The notes beneath the pieces were generated by a model. It was not told where the DNA came from. It saw only the letters and a program-made list of their open reading frames with translations, and searched no databases. A program made the position numbers and the translations under genes. Of a stretch of DNA of 64,000 nucleotides, positions 1 through 64,000 are shown one piece after another (position 1 is the stretch's first letter; every line of letters begins with the position of its first letter). Origin of the DNA: Candidatus Treponema merdequi. GTDB taxonomy: Bacteria; Spirochaetota; Spirochaetia; Treponematales; Treponemataceae. The stretch covers positions 1 to 64,000 of the forward strand of contig JAGHVB010000001.1 in NCBI GenBank assembly GCA_018064525.1, read 5' to 3'.

Positions 1-335
1 ACTACTTTGCCTTCAGAATTACGTTTTTCGTTTGCAAGCGGAACAAGAATATAAGCACCGCCAAAACTTTTCTGATATTTTTCAGTCGCAAAAAATTCAG
101 CACCCGCATAATTTATACAAACATCACCTTCCAGCGCATTTGTGTATCCGTGTAAAAATACAAAAACAGGATACGATTTATCTTTTTCAAAACCATGTTC
201 AGTCGGATCAAAAAAATAATATTTCATGCCAGCCGCTTCATCAGTTTTATAAAGATTAAAATATTCACCAACTTTGTATGTAGGCGAAGAAATAAACGCA
301 CCTTCTGGAATTTCTTTTGTCCAGTCTTTTCCCAA
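1..335 (-). CDS. Alpha/beta hydrolase (esterase-like), N-terminal part, cut by window edge
   Basis: This is the first ~111 residues of a gene read off the left edge. The reading frame is open from a TTG at 333-335, which has CGGAG about nine bases upstream; a TAA lies a few codons before it. The visible protein carries a strand-plus-oxyanion motif VFVFLHGYTN, typical of secreted esterases, feruloyl esterases or dienelactone-hydrolase-like enzymes. The catalytic Ser, Asp and His would lie beyond the edge. No signal peptide is seen with this start, so an upstream start in another arrangement cannot be excluded. The fold assignment is reasonable; the substrate is unknown. Confidence 0.6.
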   Translation of the reverse strand, partial: MGKDWTKEIPEGAFISSPTYKVGEYFNLYKTDEAAGMKYYFFDPTEHGFEKDKSYPVFVFLHGYTNALEGDVCINYAGAEFFATEKYQKSFGGAYILVPLANEKRNSEGKV

Positions 336-427
336 TTTCGTAAACTCCGAGATAATTTAATTTTTTCTATTATACAAGATTATCAACTTTTTTGTGATAG
401 AGATGTGATTATATTTTCAAAATCTGT

Positions 428-433
428 TATTAT
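428..433 (+). promoter_or_regulatory. -10 box of a probable leaderless promoter
   Basis: TGTTATTAT forms an extended -10 whose expected start point falls on the ATG at 440. There is no ribosome binding site before that ATG. No convincing -35 is visible. Confidence 0.4.
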
Positions 434-439
434 CATCAC

Positions 440-865
440 ATGTTCAATTTAATCTGGCCGGCCGCCATCATCATTTTTTCAAATATTGTTTATCAGATCT
501 GCGCAAAAGGTATTCCTGAGCAGATGAATACTTACGCTTCCATGACAGTTACTTACGCTGTGGCAACGATTTTTTCGGCACTCATGTTTTTTGTTACAAC
601 TAAAGGTGACAATATCCTTCATCAATTTAAACTTACAAACTGGGCAACAATAATTTTAGGAATTGTGATTACCGGGCTCGAAGTTGGATTCATTTACGCT
701 TACAAAGCCGGATGGAAAGTAAACACGCTGGCAACAGTAACAAACGCATTTTTGGCAATTGCGCTCATCTTCCTTGGATTTTTTATGTACAAAGAAACAA
801 TTACCTGGAGCAAAGTTATTGGCGTTTTAATCTGCCTTGCAGGACTCTGGTTTATAAAAAGATAG
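440..865 (+). CDS. Small EamA/DMT-superfamily membrane transporter
   Basis: This 141-residue protein has four hydrophobic segments (about 2-20, 33-53, 66-90 and 95-138), the size and layout of a single EamA half-unit or SMR-type transporter of the drug/metabolite superfamily. The loop motif FMYKETITWSKVIGVLI before the last helix is typical of EamA domains. Half-size members usually work as dimers in the inner membrane; the substrate cannot be inferred. It stands alone between a divergent esterase and the histidine kinase. There is no Shine-Dalgarno, and a -10 box sits seven bases upstream, so translation may be leaderless. Confidence 0.75.
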   Translation: MFNLIWPAAIIIFSNIVYQICAKGIPEQMNTYASMTVTYAVATIFSALMFFVTTKGDNILHQFKLTNWATIILGIVITGLEVGFIYAYKAGWKVNTLATVTNAFLAIALIFLGFFMYKETITWSKVIGVLICLAGLWFIKR

Positions 866-1000
866 AAAACAGCAATTAATCTAGATGGTTTTATTATAGA
901 ATAAAATAAATTGTATTCCTGAAAATTGTGTGTTACCATTAAATATAGAAGCATATAATTTTTTACCTCATACCTGTGTAATTTTTCAGGGAGATCTGTC

Positions 1001-3760
1001 GTGCAGGATTACATCTATTCTGTAATAGGAATTATTTCAATTGCCATTCAGCTTATAATAAATTTTAATGTAATGTTTAAAACAAATCAGAATACGCTGC
1101 AGAAAGCTGCTGAAAAATATCGTTTTCTGATGAGTGCAATTTTTGCTTATTATATTACGGATGCTTTGTGGGGAATTTTTGCGGGGCTGAACTGGATTCC
1201 AGCACTTTTCATTGATACAACGATTTATTATGTTGCGATGGCTTCTGCAATTGTCTGGTTTTACAGTTATATTATTGAATATCTTGAAATAAAAGACTGG
1301 CGCGCGAAATTCTTTTATTATTTTGGAAAAGGATTTTTTGTTCTGGAAATGCTCTGTCTTATTGCAAACTTTTTTGTGCATTGTTTTTTCTGGTTTGATG
1401 AAAATGATGTATATGTTGCAGGACCAGTCAGATATCTTGCATTATGGGTTCAAATTGCGATGTTTGCTTTTTCAAGTATCGTAACTTTTATTGATGCATG
1501 CAAATCAGAGGTAACAGAAAAAAAACGTCATCTTGCGATTTTCTTTTTCAGTCTGATAATGCTTATTGCAATTATTTTCCAGGAAAGATTTCCTCTTCTT
1601 CCATTTTATGCACTTGGATGTCTGATTGGATGCTGTGTACTTCATGTTTACGTTGTAGGCGATGAATCTAATGAGTATCAGAAGATGCTTGTTAAGGAAA
1701 AAGAAAAACTTCAGAATCTTGCAGATGAGCTTTCAAATTATAAACATGCAGTTCTTTCTGATGCACTGCTTTCGTTTGAGGCAAATCTTTCAAAGGATGA
1801 AATTTATTACGGTATCTGGAAAGATAATGCGGGTAACGAAGTTCCATTAAAAAATATTATTGGATTTGAAACTCCATGCAGTTATGAAAAATATATTAAT
1901 ACCCGGAAAGAAAATTTTGTAAAAGAAACTGATGTTGATTCTTTTGCAGAACATACTGACAGAAAACTTTTGCTTGAACAATTTAAAAATGGTAATACAG
2001 AAATAACTTTTGATTATGAGGCTAAAACTATTTCAGGGCACAGCACATGGCTTCGCCGTAGTATTGCAATGATTCAGAATCAGGCGGGAGATATAATTGC
2101 GTTTACAAGTGTAAAAGATATTTCTGCAATTGTCGGACAGGCAAAACGCGAAGAGGCTTATATTCGTGCTCTGGCCATGGAGTATGAAAGTATTGCAATC
2201 GTTGAAATAAATAATATCAATCAGGAAGAAGATAAAGTTTTAATTCACAGCCGTTTATCTGAAGATATGTTAAATCTTATAGATGAAGAAACTGCGAATG
2301 AAATTTATTACAGCAGAAAGCTTGATCTTATGACACGGTTTGTTCATCCTGAAGACAGGGAGCAGTTTGTTGCGAATACAAAAAGAGTTAAGCTTTTTGA
2401 ATCGTTTGCAAAAAATGAAACTCATGTTGTAGATTTCCGTATCATAAAGCCTGACAATTCATATATTTATTATCAGCTCAGTTTTATTGCAATTAAAGAT
2501 GATAATGGAATTCCAGTTGGAACGATTGCATGTATTCGAAATATTGATTCTGAAATCAGAAAAGAATTTGGAATCCGTCAGGAACTTGAAAATGCAAAAA
2601 TTGCGGCAGAAGCTGCAAACCAGGCAAAGACAACATTCCTGTTCAATATGTCCCATGATATCCGTACACCTATGAATGCAATCATAGGTTTTACAGAAAT
2701 TGCGAAGAAACATATAAACGAACCGCAGCGTGTTCTTGATTCACTTGAAAAAGTTAAATTGTCCAGCGGACATCTTCTGACTCTTATAAATGATGTCCTT
2801 GATATGTCCCGCATTGAAACAGGAAATATAAATATTCAGGAAGAACCTGTATGTATAGATGCTGCTTCAGATAATCTTTTCAGTCTGCTAAATGGAAGTG
2901 CAGAAGAAAAAAATATTACATTGACTTCTGAAATTGATTCATCTGTAAAAGATCACTGGATTTATGCAGACAGACTTCATGTAATGCGAGTTCTTACAAA
3001 CATTGTTTCAAATTCCGTAAAATATACAAATAACGGCGGAAAAATAAATATCCTTGCAGAAGAATTTCCGTGCGAAAAACAAGGGTATGCGAAATATCGC
3101 TATACTGTTGCTGATACTGGAATTGGAATGAGCAAAGAATTTCTTTCTCATTTATTTGAACCATTTGCGAGAGCAGAAAGTGCAACTAAAAGCGGTATAA
3201 TCGGAACAGGACTTGGAATGTCCATTACAAAGTCACTTGTAGAATTAATGGGTGGCACAATTTTTGTTGAAAGTGAATTGAATAAAGGTACTACAGTTCG
3301 CGTGGAATTTGAAAATAAGATTGCAGATCCTCAGGAACAGCAGGAGGAAGATTTAAATATTATGTCCGCAGTTTTTGAAGGTAAAAAAGTGCTTCTTGTA
3401 GAAGATAATGTTTTTAATCGTGAAATTGCCACAGAACTTCTTGAAAGTGAAGGGTTTATAGTTGATACTGCAGAGGACGGAGATATTGCTGTTGAAAGAA
3501 TGCGTAATTCACATGAAGGTCAGTATGATTTGATTCTTATGGATATTCAGATGCCGAGAATGAACGGCTATGATGCTACAAAAGCAATTCGAGAACTCCC
3601 AAATCCTTATACTGCAAATATTCCGATTATTGCAATGACAGCAAATGCATTTGCAGAAGACATAAAAAATGCTCTTGATGCAAAAATGAATGACCATATT
3701 TCAAAACCGATTGATAAGAAAAAACTGTTCCACATAATTTCAAAATTTTTAACTAACTGA
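1001..3760 (+). CDS. Membrane hybrid histidine kinase with PAS-like region and receiver
   Basis: This 919-residue sensor kinase starts at GTG behind GGGAG. About seven hydrophobic helices fill residues 1-220 and serve as the sensor or anchor. A short coiled linker and two PAS-like modules (about 250-370 and 385-520) follow. The HisKA H-box [11 protein letters not shown] has its phospho-His near 550, and the ATPase domain carries the N-box and [13 protein letters not shown]-terminal receiver (about 795-915) has the acceptor Asp in [14 protein letters not shown] near 847 and a late Lys in ISKPID. No separate response regulator or output gene is adjacent, so the phosphate target is unknown. It is clearly paralogous to the kinase at 25242-27101 and to the remnant at 39083-39757. 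Confidence 0.9.
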
Positions 3761-3828
3761 CAGATATATTTTTATGACAAACTGATGAATACCTGTGATG
3801 TATGTGATATAATTATTCAGAGGTTTAA

Positions 3829-4767
3829 ATGTCAGAGTATAGCGAACGTATCAGAAAAGAATGGGCAATGCTCAGTGTTGTCCGTGATGCAAATTTAAAA
3901 CAGCCTGTAACAATTGAAGCTTATAAAAATATTGAATACAGACAATGCGAAGATTATGATTATCAGAATGGCTGGAACCTGCTCGATCTGTATGTGCCAA
4001 AGCAGCATTCAGGAAAACTTCCTGTCATTATGAGTTTTCATGGTGGTTCTTATGTTTACGGCACAAAAGAAATGTATAAGTATTATCTTATGTCGATTGC
4101 AGAAAAAGGTTTCGCTGTAGTTAATTTTAATTATCGTCTAGCTCCTGAATATAAATTTCCGACAGCATTTGTTGATGCGAATTGCGTTGTAAACTGGGTT
4201 CGTGAAAATGCAGAAAAATATAATCTTGATCTGAATAATTTTTTTCTGATGGGAGATTCTGCGGGCGCACATTATGTTTCGATGTACTCTGTTCTTTGCA
4301 CGAATCCTGCTTATTCTGAAATGATTGGAATTCGCCCGCCTGAAAATTTTGTTCCAAAGGCTGTTGCGATGAACTGCGGTTTTTATAAAATCAACTGGTT
4401 CTTTTGTCTTGTAAACGATTTTGTTCAGGCGATGTGTGATCTTTTTGGTGAAAAGGAATTTGAAAAAGGTAAATACTTTTTGAATGGAAAAAATATCAGG
4501 ATTAAAAAGTTTTTCAATACGACAAACATCATGACAAAAGATTTTCCGCCGGCATTTATTACAACAGGTGGAAATGATTTTGTAAAATTCCAGATTAATT
4601 ATATGAAACGCCTGATGAAAAAATTCCACATAAAACATGAAATTAAAATTTACGGAACACGAGCAGATAAAGATACAATTCACAATTTTCATACAAATCC
4701 GGATTGCACTTATTCGAAGAAGTGTAATGATGAAGAGTGTGAATTTTTTAAAAATATGCAGGGGTAA
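3829..4767 (+). CDS. Alpha/beta hydrolase, acetyl-esterase (HSL-like) family
   Basis: This 312-residue cytoplasmic hydrolase has the family's oxyanion motif FHGGSYVYG near residue 70, YRLAPEYKFP near 105 and the nucleophile elbow GDSAGAH near 144. The catalytic Asp is probably in GGNDF and the His in IHNFH close to the C-terminus. The ATG follows GAGG at normal spacing. The HAD phosphatase gene begins six bases after its stop codon, so the two are probably co-transcribed. Substrates of this family are short-chain esters, including acetylated sugars; the actual one is not evident. Confidence 0.85.
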   Translation: MSEYSERIRKEWAMLSVVRDANLKQPVTIEAYKNIEYRQCEDYDYQNGWNLLDLYVPKQHSGKLPVIMSFHGGSYVYGTKEMYKYYLMSIAEKGFAVVNFNYRLAPEYKFPTAFVDANCVVNWVRENAEKYNLDLNNFFLMGDSAGAHYVSMYSVLCTNPAYSEMIGIRPPENFVPKAVAMNCGFYKINWFFCLVNDFVQAMCDLFGEKEFEKGKYFLNGKNIRIKKFFNTTNIMTKDFPPAFITTGGNDFVKFQINYMKRLMKKFHIKHEIKIYGTRADKDTIHNFHTNPDCTYSKKCNDEECEFFKNMQG

Positions 4768-4773
4768 AAAAGT

Positions 4774-5340
4774 ATGAAAGTTTTTGATTTTGACAATACG
4801 CTTTACAATGGTGAAAGTGCAATTGATTTTGTCTTATATCTGATAAAGGGAAATAAAAAAATTCTTTTATGGATTCCGAAAATTGCAGTCGGACTTTTAA
4901 AATATAAATTATGTCTTGTTGGAAAAGATGCAATTGAAAATCAGCTTAATGCCTTTTTGAAATTTGTTGCGAATGACGGAAGAGATTTAAAAACTGTAGT
5001 TTCTGAATTCTGGATTCGTAATGAAAAGAATTTAAAACCACATCTTCTTAAGCTTGTAGAAAAAGAAGACGCAATCATCACGGGAAGTCCTTCTTTTTTA
5101 ATTGAAGGAATTAAAGATAAACTTGGAACTTCAAAATTAGACTGTTCGGATTTTGATATGGTAAATTATCATATCAACTTCTTAAACTACGGAGAAAATA
5201 AAGTAAAAAAATACCGTGAACTTTATGGTGATAAACCGATTGATGTTTTTTATACAGATTCTTACAACGATCAACCTATGATGGACATTTCAAAAGAAGT
5301 TTATCTTGTCACAAAAAATAAAGTTAAAAAAATTAAATAA
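4774..5340 (+). CDS. HAD-superfamily (IB-type) phosphatase
   Basis: This 188-residue protein has the HAD motifs in order: DFDNTLYNG at residues 4-12 (nucleophile and acid Asp), ITGSP near 105 (motif II) and YTDSYNDQPMMD near 165 (motif IV). It resembles the subclass-IB phosphoserine-phosphatase-like enzymes. A hydrophobic patch around residues 20-45 fits the helical cap of that subclass. It probably hydrolyses a small phosphorylated metabolite in the cytoplasm. It lies directly behind the esterase gene. Confidence 0.8.
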   Translation: MKVFDFDNTLYNGESAIDFVLYLIKGNKKILLWIPKIAVGLLKYKLCLVGKDAIENQLNAFLKFVANDGRDLKTVVSEFWIRNEKNLKPHLLKLVEKEDAIITGSPSFLIEGIKDKLGTSKLDCSDFDMVNYHINFLNYGENKVKKYRELYGDKPIDVFYTDSYNDQPMMDISKEVYLVTKNKVKKIK

Positions 5341-5352
5341 GCCTGACAGATA

Positions 5353-6366
5353 TTACTGTTTTGAAATCGAATTTCTTTCCCAGAAAACGCCGTCAGAATA
5401 TCCCTGAATTGATTTATCAGTTTCTGCTTTATTTAATCTTTTCTGTGCAAGAAGTGAATATTCCTCGTTAAGTTCTACTCCAAAAAAATGACGGCCAAGT
5501 TTTTTCGCAGTTACACTTGCGGTTCCGCTTCCGAGGAATGGATCAAAAATTATGTCACCTGGACGTGATGAAGCGAGAATCAGTTTTGCATAAAGTTTTT
5601 CCGGTTTTTGTGTCGGATGATCTGTATTTTCCGGCATTGACCAGAATGGAATTGAAATGTCATCCCAGAAATTTGACGGGTAGGTGAGCCTGAAATTTCC
5701 ATCTGCAGTTTTGTCCCAGTCTTTAGGAACTCCGTTCACTTTGTATGGAGCGATTACACGTCGTTTGATTTTTACAGCTTCAACATTAAAATAATAATCA
5801 TCAGGATTTTTAACTGCAAACCAGATGTCTTCCATTCCGTTTTTCCAGTTTGATTTTGCGCCTCTTCCCTTTTCGCGTTGCCAGGTTATCCGGTTTAAAA
5901 TTGTAAGTTCTTTTTCTACAGCACGCTGCAGACTTGATGTGCATTTCCAGTCACCGCAGATGTAAAGGGAACCGGACGGTTTTAATTTTTTGCAGACATC
6001 AGGAAGCCATGTTGATAAATATTCATCATAGCTTTCATTAGAACGCGCGTTGAATTTAGTTCCATTAAAATCTTTTGTCAGATTGTAAGGCGGATCGATG
6101 ATGATTAAATCTGCAAATTCATCAGGAAGAAGTTTGAGTGCTTCGAGTAAATCGCAGTTGAGTGTTTTGTCGAGAAATGAAGAAGTCGGTATGGTTGAGT
6201 CAGATGTTTTGTCATCGATAAATTTTGCGTTTGATGAGTTTGTGGAATCTGCAAGAGCGCGGAACTGATCGAGAGTGAGAATCTGTTTTTTAAGTTCCGG
6301 GATTTCTTCCTGAGAAAGAGTGAGTGTTCTGTTTCGTCCTGCGCGTTGTTTTTCTGTTTTTGACAT
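5353..6366 (-). CDS. Beta-class DNA adenine/cytosine-N4 methyltransferase, orphan
   Basis: This 337-residue amino-methyltransferase shows the catalytic motif DPPYN near residue 91 and the SAM-binding motif FDPFLGSGT near 270. Motif IV before motif I is the beta-class order. The segment between them holds the target-recognition part. The N-terminus is a polar extension of about 65 residues. No restriction endonuclease or specificity gene is next to it, so it is probably a solitary epigenetic modifier or regulator. Its recognition sequence cannot be read from the protein. It converges on the HAD gene and diverges from the Gfo/Idh gene. Confidence 0.85.
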   Translation of the reverse strand: MSKTEKQRAGRNRTLTLSQEEIPELKKQILTLDQFRALADSTNSSNAKFIDDKTSDSTIPTSSFLDKTLNCDLLEALKLLPDEFADLIIIDPPYNLTKDFNGTKFNARSNESYDEYLSTWLPDVCKKLKPSGSLYICGDWKCTSSLQRAVEKELTILNRITWQREKGRGAKSNWKNGMEDIWFAVKNPDDYYFNVEAVKIKRRVIAPYKVNGVPKDWDKTADGNFRLTYPSNFWDDISIPFWSMPENTDHPTQKPEKLYAKLILASSRPGDIIFDPFLGSGTASVTAKKLGRHFFGVELNEEYSLLAQKRLNKAETDKSIQGYSDGVFWERNSISKQ

Positions 6367-6502
6367 ATTTTAATTATATAGAAAATCGTGAAATTTTAAA
6401 AGGATTTTCTTGCTAAACAAATAAGATTGGATTAGAGTTATAGAATAAAGTTATAAATTTTTTATATTAATTTTTATTTCAGGCAAAGGAGTTGTAAAAG
6501 AT

Positions 6503-7495
6503 ATGTTTAAAATTGGAATTATAGGAGCCGGATGGATTGCAGAAAGAATGGTAGAAACTGTTTCCGGAATGAAAAATGTTCAGGTTTATGCAATTGCATC
6601 GCGTGACATTTTAAAAGCAAATGCGTTTGCAGAAAAGCACCGTATTCCGAGAGCGTTTGGTGATTATGAAGATTTATGCAAAGATGATGATATAGATCTC
6701 GTTTATATCGCAACTCCCCATTCACATCACGCAGAACACGCAGCGCTTGCAATCAAACACAAAAAAAATGTCCTTTGCGAAAAAGCTTTTACAATGAATT
6801 CAGCCCAGGCCAAAAAAATAATTTCACTTGCAAAGAAAAACAAAGTCTATCTTGCAGAAGCAATCTGGACCCGCTATATGCCTTCAAGAAAATTAATTTC
6901 TGATCTCATTAAAAGTAAGATAATCGGAAATGTAAAATATCTGACTGCAAATCTCAGTTATTCAATGGCGCAGAAAGAAAGAATTGTAAAACCGGAACTT
7001 GCAGGCGGTGCTCTTCTTGATCTCGGAGTTTACTGTTTGAATTTTGCGTTCATGTGTTTTGGAAATGATTTGTCCGGAAATAAAATTACAAAAATTGATT
7101 CATCTGCAAAACTAACAAAAAAAGGCGTTGATGAAAGTGAATCGATGACAGTTTATTTCAAAGACGGCAAAGTTGCGTATCTGACTTCTGCTGTCGATGC
7201 GCGTTCTGACAGAAAAGGAATCATCTGGGGGGACAAAGGTTATATCGTTGTAGAAAACATCAACAACCCGAACGCCATCAATGTTTACAGCGACGAAGAT
7301 AAACTTATCAAAAGCGTAAAAATTCCACAGCAGATAACCGGATATGAATACCAGGTTTCAGAAGCAGTAAAAATGATAAAGGCAAAAAAAACAGAAAGCG
7401 AATCGATGCCGCTTTCAGAAACAGTTTTTGTCATGCAGACAATGGATAAACTTAGAAAAGACTGGGGCGTTGTTTTTCCACAGGAGAAAAAGTAA
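6503..7495 (+). CDS. Gfo/Idh/MocA-family oxidoreductase
   Basis: This 330-residue dehydrogenase has an N-terminal Rossmann dinucleotide site (GIIGAGWIAERM, residues 4-15), the family motif CEKAFT near 93 in place of the usual EKP, and a C-terminal beta-sheet domain. It is probably cytoplasmic and NAD(P)-dependent, acting on a sugar, inositol or a related dihydrodiol compound; the substrate is unknown. AAAGGAG precedes the ATG at a normal distance. A strong terminator follows the stop codon, so the gene is a single transcription unit. Confidence 0.85.
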   Translation: MFKIGIIGAGWIAERMVETVSGMKNVQVYAIASRDILKANAFAEKHRIPRAFGDYEDLCKDDDIDLVYIATPHSHHAEHAALAIKHKKNVLCEKAFTMNSAQAKKIISLAKKNKVYLAEAIWTRYMPSRKLISDLIKSKIIGNVKYLTANLSYSMAQKERIVKPELAGGALLDLGVYCLNFAFMCFGNDLSGNKITKIDSSAKLTKKGVDESESMTVYFKDGKVAYLTSAVDARSDRKGIIWGDKGYIVVENINNPNAINVYSDEDKLIKSVKIPQQITGYEYQVSEAVKMIKAKKTESESMPLSETVFVMQTMDKLRKDWGVVFPQEKK

Positions 7496-7502
7496 AGTGG
7501 AG

Positions 7503-7530
7503 TCATCCCGTTAATCGGGATGATTTTTTT
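7503..7530 (+). terminator. Intrinsic terminator after the Gfo/Idh gene
   Basis: A perfect 8-bp stem, TCATCCCG with CGGGATGA, encloses a 5-nt loop and is followed by seven T. The antiporter gene starts 12 bases further on, so that gene is expressed by read-through or from a promoter inside or upstream of the hairpin. Confidence 0.9.
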
Positions 7531-7541
7531 AAGGATATAAA

Positions 7542-8741
7542 ATGATTACATCTCTTGCACTAATTTTTCTTGTCGGACTTTCGATGGCATTCATCTGTCA
7601 GAAAATAAAAATTCCACGAATCATCGGAATGCTTATTACGGGAATCGTTCTTGGTCCATTTGTTCTCGATTTTTTGGATCCGTCAATTCTTGCAATCAGC
7701 AGTGAACTCAGGCGGATGGCGCTTATCATTATTTTGATTAAGGCAGGTCTTTCGCTTGATATTTCAGATTTGAAACAGATCGGGCTTCCTGCTGTTCTGA
7801 TGTCGTTTCTTCCGGCTGTGTTTGAGATTATCGGTTTTGTGATTTTTGGTCCTGTGATTCTTGGAATGACGAGACTTGAAGCTGCGATTACAGGTGCTGT
7901 TCTTGGTGCAGTGTCGCCTGCTGTTGTTGTTCCGCGTATGGTGGAACTTATGGAAAAGAAATATGGAACTGATAAAAAAATTCCGCAGCTTGTTCTTGCA
8001 GGTGCTTCACTTGATGATGTGTTTGTGATCGTTTTGTTTCAGGCATTTGTAAGCATGGCGCAGGGAAATGGAATTTCTGTCCGAAGTTTTATTGATGTTC
8101 CGGTATCTATTGTCTTGGGAATTGCAATTGGTGCACTCTCTGGAATTTTTCTTGCGTTTATTTTTGATTTATTTTACAGACACGGACATAAAATCAGAAA
8201 CAGTTTAAAGGTAATTATTATTTTGGGAAGTTCTTTTTTACTGATGGCAGTTGAAGGCTGGGTTGAACCGTGGGTTGCAGTATCAGGACTTCTTGCTGTT
8301 ATGAGTATGGCTTGTTTTATTCAGAAGAAGTCGAGTAAAGAAGTTGCATCACGATTGTCACAAAAATACGGAAAGCTCTGGCTTTGTGCAGAAGTGATTC
8401 TGTTTGTTATGGTCGGTGCTGCAGTTGATATTCGTTATACGCTTGATGCAGGCCTTGGTGCTGTGCTTGCGATTTTCATTGCACTGGGATTCCGTTCGGT
8501 TGGAGTTGTGCTTTGTCTTTTGGGAACAAATCTAAATGCAAAGGAACGGTTATTCTGCGTGATTTCTTATTTGCCAAAAGCTACAGTTCAGGCTGCAATC
8601 GGTTCAGTTCCATTGTCACTTGGACTTCCGTGCGGAAAACTTGTGCTTTCTGTTGCTGTAATTTCAATTTTGATAACGGCTCCGCTTGGTGCTTTTTTGA
8701 TGGATGGAACTTATAAAAAATTTTTGTTAAAGCAGGAATAG
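7542..8741 (+). CDS. Cation:proton antiporter (CPA, Na+/H+ exchanger-like)
   Basis: This 399-residue integral membrane protein has about 11-13 hydrophobic helices spread along its length. The N-terminal half carries KIPRIIGMLITGIVLGP, characteristic of the CPA exchanger domain, and the middle has GASLDDVFVIV, where the paired Asp residues match the ion-binding site of these exchangers. It lacks the C-terminal TrkA-N or cytoplasmic regulatory domain seen in Kef-type members. It probably exchanges Na+ or K+ for protons at the inner membrane. Confidence 0.85.
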   Translation: MITSLALIFLVGLSMAFICQKIKIPRIIGMLITGIVLGPFVLDFLDPSILAISSELRRMALIIILIKAGLSLDISDLKQIGLPAVLMSFLPAVFEIIGFVIFGPVILGMTRLEAAITGAVLGAVSPAVVVPRMVELMEKKYGTDKKIPQLVLAGASLDDVFVIVLFQAFVSMAQGNGISVRSFIDVPVSIVLGIAIGALSGIFLAFIFDLFYRHGHKIRNSLKVIIILGSSFLLMAVEGWVEPWVAVSGLLAVMSMACFIQKKSSKEVASRLSQKYGKLWLCAEVILFVMVGAAVDIRYTLDAGLGAVLAIFIALGFRSVGVVLCLLGTNLNAKERLFCVISYLPKATVQAAIGSVPLSLGLPCGKLVLSVAVISILITAPLGAFLMDGTYKKFLLKQE

Positions 8742-8808
8742 AAAACAGTCTATATAAATTCAACTAATCGAAACGGAGAACAAAAGAAAAGACAGAATAA
8801 TTTGCGTC

Positions 8809-8837
8809 TTGAAAATTCACTTTTTTAAAGTTAAAAT
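8809..8837 (+). promoter_or_regulatory. Sigma-70-type promoter of the small exported protein
   Basis: TTGAAA, a 17-bp spacer and TAAAAT lie about 40 bases before the ATG at 8875. The open frame extends upstream through this promoter, which argues for the downstream start. Confidence 0.7.
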
Positions 8838-8874
8838 AATATATTCTTTTATGAAATCAAATGGAGGGTTTCAA

Positions 8875-9297
8875 ATGAAAAAAATTTTATTAGCTTGTTT
8901 AGTAGCTGCAGTTGCAGTAACAGGTGTTTTCGCACAGGGAATCGGCGATGCTCTTAATGATGCTGATCAGCAGATTGCAGCAGCTGGCGAACAGTTTCCA
9001 AAAGGAACATGGGTTGATCCTAACTATAATGCAGCATGGGAATTTGGTGTAAACAACACACTCAAACTCTATGATGCTACAACTGGTGAATTGATTTACA
9101 CTTTCGGAAAAAATCAGAGAAAGAATTTCAAAGTAAACATGACAAATGACGGTCTTGTTATTACATTCAGATGTGACGATACACAGCGCACATACAAGTT
9201 TACAAAATCAGTTACTTTGAGTACAGACATCAAAATGGAAATCGATGCAGATTTCTTGACTGAACACTACACAGTAAACATGAAAATGAAAAGATAG
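8875..9297 (+). CDS. Small exported protein of unknown function
   Basis: This 140-residue protein starts at 8875 behind GGAGG. It has a clear signal peptide (charged MKK, hydrophobic LLACLVAAVAVTGVFA, cleavage after VFAQ), leaving a beta-rich domain of about 120 residues with alternating polar and hydrophobic residues. The pattern suggests a small beta-barrel or lipocalin-like periplasmic protein, but no motif identifies it. It has its own promoter and a strong terminator, so it is probably an independently expressed, possibly abundant, periplasmic protein. Confidence 0.75.
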   Translation: MKKILLACLVAAVAVTGVFAQGIGDALNDADQQIAAAGEQFPKGTWVDPNYNAAWEFGVNNTLKLYDATTGELIYTFGKNQRKNFKVNMTNDGLVITFRCDDTQRTYKFTKSVTLSTDIKMEIDADFLTEHYTVNMKMKR

Positions 9298-9345
9298 TTT
9301 CTCACTAAAGAAAAATTTTCTTTAGTTGAAAAAAACTATATGGTT

Positions 9346-9413
9346 AAAAAGCCGGTCATTATAAGTGATAAAGTTTTTATAAACGGAATCACTTATAATG
9401 ACCGGCTTTTTTT
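9346..9413. terminator. Long bidirectional terminator between convergent genes
   Basis: An inverted repeat of about 23 bp (AAGCCGGTCATTATAAGTGA and its complement) has an A run on its left and a T run on its right. It can therefore end both the small exported-protein gene and the converging his fusion gene. A second palindrome, CTAAAGAAAA with TTTTCTTTAG, lies just upstream at 9304-9324. Confidence 0.9.
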
Positions 9414-9458
9414 AACAGTATGTTTTAAACTGAAAAGATGAAAAAATAAACTGTTGTT

Positions 9459-10757
9459 TTATTTTTCCTTATGTCGTCTGTCAAGTTCGTTATAAACGTC
9501 CTGCCAGTTAACGCCTTCTTTGTACATCAAAACGCTTACAAAATACAAAAGGTCTGCAGCTTCCCAGATTACTTCATCTTTTCCTTCGGCTTCACAGATT
9601 TCTTCGGCTTCTTCTTCTACTTTTTCGCGGACGCGTTTTGCGTCGAGAGTTGCAGTGTAGCTTCCTGGTTTTGGATTTGCAAATCGTTCTGCGATTGTTC
9701 CATATAAGCGTTCCATCGATGAGCGTTCATCAGGATCTGATGAGAAGCAGTTGAAGCTTCCTGTGTGGCATACGCCGCCGTGTGGAATAACTGTTGCAAG
9801 AACTGTATCGCGATCGCAGTCTGCTCTGAGTTTTAATACTTCAAGATAGTGGCCGCTTGTTTCGCCTTTTGTCCAGAGAACATTTCTTGTGCGTGACCAG
9901 AAAGTAAGTTTTTTTGTATCAAAAGTTTTTGTAAATGCTTCGCGGTTTGCGTATCCCATCATCAAAACTTCGCCGTTTACGCTCTGTGCAATAACCGGAA
10001 CCATATCGTTTACTTTTTTCCAGTCGAGACAGCGGAGGAAAGATTCTTTCAAAGAAACTTTGTTTGTATAAAGAGCCATTCCAAGCTGAACATCGCAGTG
10101 CATTTTTTCAAGAGTTTCAATTTCATCTTCAGAAGAAACACCACCGGCTACAACTACGCGGCACTTAACTGCATCGCGAAGTTCTTTTGCCATTTCAAGA
10201 TTTGTTCCCTGCATGCAGCCTTCTTTTTCTACACAGGTGAACAATAATTCGCTGCAGTATTTTTCTGCTTCTTTTGCTCCGTCGATAAGCGGAACATCGA
10301 TTGTCTCAGTCCATCCTTTTACGGCAATTTTTCCGTTGATGGCATCGACACTGATGATGATGCGTTGTTTTCCGATTGCCTTAACAAGTTCGTCGAGAAA
10401 CTCTGTATCAAGAACAGATTCTCCCGGCTTTGGATCTTTTTTCCATGCGCTTGAACCGATGATGACCTTTTCGGCTCCCAGAGAAATAAGCTCGCGTGCT
10501 CTCTTTACGCTGCGGATTCCACCGCCAGTTCGCACGTTCCCCTTTCTGAGAAGGCTTTTCAAAAGATTTGTATTTACAGTATTTCCTTTCGGATCAACAT
10601 GGCCCATGGCTGCATCAAGATCGATAACAGCTACTTCACCATAAAAATTAAAGTCATTAATTAAATTGTCTGCATCATCGCGCTGAAGCACGAGATCCTT
10701 TCCGTTTTTGAGCTGGACTACATGTCCGTCTTTTAAATCAATAGAAGAAATTACCAT
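9459..10757 (-). CDS. HisA-HisI-HisE trifunctional fusion (histidine biosynthesis)
   Basis: This 432-residue protein joins three histidine enzymes. Residues 1-245 are a HisA-type ProFAR isomerase barrel (catalytic Asp in SSIDLKDG and VIDLDAAMGH; phosphate site RTGGGIRS). Residues 250-345 are HisI phosphoribosyl-AMP cyclohydrolase (WSRTRNVLWTKGETSGHY; metal ligands DCDRDT and CHTGSFNCF). Residues 350-432 are HisE phosphoribosyl-ATP diphosphatase (EEAEEICEAEGKDEVIWEAAD). HisE, HisI and HisA catalyse consecutive steps 2, 3 and 4, so the fusion can convert phosphoribosyl-ATP to PRFAR. HisIE fusions are common; the added HisA is unusual. No other his gene is adjacent. Confidence 0.88.
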   Translation of the reverse strand: MVISSIDLKDGHVVQLKNGKDLVLQRDDADNLINDFNFYGEVAVIDLDAAMGHVDPKGNTVNTNLLKSLLRKGNVRTGGGIRSVKRARELISLGAEKVIIGSSAWKKDPKPGESVLDTEFLDELVKAIGKQRIIISVDAINGKIAVKGWTETIDVPLIDGAKEAEKYCSELLFTCVEKEGCMQGTNLEMAKELRDAVKCRVVVAGGVSSEDEIETLEKMHCDVQLGMALYTNKVSLKESFLRCLDWKKVNDMVPVIAQSVNGEVLMMGYANREAFTKTFDTKKLTFWSRTRNVLWTKGETSGHYLEVLKLRADCDRDTVLATVIPHGGVCHTGSFNCFSSDPDERSSMERLYGTIAERFANPKPGSYTATLDAKRVREKVEEEAEEICEAEGKDEVIWEAADLLYFVSVLMYKEGVNWQDVYNELDRRHKEK

Positions 10758-10800
10758 AAAGCTATATTAACAGATTACAGCATTTTGGTAAATTGAAAAA

Positions 10801-10994
10801 TAAAAGTGTACGTTTATATTTCAATACCAAAAACTTACTTCCGGTCAGAAAGCTTAAGCCCGGCACCGCTAGCTAGCGTCGCTGGACATGAAAGTCGGCA
10901 AGGAAACTATCTTTCCGCCTTTCAAGTCCTGCCGGGCTTAAGTTTTCTTCCCTCTCGTAAGTTTTAGACATAAACTATAAACGTACGATTTTTA
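10801..10994 (+). repeat. Structured dispersed repeat, copy 1
   Basis: This is one of three ~190 bp copies. Nested stems are: GTACGTTTATA (10808-10818) with 10976-10986; AAACTTAC (10831-10838) with 10957-10964; a GC-richer stem 10848-10865 with 10930-10947 (one mismatch); and GGACATGAAAG (10884-10894) with 10919-10929. An exact 12-bp palindrome CGCTAGCTAGCG lies at 10867-10878. The core is far richer in GC than its surroundings. It lies between the divergent his fusion and the first double-glycine peptide gene. No further gene is seen in the 10758-11064 gap. Confidence 0.85.
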
Positions 10995-11016
10995 TTCAAT
11001 CTTTTTTAGCCTTTTT

Positions 11017-11045
11017 TTGTATATTGTCGTATAAATAAGTATAAT
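11017..11045 (+). promoter_or_regulatory. Promoter of double-glycine peptide gene 1
   Basis: TTGTAT, a 17-bp spacer and TATAAT precede CGGAGG and the ATG at 11065. Confidence 0.6.
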
Positions 11046-11064
11046 AACCTCGGAGGTACTTATT

Positions 11065-11382
11065 ATGAGCAAAGCAGAAAAAAATATAAACGCAGAAACA
11101 AACTTTTCTGCTGAACTTTTAAATGAAGATGAATTAAGTTTAATTTGCGGAGGAACAGATGATGCTCAAGCGGTCATTGATATGCTTGTTTCTGCAACAA
11201 AAGCTAAAGCGATAAATATTGATTGCTGCAAAAAATTACAGAAATTTTTTATATGTTCAATGGGCGCCAAATGTAATTTTGATAAACTTGTTCATGAAGC
11301 ACTTACAAGTAAAGTCATTTCAGGAGACGAATATCTTTGCGTGATAAATTTCTACAGAAAAAATAGAACAAATCTGGTTTAA
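11065..11382 (+). CDS. Double-glycine-leader peptide, paralogue 1
   Basis: This 105-residue product begins with a 30-residue leader ending LLNEDELSLICGG. It matches the bacteriocin-type double-glycine leader at every key position: L-12, E-8, L-7, I-4, G-2 and G-1. The remaining ~75 residues form a helical, polar core with an IDCC pair and further Cys residues. Leaders like this are normally cut and exported by a C39-peptidase ABC transporter, none of which is in the window. It is 127 bases upstream of a paralogue with near-identical ribosome-binding and leader DNA, a tandem duplication. It could be a bacteriocin, a signalling peptide or a RiPP precursor; no modification enzyme is adjacent. 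Confidence 0.7.
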   Translation: MSKAEKNINAETNFSAELLNEDELSLICGGTDDAQAVIDMLVSATKAKAINIDCCKKLQKFFICSMGAKCNFDKLVHEALTSKVISGDEYLCVINFYRKNRTNLV

Positions 11383-11460
11383 AAACAAATAAAACCGACG
11401 TTTCATAATTTTTCAGACTAAAAATAATATTACAAGACAATTTATATTTTTTTTGAATTA

Positions 11461-11489
11461 TTGAAGATATTTTTCAGATTAAATATAAT
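11461..11489 (+). promoter_or_regulatory. Promoter of double-glycine peptide gene 2
   Basis: TTGAAG, a 17-bp spacer and TATAAT lie just before AGGAGG and the ATG at 11509. The second peptide therefore has its own promoter. Confidence 0.7.
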
Positions 11490-11508
11490 TACTTAGGAGG
11501 CACTTATT

Positions 11509-11808
11509 ATGAGTAAAACAGAAAAAAATATAAACGCAGATCTTTCTGCAGGACTTTTAAATGACGCCGAATTAAATTTAATTTGCGGTGGAACAGAAGA
11601 AGGGAGTGTAGTTGTTGACCTTATTATGGCTGCAACAAGAGCCCATGCAATAAGCATTGACTGCTGTACAAGATTAGATAAATTTTATTTTTCAGTATTG
11701 GACAGCAAAGGTGATTTTGAACATCTTATTTTGCAGGCATATATAAAAGAAGTCATTACACAGGACGAATTTATTGCCGCAAAAAAGTACTACATCAAAA
11801 GAAAATAA
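11509..11808 (+). CDS. Double-glycine-leader peptide, paralogue 2
   Basis: This 99-residue paralogue of the preceding gene has a 28-residue leader ending LLNDAELNLICGG and a 71-residue core. The leader and its upstream DNA (AGGAGG, then ACTTATTATGAG) are close to identical to the first gene, while the core has diverged strongly. Only the helix pattern and the ISIDCC motif persist. Conserved leader with variable core is the usual pattern for double-glycine peptide families. It has its own promoter and is followed by a terminator. Confidence 0.7.
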   Translation: MSKTEKNINADLSAGLLNDAELNLICGGTEEGSVVVDLIMAATRAHAISIDCCTRLDKFYFSVLDSKGDFEHLILQAYIKEVITQDEFIAAKKYYIKRK

Positions 11809-11832
11809 TAAAGCAGATAATATTTTGATAAA

Positions 11833-11874
11833 AAAATCTTTCGTAAAATTATGATTTTGCGAAAGATTTTTTTT
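11833..11874 (+). terminator. Intrinsic terminator after the peptide pair
   Basis: AAATCTTTCGTAAAAT pairs with ATTTTGCGAAAGATTT (one G-T pair) and is followed by a run of T. Confidence 0.85.
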
Positions 11875-11906
11875 ATGTTTTTTTATCGTCGTAATTTCAA
11901 AACCGA

Positions 11907-11935
11907 TTGCAGGATAGTTCAAGTTAAAATATAAT
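11907..11935 (+). promoter_or_regulatory. Candidate promoter of the S41-like lipoprotein gene
   Basis: TTGCAG, a 17-bp spacer and TATAAT. A second TATAAT at 11958-11963 lies closer to the ATG but lacks a good -35. Confidence 0.5.
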
Positions 11936-11982
11936 TTTAATAGTTTTATACAATATGTATAATCATTCGGAGGAAGTTTTGT

Positions 11983-13779
11983 ATGAAAAGGAATCGACTT
12001 TTTTTTATTGCTGTATTTAGTTTATTGTTTTTTGCCTGCCAGAATCCGACAAGTTCGTCAAGTCCGTCACCGATTCCACAACCTCAGCCTGAACCAGAAA
12101 CTCTTTCGCTTATTCACGATTATTTTACAGAAATTAAATCAGTAAAAAAAGAAACGGTACCACTTTATTACGAGGATAAAAATATACAGGACACTCTGGA
12201 TTATTATTATGTGAATGATGAAAAATCCATTCCATATTTAAATGCCGAAGGAATTGTAAAATTACTGACAGGTTCTTTTTCTTACGGAACAGAGGGTTAT
12301 TCTCTTACAGTAAAAAAATTTGAAAAAGGTTTTTTACTGACACGCGAAAACGGTTCTTCTGCTTATTTTGATTCAACTGACAACACAATTACACTGGATG
12401 ATTTTCTTAACTTTATTATATTTCCTGGTGCAGAAAACGGATTAGATATTGTCGTTACAAATAATAAAGACGGGAAAAATCCGGACAAGACAATCCAGCA
12501 CGATTCATTATTTCACCGCAAAGGAAATCCCGTTCAGATTAATCTTTCTAAATACAAAATTAAATTTATCGTCAGTGATAACGAAATACTTTTACCGGCT
12601 CAGGTTGTTATTGATTTATTCAAATCTGCAAATGTAAATCCATTGTATAATGAAAACGCTTTCTTTTTTATTATTCCGACCAGTCTTAATAATAGTGAAG
12701 GAGAAGAACCAAAAGAAATCGTAAAAAAATTCCGCGATGTAACACCGGAAAAAAGAAGCGATGCATTAAAGCAGTTTACTTACAACGAACTTTGTCTTTC
12801 GCTTGATATAAATTACGGATTAAAAAAAGAACACAACATCGAATCTTTTGACAAGCTTTTTATTGATTCAGGTTTGTTTACTGATCTTTTTGACGATGAC
12901 GCAGCAAAAGTACATTCTGCACTTTTTAAACTGACCTTAAATTATTTTGCAGACAAGCATAGTGGAACAATCGCAACATCTCCAAAAGCGCTTTCAAAAT
13001 TTAAACCTGATTTTTCTGTGATGATAAATTTGCTTATTGAACAGACGCAATTAGTTAAAATGTATGGAATTACTCGCCAAAATTATTATCCGGATGGAAT
13101 TAAAGGCTACGAAGAAGTAGGTGATACTGCTTTTATTACATTTGACAGTTTTAAAATGCAGGATATTAATTATTATGAAGCACCGCTCACAAATACAACC
13201 GATGATACTTTAATTCTCATTATGTATGCAAACCAGCAGATTCGAAGAGAAAATTCTCCGATAAAAAAAGTTGTACTTGATTTGTCAAATAACTCTGGCG
13301 GCGAATGTGATACAGCAGTTGCAGTTGTTGCATGGATGACCGGCACTTGCAAACTGCATCTGACAAACGAACTTACAAATGAATCAGCTACTACTTTATA
13401 TACATTTGATGCAAACAGAGATCACGATTCAAAAACTGATTCTTTAGATCATAAAGATGATGTTGCTGATTTAAAATTATTCTGCTTAACAAGTCCTGTA
13501 AGTTTTTCATGTGGAAATCTTGTTCCAGCTTTTTTAAAAGAAAGCGATCAGGTTACACTTCTTGGAAGAACAAGCGGCGGTGGAACTTGTGCTGTAAATT
13601 TTATGTCAACCGCAGACGGAACTGTTTTTCAGATTTCAGGACACTATAAAATTTCTTTATTAAAAAATGGAACAGATTACGACATTGATCAGGGTGTAGT
13701 ACCACATTTATATATTTCTGATGTAAATCATTTTTACGACAGAACATGGCTTGCAAATTATCTGGATAATCTGCTGTAA
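11983..13779 (+). CDS. Lipoprotein with S41 (C-terminal processing) peptidase-like domain
   Basis: This 598-residue protein has a lipoprotein signal (lipobox LFFAC) and a Ser/Pro-rich stalk to about residue 45, so it is anchored at the cell surface or in the periplasm. The C-terminal third resembles the tail-specific protease fold: VVLDLSNNSGGE near 434, a Ser-rich candidate nucleophile loop SPVSFSCGNLVPAF near 507, then LLGRTSGGGT near 526. The usual catalytic Lys in the last motif appears to be Gly, so the mechanism may differ or activity may be lost. It follows the double-glycine peptides on the same strand, separated by a terminator; a functional link is inferred only from position. Confidence 0.7.
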   Translation: MKRNRLFFIAVFSLLFFACQNPTSSSSPSPIPQPQPEPETLSLIHDYFTEIKSVKKETVPLYYEDKNIQDTLDYYYVNDEKSIPYLNAEGIVKLLTGSFSYGTEGYSLTVKKFEKGFLLTRENGSSAYFDSTDNTITLDDFLNFIIFPGAENGLDIVVTNNKDGKNPDKTIQHDSLFHRKGNPVQINLSKYKIKFIVSDNEILLPAQVVIDLFKSANVNPLYNENAFFFIIPTSLNNSEGEEPKEIVKKFRDVTPEKRSDALKQFTYNELCLSLDINYGLKKEHNIESFDKLFIDSGLFTDLFDDDAAKVHSALFKLTLNYFADKHSGTIATSPKALSKFKPDFSVMINLLIEQTQLVKMYGITRQNYYPDGIKGYEEVGDTAFITFDSFKMQDINYYEAPLTNTTDDTLILIMYANQQIRRENSPIKKVVLDLSNNSGGECDTAVAVVAWMTGTCKLHLTNELTNESATTLYTFDANRDHDSKTDSLDHKDDVADLKLFCLTSPVSFSCGNLVPAFLKESDQVTLLGRTSGGGTCAVNFMSTADGTVFQISGHYKISLLKNGTDYDIDQGVVPHLYISDVNHFYDRTWLANYLDNLL

Positions 13780-13827
13780 TTCTGAAGGAATAATTTTATT
13801 CAAACCAAACTTTCTTAAAAACAAAAA

Positions 13828-13879
13828 ACGCCCGAGCAAGAACTCATTTTTTTGTGAGTCCCTGTCCGGGCGTAATTTT
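13828..13879. terminator. Bidirectional terminator between convergent genes
   Basis: ACGCCCG pairs with CGGGCGT around an inner ACTCA/TGAGT hairpin, with A-rich sequence on the left and T-rich on the right. It can serve both the lipoprotein gene and the symporter gene. Confidence 0.8.
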
Positions 13880-13922
13880 ACTGATGCACATAAATGAGCA
13901 CCGCGCTTTGACTTATTCAGCC

Positions 13923-15473
13923 TTATTCGTTTTCGTCTTCTACAAGTACCATGTCTTTTGTTACAGTAACTTTTTCACCGTAGCATGCAAACATTTTGTC
14001 GACATTTTCTTTTTTGAGTTTTGGAGTAATTAAGCTTACAAGTGGAACAATTATAAGACCGCCGACCATTGCAACAGCGCCGCAGTTAATCGGAGACTTG
14101 ATAAAGTGCATGAACATATTTACAACTGTAAGACCAACGCCCCATACAAAGTTAACCCAGACAGAAGCCTTTGTAACTTTTTTTGAGAAAAGTCCGTAAA
14201 GGAACGGTGCTAAGAATGAACCTGCAAGTGCGCCCCATGAGTAACCCATAAGCTGCGCGATAAATGTCGGCGGATTCAATGCAATCACAACAGAAATCAC
14301 GATAAAGAATACGATTAAAACGCGCATTACAAAAAGTGTTTTCTTTTCGCTTGATTTTTTCATGCATGTAAGTTTGAGCATATCAAGAGTTAAAGTTGAA
14401 CTTGAAGTTAAAACAAGTGACGAAAGTGTAGACATAGAAGCAGACAGAACAAGAACGACAACAACACCGATTAAAACATCAGGAAGAGTTGCAAGCATCT
14501 GTGGAACAATGCTGTCGTAAATAATTGAACCGTTTGCAGCGTGAATTGCAGGATTGTCAAACAATCGGCCAAAGCCACCAAGGAAGTAACATCCGCCTGC
14601 GATGATTACGGCAAAAACAGTAGAAACTACAGTTCCAGTTTTTACAGATTTTTCAGATTTGATTGAGTAGAATTTTCCGACCATCTGTGGAAGTCCCCAA
14701 GTTCCAAGTGAAGTAAGAATGATTACGCCAAGAAGATTTAACGGGTCTGGTCCAAAGAACGAAGCAAACATTCCGTTCATGTTTTTAAGTGGTTCAACTG
14801 CAACTGTCGGATCTGCCGGCACTTCTGAAAGCTTGTTGATTGCCGAAAGAAATCCGCCCTGTCCGTTCAATACCGCACCAATTACCGCAACGATTCCAAC
14901 AAGCATGATAATTCCCTGAATAAAGTCGTTGATTGCAGTTGCCATGTATCCGCCTAGAATTACATAAACTGCAGTAAGCAAAGCCATTGCAATTACACAA
15001 GTTGTATATGGAATATCAAACGCAAGACCAAAAAGTGTAGAAAGACCTTTGTACAAAGATGCAGTGTATGGAATCAAAAAAATGAATGCGATTGCAGCGG
15101 CTGCAATTCTTAAAGATTTACTTTCAAAACGTTTTCCAAAAAAATCAGGCATTGTCTTTGCATCAAGATAATGAGTCATGACACGAGTGCGGCGACCCAT
15201 TACAACCCAGGCAAGAAGCGAACCTAAGAATGCGTTTCCAAGACCAACCCAGGTCGAAGAAATTCCATATTTCCATCCGAACTGACCTGCATAACCAATA
15301 AATACTACGGCAGAAAAGTAAGATGTACCGTAAGCAAAAGCAGTAAGCCACGGACCAACACTTCGTCCGCCAAGAACAAAGCCGTTAACATCAGTTGCCT
15401 GCTTGCGGGAATAAATTCCAACCCCGATCATGATGGCAAAAAATACTACCAGCATCAAAATTTTAATAATCAT
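13923..15473 (-). CDS. Sodium:solute symporter (SSS family)
   Basis: This 516-residue membrane protein has about 13 hydrophobic helices. The N-terminal signature GRSVGPWLTAFAYGTSYFSA matches the Na+ site of the SSS/PutP family. The length fits, but the substrate (amino acid, sugar, sialic acid or other) cannot be read from sequence. GTGGAGG precedes the ATG. Expression probably depends on a ~190-nt leader containing a terminator hairpin about 30 bases upstream of the start. Confidence 0.85.
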   Translation of the reverse strand: MIIKILMLVVFFAIMIGVGIYSRKQATDVNGFVLGGRSVGPWLTAFAYGTSYFSAVVFIGYAGQFGWKYGISSTWVGLGNAFLGSLLAWVVMGRRTRVMTHYLDAKTMPDFFGKRFESKSLRIAAAAIAFIFLIPYTASLYKGLSTLFGLAFDIPYTTCVIAMALLTAVYVILGGYMATAINDFIQGIIMLVGIVAVIGAVLNGQGGFLSAINKLSEVPADPTVAVEPLKNMNGMFASFFGPDPLNLLGVIILTSLGTWGLPQMVGKFYSIKSEKSVKTGTVVSTVFAVIIAGGCYFLGGFGRLFDNPAIHAANGSIIYDSIVPQMLATLPDVLIGVVVVLVLSASMSTLSSLVLTSSSTLTLDMLKLTCMKKSSEKKTLFVMRVLIVFFIVISVVIALNPPTFIAQLMGYSWGALAGSFLAPFLYGLFSKKVTKASVWVNFVWGVGLTVVNMFMHFIKSPINCGAVAMVGGLIIVPLVSLITPKLKKENVDKMFACYGEKVTVTKDMVLVEDENE

Positions 15474-15506
15474 AATATTTTTCCTCCACGAAAAATAATT
15501 TTTATT

Positions 15507-15635
15507 AAAAAAAAGCCACCGCTTTTTTGCGATGGCTTATATTTTACAAAATAACAAATCTGACTGTTTTAGTTAAATTTGCAACAAGCCATCGACTGAG
15601 AATAATAATAGTAATAATAATAATTTGACTTGCTG
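15507..15635 (-). promoter_or_regulatory. Attenuator or riboswitch-like leader of the symporter gene
   Basis: Read on the minus strand, GCGATGGCTT's complement AAGCCATCGC (15538-15529) can pair with GCGGTGGCTT (15522-15513), followed by eight T: a complete intrinsic terminator before the symporter start. The same AAGCCATCG can instead pair perfectly with CGATGGCTT (15594-15586) upstream. A further helix, CAGCAAG (15635-15629) with CTTGTTG (15588-15582), overlaps that upstream arm. These mutually exclusive pairings are the logic of a transcription attenuator. The ligand or factor is unknown and I do not recognise a known riboswitch class. Confidence 0.6.
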
Positions 15636-15670
15636 TATTTCATATCTAACCTTAAAAATAGTTTTATATA

Positions 15671-15700
15671 ATATTAATTCACTTCTATTGATAGTGTCAA
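15671..15700 (-). promoter_or_regulatory. Promoter of the symporter leader
   Basis: On the minus strand TTGACA (15700-15695), an 18-bp spacer and TAATAT (15676-15671) place the transcript start near 15664. This gives a leader of about 190 nt. The -35 abuts the edge of repeat copy 2. Confidence 0.7.
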
Positions 15701-15903
15701 GTAAAATTGTACATTTATTTTTCAATCCCCAAAACTTACTTCCGGTCAGGAAGCAGAGCCCGGCACCGCTAGCTAGCGTCGCTGGACATGAAAGTCGGCA
15801 AGGAAACTATCTTTCCGCCTTTCAAGTCCTGCCGGTCTCTGCTTCCTTCCCTCTCGTAAGTTTTAGACATAAACTATAACTGTACAATTTTTATAGTGAA
15901 TTT
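15701..15903 (+). repeat. Structured dispersed repeat, copy 2
   Basis: The central ~75 bases are identical to copy 1. The surrounding stem differs in sequence (GGAAGCAGAG instead of GAAAGCTTAAG), but its partner has changed to match (CTCTGCTTCC). The outer inverted repeat is AAAATTGTACA (15703-15713) with TGTACAATTTT (15891-15901). It lies between the symporter promoter and the divergent nudC gene. Apart from this and the leader, nothing else is seen in the 15474-15961 gap. Confidence 0.85.
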
Positions 15904-15961
15904 TATCTAATTTGAAAAATTAATATTTTACGATTATAATTATTTTTTGTAGAGGAAAAAA

Positions 15962-16708
15962 ATGCCGGCAATAATTATTTCAGAAAAGGACATCATTTTA
16001 CGAAGCGACAATTCAGAAATTACTACGAGTGATCTTGAACAGATTAAAAACGAAAATCCTGTCGCTGAATATTTTGAAGAACCTCAGTTTAATTTAAAAG
16101 TACTTTCGCTTCTCTCGTTTGAAAGTTCATCTGATAAATACAAACGGATTCCTCTCCGCGAATTTTATTCAACTCATGACGAAGACGAAAACTTTTTCGC
16201 ATTCCGTGCAAAAGCACTTTTCGAGTGGAGAAAAAATACAAAATTCTGTTCCGCATGTGGAACAAAATTAAAACCGCATCCGGTTCAGACTGCGTTTGTC
16301 TGCCCTGACTGCGGCAAAATCTTTTTCCCGAAAATTGAACCATGCATCATCGTCCTCATTTCCAAAGACGAAAAAATTCTCCTTGCGCGCCACGTCAACC
16401 GCAATCAGGACATTTATGCATGTATCGCAGGTTTTATGGAAGCCGGCGAATCCGCAGAAGAAGCAGTCCGTCGTGAAATCCGCGAAGAAGTTGGTATTAC
16501 CGTAAAGAACATCGTTTACCGCGGAAGCCAGAGCTGGCCATTTCCCGACCAGCTGATGCTCGGTTTTACAGCCGACTACGAAAGCGGAGATTTAAAACTG
16601 CAGAAAGAAGAAATCGCCGACGCCCAATGGTTTGACCGCAACAATTGTCCTGCAAGTCCAAAGCCCGGCTCAATTGCGTATAATCTGATTCACAGAAACT
16701 GGAAATAA
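15962..16708 (+). CDS. nudC: NudC-type NAD(H) pyrophosphatase (Nudix)
   Basis: This 248-residue protein has a four-Cys zinc ribbon (CSACG and CPDCG, residues ~95-120), the Nudix box GFMEAGESAEEAVRREIREE near 158-177 and the NudC hallmark SQSWPFPDQLM. It hydrolyses NADH/NAD+ to NMNH/NMN and AMP, and in other bacteria removes NAD caps from RNA 5' ends. A TATAAT and GAGGAA precede the ATG. It converges on the chorismate mutase gene with only three bases between stops. Confidence 0.92.
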   Translation: MPAIIISEKDIILRSDNSEITTSDLEQIKNENPVAEYFEEPQFNLKVLSLLSFESSSDKYKRIPLREFYSTHDEDENFFAFRAKALFEWRKNTKFCSACGTKLKPHPVQTAFVCPDCGKIFFPKIEPCIIVLISKDEKILLARHVNRNQDIYACIAGFMEAGESAEEAVRREIREEVGITVKNIVYRGSQSWPFPDQLMLGFTADYESGDLKLQKEEIADAQWFDRNNCPASPKPGSIAYNLIHRNWK

Positions 16709-16711
16709 AAA

Positions 16712-16984
16712 TTATCCTTCAATAATTTTTTTCTGATATTCTTTTGAAACATCCATCATGCTCTGGATGAAATCTTTGAAGTATGGGGCGAGGTCTTTGT
16801 CTTTGAGAAGTTTAGTGGAATTTTCGATGACCTGTTTTTCGCGTTCAGAATCGAAAATCGGCATGTTGTTTTTTTTCTTGTAGTCGGCTACTTCGACAAC
16901 GAGTTTCATTCGTTCTTCAAATAAAGATGCGAGCTGGCTGTCGATTAAATTGATTTTCATTCGTGTATTTTCTAAATCTGTCAT
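16712..16984 (-). CDS. Chorismate mutase (AroQ type)
   Basis: This 90-residue all-helical protein matches a stand-alone AroQ chorismate mutase. The first helix has R8 and LIDSQLASLFEERM, the second helix VADYKKKNNMPIFDSEREKQV with the conserved Lys, Asp and Arg, and a C-terminal helix carries the late Gln region. It converts chorismate to prephenate for Phe/Tyr synthesis. The ATG follows GAGG. No other shikimate-pathway gene is adjacent. Confidence 0.88.
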   Translation of the reverse strand: MTDLENTRMKINLIDSQLASLFEERMKLVVEVADYKKKNNMPIFDSEREKQVIENSTKLLKDKDLAPYFKDFIQSMMDVSKEYQKKIIEG

Positions 16985-17039
16985 AGTTTTTACCTCAGAG
17001 ATAGTTTAGCAGAAGCGTCGTTGTGAGTAAAGAAAGCCC

Positions 17040-17058
17040 GTGGATTTTGAAGTGATGT
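17040..17058. repeat. 19-bp exact repeat, partner at 22002-22020
   Basis: GTGGATTTTGAAGTGATGT occurs here, just beyond the stop of the MATE gene, and again inside the DTW-protein gene. The match stops on both sides, so it is a short dispersed word rather than a gene duplication. Confidence 0.8.
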
Positions 17059-18410
17059 TATCTTGATTCTTTCGGAATCCACTTATTGCTTTTGTAGTAA
17101 ATGAAAAACAGGGTGCCGCTGATGAGCCATGAAATCGGATAGCAGGTGATGACTTTTATGAAGCTGTCTGTTCCGACGCATGTTGTGTAGAGCCAGATTA
17201 ATCTTGTTCCGCAGATGCCAAAGAAAGTGATGAACATTGAGATGTAAGTTTTTCCGACGCCGCCGACGATTCCGGCAAAGATTTCGTTTGGGACATATAG
17301 AAAGAATGCTGGTGTTAAGAACATGAGGATTTTCATTCCCATATCGATGACTTCTGTTTCGCCAGGGATGAACCAGCCGTAGAATGTTCTTCCGAAGAGA
17401 CGGAAAGTCAAAACGATGACTGCGGTGATTGAGTACATGATGATGATTGCCTGGATCGGACTTTTTTTGATGCGGTCATATTTTTTTGCACCAAAGTTCT
17501 GGCCGGCGAATGTGTTGAGTGACATTCCGAGTGAAGAAACTGACATCCAGAAAAGTGCATCGAGTTTTCCCCACGCTGTCCAGGCGGCAATCGTTGTCGT
17601 TGAAAATGAGTTTACGAAAGTCATCATTATAAGATTTGAAATCGTGTACATCGTCGAGTATAAGCCGGATGGAATTCCGAGGGTGATCATCTTTTTCAAA
17701 AGAGATGGTTCGACTCTGATTTTTGAAAATTCAATTTTGTAAATTCCACTTGTATGCATCAGAGGAATGAAAATCAAAATCATGCTCACGACTTGAGAAA
17801 TAACTGTCGCATACGCAACGCCAGAAACTCCCATCTTGAAAACTGCGACAAAAAGACAGTCGAGAATAATGTTTACAAAACACGCAATGACAAGAACAAA
17901 AAACGGCGTCTTTGAATCTCCGACAGCGCGCAAAATTCCAGCTCCTGTGTTGTATAAAAACATCGGAACGATTCCGATGAAAAAAATCTTCAGATAAGTA
18001 ACTGCGTTGTCAAAAATATCGGAAGGCGTTTTTATAAGTTCCATTGCAAACTCAGAAAACAAGAGCCCAAGAATCGTAACGATAATTCCCATCACCAGCG
18101 AGAGAACGACATAAGTGTGAACAGCCTGCGAAACTTTGTGATCATTTTTCGCACCAAAGAACTGTGAAATGATAATCGAAGCACCTGTTGCAAGTCCGCC
18201 GCAAAATCCGATCAAAAGATTGATGAAGAAACCAGTTCCGCCACCGACAGCAGCAAGAGCTTCTTTTCCGACAAAACGGCCGACAACAATTGCGTCGACA
18301 GTGTTATAAAGCTGCTGAAAAAACATTCCGAGCATAATCGGCAGAGTGAACGAGAGAATACTTTTCCAGATTGGTCCTTCTGTAATTGAAACAGATTTCG
18401 TTTTAAACAT
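17058..18410 (-). CDS. MATE-family multidrug/metabolite exporter
   Basis: This 450-residue inner-membrane protein has 12 hydrophobic helices. MATE signatures are visible in both halves: an N-terminal region with LPIMLGMFFQQLYNTVDAIV and VGKEALAAVGGG, and the second-half equivalent around ISNLIMMTFVNSF. It probably exports drugs or metabolites in exchange for Na+ or H+. It is a single gene divergent from tRNA-Cys; repeat copy 3 lies upstream of its start. Confidence 0.9.
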   Translation of the reverse strand: MFKTKSVSITEGPIWKSILSFTLPIMLGMFFQQLYNTVDAIVVGRFVGKEALAAVGGGTGFFINLLIGFCGGLATGASIIISQFFGAKNDHKVSQAVHTYVVLSLVMGIIVTILGLLFSEFAMELIKTPSDIFDNAVTYLKIFFIGIVPMFLYNTGAGILRAVGDSKTPFFVLVIACFVNIILDCLFVAVFKMGVSGVAYATVISQVVSMILIFIPLMHTSGIYKIEFSKIRVEPSLLKKMITLGIPSGLYSTMYTISNLIMMTFVNSFSTTTIAAWTAWGKLDALFWMSVSSLGMSLNTFAGQNFGAKKYDRIKKSPIQAIIIMYSITAVIVLTFRLFGRTFYGWFIPGETEVIDMGMKILMFLTPAFFLYVPNEIFAGIVGGVGKTYISMFITFFGICGTRLIWLYTTCVGTDSFIKVITCYPISWLISGTLFFIYYKSNKWIPKESR

Positions 18411-18447
18411 AATTCCACAATATCGTTTTTGCAGAAAATAGTCATTA

Positions 18448-18635
18448 AATTATATGTTTATATTTCAATTTCCAAAAACTTACTTCCGGTCAGAAAGCAG
18501 AGTCCGGCACCGCTAGCTAGCGTCGCTGGACATGAAAGTCGGCAAGGTAACTATCTTTCCGCCTTTCAAGTCCTGCCGGCCTCTGCTTTCTTCCCTCTCG
18601 TAAGTTTTTAGAAATATAAATATAAACATATAATT
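18448..18635 (+). repeat. Structured dispersed repeat, copy 3
   Basis: It has the same core as the other copies with two single-base changes. The outer stem is an exact 18-bp inverted repeat, AATTATATGTTTATATTT (18448-18465) with 18618-18635, different in sequence from the outer stems of copies 1 and 2. The inner stem is AGAAAGCAGAG with CTCTGCTTTCT. It lies between the divergent MATE gene and tRNA-Cys. Nothing else is seen in the 18411-18693 gap. Confidence 0.85.
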
Positions 18636-18693
18636 AATTACGATATATACTATAGACAAGAACGGTATTTTTTGATATATATAACAATACAAC

Positions 18694-18765
18694 GGCGTCG
18701 TACCCAAGTGGTAAGGGACTGGTCTGCAAAACCATCATGCCTCAGTTCGATTCTGAGCGACGCCT
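18694..18765 (+). tRNA. tRNA-Cys (GCA)
   Basis: A 72-nt cloverleaf: acceptor GGCGTCG with CGACGCC, D-arm with AAGTGGTAAGGG, anticodon loop CTGCAAA (anticodon GCA) and T-arm CTCAG-TTCGATT-CTGAG. The discriminator is T, as usual for tRNA-Cys. CCA is not encoded. Confidence 0.95.
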
Positions 18766-18769
18766 TTTC

Positions 18770-18803
18770 GGGGACTTGAGTTTTTACTTGAGTCCCTTTT
18801 TTT
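18770..18803 (+). terminator. Terminator after tRNA-Cys
   Basis: GGGACT pairs with AGTCCC, followed by seven T, five bases beyond the tRNA end. Confidence 0.85.
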
Positions 18804-18978
18804 CGAACCGGTCTTGGCTTAGCCGCGGTTCGTTTATTATAAATCGGGCCGTTCGCTTTGTCGGGCGGCTCTTTGGTTTTTAAATAGGTTTGGTGGAATT
18901 TGCCCGACTGGAAATTTGATTTTAATACGGATGTCTTTTCTTCCGCGGACTTGATACTAGTTTTGAGGTCACTTTTCG

Positions 18979-18987
18979 TGTTATAAT
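18979..18987 (+). promoter_or_regulatory. Extended -10 promoter of trxB
   Basis: TGTTATAAT is an extended -10 located 27 bases before the ATG. The -35 is weak. No other feature is seen between the tRNA terminator and this site. Confidence 0.6.
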
Positions 18988-19013
18988 CTTCAATAATTAA
19001 AACGAGGATTCCT

Positions 19014-19949
19014 ATGGCTGAAAATTCCACTGAAAAAACATACGACTTTATCATAATCGGGGCTGGAGTTGCGGGACTTGCTGCGGCTCAGTATGCGGCT
19101 CGCGGCGGGCTTAAGACTTTGGTGCTTGATTTGTCTATTCCGGGCGGACAGGCGCTTACGATTCCGAATCTCGAAAATTATCCGGGGCTTTTTCCGTCAA
19201 TAAGTGGAACTGATTTCTGCCAGAACATGAAGGAACAGGCAGAAAGTTTTGGTGCAGAAATCGTGCAGGCTTCTGTAAAGGCAATCGACAAAGTTGAAAA
19301 TACTTTCAGAATTGAAACGATAAAAGAAAAATATCTTGGCTATACAGTTTTAATTGCGACAGGTGCCGGTCACAGAAAGTTAAATGTTAAAGGTGAAATG
19401 GAACTTGAAGGCCGCGGTGTTTCTTACTGCGCAACTTGTGATGGTCCTTTTTTCAGAAACAGAAAAATATTTGTAATCGGTGGCGGCGACAGTGCATGTG
19501 ACGAAGCAATGTATCTTTCGACTTTGAGCGATGATATTACTCTTGTTCACAGAAGAGATGAACTTCGTGCACAGAAAGCAGTTGCCGACAGACTTCTTGC
19601 AAACAAAAAAGTAAAAGTTTTATTCAATTCGAAAGTAAAAGAAATCAAAGGTGAAGGCCGCGTTCAGTCGATCGAAATTGAAAATGTGCAGACTGGGGAT
19701 GTAACAGAATATCCGGCAGATGCTGTTTTCATTTTTGCCGGAATGAATCCAGTTACAGAACTTGTAGAAATGCTTCCGAAAGATGAAGCTGGTTATATTA
19801 AAACAGATGATAATATGCAGACTCTTATTCCTGGAATGTACGCAGCGGGTGATATCCGTTCAAAGTCGTTCCGTCAGGTTGTGACTGCGGTTAGTGACGG
19901 TGCGATTGCAGCTCACAGTGCAGGCGAGTTTGTGAGAAATATGAAATAA
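19014..19949 (+). CDS. trxB: Thioredoxin reductase
   Basis: This 311-residue flavoprotein has the FAD site IIIGAGVAGLAAAQYAA near residue 13, the redox-active pair in CATCDGPFF near 140, the NADPH site VIGGGDSACDEAMYLS near 160 and the C-terminal FAD motif AGDIRSKSFRQVVTAVSDG. It reduces thioredoxin with NADPH in the cytoplasm. An upstream extended -10 and GAGGA support the start. The GH3 gene starts five bases after its stop. Confidence 0.95.
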   Translation: MAENSTEKTYDFIIIGAGVAGLAAAQYAARGGLKTLVLDLSIPGGQALTIPNLENYPGLFPSISGTDFCQNMKEQAESFGAEIVQASVKAIDKVENTFRIETIKEKYLGYTVLIATGAGHRKLNVKGEMELEGRGVSYCATCDGPFFRNRKIFVIGGGDSACDEAMYLSTLSDDITLVHRRDELRAQKAVADRLLANKKVKVLFNSKVKEIKGEGRVQSIEIENVQTGDVTEYPADAVFIFAGMNPVTELVEMLPKDEAGYIKTDDNMQTLIPGMYAAGDIRSKSFRQVVTAVSDGAIAAHSAGEFVRNMK

Positions 19950-19953
19950 AAAG

Positions 19954-21822
19954 TTGTATGTGGAATTTGTGAAAATGTTTTTTTCAAAATGTAAAAATGA
20001 AAACAGTCTTTATAATTTTTGCTCAAAGAAAAATTTTCTGAAAAAAATTTCTCTCGCGATAATTTTTTCTCTTTGCAATTTTTTATTCGCACAAAATTCC
20101 ACTAAATTAAATTCTTCTGTTCAGAAAAATAAAAATGAAAACTTAATGCGCACAGTTTCACACAACAGCGCAGACATCGAATTAAATCTTGATCTTTCAA
20201 AATATCCTGATGACATAAATTTCTGGAGCGACATTCCAAATGCAGAACTTGCATATGTAATCGCGCACAGAATGACTGACGAAGAACTTTTGTCGCAGAT
20301 GCTGATGTTCGGTTGGGCAGGGGCAGAACCATCTGATCTTTTGAACTCGTGGGTACAAGACAGAGGTCTCGGCAGTGTAAAAGTTTTCGGCTGGAACACA
20401 GACAATACATATCTCGTTGCAAAATCAATTAACGCTCTTCAGCAGAAAGCGCAGACTCGAAGATTTGAAATTCCACTTTTCGTCGCAACAGATCAGGAAG
20501 GCGGATGGATCAGACACGTTAAAGGTTCAACAAGCATCACGCCTGGAAACTTGAGCATCGGAGCCGGCGGTTATCCGATTGATTCGTACTGGTCGGCATT
20601 TTATATTTCACGTGAGATTGCAGCTCTCGGAATTAACTTGAACTTTGCTCCGACAGTTGATTTGTTTACAGATCAGAAGTCGACGATTATCGGAACGCGT
20701 TCGTTTGGTGAAGATGCAGAAAAAGCCGGTGTGCTTGGCGTTGCGTTTGCTTCTGGAAGTATGGCAGCTGGAATTATCCCGACTGCGAAACATTTTCCAG
20801 GACACGGTGACACTGCAAATGACAGTCATGTTTATCTTCCGGCAATTCAGGCAGACTTTGAAACATTTCAGAACCGCGAACTTGTTCCATTTAAATATTT
20901 AATTGATGCTGATGTTCCGGCAATTATGTCCGGTCATTTGAGCTTTCCAAAAATCAGACCAAACGGAGAACCTGCATCTCTTTCTGAATATTTTCTTCAG
21001 GAAATTTTACGCGGACAGCTTGGATACAAAGGTCTTATCATCACGGACGACATGATGATGAATGGTGACACTTTGTACGCAGGCTCTTTGAAAAATGCAT
21101 TCCGCATGGCAATCGAAGCTGGAAACGATATCGTAATTTCTTCAACGACTGCTCAGCTTGATGAAGGTCTTTGGACAAGCAACATTTACAGAATGCAGAC
21201 AAATGAAGAGTTCCGTGCAAAAGTTGTAAAAGCAGTTCGCCGTGTTATCGAAATTAAATTAAATTATTTTAAGAATACAAAACCGGCTCCGCTTTATCCT
21301 GATGTGAAAACACTTGATGAACTTATTCCAGATAAAGAAGGACAGAAATTTTTCTTTGATCAGGCATGCCGTTCAATTACAGTTTACAGACAGGGTGAAC
21401 TTCCATATATTCCTTCAGATAAAAAAGTTCTGTTTGCAGGTTCTGAACCTTCATTCTTTTCAAACATGAAACGTTTTTACACAAACTACACCGAGTTCAG
21501 AATGAATTACAACATCGGACCAAATGAATCTCAATATTGCATTGATAATTTTCCATCGCGTGCATGGGACAGTGATGTAATTTTTATCTGCGTATGGGAC
21601 AAGTGGAGCTATCGTGTTGCCGAGAGTCTTAAGCCTCTTCAGGAAAAAGGAAAAAAGATTGTCGTGTTCTCAATCATGTCTCCTGTTTTAAGTTTCGATC
21701 TTGATTGGGCCGATACAGTTTTATTTGGCTACAGTTATTCTCCGTTCAGCTTTGAAGCACTTGCAGCAGTTGTGAGCGGTCAGGTTTCGGCTGGTGGAAA
21801 GTTGCCGATTTCGGTGAAGTAG
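19954..21822 (+). CDS. Exported glycoside hydrolase family 3 (beta-N-acetylhexosaminidase-like)
   Basis: This 622-residue protein has a signal peptide after a charged N-terminus (hydrophobic ISLAIIFSLCNFLFA, about residues 32-47). The GH3 barrel shows the NagZ-type loop KHFPGHGDTANDSH near 279, whose His and Asp act as acid/base in that subfamily, and the nucleophile Asp in ITDDMMMNG near 366. The ~170-residue C-terminal extension resembles the alpha/beta sandwich of two-domain GH3 enzymes. It probably releases N-acetylglucosamine from peptidoglycan or chitin fragments outside the cytoplasm. Start alternatives lie at 19954 and 19975. Confidence 0.85.
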   Translation: MYVEFVKMFFSKCKNENSLYNFCSKKNFLKKISLAIIFSLCNFLFAQNSTKLNSSVQKNKNENLMRTVSHNSADIELNLDLSKYPDDINFWSDIPNAELAYVIAHRMTDEELLSQMLMFGWAGAEPSDLLNSWVQDRGLGSVKVFGWNTDNTYLVAKSINALQQKAQTRRFEIPLFVATDQEGGWIRHVKGSTSITPGNLSIGAGGYPIDSYWSAFYISREIAALGINLNFAPTVDLFTDQKSTIIGTRSFGEDAEKAGVLGVAFASGSMAAGIIPTAKHFPGHGDTANDSHVYLPAIQADFETFQNRELVPFKYLIDADVPAIMSGHLSFPKIRPNGEPASLSEYFLQEILRGQLGYKGLIITDDMMMNGDTLYAGSLKNAFRMAIEAGNDIVISSTTAQLDEGLWTSNIYRMQTNEEFRAKVVKAVRRVIEIKLNYFKNTKPAPLYPDVKTLDELIPDKEGQKFFFDQACRSITVYRQGELPYIPSDKKVLFAGSEPSFFSNMKRFYTNYTEFRMNYNIGPNESQYCIDNFPSRAWDSDVIFICVWDKWSYRVAESLKPLQEKGKKIVVFSIMSPVLSFDLDWADTVLFGYSYSPFSFEALAAVVSGQVSAGGKLPISVK

Positions 21823-22575
21823 TTATTCCAGATAATCTGGAATCTCGCGGGCTTTTCTGTCATCGTATTTCCAGTCGTGGGCGTAAACGCTCGGAAGCTT
21901 TCCGGAGATGCGGTCGTTTTCGCACTGTAGCTGGTCTTTAATCATTGCTTTAAAAATGTTCATCAGAGGTTCCGGGTCGCAGTCCGGGTTTACAAGAGGG
22001 TGTGGATTTTGAAGTGATGTCTGTTCAGAAGAAACCGCGGTTTGTGAAATTCCACTTTCTAAATCTTTTAATTCTTTGATTAAGTAGTAGCAGGTTTCGA
22101 TTGTGCTGATGTATTCTGGTTTTGGTTCGCGTTTGAACGTGAAGATGGAACGATACTGACCGTGGAATGAGACGCGCGGGAGTGTGAGAAGCTGCGGGTT
22201 GTGTTCGATGAGTTTGCGTGAGCAGAACCAGGTTGCGTCGAGAACGAAGACTAAAAGTTTGCGGCCTGCGACTGTTTCTTTGAAGCCTTCTTTTTTTGCA
22301 GTCCATGCATCTTCACCCGGGTACATCATTACTGCAAAGTATTGAGGATCGTTTAGTAATTCGTTGAATCTTTGATTTTTGGAATAGTCCAGGCCGACGA
22401 TGATTTCAGAATCTTTTAATGCAAGATGTGTGAGTCTGCCTGTTCCTGTTCTCTGATGCTTCGCTTCTTTTGGATGCATCAGAAGAACAAATTTGATTCC
22501 GCTGTCGATTTCGGGCTTTGCGTATTCGCAGAGACAATGTGAAATCGCGCGGAAACAGTTTAAACAGCGTGCCAA
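21823..22575 (-). CDS. DTW-domain protein (tRNA-uridine aminocarboxypropyltransferase-like)
   Basis: This 250-residue protein has the N-terminal Cys cluster of the family (CLNC and HCLC), YPGED near residue 85, the DTW signature as LDATWFCSRKL near 112 and EPKPEYISTIET near 152. Characterised relatives (TapT/TrmDTW types) transfer the aminocarboxypropyl group of SAM to tRNA uridine, making acp3U. A Ser/Gln/Pro-rich stretch near residues 172-195 looks inserted and contains two DNA words repeated elsewhere in the window. It begins one base after purC ends, on the same strand. Confidence 0.82.
   Translation of the reverse strand: MARCLNCFRAISHCLCEYAKPEIDSGIKFVLLMHPKEAKHQRTGTGRLTHLALKDSEIIVGLDYSKNQRFNELLNDPQYFAVMMYPGEDAWTAKKEGFKETVAGRKLLVFVLDATWFCSRKLIEHNPQLLTLPRVSFHGQYRSIFTFKREPKPEYISTIETCYYLIKELKDLESGISQTAVSSEQTSLQNPHPLVNPDCDPEPLMNIFKAMIKDQLQCENDRISGKLPSVYAHDWKYDDRKAREIPDYLE
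22002..22020. repeat. 19-bp exact repeat, partner at 17040-17058
   Basis: This is the second copy of GTGGATTTTGAAGTGATGT. Here it lies in the inserted-looking linker of the DTW protein and is translated. Confidence 0.8.
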
Positions 22576-22576
22576 A

Positions 22577-23437
22577 TTATTTACCGCAGATGCGAGTCTG
22601 ACACTCGTGATACAATGCAGAAGTTTTTGCTACAACGTCATCAGGAATGCTCTTGATGTTAGCATCTCCTGCGAGGTTGTTGTCTTTGAGCCAGTCACGG
22701 ATGAACTGTTTGTCATACGATGCAGGGCTTGTTCCAACTTTGTATTCTGCTTTGTTCCAGAAACGGCTTGAGTCTGGAGTTAAAACTTCGTCAGCTAAAA
22801 CGAGGTCACCGTTTTCATCGAGACCAAATTCAAATTTTGTATCTGCGATGATGATTCCGTTTTTGTTAGCGTGTTCGTAGCATTTCTTGTAGATTGCAAG
22901 TGCTGCTTCTTCGATTTTTGTTCCGAGGTTTTTGCCAGGATATTTTTTATCGAGGTCATCTTTCATGAAGTCGATTGTTACATTGATGTCGTGTCCTTCT
23001 GCAGCTTTTGTAGATGGAGTTACGATTGGTTCATCAAGCTTTTCAGCCTGCTGGTATTCTTTATCAAATTTATGTCCTAAGAATTCTTCGCCTTTTTTGT
23101 AAGCTTCGAACATAGAACCGAACATGTATCCGCGAACGATAACTTCGTAAGGAATCATCTGAAGTTTCTTAACTAAAATTGTGCGTCCTTCAAATTCAGG
23201 TTTCTGAAAATCCTGTGGCATGTCTTTGAGATTTGAAGAAATCATGTGGTTTTTACAGATGTCTTTTGTGTAATCAAACCAGAAGTTGGAAAGTGCGTTT
23301 AAAACCTTTCCCTTGTCTGTAACCATTGTTGGAAGAATAACATCGAATGCAGAAATACGGTCAGTTGTAACGATGACCATGCGTCCGTCTTCCAGATCGT
23401 AAACTTCGCGAACTTTTCCGCTGATAATTTTTTTCAT
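22577..23437 (-). CDS. purC: Phosphoribosylaminoimidazole-succinocarboxamide synthase
   Basis: This 286-residue purine enzyme joins CAIR and Asp to SAICAR using ATP. The N-terminus KIISGKVREVYDLEDG, the middle IPYEVIVRGYMFGSMFEAYK and the end motif ADEVLTPDSSRFW are SAICAR-synthase signatures. An open frame extends upstream, but the ATG at 23437 behind GAGG gives the normal family N-terminus. The gene follows the xylulokinase terminator and is probably co-transcribed with the DTW gene. Confidence 0.93.
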   Translation of the reverse strand: MKKIISGKVREVYDLEDGRMVIVTTDRISAFDVILPTMVTDKGKVLNALSNFWFDYTKDICKNHMISSNLKDMPQDFQKPEFEGRTILVKKLQMIPYEVIVRGYMFGSMFEAYKKGEEFLGHKFDKEYQQAEKLDEPIVTPSTKAAEGHDINVTIDFMKDDLDKKYPGKNLGTKIEEAALAIYKKCYEHANKNGIIIADTKFEFGLDENGDLVLADEVLTPDSSRFWNKAEYKVGTSPASYDKQFIRDWLKDNNLAGDANIKSIPDDVVAKTSALYHECQTRICGK

Positions 23438-23498
23438 GGATAGAACCTCGTAAAAGAAATGATATTGATATAATAGCGATTTCGGTGGGAATAAGCAA

Positions 23499-23532
23499 TA
23501 AAAAAGGGAACTCCGATTAAGAAGTTCCCTTT
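23499..23532 (-). terminator. Terminator after xylulokinase
   Basis: On the minus strand AAGGGAACTTC pairs with the GAGTTCCCTT arm and is followed by a T run, about 40 bases after the xylB stop. Confidence 0.8.
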
Positions 23533-23573
23533 GAAAAAGCAAATTGAGATCCCAAGGTTAACTTTGGATTTTT

Positions 23574-25058
23574 TTATTTGTACATTGGTGAGAGTGTTTC
23601 TACAACCTTTGTATATTCTGCGTATGCTTTGTCGTAGGCTGCAACGTTTGCTGCGATAGGATCTGCGCTCTTTGATGTATCGAGTGTGATGTGTTCTGCA
23701 CAGAGTTTTGCGATGTCGCATTTTCCGTTCTGGTTTTTGAGACACCAGAGAGCCTGAACGGCTCCTCCGAGGGCAGCTGCTTCGTCGAGGGCTGGAACAC
23801 GGATCGGAAGGTTCATTACATCGGCTGCAATCTGGCGCCAGAGTGGAGATTTAGAACCGCCTCCGATAAGTCTGATTTCTTTTGGCTGGAATCCGAGTTT
23901 TCTGAAAGCGTCGAGTCCGCCGCGCATTGCAAATACTGCAGATTCAAGTGAAGCACGTGCGATGTTTGCACGGTTTGTATTTGCAGAAGTCATTCCTGTG
24001 ATGCTTGCTCTTCCGTTTGGAAGGTTAGGAGTTCTTTCTCCGTTGAAGAATGGAATTACAAGAACGCCTTCTGAACCGCAAGGAGCTTCTGATGCAACTT
24101 TATCAAGATCTTTTACATCGAGTTCGAAAAGTCCGCGTACAAATTCTGTAGCAACTGTACAGTTCATTGTACAGAGAAGCGGGAGCCATCCGCCGGTTGA
24201 AGAACAGAATCCAGAAAGTCCGTTAGCAGGATCTGAAATCGGTTTGTCAGAATATCCGTACAAAGTTCCAGAAGTTCCCATAGACATAGTTAAGAAACCG
24301 TCAGCAACTGTACCAGTTCCAACAGCACCCATCATATTGTCACCGCCACCAGCAGAAACAGGAATTCCTTCTGGAATTCCATAAAGTTCAGAAGCCTTTG
24401 CAGAAACTTTTCCGGCTGGTTTTTCAGGTTCAATTAATTCTGGTAAAAGGCTCAAAAGTTTTGGATCGATGATGTCACAGATTTTTTTAGACCAGCATCT
24501 GTTCTTTGAATCAAAGAGAGCTGTTCCAGATGCGTCACCGTATTCCATTACGTATTCGCCTGTGAGTTTGTAGTTTAAGTAGTCATGTGGAAGCATGATG
24601 TAGCGGAGAGAAGCAAATGCTTCCGGCTTGTTGTCTTTGAGCCACATGATTTTTGGAGCTGTAAATCCAGGAAGCATCAGGTTTCCGAGAAGCTTAACAA
24701 CTTTTTTGTCGCCGCCTGCTTTTTTTGTGATGTATTCACACTGTTTTGTTGTTGCTGTATCGCACCAGAGTTTGATGTTGTAAAGTGCTTTTCCGCTTTC
24801 ATCAAGTGGAACAAAACCGTGCTGCTGTCCAGACACGCCGATAGCTTCAATTGTTTTTTTGTTTTCTGCAGAAAGCTTTGAGAAGCAGACTTCGAGTCCT
24901 TTGTCAAACCATTCAGTTTTCTGTTCTCGTGTTCCGTCTGCTTCAGAAATTAATTCCATCGGACAAGAAGCCTTTTCGATGATTTCCTTTTTTTCATAGT
25001 CGTAGATTACGACTTTCATACTCTGTGTTCCAAGGTCGATACCTGCAACAGTTTTCAT
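23574..25058 (-). CDS. xylB: Xylulokinase (FGGY family)
   Basis: This 494-residue FGGY sugar kinase begins with the phosphate-binding GIDLGTQSMKVV and has the substrate-loop motif GVSGQQHGFVPL typical of xylulokinases, an ATP-domain AGGGDNMMGAVG and the FGGY C-terminal signature IRLIGGGSKSPLWRQI. It phosphorylates D-xylulose for the pentose phosphate pathway. No xylose isomerase is in the window. It has its own promoter with a palindrome at the expected start point. Confidence 0.9.
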   Translation of the reverse strand: MKTVAGIDLGTQSMKVVIYDYEKKEIIEKASCPMELISEADGTREQKTEWFDKGLEVCFSKLSAENKKTIEAIGVSGQQHGFVPLDESGKALYNIKLWCDTATTKQCEYITKKAGGDKKVVKLLGNLMLPGFTAPKIMWLKDNKPEAFASLRYIMLPHDYLNYKLTGEYVMEYGDASGTALFDSKNRCWSKKICDIIDPKLLSLLPELIEPEKPAGKVSAKASELYGIPEGIPVSAGGGDNMMGAVGTGTVADGFLTMSMGTSGTLYGYSDKPISDPANGLSGFCSSTGGWLPLLCTMNCTVATEFVRGLFELDVKDLDKVASEAPCGSEGVLVIPFFNGERTPNLPNGRASITGMTSANTNRANIARASLESAVFAMRGGLDAFRKLGFQPKEIRLIGGGSKSPLWRQIAADVMNLPIRVPALDEAAALGGAVQALWCLKNQNGKCDIAKLCAEHITLDTSKSADPIAANVAAYDKAYAEYTKVVETLSPMYK

Positions 25059-25144
25059 AATTTATTCCTCCAGTGGAATTATAGAATGTGATGGAATTTT
25101 CTAAAAATTAGAATTCATTCCAGAAATTGATGTTTTTTCCGTGC

Positions 25145-25187
25145 TCGTGCACGATAATATAGTACAACTGCGACACGAATAAGTCAA
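25145..25187 (-). promoter_or_regulatory. xylB promoter with operator-like palindrome
   Basis: On the minus strand TTGACT (25187-25182), a 17-bp spacer and TACTAT (25164-25159) predict a start near 25152. An exact 10-bp palindrome TCGTGCACGA (25145-25154) covers that start, a natural position for a repressor. The cognate regulator is not in the window. No gene lies in the rest of the 25059-25241 gap. Confidence 0.6.
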
Positions 25188-25241
25188 GAATTGAATGGGC
25201 GGATTTTATAAAGTGAGTGAATTTTTATAGTTATCGTAAAG

Positions 25242-27101
25242 TTATTTCAAGCAGTCATGAATTGCTTTTAAGAGTTCTTCTTTATTAATCGGTTTTGCGA
25301 TGTGGTTGTTCATGCCGGCTGCGAGGGATTTTTCCTTGTCTTCTTTAAAAGCGTTTGCAGAAAGCGCGATGATTGGAATTCTGTCGCCCCCGGAAAGTTT
25401 TCTGATTTTATCTGTCGCTTCATAACCGTTCATCTCCGGCATCTGAATGTCCATGAGAATAAAGTCATAATATGAAGTTCCGTTTTCCTGTACTTTTTTG
25501 ACCGCAATTTTTCCGTCTTCGGCAGAGTCAATGATTACGCCTGTGTCTGATAAACTTTCAATTGTGATTTCTCTGTTAAATTCATTGTCTTCGGCGAGAA
25601 GGGCTTTTTTACCTTTGAGAGAAAATCCGGTTTTTGAATCGGATAATAATTTTTTTTCTTTTTTAAAACCTGAAATCTGTCTGCTGTTCATCAGTTTGAA
25701 TGGAAGTTCTATGATAAATGTAGAACCAACTTTGATTTTACTTTCAACTTTGATAGTTCCGTTTGAAAGTTCTACAATTTTTTTAACAATTGCAAGTCCT
25801 AGACCTGTTCCTTCCTGTTTTGAAACAGTTGAAGTCTGTTCGCGTGAAAAAGATTCAAAGAGATGTGTCTGAAACTGTTCTGACATTCCTATACCATTGT
25901 CTTTGACTGTAAATTTGAATCTTCCTGTTTCTGCATTCGTATTCTGTAACTGTTCAATCGTAAAATCAACCTGACCGCCGTCATTTGTGTATTTGATTGC
26001 ATTTGAAAGAAGATTAAGCAAAATTTCGTTTAAATGAAGTTCATCACCAAAAACAAATGGATTGGAAATGTTTTTTGTATTGAAATTAAGTTTTATGTTT
26101 TTTGAATTTGCGAGCGACTGACTTATCTGATGAACAGATTCGATTGAGTAAAGAATGTTCATCGGATCATTTGTAATTGAAAGTTTTCCAGATTCAATTC
26201 TGCTCATTTCAAGAATTTCATTGATCAAATTTAAAAGATGATTGCCTGAAATTTCAATTTTTTTTAACGAATCAATAATTTTGTCTTTGTTGTCTGCAGA
26301 ATGTAAAGCAACATTTGTGTATCCGAGAATGGCATTCATCGGAGTTCTGATGTCGTGTGACATGTTGAAAAGAAATTCTGTCTTTGATTTGTTTGAAGCT
26401 TCGAAAACTGCTTTTTCAATGATGCGGAGGTTTAACATTTTTGAAACGACAAATGAATAGATAATGCACGAACCAATCATGTAGCCGATTGAATATGCCG
26501 GAGCATCCGGGTAGAACATCTGAAAAATTCCGGCACCAATCGGAGCAAGGTCAAAAAGTAAAACAAAAAGATAATTTTTATTTTTACGTGAACTGGAATT
26601 TGTAATGTATCTGATGAATGAGAAAACAGCAATTACAATGTAAGTCATGTACTGAATGTAGAACAGGTAGCGTCTGAGATATGTACTGCAGTAAAATCCG
26701 TCAGCATCGATGTAAAACATTTTTTTGTTGAAGAAATTAAGTATGAGAAGTGCAATCTGGAAAACAAAAAAGAAATTAAATACAACACTGAAAAATTTTA
26801 ACAGTTTTTTTTCGTTTAAGAAAATTCCAACATATCTGAGCCATACAAGCGGAGTAAAAGCAGCACACAAATGGAACATCGTAGAGAAGAAAAATAAAAG
26901 CATATCGTTTTTGATTAGATGGCTTGCGAAAATTCCCCAGATAGAATCTATGATACAGAAAGCTGTTGTCCATCCTATAAGGAAAAGAAAAGCGTTGTCA
27001 GTAGGATTGGTGCGGTCAAGATCCTTGTTTATTCTTGCCTGAAGAATGTAAAGAACGAGTGCACAGACGAATGCATTGACTGAATATAAAATGTGAACCA
27101 T
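25242..27101 (-). CDS. Membrane hybrid histidine kinase with receiver, no PAS
   Basis: This 619-residue kinase has about seven hydrophobic helices in residues 1-225, then directly the H-box [11 protein letters not shown] (His near 248), an ATPase domain with GTGLGLAIVKK, and a C-terminal receiver with acceptor Asp in [14 protein letters not shown] near 549 and Lys in IAKPIN. It has the architecture of the kinase at 1001-3760 without the PAS-like modules. The helices are of the same type, with DSIWGIFA matching DALWGIFA there. It lies 68 bases downstream of the SH3 protein gene on the same strand. Confidence 0.9.
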   Translation of the reverse strand: MVHILYSVNAFVCALVLYILQARINKDLDRTNPTDNAFLFLIGWTTAFCIIDSIWGIFASHLIKNDMLLFFFSTMFHLCAAFTPLVWLRYVGIFLNEKKLLKFFSVVFNFFFVFQIALLILNFFNKKMFYIDADGFYCSTYLRRYLFYIQYMTYIVIAVFSFIRYITNSSSRKNKNYLFVLLFDLAPIGAGIFQMFYPDAPAYSIGYMIGSCIIYSFVVSKMLNLRIIEKAVFEASNKSKTEFLFNMSHDIRTPMNAILGYTNVALHSADNKDKIIDSLKKIEISGNHLLNLINEILEMSRIESGKLSITNDPMNILYSIESVHQISQSLANSKNIKLNFNTKNISNPFVFGDELHLNEILLNLLSNAIKYTNDGGQVDFTIEQLQNTNAETGRFKFTVKDNGIGMSEQFQTHLFESFSREQTSTVSKQEGTGLGLAIVKKIVELSNGTIKVESKIKVGSTFIIELPFKLMNSRQISGFKKEKKLLSDSKTGFSLKGKKALLAEDNEFNREITIESLSDTGVIIDSAEDGKIAVKKVQENGTSYYDFILMDIQMPEMNGYEATDKIRKLSGGDRIPIIALSANAFKEDKEKSLAAGMNNHIAKPINKEELLKAIHDCLK

Positions 27102-27169
27102 TTTTTTAGATGCCTCTCAAACGATACTTTAATTATATATTCGAAAGTAAAAGCGGGCAAGAAAAAAAA

Positions 27170-27913
27170 TTAATCACCTGTAAAAGGATTTCTGTCGATG
27201 TAGATGCTGCTGAGAATGTTGTTTTCGAAGTTGAAAGCTATGCAGGCCTCGTCTCCATAGATGTATGTCCAGTAATGATTTTTGATTTCCGGGCCAAGCA
27301 TTTTCTGAAGATCTTCTTTTGTCATTCCGATTTTTACGGAGAAAGAATTTGGAATTGTCTTTTTTATAATTGCTGTTTCCCAGCCCAAACCCATTGTAAT
27401 TATATGACCGTCAACATTGTATATTTCCTGTGTTGCGGTTCCGTAAGTTCCATCACTGCATTTCATGGTATAAGAATGTGTATCTATGAGTGAGTAGTTT
27501 TTGCATTTTATGTCATTGATTGTTGCGTTATATGATTCGCCGTTCCAGAAGTAAAAATATAATTCTTCATATAATGCCTGAGTGATAGCTTCTGTTTTTG
27601 TAGTTTCGTGGATGTAATCATTTTCATCGTTTTTGATGTCGATGTAAGCTCCGTAGATCCATCCGTAATTATTGTCGTCATATTTGATTTCGTACCATTC
27701 ACTTGTAAAACCATCAATTGTATCTTTATCCTCTGTTTTATTGAAAATCTTAAAAGACTGATTTTTTAATACAACTGTAAGTGTCTTTGAATAGGTGATT
27801 GAAGGTGCGTTTCTTACTCTGACACGGTCTTCGTTGACTGTGGCAGTTGGATGTGCAGAGAGATTAAAAGATAAAATAAAAAATAAAAATACTAAAGTTG
27901 AAAATTTTTTCAT
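27170..27913 (-). CDS. Exported bacterial SH3-domain protein
   Basis: This 247-residue protein has a signal peptide (MKKFSTLVFLFFILSFNLSA) followed by an SH3b domain at about 22-95, recognisable from VRVRNAPSITYSK and the end pattern YGWIYGAYIDI. The C-terminal ~150 residues are unassigned and beta-rich. SH3b domains often bind peptidoglycan or peptides in the periplasm. It precedes the hybrid kinase on the same strand, which may mean a periplasmic input to that kinase; this is only positional. Confidence 0.75.
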   Translation of the reverse strand: MKKFSTLVFLFFILSFNLSAHPTATVNEDRVRVRNAPSITYSKTLTVVLKNQSFKIFNKTEDKDTIDGFTSEWYEIKYDDNNYGWIYGAYIDIKNDENDYIHETTKTEAITQALYEELYFYFWNGESYNATINDIKCKNYSLIDTHSYTMKCSDGTYGTATQEIYNVDGHIITMGLGWETAIIKKTIPNSFSVKIGMTKEDLQKMLGPEIKNHYWTYIYGDEACIAFNFENNILSSIYIDRNPFTGD

Positions 27914-27968
27914 GCTTTCAGAATAATGTGATATAGATGTTTTATCAAGAAACTTTAAAATAAAATTT

Positions 27969-30515
27969 TTATTGCTGAATCATTTTCTGACAGTATTTAA
28001 CGCTTTCCATTGCATCTTTTGTATAACAGTCGGCGTGAATCTGCTGGGCATATTCTGGGTTTAATACGGCTCCACCGACAAACACGCGGCACCACGGAGC
28101 TTTTTCGTGAATCAGTTTTATTGTTTCTTCCATTGCACCGACTGTTGTCGTCATTAATGCAGAAAGTCCGGCAAGCGGTGCATGTTCTCTGATTACTGTA
28201 TCGAGAATGTCTTTTGGTTCAACGTCTTTTCCGAGATCGATTACATTAAAGGAATAATTTTCGAGTAAAACTTTTACGATGTTTTTACCGATGTCGTGAA
28301 TGTCGCCTTTGACAGTTGCGATTACAACAGTTGCAAGTTTCTTTTCTTCTGAACCTGATTTTGAAAGTTCTGATTTGATGACTGTAAATGCTTCTTTTGC
28401 AGCATCTGCAGCCATTAAAAGCTGAGGAAGATATGCTTTTTTCTGTTCAAATGATTTTCCGATTGTATCGAGGGCCGGAATGATTTTTTCATTTATGATC
28501 TGCATTGCAGAAAGTTTTTCGGAGCCATTCCCTGAGATGAAATTTTCTGTTGCGGTTTTTGCGTTTTCTTTGAGGCCTTTGATGATTGCTTTAATAAGCG
28601 GGTCTGAGTTTTCTGTGGAATTTGCGCTTTCGGAAATTCCACTTGAAGTGCCTGCTGTGTTTTGAGAACTGGATGCGGCAGAGATTTGTGCAATCTGTGC
28701 GGAATATTTTTCTGCAAAGCTGATGTAGTCTGTACACTGTGAGTCGAGACCTGAAAGTGTTTTGAAACACTGCCAGGCTTTCATCATTTCTGCGGCATTT
28801 GGATTCATAATTGCGGCAGAAAGTCCGTTCTGCATTGCCATTGTAAAGAATACAGATGTGATGTGTTCGCGGAGTGGGAGTCCGAATGAGACATTTGAAA
28901 CTCCGAGTGATGTGAGTCCGTGTTTTACATCGTGAACATATTTTACTGTATTCAATGTTGCGACTGCTGCCTGATCATCTGCGCTGACTGTCATTGCAAG
29001 CGGATCGATTATGATGTCGTTCTGTGAAATTCCAAACTCGTGAGCTCTCTTATAAATTTTTTCAACGATTGCGATTCTTCCTTCTGCAGTTTCTGGAATT
29101 CCTGATTCATCGAGTGTGAGTGCAACGACCATTCCGCCATATTTTTTTACGAGCGGAAAAATCTGATTCATTACTTCATCTTTTCCGTTTACGGAATTGA
29201 TTAAAGGTTTTCCGTTGTAAATGCGGAGAGCTTTTTCCATTGTGACCGGATCTGATGTATCAATCTGAAGCGGCAAATCTGTTACCGCCTGAATTTCTTT
29301 TATCGCTGTCTGCATCATTTTACATTCGTCAATTTCAGGTAATCCGACATTTACGTCTAAGACTTCGGCACCTTTTTCTTCCTGAGTAACTGCTTCGTTT
29401 AAAATGTATGCGATGTCATTTGTGCGGAGTGCTTCTTTGAGTTTCTTTTTTCCAGTAGGATTGATGCGCTCGCCGATGAGAACTGGCGCCTTTCCGAACT
29501 GAACGAGTCTTGTTGCAGAAGTGATTACAGATTTTTTTGAGAGAATTTTTTCTGAGCTGCTGTTTGTGCTGCTGTCTGCTTTTACAAAATCTTCTGGTTT
29601 TACTTCGCTGACTTTTTTAACGAGTTTTGAAATGTAGAGTGGATTTGTTCCGCAGCAGCCACCTGCAAGCATCGTTCCTTTTTTGCAGAAGTCAGAAACA
29701 ATCTGTGCAAACTCATCGTCTGTGACATCGTAAACTGTTTTTCCGTTTTCTGATTTCGGAAGTCCTGCGTTTGGTTTGATGATTACAGGAAGTGAAGTGG
29801 AATTTAAAAGATGTTCCACTACAGGAACCATCTGCTTTGGTCCAAGAGAACAGTTTGCACCGAGTGCATCAACTCCGAGACTTTCTAAAACGGCAGCTGT
29901 AATTTCTGGTGTTGAACCAGTAAGAGATTTCTGTTCTTCGTCGTAGACTGTTGTTACAAAAATCGGAATATCGAGTTTTAATTCTTCGCGTGCTTCTTTT
30001 GCGGCAATTACTGCGGCTTTTGCTTCATAAAGATCGTTGATTGTTTCGATGTAAATAAGATCAGGATTTTTTCTGAGTCCGATTAAGAAAGAAGTTTTAA
30101 AAAGCTGAACGGCATCTTCAAAATCGAGATCTCCGAGAGGAGCTAAAAGTTTTCCGCATGAGCTCAGGTCAAATGCAACAAATCGCGGTACGGAAATTCC
30201 ACTTTCTTTATCTTTTTCTAAAATCATTTCGCGTGCTTTGAAAGCGTTGTCGAGAGCTGCGTTGATTACTTTTTCGAGCGGATAAGTTTTGTTACCGGTA
30301 AATTTTGTTGAAAAAGCTCCGAATGTATTTGAAAGAACAATGTTTGAGCCGGATAAAAAATAAGAATAATGAAGCTGAACAATTTCTTCAGGTTTTTCAA
30401 TATTCCAGTTTTCAGGAAGTTCACCTGGACGCAAACCGCGTGACTGAAGAACCGATCCTGTTCCACCGTCTAAAAATAAAACCTGTTTTCCTAAATAATC
30501 GCGAACATTTTTCAT
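27969..30515 (-). CDS. metH: Cobalamin-dependent methionine synthase lacking the reactivation domain
   Basis: This 848-residue enzyme has three MetH modules: the homocysteine domain (residues 1-300; zinc Cys in GANCSLGP and AGGCCGTNP), the methyltetrahydrofolate domain (335-590; LIGERINPTGKKKLKEAL), and the cap plus B12-binding domain (645-848; cobalt-ligand His in VKGDIHDIG near 738). The fourth, SAM-dependent reactivation domain of full-length MetH is missing and is supplied by the gene upstream. A Ser/Thr/Asn-rich linker near 605-640 contains an inverted pair of the GTGGAATTT word. It transfers a methyl group from methyl-THF to homocysteine. Confidence 0.92.
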   Translation of the reverse strand: MKNVRDYLGKQVLFLDGGTGSVLQSRGLRPGELPENWNIEKPEEIVQLHYSYFLSGSNIVLSNTFGAFSTKFTGNKTYPLEKVINAALDNAFKAREMILEKDKESGISVPRFVAFDLSSCGKLLAPLGDLDFEDAVQLFKTSFLIGLRKNPDLIYIETINDLYEAKAAVIAAKEAREELKLDIPIFVTTVYDEEQKSLTGSTPEITAAVLESLGVDALGANCSLGPKQMVPVVEHLLNSTSLPVIIKPNAGLPKSENGKTVYDVTDDEFAQIVSDFCKKGTMLAGGCCGTNPLYISKLVKKVSEVKPEDFVKADSSTNSSSEKILSKKSVITSATRLVQFGKAPVLIGERINPTGKKKLKEALRTNDIAYILNEAVTQEEKGAEVLDVNVGLPEIDECKMMQTAIKEIQAVTDLPLQIDTSDPVTMEKALRIYNGKPLINSVNGKDEVMNQIFPLVKKYGGMVVALTLDESGIPETAEGRIAIVEKIYKRAHEFGISQNDIIIDPLAMTVSADDQAAVATLNTVKYVHDVKHGLTSLGVSNVSFGLPLREHITSVFFTMAMQNGLSAAIMNPNAAEMMKAWQCFKTLSGLDSQCTDYISFAEKYSAQIAQISAASSSQNTAGTSSGISESANSTENSDPLIKAIIKGLKENAKTATENFISGNGSEKLSAMQIINEKIIPALDTIGKSFEQKKAYLPQLLMAADAAKEAFTVIKSELSKSGSEEKKLATVVIATVKGDIHDIGKNIVKVLLENYSFNVIDLGKDVEPKDILDTVIREHAPLAGLSALMTTTVGAMEETIKLIHEKAPWCRVFVGGAVLNPEYAQQIHADCYTKDAMESVKYCQKMIQQ

Positions 30516-30557
30516 ATAATTATCCTTAACAAAGTTATATAGAATAATAAACGAAAA

Positions 30558-31274
30558 TTAATTTGAGTGCAATGAAGAAGGTTTAATTCCGATAAAAGCG
30601 GTTACTGATTTTTCAGGCATCATCAAAAGGGAATCAGTTAAAGTAAGTCCAAGATTTTTTTCACATTGAAGAATTTCAAAAAAGATTTTCTGATTTTCAA
30701 GTGAAACATCTCCATAACCGGGACTGTAACGGGGAACAAACTCATTGCAGTCTTTTTTTTCTTCTGCAAGAAGCTGGTTCTGTAAAGTGTCGCAATAACT
30801 TTCGATGAACATTGCGCCTGAAGCCTGAAGCATTACACTGAGAGCCGGATTAAATTTCGAAGCTTTTTGAATTTCTCTGTCGACAGCAGAGCCGAGTGTT
30901 GCTGCAAAAAGATAAATGGAATTGCAGTCTTTAAGGTTTGCAGCGAGATCTTTGCTTTCGATTTTATATTTTGAAAATGTGATGACCGGTCGGGTGTTTG
31001 AAGTGATATTGTCGTTTGAAATGCCTGCGGGCTGTGAAGTGGCATCGAACAGTGAATTGTCATTTTTGATTTTTACATCAAATCTCACATAACACGCCTT
31101 TGGATTCATGACAGAACGGATTTTTTCAACTGCAGTTTTCGCAAGTTTTTTTGTTTCGTCATCAAGTGAAGAAATTTCGTTAACCGGAATTCCTGCGTAA
31201 CGAAAAACTTCATTCATCACGACTGGAATATTTTCTGCGGTCATTCTGTTCTGAAAAATAAAATCGTTGTTCAT
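30558..31274 (-). CDS. Stand-alone MetH reactivation-domain protein
   Basis: This 238-residue protein matches the C-terminal domain that full-length MetH uses to reduce and re-methylate oxidised cobalamin with SAM. The diagnostic motif is RYSPGYGDVSLENQ near 190, with the following LTDSLLMMPEKSVTAFIGI. The N-terminal helices resemble the activation-domain entry region. A Ser/Asn-rich insert (AGISNDNITSN) sits near residue 82. It lies 42 bases upstream of metH and downstream of metF, so it should act in trans on MetH. Confidence 0.88.
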   Translation of the reverse strand: MNNDFIFQNRMTAENIPVVMNEVFRYAGIPVNEISSLDDETKKLAKTAVEKIRSVMNPKACYVRFDVKIKNDNSLFDATSQPAGISNDNITSNTRPVITFSKYKIESKDLAANLKDCNSIYLFAATLGSAVDREIQKASKFNPALSVMLQASGAMFIESYCDTLQNQLLAEEKKDCNEFVPRYSPGYGDVSLENQKIFFEILQCEKNLGLTLTDSLLMMPEKSVTAFIGIKPSSLHSN

Positions 31275-31352
31275 CTGATACCAAAATCAATTGAAAGCCT
31301 GAAGCTTTTGAAAAGATGCAAATAAATTGAAATGCCCGCGGCTTTTCAAAAA

Positions 31353-32216
31353 TTATTTTACGATCGCACTAAGATTTTCTAAAATCTTTTTTGCAACTTC
31401 AGGTTTGTTCATTGAATAGACATGTACATGAGAAATTCCATTTGCAAAAAGATCGATGATCTGGTCTGTTGCGTATGCAATTCCTGCCTGAGTCATTGCT
31501 TCTTTGTCGTTTCCAAAACGGTCGACGATTGATAAAAAGCGGGCCGGCATTATTGTGCCTGAAAGCTTGATTGCGCGTTCAACCTGTTTTGCATTTGTGA
31601 TCGGCATGATGCCTGGGATGATAGGACAGAAAATTCCCTTTTCGCGGGCCTTGTATAAAAACTTGTAATGGATGTTGTTGTCAAAGAACATCTGTGTTGT
31701 TAAGAATTCACAGCCGCAGTCGATTTTCTTTTTCAAGTTATCGATGTCTTCGTTTGAATTTGCGCTGTCAGGATGTCCTTCCGGATAGCAGGCACCACCG
31801 ATGCAGAAACCGCCAAAGTCTTTGATTTCTTTTGCAAGGTCAGACGCATGATGATAGTCGAGGTGATCTGCATCAAATCCTTCTGGAATGTCGCCGCGAA
31901 GTGCGAGAATGTTTTCTATTTTTGCTTCTCTGAGTTTTTCAAGCTGTGAATGAACGAGTTCTTTTGTTGATGAGATGCATGAAAGATGTGCAAGTGAAAC
32001 AACGCCTTTTTTGTCCTGAAGATTTTTTGAAATGTTGACAGTGTGACTGCTTGTTCCACCTCCTGCACCATAAGTTACTGACATATATGATGGTTTTAAG
32101 TCTGCAATTTCTTCGCAGGCTTTTTCTACAGAGTCAAAAAGCGCATCAGTTTTTGGTGGAAAAACTTCAAATGAAATTGTCGGTTCCGGATTTTTTAAAA
32201 TTTCTGTAATTTTCAT
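31353..32216 (-). CDS. metF: Methylenetetrahydrofolate reductase
   Basis: This 287-residue flavoprotein reduces 5,10-methylene-THF to 5-methyl-THF, the methyl donor for MetH. Family motifs include ISFEVFPPK near residue 14, SVTYGAGG near 46, NILALRGDIP near 100, a Gly-rich CIGGACYPEGHPDS and TTQMFFDN near 178. AAGGAG precedes the ATG. It heads a metF / activation protein / metH operon and shares its control region with the divergent B12 importer. Confidence 0.93.
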   Translation of the reverse strand: MKITEILKNPEPTISFEVFPPKTDALFDSVEKACEEIADLKPSYMSVTYGAGGGTSSHTVNISKNLQDKKGVVSLAHLSCISSTKELVHSQLEKLREAKIENILALRGDIPEGFDADHLDYHHASDLAKEIKDFGGFCIGGACYPEGHPDSANSNEDIDNLKKKIDCGCEFLTTQMFFDNNIHYKFLYKAREKGIFCPIIPGIMPITNAKQVERAIKLSGTIMPARFLSIVDRFGNDKEAMTQAGIAYATDQIIDLFANGISHVHVYSMNKPEVAKKILENLSAIVK

Positions 32217-32288
32217 TCTGGCTCCTTGGAGACATCCTTTATAAATTAATTCAGACTGTAAAAAAACTGATGCATCCTGCCTATTAAA

Positions 32289-32340
32289 AATATACTTAAA
32301 TAAATGCTTTCTTGCAAGAAAAGTTTTGATAATATATATT
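32289..32340. promoter_or_regulatory. Divergent promoter pair sharing one palindromic -35
   Basis: TTGCAA (32312-32317) is its own reverse complement and sits in the 14-bp palindrome TTTCTTGCAAGAAA (32308-32321). Leftward it is 17 bp from TATATT (minus strand, 32294-32289), serving metF. Rightward it is 17 bp from TATATT (32335-32340), serving the importer gene whose ATG falls at the predicted start point. Confidence 0.65.
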
Positions 32341-32347
32341 AAAAATT

Positions 32348-33385
32348 ATGATTGGGACTTTGCGAAAGTTTTTTTTGATTTTTTTATGTGGAATTTGTCA
32401 GACCTCGATTTTATCTGCAGTCCCGTTTTCATCCGCAAAACAGAAGTCATCAGAAAACGAAATTTCAAGTTCCATTTCAAAACATAAAGTCTCACGAATC
32501 GTTTCGCTTGGGCCTTCTGCTACAGAAATAATTTTTGCACTTGGAGCCGGAAACAATCTGGTTGCAAGAACTGATTTCTGCAACTATCCGCCACAAGCAG
32601 AAAGAGTTCCGTCGATCGGCGGTTTTGATGCAAAAACTTTCAGTCTTGAATCGATTATTGCACTTGAACCGGATTTTGTTTATCTCTTTTCCGGAATGCA
32701 CAGTCATCTGATAAATCCTCTTCAAAATCTTGGAATCAAAGTATATGTTTCTGACTGCAAATCTATTGATGACGTAAAAAAAGAAATCAAAGAAGTCGGA
32801 GAAATTTTAGGTGCACAGAAAAAAGCAGAAGAAATTATTTCTGATATTGATCAAAAAATTTCTGAAGCACAGAAAATAGTAAAAGAAAAAAAAGGAAAAA
32901 TTCTGTGGAACGATTGGTGCTCTGCACCATCGGAATTAAATCCGTATCCAAAAGTTTATTATGAAATAAATTCTTCGCCTTATATGACAGTTTCGAAAAG
33001 TTCTTTTGTAAACGGAATTCTTGCAGATGCAGGATGTATAAATATTTTTGGCGATGAAAAATCAGCATACCCGGTTGTAAGCGAAGAAGCAGTAATTTAC
33101 GGCAATTGTGAAATAATGATTTTTCCAGAGTATTACGAAAAAATGCTTTCCGCTTCAGAAAAAAATATCTGGTCTCAGAATAATTTGGAAGTTCAGAATG
33201 AAGTTCCTGATTTTATTAAGCAGCGTGCTGAATGGGAAAATATTGCAGCAATAAGACTTAAAAGAATTATTATTCTTGACTCTGAAATCTTCGAACGTCC
33301 GGGGCCGCGCGTCGGGGATGCGGTTCTGGCTCTTGCAAAAAAAGTCTGGAGCTATAAAGATATAAGACCTTTGAGAGTGGAATAA
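32348..33385 (+). CDS. btuF: BtuF-like periplasmic cobalamin-binding protein
   Basis: This 345-residue substrate-binding protein has a signal peptide over the first ~24 residues. It has the BtuF-type entry RIVSLGPSATEIIFALGAG near 51, then DFCNYPPQA and VPSIGGF, and a two-lobed class-III architecture with a long rigid helix rich in Lys/Glu near 165-180. Haem and ferri-siderophore binders share this fold. The shared promoter with the B12-dependent methionine operon argues for cobalamin. There is no ribosome binding site; a -10 box seven bases upstream suggests a leaderless message. Confidence 0.75.
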   Translation: MIGTLRKFFLIFLCGICQTSILSAVPFSSAKQKSSENEISSSISKHKVSRIVSLGPSATEIIFALGAGNNLVARTDFCNYPPQAERVPSIGGFDAKTFSLESIIALEPDFVYLFSGMHSHLINPLQNLGIKVYVSDCKSIDDVKKEIKEVGEILGAQKKAEEIISDIDQKISEAQKIVKEKKGKILWNDWCSAPSELNPYPKVYYEINSSPYMTVSKSSFVNGILADAGCINIFGDEKSAYPVVSEEAVIYGNCEIMIFPEYYEKMLSASEKNIWSQNNLEVQNEVPDFIKQRAEWENIAAIRLKRIIILDSEIFERPGPRVGDAVLALAKKVWSYKDIRPLRVE

Positions 33386-33387
33386 TT

Positions 33388-34422
33388 TTGAAAGAAAATT
33401 GCAGTATTAAAACTTGTAAATTGATTAAAGTTCTCCCGTTTTTGTTTCTCGCAGTTATTTTCTGCATTTCAATCTGCTTTGGAACAAAATTTCTAAATCC
33501 TTTTTCTCTCATAAAATATGTTTTTACTGATTCAATTCATAAAGCCGAAGTTATTTCAAACATAGATTTAATTATTCTGACAAAAATCCGTATTCCGCGT
33601 GCTCTGCTTTCCGTTTTGTGCGGAGCTCTTCTTGGCGGTACAGGAGCAATGTTTCAGGGGTTTTTCAGAAATCCTCTTGCTGACAGCGGCATTATGGGAA
33701 TTTCATCAGGTGCGACTTTAGGCGCAGTCTGTTCTGGATTTTTTTCTTTCGGAGCATTCCAGTTTTTAGCACCTGTCACTTTGTTTGCATTTATCGGTGC
33801 ACTTGTTTCGGCATCTGCACTTTTTGCACTTTCAAAAATATTTAGAAGCCAGTCGGCAGTAACTTTGCTTTTATCTGGAACTGCAATCGGAACATTTTTC
33901 TCTGCAATCGCATCTGTCATTCTTTTAACCCGTGAAAAAGAACTTCATTCACTTTATGTGTGGACGATGGGAAGTTTTAACGGCAAAGGATGGAATGAGT
34001 TTTTTGTTTTTGTGATTCCGTCTGTGACTGCACTTGTGCTTGTGATGTTTTCTGCAAAGCATCTTGATGTTCTGGCAGGCGGTGAAATGTCGGCAAAAAC
34101 TTTGGGACTAAATTATAATAAAGTTCAGAATTACATTTTAATAGCCGGCTCTCTTGCAACATCCTGTGCAGTCTGTGCAGGCGGAATCATTTCATTTGTC
34201 GGACTTATTGCCCCACATGCCGTAAGAAAAATTTATGGACCGCTTCATAAAACATTGATTTTTGAAAGCATGATTTTCGGAAGCATTCTTCTGCTTTTGT
34301 CAGATACGATTGCGCGCACTGTGATTGCTCCGAGCGAACTCGCAGTCGGCGTGATAACTTCTCTTGTCGGAGTTCCATTTTTTATTGTTGTGCTCGCGCG
34401 CGGTTATGGAGATGCAAAATGA
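33388..34422 (+). CDS. btuC: BtuC/FecCD-family ABC permease
   Basis: This 344-residue membrane protein has about ten helices, the FecCD/BtuC layout. Signature regions are RIPRALLSVLCGALLGGTGAMFQG near the second helix, NPLADSGIMGISSGA, and FVGLIAPHAVRKIYG, the coupling helix that contacts the ATPase. Translation appears to start at TTG two bases after the btuF stop, implying coupling. It is the channel of the importer encoded with its neighbours. Confidence 0.88.
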   Translation: MKENCSIKTCKLIKVLPFLFLAVIFCISICFGTKFLNPFSLIKYVFTDSIHKAEVISNIDLIILTKIRIPRALLSVLCGALLGGTGAMFQGFFRNPLADSGIMGISSGATLGAVCSGFFSFGAFQFLAPVTLFAFIGALVSASALFALSKIFRSQSAVTLLLSGTAIGTFFSAIASVILLTREKELHSLYVWTMGSFNGKGWNEFFVFVIPSVTALVLVMFSAKHLDVLAGGEMSAKTLGLNYNKVQNYILIAGSLATSCAVCAGGIISFVGLIAPHAVRKIYGPLHKTLIFESMIFGSILLLLSDTIARTVIAPSELAVGVITSLVGVPFFIVVLARGYGDAK

Positions 34423-34462
34423 TTAAAGTGGAATTTGTAAAAACAGCATCTGGTGGTAAACG

Positions 34463-35476
34463 ATGATTGAAGTAAAAAACTTGAACGCTGCTTTTGGAAA
34501 GAAAATAATTTTTGAAAACGCAGGATTTAGAATCAATGATGGCGCTGTAAATGAAAATAATTTTTCAGACAACGCCATTCATACAAATGAAAAAATCAAT
34601 TCTTCAAATTTCATTGCGCTTGTCGGTCCAAATGGTGCCGGAAAATCAACTTTGCTTTCACTTCTCGACGGAATTATTTCTGACGGACTTTCAGTAACAG
34701 GACAGATTTCAATTGATGAGAAACCGGTTTTAGAAATTCCATTTGAAAAAAAAGTACAGGAAAGAAATAAATTTCATTCTAAAAAAACTTTGCGTTCAGA
34801 AATCGCGCGAAAAATTTCTTACCTCATTCAAAATGAATATCCTGTCTGGAATCTGAATGTAAACGATTTTGTAAAAACCGGGCTTTATGTTTTTGATGAA
34901 CTTTCAGAAAATGAAAAACTAGAAAGAGTAAAATCAGTTTTAAAACTTTTGAATATCGAAGAACTCAGCGGAAAAAAAATTTTTAATATCTCTGGCGGTG
35001 AGTTTCAGAAAGTTAGACTTGCAAGAACGCTTGCGGCTGGTAACGAATATCTTTTGCTTGATGAGCCGGCAGAAAATCTTGATATTGCGTTTCAGTCAGA
35101 GTTTTTTGTGCAGCTGAAAAAGATCGCGGGCATTACGAGTGACTGCGGTATTTCAAAAGACGCGGGCATTACGAGTGATGACGGCAATTCAAAAGACGCG
35201 AGTACTATGAGTGATGATGGTTTTGTAAATGATGTCCGTATTGTAAAAAATGCCGGGCGGGCAAATTCAACCAGAACAATAATATTTTCGATTCACGATA
35301 TAAACCTCGCATCAAATTTTGCAGACAGATTTCTCCTCATTGCAGACAAAAAGATACAAATCCTCAATCGTGACCAACTTTTCACGGAAAAAGTCATTGA
35401 ATCGGCATGGCACAAGAAATGCCGGATCTTTGAACACCCGGTCACAAAAAAGCCTCAGGTCTTGTTTTTAGACTAA
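34463..35476 (+). CDS. btuD: BtuD-like ABC ATPase with two low-complexity inserts
   Basis: This 337-residue ATPase is about 80 residues longer than usual. It has Walker A GPNGAGKST near 55, signature SGGEFQKVRLAR near 178, Walker B YLLLDEPAENLD near 196 and the H-loop SIHD near 277. One polar insert lies before Walker A (residues ~28-48). A second, of about 50 residues, lies between Walker B and the H-loop and contains three diverged copies of a 12-residue repeat. Both inserts are where surface loops occur, so activity may be retained. It energises the FecCD-type permease. Confidence 0.85.
   Translation: MIEVKNLNAAFGKKIIFENAGFRINDGAVNENNFSDNAIHTNEKINSSNFIALVGPNGAGKSTLLSLLDGIISDGLSVTGQISIDEKPVLEIPFEKKVQERNKFHSKKTLRSEIARKISYLIQNEYPVWNLNVNDFVKTGLYVFDELSENEKLERVKSVLKLLNIEELSGKKIFNISGGEFQKVRLARTLAAGNEYLLLDEPAENLDIAFQSEFFVQLKKIAGITSDCGISKDAGITSDDGNSKDASTMSDDGFVNDVRIVKNAGRANSTRTIIFSIHDINLASNFADRFLLIADKKIQILNRDQLFTEKVIESAWHKKCRIFEHPVTKKPQVLFLD
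35126..35233 (+). repeat. 36-bp tandem repeat inside the ABC ATPase gene
   Basis: Three in-frame units (35126-35161, 35162-35197, 35198-35233) encode AGITSDCGISKD, AGITSDDGNSKD and ASTMSDDGFVND. Units one and two are nearly identical; the third has diverged. Confidence 0.85.
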
Positions 35477-35568
35477 AATTCCAATATAATTAATCTGTCT
35501 ATTTTACAAAATCTCAAAGTTTGTCATTTTGACATTTTCAATTTGACAGCCCTGAAGGAATTATTACT

Positions 35569-37482
35569 ATGGAAAAAACACTTCCAAAAATCATACGCGA
35601 AGTTGCTCAGAATTACCCTGACGTTGCTGCCCTATGTTTTCGCCCGGGTCGTGGTAAACCATTTGAATCTATAACTTTTAAAGATTTTTTTGAGAAGTCC
35701 CAGAATTTTGCAGCAGGACTTTTGGAATTAGGCGTAGTTCGTGGTGACAGAATCGGAATTATTTCTGATGACCGAAAGGAATGGCAGCAGGCTGATATAG
35801 GTCTTCTGTCGATCGGTGCGTGCGATGTTCCTCGTGGATGTGATGCAAGCGTAAATGATTTAAAATATATTCTTTCGTTTACAGAAGTTCAGATTTGTAT
35901 TGTTGAAAATCTTTCGCAGATTAAAAAAATTGCCGGAGTTAAATCTGAAATTCCGACTTTGAAAACTTTTGTTATTTTTGATGAACCGAATGATGAGGCA
36001 AAATCGCTTTGCAAAGATGCCGGTGTTGAACTTTTAAGATTTGAAGATGTTGTTGCAAGTGGAATTTCGTGGCGCGAAAATCACGCTGGTGTTGTCGAAG
36101 CTGAACTTGAAAAAGGAAACTGGGATGATACAGCAGGAATTATTTTCACTTCTGGTACAACAGGAACTCCAAAAGGTGTAATTCTTTCTCACGGAAATTT
36201 CATCACTCAGCTTGATGAGCTTCAGGAAAGAATTCCATTTAATCCTGGTGATAAAGCAATCTGTGTTCTGCCTGTATGGCATGTTTTTCAGAGACTGTGC
36301 GAATATGTAATTCTGTCTCAGGCTGCAGCGCTCTGTTATTCAAAACCGATTGGAAGTATTCTGCTTCCGGATTTTGAAGCGCTCAATCCTCAGGTATTGC
36401 CAGCTGTTCCACGAGTTCTCGAAGGTGTTTACGAAGGCGTTAACAAAAAGATGCGCCGTACTGGTGGAATTGTTGAAGCAATGTTTAACTTTTTTGTTAA
36501 GGTTGCAATTTTGCATTCACGATGTCTGCGTCGTATGCTCAGAAAAAATTTCAGGACGAAATATGACTTTATTGTTTTGAGCTGGATTGTTCTGATAATA
36601 CCGCTCATTCTTTTGACTCCGTTAAAATTTCTGGGCGATGTAATCGTTTTCAAAAAAGTTCGTGCAATGCTTGGAAATAATTTCAGAGTTGGTGTTGCAG
36701 GTGGCGGTGCATTTGCAAAAGCGATTGATGAATGGTTTTATGCTGTGGGAATTAATGTCGTTGAAGGTTACGGAATGACAGAAACTGCTCCGGTTGTTGC
36801 TGTTCGTCCTTACAATAAAAATATTTTCAGCTGTATCGGAACTCCGATTCGCGGTGTAGAAACCCGCATAGTTGATATGGAAGGAAACATTCTTCCTCGC
36901 GGTAAAAAAGGTGTTCTTCAGGTTAAAGGCGGAACTGTAATGAAAGGCTATTACAAACGTCAGGATCTGACAGATAAAGTTTTATCATCTGACGGCTGGC
37001 TTGATACTGGAGACCTTGCGATTGAAGGTGTTCACGGGGAACTTAAAATTCTTGGCCGCGTAAAAGATACAATCGTTTTGTCTGGCGGTGAAAATGTTGA
37101 ACCGCTTCCAATTGAAGCAAAGATTCAGGAATCAAGATTTATTACGGCAGCTGTTGTTGTCGGTCAGGACCAGAGAAATCTTGGTGCATTGATTTTACCA
37201 AATGAAGAAGAATTAAAAATCTGGGCAAAAGAAAATAATGTTTCATTTAAAGATTTTGAAGACCTTGTTAAAAAAGAAGAAGTCTACAAAATGATTAATG
37301 ATGAAATTCAGGAACTTGTAAATGCTAAGAATGGTTTCAGAATGTTTGAAAAAATCGTTAAGTTTGCATTCCTTACAAAACCATTTGAAGTAGGCCGTGA
37401 GCTTTCTGCAAAACAGGAAATAATGAGATATAAATTATCTGAACTTTATTCAAAAGAGATCGCAGGTATTTTTAAGGAGTAA
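35569..37482 (+). CDS. Long-chain acyl-CoA ligase (AMP-forming)
   Basis: This 637-residue adenylate-forming enzyme has the P-loop-like IIFTSGTTGTPKG near 194, the VLPVWHVFQR region, EGYGMTETAPV near 400, the hinge region TGDLAIEGVHGELKILGRVKD near 482 and a C-terminal catalytic Lys region. A strongly hydrophobic stretch near residues 335-365 suggests membrane association, as in spirochaetal and other bacterial long-chain acyl-CoA synthetases. It activates fatty acids for phospholipid synthesis from exogenous lipid. AAGGA precedes the ATG, and the BspA-like lipoprotein gene follows by four bases. Confidence 0.9.
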   Translation: MEKTLPKIIREVAQNYPDVAALCFRPGRGKPFESITFKDFFEKSQNFAAGLLELGVVRGDRIGIISDDRKEWQQADIGLLSIGACDVPRGCDASVNDLKYILSFTEVQICIVENLSQIKKIAGVKSEIPTLKTFVIFDEPNDEAKSLCKDAGVELLRFEDVVASGISWRENHAGVVEAELEKGNWDDTAGIIFTSGTTGTPKGVILSHGNFITQLDELQERIPFNPGDKAICVLPVWHVFQRLCEYVILSQAAALCYSKPIGSILLPDFEALNPQVLPAVPRVLEGVYEGVNKKMRRTGGIVEAMFNFFVKVAILHSRCLRRMLRKNFRTKYDFIVLSWIVLIIPLILLTPLKFLGDVIVFKKVRAMLGNNFRVGVAGGGAFAKAIDEWFYAVGINVVEGYGMTETAPVVAVRPYNKNIFSCIGTPIRGVETRIVDMEGNILPRGKKGVLQVKGGTVMKGYYKRQDLTDKVLSSDGWLDTGDLAIEGVHGELKILGRVKDTIVLSGGENVEPLPIEAKIQESRFITAAVVVGQDQRNLGALILPNEEELKIWAKENNVSFKDFEDLVKKEEVYKMINDEIQELVNAKNGFRMFEKIVKFAFLTKPFEVGRELSAKQEIMRYKLSELYSKEIAGIFKE

Positions 37483-37486
37483 AAAT

Positions 37487-39040
37487 ATGAAAAAGGTGTT
37501 AAATGGAATTAGTTGTGTATTTTGTTTGCTGATGTTTTTTGCTTTTTCTGGGTGTAATTATGCAAGTGGAAGCAGTCCTGCTAATCCATTCCCAGTATCT
37601 GATCCTGAACCAATTTATGCAGACGGACTGTTTGTTTCAACAAGACCTGATAAAACTGTTAAGATTTACTGGAAAAATCCAAAGAGCACAGACTTTGCAG
37701 GTGTTAAGATTGATATTAATGGAACTGTAATAGACATAAAGAGTACTGAAGTTCCAAATAACGAATATACAGTAACTGGTCTTGATTATAATTCAGAATG
37801 CAATATTTCGATAAAGGCTTATGATTCTAAAGGCAACGAATTTGAATCGAAAGAATCTTCAAAGAAAACATTTAAACCTTCAGAAAATTATGTTGAACTT
37901 GAATTCTCAGAAGTAGAAAATTATTTAGATTCACTTTCTTCTAACACAGAAGAAAATCCGCATAAGATTTATGTAAAAGATTTGAAGCAGGAAAATATTG
38001 GTGATGCTGATACTGAGGGTACTTTTGGAAATTTGATTAAAAAAAATCGTGGCTATCAAAACCCAAATCCGAAGTATTTTGATTTAAAAATTGATTTTGC
38101 AGATGATGTAACAAATACATCCTGTTTGTTTGTTGATTGTGGTAATATAGTTTCTGCAGAAGTATCAGATAATAATACTATTACAGATGCATCAGGAATG
38201 TTTGATTATTGTGATGTTATGAAACAGGTTAAATTGACTGGATTTAAATCTGTTGAAAATGCAAGTGCAATGTTCTGCTATTGCGAGGAGTTGACAGAAA
38301 TTGATACATCTCCTTTTACAAACGTAACAAATGCAGAGAGTATGTTTGATAGTTGTGAAAAATTAAAGAGTATAGATACTTCTGTATTTACAAAGGTAAC
38401 TAATGCAATTTTTATGTTTTCCGGTTGCAATGCTTTGAAAGAGATAGATACAACTCCTCTAAAATCGGTTGTTGAAGCTGAGGGTATTTTTTGCGGTGAT
38501 GACAGTTTAACATATGTTGATACTTCTGTTTTTAAAAATATTACAAAAGGAAATTACATGTTCTCGGAATGTAAATCGCTTACAGAAATCGATACATCAC
38601 CATTTACTTTGATAACAGAAGCAGACAGAATGTTTTCAGGATGTGAAGGTCTGAAAAAAATCGATACTTCCCCATTTGTATCCCTTAAAGAAGCGCCGTG
38701 TATGTTTAACAATTGTTCAAATTTAACAGAAATAAATTCCGCATGTTTTAAAAATATAACTAATGCAGATCATTTGTTTTCCGGTTGTTCAAGTTTGAAA
38801 CAAATTGATACATCATCATTTTCTAAAGTCGCAAATGCAGAATATATGTTTTGTAGTTGTAAAGGTTTGACAGAAATCGATGTTTCTTTTTTTAAATCTG
38901 TAACAGATGTGAGTACGATGCTTTCTGGTTGTTCAAATCTGCAGACAATATATTATTCTTCAGAAACAGATCCCGTTTATCTTAAAAAGAAAAATACTTA
39001 TGCACCTTCTAGTGCTGTGTGGACTTTAAAAAGTAACTAA
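37487..39040 (+). CDS. BspA-like / DUF285 repeat lipoprotein
   Basis: This 517-residue lipoprotein has lipobox FSGC, a fibronectin-III-like domain near residues 45-125, an unassigned middle and then about ten ~23-residue repeats (residues ~235-495). The repeat pattern is roughly LTEIDTSPFTNVTNAExMFSGC, with a conserved Cys ending each unit. This resembles the BspA-type leucine-rich / DUF285 surface repeats of oral and gut treponemes and mycoplasmas. It is probably exposed at the surface and may bind host or other bacterial surfaces. It starts four bases after the acyl-CoA ligase gene. Confidence 0.85.
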   Translation: MKKVLNGISCVFCLLMFFAFSGCNYASGSSPANPFPVSDPEPIYADGLFVSTRPDKTVKIYWKNPKSTDFAGVKIDINGTVIDIKSTEVPNNEYTVTGLDYNSECNISIKAYDSKGNEFESKESSKKTFKPSENYVELEFSEVENYLDSLSSNTEENPHKIYVKDLKQENIGDADTEGTFGNLIKKNRGYQNPNPKYFDLKIDFADDVTNTSCLFVDCGNIVSAEVSDNNTITDASGMFDYCDVMKQVKLTGFKSVENASAMFCYCEELTEIDTSPFTNVTNAESMFDSCEKLKSIDTSVFTKVTNAIFMFSGCNALKEIDTTPLKSVVEAEGIFCGDDSLTYVDTSVFKNITKGNYMFSECKSLTEIDTSPFTLITEADRMFSGCEGLKKIDTSPFVSLKEAPCMFNNCSNLTEINSACFKNITNADHLFSGCSSLKQIDTSSFSKVANAEYMFCSCKGLTEIDVSFFKSVTDVSTMLSGCSNLQTIYYSSETDPVYLKKKNTYAPSSAVWTLKSN

Positions 39041-39082
39041 ACTATTTGAAGTTTGATGAGACTTTTGGTAAAGAAGAAAATA

Positions 39083-39757
39083 TCAGTTCATTATTTCTGA
39101 AAGTACATTCAGAATGTTTGAAAAGTTGATTGGTTTTGCAATATGACCGTTCATTCTTGGCATTTGAATATCCATAAGTATTAAATCGAACTGGCCTTTT
39201 TTTGAGTTTTTGATTTTTTCAACAGCAGTGTATGCAATTATGTCATCAGACTGATTCTGAATCATTGCGATTGTTCGTCGAAGCCAGGTAGATTTACCTG
39301 AGATTGTTTTTGCTTCGTAATCGAATGTAATTTCTTCGCCGGATTCATTTTTCCATACGCCATAATAAAGTTCATCTTTTGTAAGATTTACTTCGAGTGA
39401 AATGATTGCATCAGAAAGAATTGCGCGCTTATAGTTTGAAAGCTGGTTTGCAAGATGACGTTTTTTCTCTGTGCCTTCTGTTCTAAATGTATCAAAGAAT
39501 GTAGCAATACTTGAAAAAGCAAACATTGCAATTTGAATCCACAAAGCGATGTGGCTGATTGGGCCTGTAACATATGCGTCGTTTGTGTCAAACCAGAAAA
39601 AGCAGTGAACAAAGAAAATTACAAAAAGAAAAAGTATTTCAAGAATAAAGAAACCGACACCAAAATAGTTAAAGAATTTTGCACGCCAATTTTTCATTTC
39701 AAGGTATTCAATAATGTATTTAATTAATCCAAGAAGATTTTTTCTTGAAGCTCTTTT
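39083..39757 (-). pseudogene. Gutted hybrid histidine kinase remnant
   Basis: The 204-residue frame from 39697 down is a condensed copy of the kinase at 1001-3760. Matching blocks are DWRAKFF...[10 protein letters not shown] (helices), [26 protein letters not shown] with STWLRR (PAS region) and [16 protein letters not shown]...IAKPI (receiver). The middle of the helices, part of the PAS region, the whole kinase core and part of the receiver are gone, yet the joined blocks stay in frame. Homologous codons (IIEYLE) continue upstream of the first ATG to a stop near 39758. It cannot be a kinase; whether a protein is made is unknown. Confidence 0.8.
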
Positions 39758-39843
39758 TTATGGGCATAAAGAGATGTATGCTAAAATTGAATAAAACTAT
39801 GTTTTTATGTAGTATTACTTATAAACTTTTTTTAGGAATTTTT

Positions 39844-40434
39844 ATGAATTACGATGCAGCATTTTTTATAAACAGCATTCTTCTTGGCGTTGGACTTGCA
39901 ATGGACGCCTTTTCAGTTTCGCTTGCAAACGGTTTGAATGAACCAAAAATGAAAGCCGGCCGAATGTCGCTTATTGCCGGTGTGTTTGCAATTTTTCAGG
40001 CTGCAATGCCGATGATTGGCTGGACTTGTGTTCATACAGTTGTGCAATATTTTTCTGCGTTTGAAAAGTTCATTCCGTGGATTGCGCTTATTCTGCTTTT
40101 GTACATCGGCGGTAAAATGCTGATTGAAGGAATTAAAGGTGGCGATGAAACGGAAGAAGGTGTAAAAAATCTTGCGTTTGGTGCGCTTATGGTTCAGGGA
40201 GTTGCAACTTCGATTGATGCGCTTTCGGTTGGTTTTACAATTGCTGATTATAATTTTATGATGGCACTTGTTTGCGCACTGATTATTGCGATTGTGACTT
40301 TTGGAATTTGTATTGCAGGGCTCATCATTGGAAAGAAAGTTGGAACTAAAATTGCGGGCAAAGCAAACATTCTTGGCGGCGTTATTCTGATTGGAATTGG
40401 AATTGAGATTTTTGTGAAAGGCGTGTTTCTATAA
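39844..40434 (+). CDS. mntP: MntP-family manganese efflux pump
   Basis: This 196-residue membrane protein has six hydrophobic helices and the two related MntP motifs GLAMDAFSVSLANG near 17 and VATSIDALSVGF near 121, whose Asp residues line the Mn2+ path. The ATG at 39844 behind AGGA gives the standard family length; the open frame continues 33 codons upstream into remnant sequence. No yybP-ykoY-type manganese riboswitch is recognisable upstream. Confidence 0.92.
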   Translation: MNYDAAFFINSILLGVGLAMDAFSVSLANGLNEPKMKAGRMSLIAGVFAIFQAAMPMIGWTCVHTVVQYFSAFEKFIPWIALILLLYIGGKMLIEGIKGGDETEEGVKNLAFGALMVQGVATSIDALSVGFTIADYNFMMALVCALIIAIVTFGICIAGLIIGKKVGTKIAGKANILGGVILIGIGIEIFVKGVFL

Positions 40435-40524
40435 TTTCTTTGAAAAACAGAACAAATTCTGAAATCAAGCATTTCCAATAAAACTATTATAGTAGGTTAT
40501 TTGTAGCTGTATACAAGTATAGTG

Positions 40525-40857
40525 TTAATAATTAATCTTTTTCTTAAAATATTCAAACATATCAGACCTTAGTTTTTCAGAAAGTTCCGCTATTATTTCT
40601 TTTGTAAATTTTTCGCTATCAAAATTTATCACATTTCTAGGACATCCCTTTTCTAGAAATAAATCACTAGAACGAATGTTTAATGCTTTTGCAATTGCAT
40701 CTATAGTTTCTGGTTTTGGGAATTTGGAAGAAGAACGTTCTATTTCTGCAATATAGTTTTGATTACATCCGCTTAGTTCTGAAAGTTTTTCTTGTGTTAA
40801 ACCTGCTTGTTTTCTATAAAATTTTAAATTTTCTCTAAAAGTTTCTCTTAAACCCAT
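40525..40857 (-). CDS. XRE-family HTH regulator, probable controller of the adjacent RM gene
   Basis: This 110-residue protein has an N-terminal Cro/C1 helix-turn-helix (residues 8-68: KQAGLTQEKLSELSGCNQNY) and a short Lys/Glu-rich tail. It is transcribed away from the restriction-modification gene across a 167-bp gap, the usual arrangement of a controller protein. The gap contains TTCAAACTTTACATAAGTGAA (read in two parts around 40872-40893), an imperfect dyad near its start that could be its operator. Confidence 0.8.
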   Translation of the reverse strand: MGLRETFRENLKFYRKQAGLTQEKLSELSGCNQNYIAEIERSSSKFPKPETIDAIAKALNIRSSDLFLEKGCPRNVINFDSEKFTKEIIAELSEKLRSDMFEYFKKKINY

Positions 40858-41024
40858 AGTTTTAGAATAGGTTCACTTATGTAAAGTTTGAATTGTCTTT
40901 TAGACGCATTTTATTACATACTTTATTTTATATGTCTAATAGATTATATTATATATAAGCAAAATGGCGAAATATTTATGATTTAACATAAATCTTGGCT
41001 ATTTGCTTATACTTTGAGGTATAT

Positions 41025-44000
41025 ATGGCAAAAAAAGAAGTTGCAACAGATTTATGGGTTCATGATTTATTAAAAGAAGCTGAGATTGAACTTGATGCAC
41101 AGGGAAGCACAATAAAAGAAATTGACGAAGCATTAAAAACAGCTTCAAAACGTGGTACTGGAAAAGTTGGATTTCCTGAATATGTTGGAGTTGTAAAAGA
41201 CTTTTTGCTTGTAATTGAAGATAAGGCAAGTTTACAGAACCATATAAAACGAAATGATGACACATTGATTAGTTTAGAAACAAAAGATGTAACTGATTAT
41301 GCTGTAAATGGAGCATATTTTTATGCAAAACATCTTTCGCAAAATACGAATTATAAAAAAATCTTTGCTTTTGGAATTTCTGGAACTGAAAAGAAACACA
41401 AAATTACACCGATTTTTTTAAATGACAGAGGCGATTTGTTTGAACTTGAAGATGTTGAATCTTTTATTTCATTCAATGAGAAAAATATTGATGAATACTA
41501 TTTGAAAGATGTTTTAAAGGAATCAACAGACACAGAAAAAGAACTTGAAGAAATTTTATCAGATGCAAAAGAACTTCACGAACATTTGAGAAATTACGGG
41601 AACATGAAAGATGAGGAAAAACCTCTTGTAGTTTCTGGAATTCTTCTTGCACTGCGTGAACGTGATAATGGAAATTTCAATATTGAAAATCTAAATGGAG
41701 ATTCTTTTATTACAGATGGTCAGAAAATTTATCAGGCAATTGAATCCAGTTTTAAAAGAACAGATTTGTCACCAGTAACGAAAATCGACAAAATTCTTTC
41801 TCAGTTTACTGTTATCAAAGACAGTATGAAACTTAATGAAATCAACAAAACCTTAAAGAAAACACCGTTGAGATTTTTTACAGAATTTTTGGACGAACAT
41901 TTATACAAATCAATAAAATACACAAAATCAGCAGAAGATTATCTTGGTCGTTTTTATGGCGAATTTATGAGGTATTCAGGCGGAAGCGGCCAGACTTTAG
42001 GAATTGTTCTAACTCCAAGACACATTACAGAATTGTTCTGCGATTTACTGGAATTAAAGACTACAGACAGAATTTTTGATCCTTGCTGCGGAACTGGCGG
42101 TTTTCTTGTTGCGGCTTTACACACAATGCTTTCAAAAACAGAAAATGAAAGTGAAAAACTTAATATCAGAAAAAATCAGCTTTTCGGAATTGAATTAAGA
42201 CCTGATATGTTCACAGTTGCCACAACAAATATGATTCTGCGAGGTGACGGTAAAAGCAACTTGCATTGTGATGATTTTTTGATGAAAATTCCAAAACAGT
42301 TGCAGACAGAATTCAGAGCTACAGTGGGAATGTTAAATCCTCCATATTCGCAGGGAACAAAAAATGACCCGGATTTATATGAAATCTCATTTACGGAGCA
42401 TTTGCTTGATTCACTTTTGCCCAATTCAAAATGTGCGGTAATCGTTCCCCAAAGTTCCATGACAGGAAAAACAAACGAAGAAAAATCCATAAAGGAAAAT
42501 ATTTTAAAGCACCATACTCTAGAAGGTGTAATAATGCTTCAAAAAGACACTTTTTACGGAATCGGTGTAATTCCTTGCATTGCAGTTTTTACAAGCGGAC
42601 AACCACATCCAAAAGACAAAATCTGCAAGTTCATCAATTTTGAAGATGACGGGTATAAAGTTGCTCCTCATGTAGGACTTTTGGAAACAGAAGCGGCAAA
42701 AGACAAAAAACAGCATTTGCTTGATGTCTGGTTTGACAGAATTGAAGCGGAAAATAAATTCTGTGTTAAAACTACAGTTACTGCAGAAGATGAATGGCTT
42801 CACAGTTTCTATTATTTTAATGATGAAATTCCAACTCAGGAAGATTTTGAAAAAACTGTTGGCGATTATCTGACTTTTGAATTCTCAATGATTATGCAGG
42901 GACGGAAATATCTTTTTGAAGAAGATTCAGAAGATGTAAAAAAAAACTTTAAAGAAGAATTAGAAAGCAGAGAATGGAGAGAGTTTTTAATATCGAATAA
43001 TTTTGAAAACCATCATGGAGTTCGATTAACGAAAAACAATCGTACTGAAGGAAAAACACCACTTTTAACAGCATCTGAAATTAATCAAGGTGTAAGCAGT
43101 TTTATAAAGAATTCAAATATGAAAAATTATCATAATTCAATAACTGTAGATATGTTTGGACATTCATTCTTTCATAATTATGCTTGTACAGGTGATGATA
43201 ATATTTATTTTTTTCAAAATGATAAAATAAGTAATAATGTAAAAAAATTTATAACCCAAATGATTAATATGAATTCTTCAAAATTTTCTTATGGGAAGCA
43301 ATTCAGACAACAATTTGCCGATAATCTAAAAATCCTTCTCCCAGTAACATCATCTGGTGAAATCGATTACGAGTTTATGGAATCTTTCATTCAGAAACTT
43401 GAAAACGCAAAACTTGGTGAATACAAAGAATATGCAAAAAAGCGTGTGAATGAGATTTTGTTTTCTAAAAAGATTGAAAATGTAAAACTTGAAGAGAAAA
43501 ATTGGGAAGAGTTTGTAATTGGAGATATTTTTCAAAAGTTTATTCAAGGAAAATCAAAAGGGTTGAATCATTTGATTGAAAAAAATGGTTCAGTTCCTTA
43601 TCTCGGAGCAACAAATAAAAATAATGGTGTTTTAACTTTTGTAAATGAAGAAAAATCTATGATTCAAAAAGGAAATTGCATATGTTTTATTCGCAATGGG
43701 CAAGGTTCTGTAGGTTATTCTGTTTATAAAAAAGAATCTTTTATTTCAACTTCTGATAATACTATTGCTTATGCAGATTGGCTAAATTTCTATACAGGAA
43801 ATTTTATTGTTACATGTTCAGACATGATACGCTCAAAATACAGTTTCGGTTATAAACGAAATAACGAAAGACTTTTAAAAGATAAAATCATTCTCCCCAC
43901 AACGCCAGCAGGCGAACCCGATTATTTATACATGGAAAATTACATCAAAGACATTATGTTGAAAAAATACACAGAATACTTTGAATTTAAGAATATTAAT

Positions 44001-44078
44001 CATTACTATTCTAAAAATTTAAACAATGGACTTCTTAAAGCTGCTCAAAGTATTTCTGATAATATATATGATGTCTAA
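41025..44078 (+). CDS. Single-chain type IIB/IIG restriction-modification-specificity enzyme
   Basis: This ~1017-residue protein combines all RM activities. An N-terminal nuclease region has an E-x-K-like site in VIEDKAS near residue 64. A helical connector follows. The gamma-class N6-adenine methyltransferase has SAM motif FDPCCGTGGF near 351 and catalytic NPPY near 437. Two HsdS-like target recognition domains follow (about 650-820 and 835-1000), each ending in a similar phrase (LPVTSSGEIDYEFME and LPTTPAGEPDYLYME). Two recognition domains imply a split recognition site. The ATG at 41025 behind TGAGG is preferred over an in-frame ATG 30 bases earlier. Codon use is more AT-rich than its neighbours, suggesting transfer. 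Confidence 0.88.
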   Translation: MAKKEVATDLWVHDLLKEAEIELDAQGSTIKEIDEALKTASKRGTGKVGFPEYVGVVKDFLLVIEDKASLQNHIKRNDDTLISLETKDVTDYAVNGAYFYAKHLSQNTNYKKIFAFGISGTEKKHKITPIFLNDRGDLFELEDVESFISFNEKNIDEYYLKDVLKESTDTEKELEEILSDAKELHEHLRNYGNMKDEEKPLVVSGILLALRERDNGNFNIENLNGDSFITDGQKIYQAIESSFKRTDLSPVTKIDKILSQFTVIKDSMKLNEINKTLKKTPLRFFTEFLDEHLYKSIKYTKSAEDYLGRFYGEFMRYSGGSGQTLGIVLTPRHITELFCDLLELKTTDRIFDPCCGTGGFLVAALHTMLSKTENESEKLNIRKNQLFGIELRPDMFTVATTNMILRGDGKSNLHCDDFLMKIPKQLQTEFRATVGMLNPPYSQGTKNDPDLYEISFTEHLLDSLLPNSKCAVIVPQSSMTGKTNEEKSIKENILKHHTLEGVIMLQKDTFYGIGVIPCIAVFTSGQPHPKDKICKFINFEDDGYKVAPHVGLLETEAAKDKKQHLLDVWFDRIEAENKFCVKTTVTAEDEWLHSFYYFNDEIPTQEDFEKTVGDYLTFEFSMIMQGRKYLFEEDSEDVKKNFKEELESREWREFLISNNFENHHGVRLTKNNRTEGKTPLLTASEINQGVSSFIKNSNMKNYHNSITVDMFGHSFFHNYACTGDDNIYFFQNDKISNNVKKFITQMINMNSSKFSYGKQFRQQFADNLKILLPVTSSGEIDYEFMESFIQKLENAKLGEYKEYAKKRVNEILFSKKIENVKLEEKNWEEFVIGDIFQKFIQGKSKGLNHLIEKNGSVPYLGATNKNNGVLTFVNEEKSMIQKGNCICFIRNGQGSVGYSVYKKESFISTSDNTIAYADWLNFYTGNFIVTCSDMIRSKYSFGYKRNNERLLKDKIILPTTPAGEPDYLYMENYIKDIMLKKYTEYFEFKNINHYYSKNLNNGLLKAAQSISDNIYDV

Positions 44079-44509
44079 ATGAATATATTAAAAAACTCCT
44101 TAGCGCTTAAAGCCCGAATTTTTGAACTTTTAAAATCTTTTGTGTTTTTTGTAATAATATAATCTGCACTAACATTTAAAGCACATTCTTCTTGTAGACA
44201 ATCTTCAAAATCGGAAAAACTGTTATTTTCTATAGCTTCAATAACCTGTTCTTTTCTTATGTTTGCCATTTCAAAAAAAGAAATAAGGGCCATAAGCAAA
44301 GTTCTGCAAGTTGTTGAATCAAATTCTCTTTTAATAATGTACCAGATTGTTGCAATTGAATGTTCTGTAACGAATCCAGTAATTTTTTGAGATTTACATA
44401 ATTCTAGAATTTTAAGTGAATCATCGTAAAAAGGTTTGCGTTTTAATATCACATCCAGAATTATATTTGTATCAACCAAAACTGTAATCTGCTTTTTAGA
44501 ATGGCCCAT
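44075..44509 (-). CDS. PIN-domain (VapC-like) ribonuclease toxin
   Basis: This 144-residue PIN protein has the acidic metal-site residues in order: VDTNIILD near 13, an early Glu/Asp region, FEDCLQ near 102 and ITKNTKDF near 125. Such proteins cleave RNA and are toxins of type II toxin-antitoxin pairs. Its start overlaps the end of the upstream gene by 14 bases, which is typical of toxin following antitoxin. Its stop overlaps the converging RM gene by four bases. Confidence 0.82.
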   Translation of the reverse strand: MGHSKKQITVLVDTNIILDVILKRKPFYDDSLKILELCKSQKITGFVTEHSIATIWYIIKREFDSTTCRTLLMALISFFEMANIRKEQVIEAIENNSFSDFEDCLQEECALNVSADYIITKNTKDFKSSKIRALSAKEFFNIFI

Positions 44510-45008
44510 ATTTCTCCTTCAAAGCTTCGTATCTCAACTGGTCATAATCTGGATCTTTTCCTTCATGAGTGAATTGCCTTTTTTCAAGGATTTGTTCTAT
44601 TGTTTCCCGGGCAAATTGTTTTTTCTTTCGTTCTTCTTCCAAATTTTCTTCTACAATTATGACTTTTAAGCGCTGCCCTTCTTTATATGGATAAGGATTA
44701 ATTCCCTTCACAAAATAACAGCACATTTCACCTTTGCCTTTTACTTCAACGCTAACCGGGCCTTCAAACTGAATAAAATCTTTTGTCTGCGCCCAGGTAT
44801 TTTCAGAAACATGAATCTGCATAGGTTCGCCTGTACTTTCCATTCGGCTGGCAACCAGATTTCCAAAATTAATTCCAATTCTGATTTGTATTTGCATGTG
44901 GAATTTTTCGTTGAACTGCTTTACATCAGCTAAAAGGCCTTTTGCAAAATGAATCATTTTTAATGCGCCATCAGGTGAGTTTTCTGTTGTAAGGCCGGTT
45001 GCCGCCAT
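44496..45008 (-). CDS. Chimera: remnant of class III cyclase domain plus possible antitoxin tail
   Basis: This 170-residue frame begins inside a class III adenylate/guanylate cyclase. Upstream codons KIKTIGDAY fit the family exactly but follow a TGA at about 45034. GINFGNLVASRMESTGEP shows a missing ~20-residue stretch, removing the second catalytic segment. After KGKGEMCCYFVKGI, where a cyclase domain ends, comes a charged tail (residues ~120-170) ending YDQLRYEALKEKYGPF. Because the PIN toxin gene overlaps its end by 14 bases, that tail is a candidate antitoxin. The cyclase part cannot be catalytic. Confidence 0.6.
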   Translation of the reverse strand: MAATGLTTENSPDGALKMIHFAKGLLADVKQFNEKFHMQIQIRIGINFGNLVASRMESTGEPMQIHVSENTWAQTKDFIQFEGPVSVEVKGKGEMCCYFVKGINPYPYKEGQRLKVIIVEENLEEERKKKQFARETIEQILEKRQFTHEGKDPDYDQLRYEALKEKYGPF

Positions 45009-45114
45009 GTAAGCATCCCCAATAGTTTTGATTTTTCAATGTATTATTTTTCTTTTTTTCCAGCAAAAATTTATTATATTTAATTGTGTAGAAAAATTTT
45101 TGAAAAAAACTTTG

Positions 45115-45139
45115 CTTATTAGTAACGATTCCTAATAAG
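45115..45139 (+). promoter_or_regulatory. Operator-like inverted repeat before the rubrerythrin fusion
   Basis: CTTATTAG and CTAATAAG are separated by nine bases, immediately upstream of AAGGAGG. The position suggests a repressor site for an oxidative-stress gene; the regulator is not identified. Confidence 0.5.
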
Positions 45140-45158
45140 AAAAAGGAGGATAAAACAA

Positions 45159-46367
45159 TTGAATCCAAAATCTTTTTACAACTTATCTTACGGTGTATTT
45201 GTTCTAGGTGCTAAAAGTGATGATAAAATCAATGCATGTATTACAAATACTTGTATGCAGGTTGCATCAGATCCTGCAAGAGTGGCAATTTCAGTTTTGA
45301 ATAAAAATCTTACTTGCGACATGATAAAAAAATCTGGCGAATTTACACTCTCGGTTTTGGACAAGACTTGTACTTTTGACTTAATTAAAAACTTTGGAAT
45401 GCAAAGTGGAAGAGATGTAAACAAGTTTGCGAATTTTCCTTACGAAACAAACAAAAATGGACTTCCATACATTACAAAAAGTGTATGTTCATTATTTGAA
45501 TGTAAAGTAATTTCTAAAGAAGATTTAGGAACTCACACATTGTTTATTGCTGAAGTAACAGAAGGTGAAGTTTTAAGTGAAAATGCTCCATTAACCTATG
45601 CTGATTATCAGAATAATGTAAAACCAAAACCTGTAATCAACAATGATAGAAAAATTGTTGGCTGGCGTTGTAAAATCTGCGGATATGAATACAAAGGTTC
45701 TGAACTTCCAAAAGATTTTACATGTCCACTTTGCGGACATCCGGCAGAAGATTTTGAACCAATTTATGAATCAACAGCTGCAGTTGTGGCTGAAAAAATA
45801 GTAACTAATTTAAACTCACAGGAGAAAAAAATGAATAAATACGAAGGAACACAGACAGAAAAAAATCTTCAGGCAGCTTTTGCCGGCGAATCACAGGCTA
45901 GAAACAAGTACACTTACTTTGCTTCAGTTGCAAAAAAAGAAGGATTGGAACAGATTTCGGCAATGTTCTTAAAAACAGCTGATAACGAAAAAGAACATGC
46001 TAAAATTTGGTTTAAAGAACTTAATGGAATTGGAAACACAGCTGAAAACTTAAAAGCTGCTGCAGACGGCGAAAACTTTGAATGGACAGACATGTACAAT
46101 GATTTTGCAAAAACTGCAGAAGAAGAAGGTTTTACTGCACTGGCAGCAAAATTCCGTCTTGTTGCAGAAATTGAAAAACATCACGAAGAAAGATACCGCG
46201 CACTTTTGAAGAACGTTGAAACTGCCGCTGTATTCGAAAAATCAGAAGTAAAAGTTTGGGAATGCCGCAACTGTGGTCACATTGCTGTTGGAACAAAAGC
46301 TCCAGAAGTTTGCCCGGTTTGTGCACATCCACAAGCTTATTTTGAAGTAAACGCAGAAAACTACTAG
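45159..46367 (+). CDS. Flavoreductase-rubredoxin-rubrerythrin fusion
   Basis: This 402-residue protein starts at TTG behind AAGGAGG. Residues 1-155 are a flavin-reductase-like FMN domain, as in high-molecular-weight rubredoxin. Residues ~168-205 are a rubredoxin (CKICG and CPLCG). Residues ~228-350 are the rubrerythrin diiron domain ([30 protein letters not shown]). Residues ~362-395 are the rubrerythrin's own rubredoxin-like site (CRNCG and CPVCA). One chain therefore holds the full route from NAD(P)H through FMN and rubredoxin to a peroxide-reducing diiron centre. A strong internal ribosome binding site and ATG lie at 45820-45833, exactly where free-standing rubrerythrins begin. Confidence 0.9.
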
Positions 46368-46399
46368 TAGAAACTGCAGCGTAAAACCAAACTGCAACT

Positions 46400-46984
46400 T
46401 TAATATATAAAAATAAGCTCGCCTTTACTCGAAATAACATACATATGGATTCCCGCAACTTGTGGCAATGTTACAATCGCTTCCTGTTCTGCAAAAAGAT
46501 TTATGCTTATAATCTGGTTGTACTGAACAACAATCACATTTGAAATGTAATCATCTTTTGTCATAGGATGATTAAAACTGACAGTATACTGGCCGTCAAA
46601 TTCGCGGATAATCGGGTGGTATTTTTCTTCTTCGGAAGTTTTAGAACTAACAGGATTAAGAATATTTCCACAGCAGCTGATTTCTATATCTTTTATGCTT
46701 GTAACAAGATTTCCGCAAGTTGGACAACGATAAAATTTTAAGTAATTCATATTGGAGCCAAAACTGCGGTTAATAATCAATCTTCCCTGCAAAATGCTTT
46801 GAATATCAATTTCCAGAACTTTTGAAAGCTGGGAAAGCAAAGTTATGTCCGGGCAGCCGTGACCTTTTTCCCATTTGCAGATTGCATTATCTGTAACGTT
46901 GATGGCAGCTGCAAGTTCTTTTTGTGTCATCCCTTTTTTTATGCGGATATCGTGAATTATTTTTCCTGTTTTTTCGGCGTTCAC
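46400..46984 (-). CDS. HTH regulator fused to a desulfoferrodoxin-like metal domain
   Basis: This 194-residue protein has an XRE helix-turn-helix (residues 8-65: KKGMTQKELAAAINVTDNAI). A desulforedoxin-like segment with C-x2-C and CC (YRCPTCG and ISCCGN, residues ~85-107) follows, then a superoxide-reductase-like beta domain with HPIIREFDG and HPMTKDDYI. In desulfoferrodoxins the Cys set binds one iron, and the His residues with a late Cys bind the catalytic iron. Here the late Cys-x2-His is not evident, so sensing rather than catalysis is likely. It lies beside the rubrerythrin fusion and flavodoxin genes, suggesting a redox regulator. Confidence 0.8.
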   Translation of the reverse strand: MNAEKTGKIIHDIRIKKGMTQKELAAAINVTDNAICKWEKGHGCPDITLLSQLSKVLEIDIQSILQGRLIINRSFGSNMNYLKFYRCPTCGNLVTSIKDIEISCCGNILNPVSSKTSEEEKYHPIIREFDGQYTVSFNHPMTKDDYISNVIVVQYNQIISINLFAEQEAIVTLPQVAGIHMYVISSKGELIFIY

Positions 46985-46993
46985 TTTAATCCT

Positions 46994-47668
46994 CTACGCA
47001 TTTATATTTTTAATATATTCTTCTTTGGAAATCATTGGGCTTTCAAGTTCTTTGATTGTTTCTTCTAGAAGACTAAAGTTTTTTACATATTCTTCGCCGG
47101 CTTTTTCAAACGCTTCGGCTTTTGGTTTTGCTACAATCTGTGCTTCCGGAATATTTAAAAGCGGTGTTTCTGGTACAAAAATCTTAGTAAGATTTCCAAA
47201 ACATAAATCACACTGGCGGTCCAAAGCTTCAAAATTATGATCCCAGTTTGGAAATCCACATCCGCTGATTACAACTGAATGAATCTTTGAAAAATCTACA
47301 CGTGCAACATGCTGAGTGCGGCCATCAACAATTTCCATTTTCTTTTGAACAAGCGGAATTGTGCGGTCCAAAACAGCTTTGATGTGACTTGGCATTCCGT
47401 AGCAGTAAAGTGGAAAACTCCAGATTATTAAATCCATATTCTGATAAAGGTCGAGAATATCATTTTGATCATCTTTAATTACACAGTGTCCGTCGCAAAT
47501 CTTCCAGCAGCCAAAACAACCGCGGCAAGGAGCAATTTTTTTGTTGATTACATCGATAACCGTAATTTCGTGTTCGCCAGTTTTTTTAATTCCACGCAAA
47601 AAAGCATTTGTTAAAATCATTGTGTCACTTTTTTCTTTTGGGCTTCCGTTCAAAACTAAAATCTTCAT
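46994..47668 (-). CDS. Flavodoxin-fold NAD(P)H-dependent FMN reductase
   Basis: This 224-residue protein has the FMN-phosphate loop LNGSPKEKSDTM near residue 6, CRGCFGCWKICDGHC near 48, and SFPLYCYGMPSHIKAVLDR near 84, all typical of iron-sulfur-flavoprotein-like or NAD(P)H:FMN reductases. The Cys cluster may be redox-active or bind metal. The HTH-desulfoferrodoxin gene follows by nine bases on the same strand, so the two are probably one operon. Confidence 0.82.
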   Translation of the reverse strand: MKILVLNGSPKEKSDTMILTNAFLRGIKKTGEHEITVIDVINKKIAPCRGCFGCWKICDGHCVIKDDQNDILDLYQNMDLIIWSFPLYCYGMPSHIKAVLDRTIPLVQKKMEIVDGRTQHVARVDFSKIHSVVISGCGFPNWDHNFEALDRQCDLCFGNLTKIFVPETPLLNIPEAQIVAKPKAEAFEKAGEEYVKNFSLLEETIKELESPMISKEEYIKNINA

Positions 47669-47792
47669 TTGTTACCTCACGCCTAGCAGAATAACATGAG
47701 AGATGTTTAATGTAAATCTGCGGAGGGTAGATTTATAACTGATACATGATAAACAAAACCACAACTTTAATACAAATCTCGAAAAAATCATT

Positions 47793-47798
47793 TATAAT
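47793..47798 (+). promoter_or_regulatory. -10 box of a probable leaderless promoter
   Basis: TATAAT ends six bases before the ATG at 47805, so transcription should begin at or beside the start codon. No ribosome binding site is present. Confidence 0.5.
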
Positions 47799-47804
47799 AA
47801 GTTT

Positions 47805-48449
47805 ATGACTATCAGAAACGAAACGTCAGCAGACTACAGAACTGTAGAAGAATTGATAAAAAAAACTTTCTGGAACTTGTACGTTCCAGGATGCAGTGAA
47901 CATCATTTTGCTCATCTTGTAAGACAAAGTGAAGATTACATTCCAGAGCTAGATTTTGTTCTGGAAGAAGACGGAAAAATAATCGGTCACATTATTTATG
48001 TAAAGGCAAAGTTCGTTGCAACTGACGGAACTGAAAAAGAAGTGCTGTCATTCGGGCCTTTTACAATCGATCCAGATTATCAGAGAAAAGGTTATGGAAG
48101 AAAACTGCTGAATCATTCTTTGGAAGCAGCTGCAAAAATGGGATACGACACTGTTGCAATCTGGGGAAATCCTGAAAATTATGTGTGCTACGGTTTTAAA
48201 AACTGCAAACGATATAACGTGTGCATTGAAGAAGGCGTTTATCCTGTTTCGCTTATGGTAAAAGTTCTGGATGAAAATGCATTTTTGGCAGAAGGCAAAA
48301 CCTGGAAATATGTAGAAAGTCCAGCTCACGGATACGATGGAACTGGTTTTGAAGAATTTGACAGCACGTTTGAGCAGATGGAAAAAGGTTATTCGTACAC
48401 TCAGGAATTGTTCTACATTTACTGCAGATCGAATGTGGTACGGGATTAA
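47805..48449 (+). CDS. GNAT-family N-acetyltransferase
   Basis: This 214-residue GNAT protein has FVLEEDGKIIGHIIYVKAK in the central strands and the acetyl-CoA pyrophosphate loop as DYQRKGYGRKLLNHSLE near 88, then GYDTVAIWGNPENYVCYGF. It resembles the YhbS-like predicted acetyltransferases. The acceptor is unknown. The isochorismatase-like gene starts 13 bases after its stop, so both are probably transcribed together. Confidence 0.85.
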   Translation: MTIRNETSADYRTVEELIKKTFWNLYVPGCSEHHFAHLVRQSEDYIPELDFVLEEDGKIIGHIIYVKAKFVATDGTEKEVLSFGPFTIDPDYQRKGYGRKLLNHSLEAAAKMGYDTVAIWGNPENYVCYGFKNCKRYNVCIEEGVYPVSLMVKVLDENAFLAEGKTWKYVESPAHGYDGTGFEEFDSTFEQMEKGYSYTQELFYIYCRSNVVRD

Positions 48450-48462
48450 TAAGGAGTTCTTT

Positions 48463-48996
48463 ATGATTTTAATGGTTGTAGATACACAGAGAGGTTGTTT
48501 TGACGAAAGACTTTTTGCTTTTGAAAAAGTAAGAAAAAATATAATTCGGTTGATTTCTGAAGCAAGACAACACAATATCGAAGTAATTTATATTCAGCAT
48601 GATGACGGCCCCGGTGAAGATTTAGACAAATCTACTGAACGATATGAAATCTATGATGCTTTTGCTCCAATGCCAAATGAACGTCGTTTTGAAAAAAATG
48701 TAAACAGTGCATTTCATAAAATGACAGGACTTACAGATTATCTTTTATCTAAAAACGAAAAAGACATCATTACAATTGGAGTTTCAACTGATTACTGTAT
48801 GGATGCAACTATCAAAAGTGGATTTGAACAAGGCTTTCATATGATTGTTCCTTCATTTGCCAATTCAACTTATGACAACCCATATTTTTCAAAAGAAATT
48901 GCATATAAATATTATAATGAATTTATGTGGCCAAAAAGATATGCGACGGTAGTGAGTGTGGACGAGGCAATCAAGATGATGGAATATAAAGGATAG
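48463..48996 (+). CDS. Isochorismatase-family cysteine hydrolase
   Basis: This ~177-residue hydrolase starts at ATG 48463 behind AAGGAG. The N-terminal catalytic Asp is in MVVDTQRG, a Lys is in EKNVNSAF near 83, and the nucleophile Cys is in IGVSTDYCMDATI near 109. This triad is typical of nicotinamidase/isochorismatase-like amidohydrolases. The substrate is unknown. A broken GNAT-like fragment follows directly. Confidence 0.87.
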   Translation: MILMVVDTQRGCFDERLFAFEKVRKNIIRLISEARQHNIEVIYIQHDDGPGEDLDKSTERYEIYDAFAPMPNERRFEKNVNSAFHKMTGLTDYLLSKNEKDIITIGVSTDYCMDATIKSGFEQGFHMIVPSFANSTYDNPYFSKEIAYKYYNEFMWPKRYATVVSVDEAIKMMEYKG

Positions 48997-48999
48997 AAA

Positions 49000-49138
49000 A
49001 TGAAATTTACTTTTGCAACACAAAAGGATATTGAACAGCTCACAGAATTGTCGCATTGCTTTTGTTGCCCGCGATGAAGATACAATATTGATAATTAAAA
49101 AACATATTTACGGATTAAATCCACTTCCGTTTGTTTAA
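49000..49138 (+). pseudogene. Fragment of a GNAT-like gene
   Basis: An ATG opens the start of an acetyltransferase (MKFTFATQKDIEQLTEL), then the frame breaks. In another frame VARDEDTILIIKKHIYGLNPLPFV runs to a stop at 49136-49138. Most of the middle of the gene is missing. The tail overlaps the convergent Rsm22-like gene by four bases. Confidence 0.55.
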
Positions 49139-50487
49139 TTTTCTTCAACAATGACGGCGCCGGTTTTGAAGTCGCGTTTTAGTTCGCGGTTTGGGTTTGG
49201 GGATTTTGTTTCGATGAGGTCGCCTGAGAAAACGAGCTGGCCTTTTTTTGGAATGTAGAGCGCAAGTCCGAGACGGCTGCAAGCGTAAAAGCCGATTTTG
49301 TCTCTGATGCGGATCGGGTCAGATGCGATGCGGAGTAAGAGCGGGGCGGCGGGTTTCTGAAGTGATTCTCGCGAAGAATGGTATGCGGATTTATCTTGAG
49401 ATGACGGTACATCATGTTTTATTAAAACATCATTCGTAATGCCTGCGTCTTCTGGTGTTGCAAAAACAAAACTCAATACTGCACGGTCTTTCGGGAGTTT
49501 TGCGGCAGCTGAAAGTTTCTGCAGTTTTTCCGGTGCGTTTTTTGTCGGGAATGCGAAGTTGCACCATTTTCCACTTTTTTTATTTTCTGTACCACGGTCT
49601 GTGTGCGGACCTTTCAAAAGTCTTCCATCCATCGGACACAATTCGCAGTGACAGCATGGAGCTTCTATTGAAAGGCCGCGTCTCATAAATGAATCTCTGA
49701 GACAGCTTATAAACCGTGCTGAACGTGGAACACCCGGTTCTACTATGATAAAAGCTGCATCTTCTTTTGCATAGCGTGATAAATCTTCTGAATATTTTTT
49801 TGAAAGAAAATCGAGTGGCTTTGTTTCTGATTGGAAAACTTCGTTAAACATATTTGCACATGTTATAAGTTTTGCTTTTTCTTTTATCGAAGTTCCAAGT
49901 GCTCCTTTTACACGGATGATTTTCCATGGTGCGATGTCGCAGGTTTCTGAATTGATGTCAGTATCAGAATTGATTTTCGAATCAGAATTGTCATCGCTTG
50001 CAGTACCCGCGCTGATTGTCTTAGCGACAATTGATAAAAATAATTCTTCACCGAGTGCCATTGCTTCTTTTGAAAGATCGAGACAGTACCATGTTATTTT
50101 TTTTGTGCGGAGTTCAGGACGGGAAAGCCATAGTGCAATTACAACTGTGAGCGGTCCGCTTCCGATGTCGAGCGCGAAATCTCCGTCAGAAAGATTTATT
50201 TTTGTTATATCGATGTTTGAAAACAGGCGGGTAAGTCGTACGAGATTCCACCATGCAAAATATCTTGTGTAGGCAGATAAAAATGTTTTTTCGTTCATGT
50301 AACCCATGCGTCGTGTGTCGCGTTCGTCTGTGAGTTCGTGAGATAGCTGTCTGATGTCGTCTGGTAATTTTGAAGTTTGCTTTGAGTTAAGTGGAAGTAT
50401 TCCCTGAACGATTTTGTCAAAGTCTTCGAGAATTTTCTGTGCGTCTTCTGGAACTTTTTTTGGATTGAAAAGTGATGTACCGCTCAT
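49135..50487 (-). CDS. Rsm22-like ribosomal methyltransferase, with low-complexity inserts
   Basis: This 450-residue protein has a SAM-binding LDIGSGPLTVV near residue 105, a Cys-rich metal site (CCHCELCPM near 282, KWCNF near 312) and the overall shape of the Rsm22 family, which acts on small-subunit ribosome assembly and rRNA methylation. Two Ser/Asp-rich stretches, near 160-185 and 352-385, look inserted and share DNA words with the ABC ATPase repeat at 35126-35233. It is last in a ptsI-der-merR-rsm22 row on one strand. Confidence 0.78.
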   Translation of the reverse strand: MSGTSLFNPKKVPEDAQKILEDFDKIVQGILPLNSKQTSKLPDDIRQLSHELTDERDTRRMGYMNEKTFLSAYTRYFAWWNLVRLTRLFSNIDITKINLSDGDFALDIGSGPLTVVIALWLSRPELRTKKITWYCLDLSKEAMALGEELFLSIVAKTISAGTASDDNSDSKINSDTDINSETCDIAPWKIIRVKGALGTSIKEKAKLITCANMFNEVFQSETKPLDFLSKKYSEDLSRYAKEDAAFIIVEPGVPRSARFISCLRDSFMRRGLSIEAPCCHCELCPMDGRLLKGPHTDRGTENKKSGKWCNFAFPTKNAPEKLQKLSAAAKLPKDRAVLSFVFATPEDAGITNDVLIKHDVPSSQDKSAYHSSRESLQKPAAPLLLRIASDPIRIRDKIGFYACSRLGLALYIPKKGQLVFSGDLIETKSPNPNRELKRDFKTGAVIVEEN

Positions 50488-50541
50488 TTTATTTTCCTGG
50501 TTTAAGTTTTGAATTAGATAAAGATGATTTGTAAAACTTCA

Positions 50542-50868
50542 TCAGTTATTTTTTCTGTATTTTTTTATCGTTAAAAGTGCGTCAGTCAATTCTTTACGGA
50601 TTGAATGTATTTCATGAATCGCATCAAAATTATTCTGAACCTGTTCTGATTCTGCAATAATCTGATCGCGGGCACCTTCGATTGTAAATTTTTTTTCGTT
50701 GATTAAATAATTCAATCTTAAAATCATATCGAGTTCTTTTTGAGAATAAATTCTTCGTCCGCCGAAATCTTTCTGTGGTGCAAACCCCGGGATGACTTCT
50801 TCCCAGTAGCGGAGAACATGAGGTTTTATTCCTGTTAATTCTTCGATTTGTCCGATTGAATATGGCAT
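50542..50868 (-). CDS. MerR-family regulator
   Basis: This 108-residue protein is a short MerR-type winged HTH: YSIGQIEELTGIKPHVLRYWEE at the N-terminus, GGRRIYSQKELDMILRL as the wing and second helix, then a coiled-coil dimerisation helix. There are no effector-domain cysteines. It lies between der and the Rsm22-like gene on the same strand; what it regulates is not evident. Confidence 0.88.
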   Translation of the reverse strand: MPYSIGQIEELTGIKPHVLRYWEEVIPGFAPQKDFGGRRIYSQKELDMILRLNYLINEKKFTIEGARDQIIAESEQVQNNFDAIHEIHSIRKELTDALLTIKKYRKNN

Positions 50869-50934
50869 CTAATTCCGCGGGTATTAAAAATGAAATCGGT
50901 CTTTCAACTGAAATCATTTTTTTGCCGCTTTCTC

Positions 50935-52512
50935 CTAATTTAATTCTCTGTCTTCCCATTTCTGACGGCTGGCTTTCATTTCGAGCTGTACTGGAATTTT
51001 GTCAAAGCCTAAGTCTTCGCGGATTCTGTTTTTGAGGAATGTTACATATGTCTGTGGTACAACTTCTGGACGTGTTGCAAAGATTGTGAATACGCATGGG
51101 TTTGTACTTGTCTGTGTCATGTAGCGGATTTTAAAATGCGCTGTCTTTGATGCTGGAGGCGGATACTTGAAGAGCCAGTCTTTGAGCGCAGTATTTAAAA
51201 CTGATGTGCTTACTTTTTTTGTAAGCTGGCTGTGAAGTTCCAGTGCTGTATCCATCAAAAGTTTGATGCCGTCGCCTTCGAGAGCAGAAATACAAATGAT
51301 TGGAGCGTAATTCATCTGACCGAACATGATCTTGATGTTTTCTTCTGCATTCTTGATTGCTGTTCTGCCTTTTTCCTGAGTGTCCCATTTGTTGAGAATG
51401 AAAATAATTCCGCGGCCCTGTTCGTAAGCAAGAGAACAGATTTTTTTATCCTGTTCTGCAAGTCCGATCTGAGCATCAATCATTAAGAAAACGATGTCGC
51501 ATTCGTCAATTGTTTTTATTGCACGGTTTACGGAATAGTATTCGACATTTTCTTTGACTTTTGCTTTTCGTCTGATTCCGGCTGTGTCGAGGATTTTAAA
51601 TTCACGGTCGTTGTAACGGAATGAGCCTTCGACTACATCGCGTGTTGTTCCTGCGTAATCGCTTACGATTGAAGCCTGGGTATGAGTAAGTCTGTTTGAG
51701 AGCGTTGATTTTCCGGTGTTTGGTTTTCCAAGGAGTGCGATTCTGATTGGAATGTCCTGTTCCGTTCCTTCGGTTACTTTACTGAAGTCCATGTTATCAA
51801 CGAGTTTCTGCTGCAGTTCTGGAATTTTGTCACCGTGTTCTGCACTGATGAAAATAAGTTCTTTGAAACCGTATTTCATATAGTTGAGCGCAAACTGTTC
51901 GTTTTTGCCGCCTTCTGTTTTGTTTACGGCAGCAATCACTTTGTTCCAGTAAGGTCTGAGCTCGTGAATAAATTCTTCGTCTTCTGGTGTAATCTGACTT
52001 GCCTCAAGAAGGAGAAGGATTAAATCTGCTTTCTTTAATTTGTCGAGAGTCTTTTCAACAACAAGATCGTCCATTACGGCTTCCATAGTGCCGATGTCTC
52101 TTGTAAGTTTGTATCCGCCTGTGTCCATAAGGTGAACTGGCTTTCCGAGAATAAAGCAGTCGCCTTCTACAGGGTCGCGTGTAACGCCCGGAGTCGGATC
52201 AGTAATTGCGATTCTTTTGTGCATAAAGCGGTTGAATAAAGTTGATTTTCCGACATTTGGTCGTCCTGCAATTACGAGAAGCGGTTTATTGAAATAGATT
52301 TTTGATGTGTCAAATTTTTTGTTTTCAGTTTCTGAATCAGAATCAGCGTTCTGTGAAATTCCATTTTGTAAATCTGAATTTATATTCTGATCGTTTTCAA
52401 ATTTAATTTCTTCTTCTGATTTTTCGATTTCATCGTAATCATGAAATGCTTTCTTTGAAGTGCTTACTTTTGGTTTTGGTTTTGAAAAATCGGGTTTCTG
52501 TTTTTTCTTCAT
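50935..52512 (-). CDS. der: Ribosome-assembly GTPase Der (EngA) with acidic N-terminal extension
   Basis: This 525-residue protein has the diagnostic two consecutive GTPase domains, with P-loops AGRPNVGKST near 80 and LGKPNTGKST near 258, and NKWD/NKTE-type base-specificity motifs. The C-terminal KH-like domain contains KTAHFKIRYMTQ. It acts in 50S subunit maturation. The first ~75 residues are a Lys/Asp/Glu/Ser-rich extension absent from standard Der. It contains a 24-base stretch that matches DNA in the DTW-protein gene at 22 positions. Confidence 0.93.
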   Translation of the reverse strand: MKKKQKPDFSKPKPKVSTSKKAFHDYDEIEKSEEEIKFENDQNINSDLQNGISQNADSDSETENKKFDTSKIYFNKPLLVIAGRPNVGKSTLFNRFMHKRIAITDPTPGVTRDPVEGDCFILGKPVHLMDTGGYKLTRDIGTMEAVMDDLVVEKTLDKLKKADLILLLLEASQITPEDEEFIHELRPYWNKVIAAVNKTEGGKNEQFALNYMKYGFKELIFISAEHGDKIPELQQKLVDNMDFSKVTEGTEQDIPIRIALLGKPNTGKSTLSNRLTHTQASIVSDYAGTTRDVVEGSFRYNDREFKILDTAGIRRKAKVKENVEYYSVNRAIKTIDECDIVFLMIDAQIGLAEQDKKICSLAYEQGRGIIFILNKWDTQEKGRTAIKNAEENIKIMFGQMNYAPIICISALEGDGIKLLMDTALELHSQLTKKVSTSVLNTALKDWLFKYPPPASKTAHFKIRYMTQTSTNPCVFTIFATRPEVVPQTYVTFLKNRIREDLGFDKIPVQLEMKASRQKWEDRELN

Positions 52513-52564
52513 AACTGCGGTCCTGAATATTCAACTTAATAAAAATCAAATTGAAAATTAATTT

Positions 52565-54277
52565 TTATAAGTTGTTGAGTGACTTTGCAGAAATTGCCTG
52601 CAATTCATCGATTGTAATATTTGAAAAAATTTCTTTTACATACGAAATGCGTTTTGGTCCCATACTTAAATGGCGTATTCCCATTCCGGCGAGAACCATA
52701 ACACTGTCTGTTTTGCTTGCCATTTCACCGCAGACTGAAATTGGAATATTTTCTGCAGAAGCAGCTTCGATTGTCTTTTGAATGAGTCTTAAAACTGCAA
52801 GGTGAAATTCGTTATAGAGAGGAGCAACGCTGATATTTTCGCGGTCAACTCCGAGTGTATACTGTGTTAAGTCGTTTGTACCGATTGAGAAAAAGTCAGA
52901 GACTTTAGAGAGACAGTCTGCTGTGATTCCGGCGGCTGCTGTTTCGACCATTATTCCAATAGGGACATCTTTGTTAAACGGAATGTTTTCTGATTCAAGT
53001 TCTTCTCGAACCTGCCGCGCTATTTCTTTTGCTTTTAAAACCTGTTCAGAGCTTGTGATAAGAGGAAGCATGATTTTAAGATTTCCGAAAACACTTGCGC
53101 GGTATAAAGCGCGGAGCTGTGTTTTTAAAAGCTGCGGATATTGAAGTGTAAGACGGATAGCACGGAGACCCATCATCGGATTTTTTTCTTCTTCTGTATT
53201 TAAGTCGAGGGAAGAAATGATTTTATCGCCGCCTGCATCAAGTGTACGGATTACAACAGGCTTGTCTTTCATTATTTCGAGAACTGATCTGTAAGCTTCA
53301 AACTGTTCTTCTTCAGACATCGAACGGCCACGAACCTGAGTTTCAGAAGATTCTGACATGAATAAAAATTCAGTTCTGAAGAGTCCGATTCCGTCAGCTC
53401 CTTCTTCGAGTGCAAGTTTTGCTTCTTCCGGAGTTCCGATGTTTGCGTAGAGTTTGAATTTTGTTCCGTCTTTTGTGAGTGCCGGTTTATCTCTGAAAAG
53501 AAGAATTTTTTCTTTGTGCTGTTTTTCAGCTTCGATTTTTACTGTGTAGTCGTTGAGAGTTGTAGCATCCGGCGACTGAATGACTTCACCTGCAGTTCCA
53601 TCAACGATAAGACGTTCACCTGTGTGAACTTCTTTAGTAATTCTTTCAAGACCGAATACAGCCGGAATGTCATAGTTTCTGGCAAGAATTGCAACATGGC
53701 TTGAAATACCGCCTTCGATGAGTGCAAGACCTGCGATTTTTCTTTTTGAAAGGATGATTGTATCAGACGGATTCATTTCTTTTGCAACGATTACGGCTCC
53801 GTCCGGAACCTGTTCGATGTTGAATGGTCTGATTCCTAAAAGTTCATTTAATACACGCCCGAAAATGTCACAGATGTCCTGTGCGCGTTCCGTAAGATAA
53901 TCGTTTCCGGAATTTCTGAGGCGGCCTGCATATTCTTCTGTTTTGACATCGAGAATGTATTCGATGTTAAAAGGATTGTCTTCGATTTCGTCTTTTACTT
54001 CTTTAAGAAAAACAGGGTCGTCGAGCATGAGAAGGTAAGTTTCAAAAAGTTCACGCTGAATTTTATCCTGTTTTGATTCTGTGCTGAGCGATTCAAGCTG
54101 ATTCTGGATTTTCTGGGAAATTTTTGCCTTTGCTTTGACAAAACGCGTCCATTCTTTTTCTACGTCCTGTGACTTGATTGGAAATTGAGGAATTATTCGC
54201 TGTACTGGTTCTGGAATGACGAAAGCTTTTCCAGTATTGATTCCTGACGCGGCAGAAATACCCAAAAAGATATTCAT
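52565..54277 (-). CDS. ptsI: PTS enzyme I (phosphoenolpyruvate-protein phosphotransferase)
   Basis: This 570-residue protein has the phospho-His motif GGISSHVAILARNYDIP near 192, the PEP-binding region GLFRTEFLFM near 295, TLDAGGDK near 335 and the C-terminal VCGEMAS with the active Cys near 503. The ATG at 54277 gives the standard length; the frame stays open for ~100 codons upstream but that stretch overlaps the promoter. A consensus promoter places transcription start on the ATG, and no ribosome binding site exists. HPr is not adjacent. Confidence 0.92.
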   Translation of the reverse strand: MNIFLGISAASGINTGKAFVIPEPVQRIIPQFPIKSQDVEKEWTRFVKAKAKISQKIQNQLESLSTESKQDKIQRELFETYLLMLDDPVFLKEVKDEIEDNPFNIEYILDVKTEEYAGRLRNSGNDYLTERAQDICDIFGRVLNELLGIRPFNIEQVPDGAVIVAKEMNPSDTIILSKRKIAGLALIEGGISSHVAILARNYDIPAVFGLERITKEVHTGERLIVDGTAGEVIQSPDATTLNDYTVKIEAEKQHKEKILLFRDKPALTKDGTKFKLYANIGTPEEAKLALEEGADGIGLFRTEFLFMSESSETQVRGRSMSEEEQFEAYRSVLEIMKDKPVVIRTLDAGGDKIISSLDLNTEEEKNPMMGLRAIRLTLQYPQLLKTQLRALYRASVFGNLKIMLPLITSSEQVLKAKEIARQVREELESENIPFNKDVPIGIMVETAAAGITADCLSKVSDFFSIGTNDLTQYTLGVDRENISVAPLYNEFHLAVLRLIQKTIEAASAENIPISVCGEMASKTDSVMVLAGMGIRHLSMGPKRISYVKEIFSNITIDELQAISAKSLNNL

Positions 54278-54283
54278 TTTTCT

Positions 54284-54312
54284 ATTATATCGTTGCAAAT
54301 TAATGATGTCAA
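54284..54312 (-). promoter_or_regulatory. Consensus promoter giving a leaderless ptsI message
   Basis: On the minus strand TTGACA (54312-54307), a 17-bp spacer and TATAAT (54289-54284) are followed by only six bases before the ATG. Confidence 0.7.
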
Positions 54313-54378
54313 ACGACGCCAGTATTGAAGATGAAAGCTGCTGATGCCAAAAATCGCGGACCTGAAAATTCCACCTTA

Positions 54379-54407
54379 TTGCACCAAAAAAACTAAAAAT
54401 ATATAAT
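54379..54407 (+). promoter_or_regulatory. Promoter of the nucleoside-receptor lipoprotein
   Basis: TTGCAC, a 17-bp spacer and TATAAT precede AAGGAG and the ATG at 54435. Confidence 0.7.
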
Positions 54408-54434
54408 AATCTTACTTTTAATAAGGAGATGACA

Positions 54435-55577
54435 ATGAAAAAATTTATTTCAATTGTTGCAGCTGTAGCTTTGGCTTCAGTTTCATTCATGTCTTGCGGT
54501 AAAAAAGAAGCCGCATCAAATAACAAAGTAAGCATCGCTATGATTACAGACTCTGGTGATATTACAGACCAGTCCTTCAACCAGACAACTTATGAAGCAT
54601 GTAAAAATTACGCAGATGCTAGCAAACTTGATTTCAAGTATTACAAACCATCTGGAGATTCAACAGAAGCTCGTGTTGCATCAATCGATGCTGCTATCCA
54701 GGACGGATACAATGTAGTCGTAATGCCTGGTTTCCTGTTCGCAGAACCATTTGTAAAAGTTGTAGATGACAACTCGGATATCACATTCATCGCACTTGAT
54801 GTAAGTGAATGGGACGTTATGTCAGCTGCAGAAGCTATGGGTAAAAAAGACTGGAAGATTCCTGCTAACGCATTCTGTGCAGTTTATGCAGAAGAGCTTC
54901 CTGGTTTCTTTGCAGGTTATGCTGCAGTAAAAGAAGGTTATAAACACCTCGGATTCCTTGGTGGAATGGCTGTTCCAGCTGTTATCCGCTACGGATTCGG
55001 ATTTGTTCAGGGTTGTAACAAAGCTGCTGAAGAAATGGGAATTGCTAAAGATATCACAGTTGAATATGTTTACGGCGGACAGTTCTATGGCGATCAGACA
55101 ATTACAGCTGCTATGGACGGATGGTATCAGTCACGCGGTGTAGAAGTTGTATTTGCCTGCGGTGGTGGAATCTGGACTTCTGCTTGTGAAGCTGCTGCTA
55201 AGACAAACGGAAAAGTTATCGGTGTAGACGTTGACCAGACAGCTCTTATCAACAAATATGGTGAAGGAATGTGTGTAACATCTGCTATGAAAGGTCTTGG
55301 AGCAACTGTAAAAGCTTGTCTTAAAGCTGCTCAGAACGGAACATTTGCTTCTGAATATGGTGCAAAAGTTTCTTCACTCGGACTCGTTTCTGGAACAGAT
55401 ATGGATCAGAACTTCGTAGCTCTTCCTACAGATACTTGGACAATGAAAAACTTTACAGCTGATCAGTACAGAAAACTTGTTGGAGATGTATTTGACGGAA
55501 AAATCAAAGTTTCAAATGACATTTCTGCAACTCCATCTGTAACAATCACATTGAATCAGTACGCTAATATCAAATAG
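54435..55577 (+). CDS. BMP-family purine-nucleoside receptor lipoprotein (TmpC/PnrA-like)
   Basis: This 380-residue lipoprotein (lipobox FMSC) is a periplasmic-binding-protein-like receptor. It has IAMITDSGDITDQSFNQTTYE at the entry of the mature domain and GFLGGMAVPAVIRYGFGFVQG in the middle, characteristic of the BMP/Med family to which treponemal TmpC (PnrA) belongs. It captures purine nucleosides for the ABC importer encoded at 56670-60315. The ATG at 54435 is preferred over one six bases earlier by spacing from AAGGAG. A terminator follows, so it is transcribed alone. Confidence 0.9.
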   Translation: MKKFISIVAAVALASVSFMSCGKKEAASNNKVSIAMITDSGDITDQSFNQTTYEACKNYADASKLDFKYYKPSGDSTEARVASIDAAIQDGYNVVVMPGFLFAEPFVKVVDDNSDITFIALDVSEWDVMSAAEAMGKKDWKIPANAFCAVYAEELPGFFAGYAAVKEGYKHLGFLGGMAVPAVIRYGFGFVQGCNKAAEEMGIAKDITVEYVYGGQFYGDQTITAAMDGWYQSRGVEVVFACGGGIWTSACEAAAKTNGKVIGVDVDQTALINKYGEGMCVTSAMKGLGATVKACLKAAQNGTFASEYGAKVSSLGLVSGTDMDQNFVALPTDTWTMKNFTADQYRKLVGDVFDGKIKVSNDISATPSVTITLNQYANIK

Positions 55578-55608
55578 TTAAAATAAATCATAACGATTTG
55601 AAATTTGA

Positions 55609-55643
55609 AAACCTGCTTTCGTTTTTGGAAGCAGGTTTTTTAT
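55609..55643 (+). terminator. Terminator after the nucleoside receptor
   Basis: AACCTGCTT pairs with AAGCAGGTT and is followed by a T run. Confidence 0.85.
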
Positions 55644-55677
55644 TTATCAATCAGTCCTTTATAAATGAAAAATTGTT

Positions 55678-56610
55678 TTAAGATAATTCCACTTCTCCGA
55701 AAAACTTATCAAGAATAATTTCCGGTTTGTAAGAAAGTTTTGCGTGACGAAGACCTTCAACTCCCATATCTTCTTCACGGTTGATGTAAAGATACGAAAG
55801 ATTTTCTTTTGCAAAAAAATTGTTTATTGCAGCGTATCCTCCGTTTTCTGCAACACTTGAAAGAACTTTTTCAAAATGGATGTCGAGCGTATTGCTGCCG
55901 GCAGGAGAAGCAAGACAGAATGCGGAAGGCTTTTCATCAATGTAAATTACTGCGCCGGTAATGTCAAAAACTTCTGTGTTTTCGAGAGCTTCTTTTATAC
56001 TTTCTTTTTCAAGGTTTAGAGATTTTTCGTCAAATGCTTTTTCAACATCACTGCTTCTTTCGTTAAACCATTCGTCTTCAATCTGAAGAATGTCAGAAGC
56101 GATGTTTTCTTTCGGATATAATTTGAATGAAAATCTGTTTTCGTATTCGCGTAAAAATTTTGAAACATGGTTTTTCTTTTTGTGAAGAATTTTGCCTGAA
56201 AGGGACGCAAGGTTCTGTGAAAGATAAATATAGTCGGAATCGTTTCTTGTTGTGTTCCAGTTGATTTTGTATGAAGAAAAGTTTTCTGCAAAACATCTGT
56301 CGAGTGCATTTTTCTGTTCCATTGTGCAGAGACAGAAACGGAGCGGATTTTTATCTGAATGATTTTTGATTAAATCTGAAACTGCGTTTTTTAAGTAATC
56401 GTCCGGGGCGTTGTTAAGTGGAACTGGAAAAGCATAACCCAGACGGTTTTCTCTGCCATTATATTTTCTTATAAGACAGCTGTTTTTAATTGAAATTTCT
56501 GTGTGGTATTTTGGTGCCAGAAGAAAGATGTTTGCAAGTGCTGAATCGCTTGCCATAAGATTTTTTGAATTAAGATTTGATTTTAAGTAAACAAAATCAG
56601 AAATAATCAT
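55678..56610 (-). CDS. DUF2156 (phosphatidylglycerol lysyltransferase C-domain-like) protein
   Basis: This 310-residue protein resembles the GNAT-like domain of aminoacyl-phosphatidylglycerol synthases found alone in many anaerobes. The end motif LYINREEDMGVEGLRHAKLSYKPE is diagnostic, and HKKKNHVSKFLREY near 145 matches the middle of the family. There are no membrane helices, so lipid lysinylation is unlikely without a partner. The acceptor is unknown. It is divergent from the nucleoside ABC operon. Confidence 0.8.
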   Translation of the reverse strand: MIISDFVYLKSNLNSKNLMASDSALANIFLLAPKYHTEISIKNSCLIRKYNGRENRLGYAFPVPLNNAPDDYLKNAVSDLIKNHSDKNPLRFCLCTMEQKNALDRCFAENFSSYKINWNTTRNDSDYIYLSQNLASLSGKILHKKKNHVSKFLREYENRFSFKLYPKENIASDILQIEDEWFNERSSDVEKAFDEKSLNLEKESIKEALENTEVFDITGAVIYIDEKPSAFCLASPAGSNTLDIHFEKVLSSVAENGGYAAINNFFAKENLSYLYINREEDMGVEGLRHAKLSYKPEIILDKFFGEVELS

Positions 56611-56648
56611 ATTTTAAAGATAATATTATGTTGTTAGAATTTCAAGAA

Positions 56649-56662
56649 AAATGTGGTATAAT
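56649..56662 (+). promoter_or_regulatory. Extended -10 promoter at a leaderless start
   Basis: TGGTATAAT (-10 at 56657-56662) lies seven bases before the ATG at 56670. An upstream in-frame ATG at 56628 would run through this promoter and has no ribosome binding site. Confidence 0.55.
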
Positions 56663-56669
56663 ATTAGTT

Positions 56670-58214
56670 ATGAGTAATGATTATATTATTGAAATGCTTC
56701 ATATCACAAAAAGATTCCCTGGAATTATTGCGAATGATGATATTTCGATTCAGTTGAAGAAAGGTGAGATTCATGCGCTTTTAGGTGAAAATGGTGCAGG
56801 AAAATCAACTTTGATGAGTGTTTTATTCGGTCTTTATCAGCCAGAAGAGGGTGAAATCAGAAAGAACGGACAAACAGTAAAGATTAATAATCCGAATGAT
56901 GCAACTGCGCTTCATATCGGAATGGTTCATCAGCATTTTAAGCTTGTTGAAGTATTTTCTGTTCTTGATAACATCATTCTTGGTTCAGAAACTGTAAAGA
57001 ACGGATTTGTGGACAGAAAAAGTGCGCGTAAAAAAATCGTAGAATTAAGTGAACGCTACGGTCTTGCAGTTGATCCTGATGCGCTTATCTGTGATATTAC
57101 AGTCGGAATGCAGCAGCGCGTTGAAATTTTGAAGATGCTTTACCGCGAAAATGAGATTTTGATTTTTGATGAACCGACAGCAGTTTTGACTCCGCAGGAA
57201 ATTACAGAACTTTTACAGATTATGAAAAATCTTGCAGCCGAAGGAAAATCAATACTGTTTATCACTCATAAATTAAATGAAATCATGGCAGTTTCAAACA
57301 GATGTTCTGTTTTACGAAAAGGCAAGTACATTGGAACAGTAAATATTGCAGATACTACAAAAGAAGAATTGAGCCGCATGATGGTAGGACGCGATATTGA
57401 ATTTACTGTTGAAAAGAAAGAGTGCAAGCCTGGAAAAACAGTTCTTAAAATTGAAAATATGAATACGCCGAGTCTTCTGCACGGAGATAAACTCGGTGTA
57501 AAAGATGTCAGCTTTGAAGTTCACGAAGGAGAAATCGTAAGTATTGCCGGAATCGATGGAAACGGCCAGTCAGAATTTATTCAGGGACTCACAGGTCTTA
57601 TGAAACTTGTTCCATCTCATACGGGAAAGACAACAAAGATTACTCTTGACGGTCTTGATATTACAAATAAATCAATCCGCGAAAAAACTGTTGCAGGAAT
57701 TTCTCACATTCCGGAAGACAGACATAAGCATGGACTTGTTCTTGATTATTCACTTGAAAAAAATATGGTTCTCGAACGATACTGGCAGCCGAAGTTTCAG
57801 AAAAACGGTTTTATCAGACAGGATAAAGTTACTGAATATTCAGACCGCCTTATTGCACAGTATGATGTCCGCTCCGGCGAAGGAAGTAAAACACCTGCAC
57901 GTTCGATGTCAGGCGGAAACCAGCAGAAAGCAATCATCGCACGCGAAATAGATAAAGAACATAAACTTTTGATTGCAGTTCAGCCGACCCGCGGACTTGA
58001 TGTCGGAGCAATCGAATATATTCATAAACAGATTATTGCTGACCGTGACAACGGAAAAGCAGTTTTACTTGTGTCGTATGAAATTGATGAAGTAATGCAG
58101 CTTTCAGACAGAATCATCGTAATGTATGAAGGCGAAATTGTCGGTGAACTTGATCCGAAAAAGACAAATGTTCAGGAACTTGGTCTTTATATGGCCGGTG
58201 CTAAGAGAGGTTGA
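56670..58214 (+). CDS. Nucleoside ABC importer, duplicated ATPase
   Basis: This ~514-residue ATPase has two ABC halves like RbsA/YufO. The first half is canonical (Walker A GENGAGKST near 42; IFDEPTAVLTPQE). The second has a degenerate Walker A (GIDGNGQSEF) but an intact signature SGGNQQKAIIARE near 422, the usual asymmetry in this subfamily. With the two permeases that follow and the upstream BMP lipoprotein it forms a purine-nucleoside importer. The start at 56670 is preferred because a promoter lies immediately before it. Confidence 0.9.
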   Translation: MSNDYIIEMLHITKRFPGIIANDDISIQLKKGEIHALLGENGAGKSTLMSVLFGLYQPEEGEIRKNGQTVKINNPNDATALHIGMVHQHFKLVEVFSVLDNIILGSETVKNGFVDRKSARKKIVELSERYGLAVDPDALICDITVGMQQRVEILKMLYRENEILIFDEPTAVLTPQEITELLQIMKNLAAEGKSILFITHKLNEIMAVSNRCSVLRKGKYIGTVNIADTTKEELSRMMVGRDIEFTVEKKECKPGKTVLKIENMNTPSLLHGDKLGVKDVSFEVHEGEIVSIAGIDGNGQSEFIQGLTGLMKLVPSHTGKTTKITLDGLDITNKSIREKTVAGISHIPEDRHKHGLVLDYSLEKNMVLERYWQPKFQKNGFIRQDKVTEYSDRLIAQYDVRSGEGSKTPARSMSGGNQQKAIIAREIDKEHKLLIAVQPTRGLDVGAIEYIHKQIIADRDNGKAVLLVSYEIDEVMQLSDRIIVMYEGEIVGELDPKKTNVQELGLYMAGAKRG

Positions 58215-58219
58215 GTTTT

Positions 58220-59377
58220 ATGAAAAAGTTTTTTGAATCACTTAAAAATAAATGGATTGAGTTTTATCACTCAGACAGTTTTAAATCGATTGCCGCAGCC
58301 GTAATCTGTGCCGTAATCGGAATCCTTGTCGGCTATGTCATTCTTCTCTGTATTAACGCAGAACATGCGACTAAAGCAATTACAACAATTCTGAAAAACT
58401 TCATGTTCTATAACCGCCCGGTTAAGAGACTTGAATATTTTGCAAGTACGCTTGTTAAATCAGTTCCGCTTATTCTCTGCGGACTTTCTGTTCTGTTTGC
58501 ATACAAAGCAGGTTTGTTTAACATCGGTGTCGGCGGACAGTATTGTGTTGCAATTGGAATTTCGTTGTGGTGTGCACTTGCATGGCACATGCCGTGGTGG
58601 CTTTGTGTTATTTGTGCAACTGTTGTTTCTGCATTGTGGGGTGCGATAGTTGGAATTTTCAAAGCCTTCTTCAATGTAAATGAAGTAATCGCGTGCATCA
58701 TGCTTAACTGGATTGGATTGTATTTTGTAAACATTCTGATGGCAAACGAAACTGTAATGAATCTTACTCAGTCAGAAACTTTTAAAATCAGAAATGTTTC
58801 ACCGTCATCAATGATTCCGACGCTCGGACTTGATAAACTGTTTCACAACAGCTACATGTCGATTGCAATCATCATAACTGTTGTGATTGCAATAGCTCTT
58901 GTAATAATTCTTGATAAAACTACCTTCGGTTATGAACTTAAGGCAACAGGTTTGAACAAGAATGCAGCAAAATATGCCGGAATGAAAGAGAAACTGAATA
59001 TCATTCTGACAATGGCAATTGCAGGAGCGCTTGCAGGTCTTGCAGCGAGCCTGTATTACCTTACTGACATTCAGCAGTGGAAGACAGCAGCTTCAGTTCC
59101 TGCAATGGGCTTTAATGGAATTGCAGTTGCATTCCTCGGCGGATTAAATCCAATCGGTGTAATTTTTGCAGGTTATTTTATTCAGCATATTACACTCGGC
59201 GGAAGTCTTCTTGATATGAGATATTTCAATCCGCAGATTGCAGATTTGATTTCTGCAGTAATCATTTATGCATGTGCGTTTGTTCTGTTCATCAAGGAAA
59301 TTATGAACAAAAAAATGAAGCAGAATAAAAAATCGAAAACGGTTCTGGAAAATTCCAGCAATAAAGGAGGCAACTGA
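58220..59377 (+). CDS. Nucleoside ABC importer permease 1
   Basis: This ~385-residue permease of the BPD-transp-2 type has about ten helices and a cytoplasmic start of ~25 residues. YKAGLFNIGVGGQY near 95 is the family signature, with GLNKNAAKYAGM as the coupling region. The ATG at 58220 follows AGAGAGG at normal spacing; an in-frame TTG nine bases earlier overlaps the ATPase stop. It ends by overlapping the next gene by one base. Confidence 0.88.
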   Translation: MKKFFESLKNKWIEFYHSDSFKSIAAAVICAVIGILVGYVILLCINAEHATKAITTILKNFMFYNRPVKRLEYFASTLVKSVPLILCGLSVLFAYKAGLFNIGVGGQYCVAIGISLWCALAWHMPWWLCVICATVVSALWGAIVGIFKAFFNVNEVIACIMLNWIGLYFVNILMANETVMNLTQSETFKIRNVSPSSMIPTLGLDKLFHNSYMSIAIIITVVIAIALVIILDKTTFGYELKATGLNKNAAKYAGMKEKLNIILTMAIAGALAGLAASLYYLTDIQQWKTAASVPAMGFNGIAVAFLGGLNPIGVIFAGYFIQHITLGGSLLDMRYFNPQIADLISAVIIYACAFVLFIKEIMNKKMKQNKKSKTVLENSSNKGGN

Positions 59378-60315
59378 TGTTATTGATTCAATATACTTTA
59401 ATTTATGCGTCTGTTTTGATTTTTGTTGCACTCGGCGGAATGTTTTCTGAACGCAGTGGTGTAATCAATATTGGTCTTGAAGGAATTATGGTAATGGGTG
59501 CATTGGGTGGTGCGCTTGCATTGTTCTGGATTCCTGCTGGAACTCATCCTGTGATGATTGTTATTTTTACAATTTTAATGTCCTGTATTTTTGGAATGGT
59601 ATTCTCTCTGTTCCTTGCAGTTGCTGCAATCAATTTTAAAGCAGACCAGACTCTTGTAGGAACTGCAATGAATATGCTTGCAACAGCTGCGGCAACAGTT
59701 TGTGTAAGATCATATAATGCAGCAATGTCAGAAGGAAACAATGTTTCTGCAATTATTGAATACATTGAAAACAGAAAAGCTCTTGTTTTCAAAATCGGAA
59801 ATATGGAAGTAACTGTCTTTACTGTTCTGACAATTGTTCTTCTTGCAGTTTCATTTATCGTTCTTTATAAGACTCGTTTTGGAATGCGTCTTATGGCTTG
59901 TGGTGAACATCCTCAGGCTGCAGACAGCGTTGGAATTAATGTATTTAAAATGCGTTATGCAGGCGTTTTGATTTCTGGTGCGCTTGGCGGAATTGGTGGA
60001 ATTATTTACATTACTTCTGCAAACTCGCAGTGGGACTTTATGTATGGAGTTGCCGGTGCCGGATTCTTAGCACTGGCTGTAATGATTTTCGGTCAGTGGA
60101 AACCGGTAAGAATTGCGCTTTCTGCAATTCTGTTTGGTTTTTTCAGAGCGATTGCAGATGCTTACATCGGATTTGATGTTCTTGTTAAACTTGTTCCAGG
60201 TGAAACATACAAAATGCTTCCGTATATCATTTCGCTTGTTGTTCTTGCATTGACTTCAAAATCTTCTAAAGCTCCAAAAGCAGAAGGAATTCCTTACGAT
60301 AAAGGCAGCAGATAG
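59377..60315 (+). CDS. Nucleoside ABC importer permease 2
   Basis: This 312-residue paralogous permease has about nine helices. It shows the signature FSERSGVINIGLEGIMVMGA near residue 25 and the coupling motif ACGEHPQAADSVGI near 177. AGGAGG and a TGATG stop-start overlap indicate translational coupling with permease 1. The two permeases should form a heterodimer. Confidence 0.9.
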   Translation: MLLIQYTLIYASVLIFVALGGMFSERSGVINIGLEGIMVMGALGGALALFWIPAGTHPVMIVIFTILMSCIFGMVFSLFLAVAAINFKADQTLVGTAMNMLATAAATVCVRSYNAAMSEGNNVSAIIEYIENRKALVFKIGNMEVTVFTVLTIVLLAVSFIVLYKTRFGMRLMACGEHPQAADSVGINVFKMRYAGVLISGALGGIGGIIYITSANSQWDFMYGVAGAGFLALAVMIFGQWKPVRIALSAILFGFFRAIADAYIGFDVLVKLVPGETYKMLPYIISLVVLALTSKSSKAPKAEGIPYDKGSR

Positions 60316-60339
60316 AATTTATAACAGGAAAACTTAAGT

Positions 60340-61221
60340 ATGTATGATCTTGTTCAGACAGGGAAAAACAGTTTTTATATGGCGTGTCCTGCCAGAGTTG
60401 GAATTGTAAAAATCAGTGACAGCGATGTTGTGCTCATTGATTCTGGCAGTGATAAGGATGCTGCAAAAAAAGTAAAAAAGATTCTGGACGAACAGAACTG
60501 GAATCTTAAAGCAATTTTCAATACACATTCTCACGCTGATCATACCGGCGGAAATCAATATCTGCAGAATCTGACGGGATGTAAAATCTATGCACCCGGA
60601 ATTGATGCGTCAGTTGCAGAGAATACAATACTTGAGCCTGTTATGCTTTACGGAGGTTTTCCGATGAGTGACCTCCGCTCAAAATTTCTTTATGCAAAAG
60701 AAGCCGATGTTGAAAAACTTACTCCGGAAGTTTTGCCAGCTGGAATGGAAATGATAAAACTGCCGGGTCACAGTTATGACATGGTTGGTTTCAGAACTTC
60801 AGATAATGTCGTATATCTTGCAGACAGTCTTTCAAGTGAAGATATATTAAATAAATATCACATCATTTTTATGTATGACGTAAAAGAATATTTAAATACA
60901 CTTGAAATGATAAAGACAATGAAAGCAGAATGTTTTGTTCCGGCGCATGTTGCTCACACAGATGATATAGCTCCGCTTGCACAGAAAAACATTGATAAAA
61001 CTTATGAAGTCATTGAAAAAATAAAATCGTTTTTACAAGTTCCACTTACTTTTGAAAACCTTCTTGCAAAAATTTTTACAGATTATAATCTTGTAATGAA
61101 TGCATCACAGCATGTGCTTGTCGGAAGCACTGTGCGTTCAATTTTAAGTTATCTTAAAGATGAAGGTCAGATAGAATTTTATTTTGAAAATAATCTGATG
61201 ATGTGGAAAAAATCAAATTAA
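60340..61221 (+). CDS. Metallo-beta-lactamase-fold hydrolase
   Basis: This 293-residue hydrolase has the metal-binding motif NTHSHADHTGG near residue 64, further ligands in LPGHSYDMVGF near 143 and VYLADS near 158, and a late His in VPAHVAHTDD near 203. An extra C-terminal helical domain (~residues 225-293) resembles a winged-helix or substrate cap. The family includes glyoxalase-II-like and nucleic-acid enzymes; the substrate is unknown. It follows the permease genes by 24 bases with its own AGGA. Confidence 0.85.
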   Translation: MYDLVQTGKNSFYMACPARVGIVKISDSDVVLIDSGSDKDAAKKVKKILDEQNWNLKAIFNTHSHADHTGGNQYLQNLTGCKIYAPGIDASVAENTILEPVMLYGGFPMSDLRSKFLYAKEADVEKLTPEVLPAGMEMIKLPGHSYDMVGFRTSDNVVYLADSLSSEDILNKYHIIFMYDVKEYLNTLEMIKTMKAECFVPAHVAHTDDIAPLAQKNIDKTYEVIEKIKSFLQVPLTFENLLAKIFTDYNLVMNASQHVLVGSTVRSILSYLKDEGQIEFYFENNLMMWKKSN

Positions 61222-61281
61222 AAAGTTCGAAGTTTGAATAAATTGAAGCAATTAAATTTTTAATATAAGGAGTGTGTTTGT

Positions 61282-61686
61282 ATGAAGAAAAAAATTTTAT
61301 TTGCGGTATTGATTTTTGGTTTGAGCTTATTGCTGGCTTGTTGTTCTGAAGATTTTGAATATTCAAGCTTTAAAGTGGAGACGGGAGAAATTCCGGTATC
61401 TGTTTATAACGAAGCACTTAAAATGAAAGATGAAAGTGATCCGTTCTTTCAAGATTCTTCAATTCGAGATTTTTTAAAGAAGCATCCTGAAAATAAAAAT
61501 TATAAGACATATAAAACTTCAACAATTGGAATAAGCACATTTCTTAAAGAGTGCAAAATTGCGCCAGATAAGATATTTGTATATTTGAAATTAATTCAGA
61601 TTGGCGGCGACTTTATTGAATACATTAATCATGAATATGACGAAGATATAAAAGTCTGGCTGTATGTAGAGCCTGTCAAATCTTAA
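61282..61686 (+). CDS. Small lipoprotein of unknown function
   Basis: This 134-residue protein has a lipoprotein signal (lipobox LLLAC, followed by a second Cys) and a mature part of about 115 acidic and Lys-rich residues without recognisable motifs. AAGGAG precedes the ATG. The ArsC-like gene starts nine bases after its stop, on the same strand. Confidence 0.7.
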   Translation: MKKKILFAVLIFGLSLLLACCSEDFEYSSFKVETGEIPVSVYNEALKMKDESDPFFQDSSIRDFLKKHPENKNYKTYKTSTIGISTFLKECKIAPDKIFVYLKLIQIGGDFIEYINHEYDEDIKVWLYVEPVKS

Positions 61687-61695
61687 GGAATAAAA

Positions 61696-62055
61696 ATGGT
61701 ACAGATTTTTGGAACGTTAAAAAACTTTGATGTAAAGACTGCACAGCGCTGGTTCAGTGAACGCCGCATTTCAGTTCAGTTTGTAGATTTAAAAGAAAAA
61801 GAAATGAGTGAAGGCGAGTTTGATTCTGTTGTATCAGCTTTGGCAAAACAATATGGCAGCCGAAGAGATGCAGTTGAAGAATTGATTGATAAAAAATCAA
61901 AAGAATACAGTTCGATTGCATATCTTGACGACAGCGAAATTGAATCAAAGCTTTTTGAAAATCAGCTTAAACTTATGAAGCAGCCCGTCTGCCGCAACGG
62001 AAAAACAGAAGCGACAGTCGGATTGCAGCAGAAAATCTGGGAAGGCTGGAAATAA
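61696..62055 (+). CDS. ArsC/Spx-family thioredoxin-fold protein without the catalytic Cys
   Basis: This 119-residue protein matches the ArsC/YffB/Spx family: IFGTLKNFDVKTAQRWFSER at the N-terminus, VDLKEKEMSEGEF in the middle and QPVCRNGKTEATVGL near the C-terminus, the family's RP(I/L) loop. The usual Cys before F-D-x-K is Asn, so it cannot be an arsenate reductase of the normal type. It may be a regulator or a structural relative. Confidence 0.8.
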   Translation: MVQIFGTLKNFDVKTAQRWFSERRISVQFVDLKEKEMSEGEFDSVVSALAKQYGSRRDAVEELIDKKSKEYSSIAYLDDSEIESKLFENQLKLMKQPVCRNGKTEATVGLQQKIWEGWK

Positions 62056-62083
62056 AGGCAGAATTATCAAGTGATGAAATTAA

Positions 62084-63064
62084 TTAATAGTTTTTAAGTG
62101 CCTTTTTCAGTTCTGAATGAACACTGTTTTTAAGACTTTCGGGACTTATTACCTTTACTTTTGAGCCGAAACTCATAATCCAGTGTTCAAGTTCCTGGGT
62201 CTGATTCGAAATAAAACTTAGATACACAGAGCCGTCAGGATTCTGAGTGCAGACCTGATTTTTATGCCACGAACGTTCCAGAATATAAGTATTAACATCC
62301 TTGGAAAATTCCAGCTCAATCTTTTGAGGCTTCTCTTCATTATTCCATACACCAAAATTCGGGTCGATATGAATGAATTTTTCATAATCTTTTCTATATA
62401 TAAAAGTTTTTAGTATAGAAAGTTTTTTCATTCTTGAAAGAGAATAAACCATAAACTTTTCATGCTTATAGCAGTATCCGATAACATACCAGTTACCTTT
62501 CTGGCAGATAACTTTATAAGGGTCAAATTGTCTTTTTGTATATTCAGTAGCACTGATGGAACGGTAAGAAAATTCGATTGATTTTTTTTGTCGGATAGCA
62601 GTAAAAATGCTGTTGAAAATATTTACATTGATTTTTGGAAGCGGATCTGAAATAAACTGAACATCATTGATAAAAGATGAATCTACGTTAACTTCTTTCG
62701 GAAGCATGTCAGTAAGTTTTGAATAAATCGATTTGAACGAACTTTCAAGCGGCGTGTTTTTATACTGGTCCATAAGCGGAAGCATTGTAGCAACAGTTAA
62801 AAGTTCTCCTTCTGAAAGCATCTCACGTTTTACAAAGAAAGTATTATCGGTGAAGTGGTAGCCGTTATGTTTCTGATCAAATTCAAGCGGTGCTTTGTAT
62901 TGATCCTGCAGGAATGCGATGTCGCGCATAATTGTTGCGCGGCTTACTTCGAGCTCTTTGCAGAGCCGTGTCGTGTTAGGGTAGTTGAGATCTTTGATAA
63001 GACGCTCAAGTTTTAAGAGACGAAGTGATTTTACTTTGTCTTCGCGTAGTTTTTTCTTTGCCAT
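62084..63064 (-). CDS. WYL-domain transcriptional regulator
   Basis: This ~326-residue regulator has an N-terminal winged HTH (LKLERLIKDLNYPNTTRLCK, residues ~12-60), a WYL domain around 185-245 (KGNWYVIGYCYKHE and YSLSRMKKL) and a C-terminal WCX-like extension. WYL domains sense nucleotides or other ligands and often control DNA-damage or defence genes. The ATG at 63064 is preferred over one 18 bases earlier because TATAAT (63076-63071) places transcription start on it. Confidence 0.87.
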   Translation of the reverse strand: MAKKKLREDKVKSLRLLKLERLIKDLNYPNTTRLCKELEVSRATIMRDIAFLQDQYKAPLEFDQKHNGYHFTDNTFFVKREMLSEGELLTVATMLPLMDQYKNTPLESSFKSIYSKLTDMLPKEVNVDSSFINDVQFISDPLPKINVNIFNSIFTAIRQKKSIEFSYRSISATEYTKRQFDPYKVICQKGNWYVIGYCYKHEKFMVYSLSRMKKLSILKTFIYRKDYEKFIHIDPNFGVWNNEEKPQKIELEFSKDVNTYILERSWHKNQVCTQNPDGSVYLSFISNQTQELEHWIMSFGSKVKVISPESLKNSVHSELKKALKNY

Positions 63065-63067
63065 AAG

Positions 63068-63078
63068 GATATTATAAC
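63068..63078 (-). promoter_or_regulatory. Extended -10 promoter of a leaderless WYL gene
   Basis: On the minus strand TGTTATAAT ends six bases before the ATG at 63064; no ribosome binding site is present. Confidence 0.55.
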
Positions 63079-63163
63079 ACACTTTTTTATGGGGTGTATC
63101 ATTATTTGAGACAGTAGACAGATTATAATTAAAATCATAAAAGCCAAAAGGGGGAAGTAATTT

Positions 63164-63586
63164 ATGAAATCAGTCACGATTAAGAATCAATTATGTTGGG
63201 GTTCTTTTGAAGAAGTAAATGCAGAAAATGGTTTTACAATTTCATGTATTGATGAAGAGAAGGAAGCTTCTATTTTTGATTTGAGTCAGAATGAGTGTTC
63301 TAAGTTGATTCCAAAAGATGGATTTGAGAACTTATGGGATAAGTTGATGGAGATAAACTTTCAGAAAGTTTTATTGGAAAATGAATCTTATCAAGGCTGT
63401 GATGGCAGTTATTCAATTGTAGAAGTAAGTGTCGGATTGCAATCTCTTACGCTTACATTATGGTGCCCGGATAAAGAATTCTATGAAGAATGTAAGTTAA
63501 CTGAAAGCTTGAAGTTACTTGAGGTTGTGTATGAGTTTATGGATTATGCTGAACAGCACCAGGTAGCAGTTGGGTTTGAATTTTAA
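63164..63586 (+). CDS. Unrecognised cytoplasmic protein
   Basis: This 140-residue acidic protein follows GGGGGAAG. It has no signal peptide or membrane helix and no motif I recognise. Its size, acidity and mixed alpha/beta pattern resemble small immunity-type proteins, but that is only an impression. The next gene starts 15 bases after its stop behind GGAGGAGG, so they are co-transcribed. Confidence 0.65.
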   Translation: MKSVTIKNQLCWGSFEEVNAENGFTISCIDEEKEASIFDLSQNECSKLIPKDGFENLWDKLMEINFQKVLLENESYQGCDGSYSIVEVSVGLQSLTLTLWCPDKEFYEECKLTESLKLLEVVYEFMDYAEQHQVAVGFEF

Positions 63587-63601
63587 GGAGGAGGAATAAA
63601 G

Positions 63602-63982
63602 GTGATAGATTTTTTTCAAACATTAAATGTTAAAAGATTTGTATTTGCTGATGGTGATAATGTAAATAATCCGAAAGTATTTATTGATTTTCTTAATGAA
63701 CAAAAATTTTTAGAACTTGATACTCGGTTGTTGAATACGAAAAAAGTAAAAAATGGATTAAAAATAAGTGAAAAAAATGTGAGAGAACTAGTTGATTCTC
63801 TTTTGCAAATAAAAACAAATAGACGTCCAAAGAAAATAGCTACGTTAAAAAATGTTATGAAAAATAATTTTAAAAAGATTGTTTTTAAAGAAAATTTTGA
63901 TGTATATGCTGAAGAAGTTATAAAAGAACTTCAAAAGCGGAAAAAAGTGACAATAAAAGATCAGACAATAAACTGGAAATGA
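63602..63982 (+). CDS. Unrecognised Lys/Asn-rich protein
   Basis: This 126-residue basic protein starts at GTG behind AGGAGGAGG. It is rich in Lys and Asn and markedly more AT-rich than most of the window. No domain is recognisable. It ends one base before the ATG of a further gene. Confidence 0.6.
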   Translation: MIDFFQTLNVKRFVFADGDNVNNPKVFIDFLNEQKFLELDTRLLNTKKVKNGLKISEKNVRELVDSLLQIKTNRRPKKIATLKNVMKNNFKKIVFKENFDVYAEEVIKELQKRKKVTIKDQTINWK

Positions 63983-63983
63983 T

Positions 63984-64000
63984 ATGAGTTTTTTACTTGT
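63984..64000 (+). CDS. Start of a gene cut by the right edge
   Basis: An ATG one base after the preceding stop opens MSFLL and runs off the window. Tight spacing suggests it belongs to the same operon; nothing more can be said. Confidence 0.4.

Follow-up and report, generated by a model that had tools for sequence, protein, structure and literature searches.

The DNA analysed here, a window of 64,000 nucleotides at the start of contig JAGHVB010000001.1 of Candidatus Treponema merdequi, carries three copies of a repeat of 191-194 bp, all on the + strand (Table 1). The first-pass annotation had recognised the three repeats and their shared orientation, and both observations stand, although its end for copy 2 (15903) overshoots the unit by 10 bp (15893). 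Within each unit lies a core of 134-136 nt that scores 152-154 bits (E ~1e-39) against a covariance model built from 22 copies, the core identities being 128/138, 128/138 and 129/134 (93-96%). The units begin with TA(A)AA... and finish with ...TTTTA or ...TTA, so that TA stands at either end, and the inverted ends of this window subfamily are of the TAAAAnYGTACG type, comprising TA plus CGTACG-like repeats. The terminal TA hints, if weakly, at duplication of a TA target. As had been described, the outer stem differs between copies with matching changes in the partner strand, being GTACGTTTATA/TATAAACGTAC in copy 1, AAAATTGTACA/TGTACAATTTT in copy 2 and 18 bp of AATTATATGTTTATATTT in copy 3; the reported switch of the middle stem from GCTTAAG to GCAGAG, with its complement changing along, is likewise present. 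The right-hand neighbour of copy 3 is tRNA-Cys.

Table 1. Repeat units and their internal features in the window
Feature	Coordinates	Strand	Evidence and remarks
Copy 1, whole unit, 194 bp	10801..10994	+	Start TAAAAGTGTACG, end CGTACGATTTTTA; TA...TA; suggestive of a TA target duplication
Copy 1, structured core, conserved	10830..10965	+	CM R1, 152.4 bits
Copy 2, whole unit, 192 bp	15702..15893	+	Start TAAAATTGTACA, end TGTACAATTTTTA; TA...TA
Copy 2, structured core, conserved	15731..15864	+	CM R1, 154.0 bits; DNA fold z -9.7 / -13.2
Copy 2, internal-loop motif TTCCGGTCA, 5' strand, conserved	15740..15748	+	Alignments and column conservation
Copy 2, small hairpin P3, CGCTAGCTAGCG	15767..15778	+	Fold and consensus
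Copy 2, P4 apical loop GAAACTAT, conserved	15803..15810	+	Kept across subfamilies
Copy 2, internal-loop motif TTCCCTCTCG, 3' strand, conserved	15847..15856	+	Alignments
Copy 3, whole unit, 191 bp	18446..18636	+	TA...TA; orthologous copy is L106 in G007
Copy 3, structured core, conserved	18475..18608	+	CM R1, 152.6 bits

Copies 1 and 2 bracket a stretch with features of its own. The segment at ~10760-16710, comprising both copies and the intervening genes, has ~580 unrelated bases at its counterpart in Candidatus Treponema scatequi (G007). Two related small proteins are encoded on the + strand at 11065-11382 and 11509-11808, with double-glycine-type leaders (LSLICGG and LNLICGG) and no Pfam match for either, and an S41 peptidase gene lies downstream of both (11983-13779). 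These genes, which fall between the two copies, look like a small peptide/bacteriocin-type locus.

The core folds into a three-way junction, in which P1 (AAAACTTAC/GTAAGTTTT) is separated by an internal loop (TTCCGGTCA/TTCCCTCTCG) from the variable P2; the structure is completed by a small hairpin, P3, and by P4, a long arm with GAAACTAT at its apex. Folding of copy 2 gives z scores of -9.7 and -13.2 for its DNA strands and -10.7 for the RNA, and none of 200 shuffled sequences folded equally well. The P3 stem is compensated in other subfamilies, where it reads GCGAA/TTCGC, GCGCA/TGCGC or GCACA/TGTGC.

Searching spirochaete genomes with the covariance model revealed a family of such elements. 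The host genome (G000) holds 10 copies and at least 74 of the 196 Treponema genomes contain the core, more thorough scoring yielding more copies per genome than the first model scan; inverted pairs and tandem arrangements also occur. Across the phylum (296 genomes in 138 genera) matches were confined to Treponema, and an exact-pattern scan of 84,980 GTDB species returned 72 stretches from gut MAGs, every one bearing a Treponema, Treponemataceae or Spirochaetaceae/Spirochaetales title, and many of them of horse faeces, rumen or cattle origin. The family is thus restricted to gut/rumen Treponema, and was previously unnamed. Collections of phages, plasmids and viral contigs gave zero matches, and an origin from these sources was rejected accordingly. 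Beyond close relatives, the divergence between copies exceeds the reach of blastn, which indicates that conservation resides mainly in the fold and in short motifs.

Around this core, the ends of the elements differ between subfamilies. One shell, S1, forms units of ~215 bp with ends CAGGGCTTCCGCATTATAAA (G116, G010 and G144), and 10-bp direct repeats matching at nine or more positions flank 11 of 26 units, as against a mean of 0.44 and a maximum of 2 in shuffled data; no other repeat length stands out among these 26 units. A second, S2, forms units of 263 bp with ends GTTCGAATTTCG/GCCCGAAATTCG (G159 and G144) and, at each of the five sites that are clearly independent, is flanked by direct repeats of 6 bp. 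One core is therefore carried within transposon ends of at least two unrelated kinds. Among insertion sequences, unequal lengths of target duplication reflect different transposases; hence the 10-bp and 6-bp duplications suggest that transposases of at least two types have been at work. The family also has several of the attributes by which miniature inverted-repeat transposable elements (MITEs) are recognised: its units are short (191-194, 215 and 263 bp, all below 500 bp) and non-coding, terminal inverted repeats are found in S1, S2 and the window ends, and target sites are duplicated in S1 (10 bp) and S2 (6 bp), with TA alone in the window subfamily.

Several units have undergone rearrangements of their own. 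Three short S1 units of 106-121 bp (L423, L424 and L425) retain their ends, with most of the core gone, and two of them keep 10-bp target duplications; such shells were considered as intact, core-less empty targets and rejected, the short ones being internal deletions. The sole long S1 unit (L422, 1068-2724 in G116:C13) was similarly rejected as an autonomous element, as it contains a nested IS3-type insertion sequence, with two ORFs and a DDE integrase-like product, inside the P3 hairpin. In a further core (L091, 3009-3232 in G159:C17) the P4 loop contains an insert of ~88 bp (GGGCTGTCCCAAAAGTAATGAG ... TTATTGGACAGCC), which is another small mobile repeat.

The paired substitutions first noticed in the window recur throughout the family. 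Their absence from other copies, or an Rfam match, would have told against the first-pass annotation, and neither was seen. In 85 distinct copies, 95.2% of cells are paired, compared with 72.5% after shuffling; double changes occur at 32 of 38 pairs, and the covariation score stands at 0.585, compared with 0.177 for shuffled alignments, none of 500 shuffles reaching the observed value. The 22-copy set agrees, and the signal is lost when the partner is slid by one base. Most pairs vary on both sides, amounting to hundreds of paired base changes across the core, although the copies compared are related and the counts given here and below are not of independent events. Thus, paired change in the core is real. 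The share of two-sided changes rises from 0 of 27 below 3% divergence to ~0.85 at 40-60% divergence, which implies that compensation is gradual. The outer stem P1 is free to vary (ACTTAC, AATAC, ATGC, ACAGAC), and in G163 the outer arms vary among copies, an arm often pairing better with its own partner than with arms from other copies. L106, the G007 orthologue of copy 3, also has a compensatory substitution in its outer stem.

The chemistry of the imperfect pairs bears on the level at which this pairing is maintained. Transitions yield G·T and A·C at equal rates, and RNA under selection retains the former and drops the latter. Among 5258 cells from 140 distinct copies, G·T accounts for 1.33% (70) and A·C for 1.16% (61), so that the core does not display the tolerance of G-U over A-C that is characteristic of structured RNA; in tRNAs from the same fetched DNA the corresponding values are 8.3% (36) for G·U and 0% (0) for A·C, of 434 cells. 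The near-equality in the core argues that its pairing has not been filtered as RNA.

Comparison between genomes provides further indications of mobility. At one locus common to G029 and G079 the core lies in opposite orientations, being 128/136 identical when compared in the same sense, while the flanks are collinear at ~93% and 81% identity. This probably represents inversion of the core in place, although it might reflect two independent insertions at one spot. G007 is without the copy found at a site in the host genome (G000:C10) and its flanking genes are recognisable, but the spacer is too diverged for an exact junction. No clean unoccupied junction was found elsewhere, a search centred on G163 giving relatives that were too distant.

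Taken together, we consider it reasonably likely that these repeats represent a MITE-like, non-autonomous kind of mobile element in gut Treponema, in which a folded core of ~135 nt resides within an inverted-repeat shell and pairing is at the DNA level. Of the two possibilities that the first-pass annotation had offered, a mobile element or a structured RNA, the former is supported by the multiplicity of copies, the target duplications of sister subfamilies, presence and absence between species and bursts within lineages; the latter is not favoured. The shells would be moved by transposases of at least two types supplied in trans, and the fold would exist as DNA, in the form of a hairpin or cruciform. 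During replication, template switching from one arm to the other could then restore complementarity and occasionally flip the spacer. Homogenisation of the arms and inversion of the spacer are both established outcomes of template switching at inverted repeats (PMC8604942). The process can also preserve hairpins, with compensatory changes and inverted loops among its products (PMC8794818). The lack of G-T preference and the one in-place inversion accord well with the earlier proposal that the repeats are copied through a folded form. We suggest that DNA-level pairing is probably upheld by template switching together with selection. Covariation is routinely read as proof of a functional RNA, whereas the G·T/A·C balance in this family points to maintenance at the DNA level. 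The family is hence well suited to testing whether template switching gives rise to false RNA families, and how such signals are best screened.

Template switching does not account for every conserved feature. The unpaired motifs YCCRGTCA, GTCGCT, GAAACTAT and TTCCYTCSCG are near-constant while the stems are saturated, and neither a MITE moved by its ends nor passive template switching needs conserved unpaired motifs; the core itself therefore probably serves some function, whether in the form of folded DNA or of RNA. Selection on the core might act through recognition of these motifs, independently of the transposase, which would keep them constant as the stems drift to saturation. It is tempting to speculate, albeit tentatively, that the core is a folded passenger module, a three-way junction of DNA or RNA with a transposase-independent function, which MITEs belonging to different transposase families have captured and within which it spreads through one bacterial genus. 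The occurrence of one fold in mobile shells of different duplication lengths raises the question of its use to its carriers.

A rival reading, which we regard as rather unlikely, sees in the core a structured RNA with a function in trans or within mRNAs, which is spread by transposition and whose G-U signature is masked by template switching of the DNA. The conserved apical and internal-loop motifs and the covarying helices do resemble those of an RNA family, and the predicted RNA fold is good (z -10.7). Against this, G-T is no commoner than A-C, there is no strand bias relative to genes (24 vs 24, 28 vs 27), the number of copies varies from few to many, none of the neighbouring genes seen is conserved, and the element matches no Rfam family.

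Less probable still is a cis-acting terminator or regulatory insert. P1 usually starts in A-runs and finishes in T-runs on both strands, which would suit a bidirectional terminator of A-run, hairpin and T-run, and the insertions are intergenic in the cases examined. However, a terminator would not require conserved loops, and convergent gaps are not enriched: at 135 sites the neighbouring genes are convergent in 28 cases, divergent in 27 and codirectional in 48, with an even split by element strand. The location in gaps between divergent genes, noted earlier as a property of the repeats, holds for the three window copies but is not typical of the family. A GC-skew bias of element orientation was also lacking (43 vs 53), and orientation bias with respect to genes or replication was thus set aside.

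Mobility of the REP/REPIN kind, in which a Y1 (RAYT) transposase acts on single-stranded DNA, is highly improbable, for although it would be in keeping with the hairpin form, the inverted pairs of cores and the RAYT-sized Y1 genes of G000, G079, G010, G103, G105 and others, none of 20 fetched Y1-transposase loci contains a core, the carrier G007 has no Y1 match, and target duplications of 10 bp and 6 bp point to DDE-type cut-and-paste ends. Y1/RAYT was rejected as a partner given this lack of linkage to cores. The host genome itself encodes a RAYT-sized Y1 transposase of 254 aa (L224, G000:C62:28688-29020), with no adjoining element copy. PF01609 (DDE_Tnp_1) is absent from 7 of 10 tested carriers (including G000, G116 and G010), and was dismissed as the S1 partner, being absent in G116 and G010. 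Neither the Y1 loci, PF01609 nor the long S1 unit thus disclosed a partner transposase.

The preferred reading, that of a MITE-like mobile element, can be set against several known systems. Some Treponema carry integrons with attC sites. Like attC, the element is an imperfect palindrome kept as a fold rather than as a sequence; unlike attC, whose outer stem carries R'/R'' boxes (GTTRRRY/RYYYAAC), it seems not to keep the R-box consensus in its variable P1, and its core motifs lie in inner loops. It shares with REP/REPIN sequences and their RAYTs a palindromic, multi-copy nature and occasional inverted pairs, but it is ~5x longer than REPs, which measure 20-40 bp (PMC3733652), has target duplications and was found without a RAYT neighbour. 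Covarying helices in intergenic DNA recall structured RNAs in Rfam such as Treponema TD-1, yet the element matches none of 4227 families, at either gathering or lax thresholds, and is undescribed there. The sole TD-1-like match (L199, 462-568, - strand; 48.8 bits against a curated 64.5) lies upstream of a gene and next to a copy of the element; it is a separate neighbour, and TD-1 similarity of the element was rejected. The closest comparison is with bacterial MITEs (reviewed in PMC10969869), among them QMITE, Chunjie, Correia/NEMIS and pneumococcal RUP/BOX (PMC3049150), which the element resembles in its length below 500 bp, lack of coding sequence, inverted-repeat ends, intergenic location, strong hairpin and lineage bursts, and, in its sister subfamilies, in target duplications. 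It differs from them in that one core, which is not AT-rich, occupies at least two shells with different target-duplication lengths, and in helix-by-helix covariation across species. We thus describe a new family of mobile hairpin elements, MITE-like and restricted to one genus, that is unusual in that its RNA-like covariation behaves as pairing of DNA and in that it is the folded interior, rather than the ends, that is conserved.
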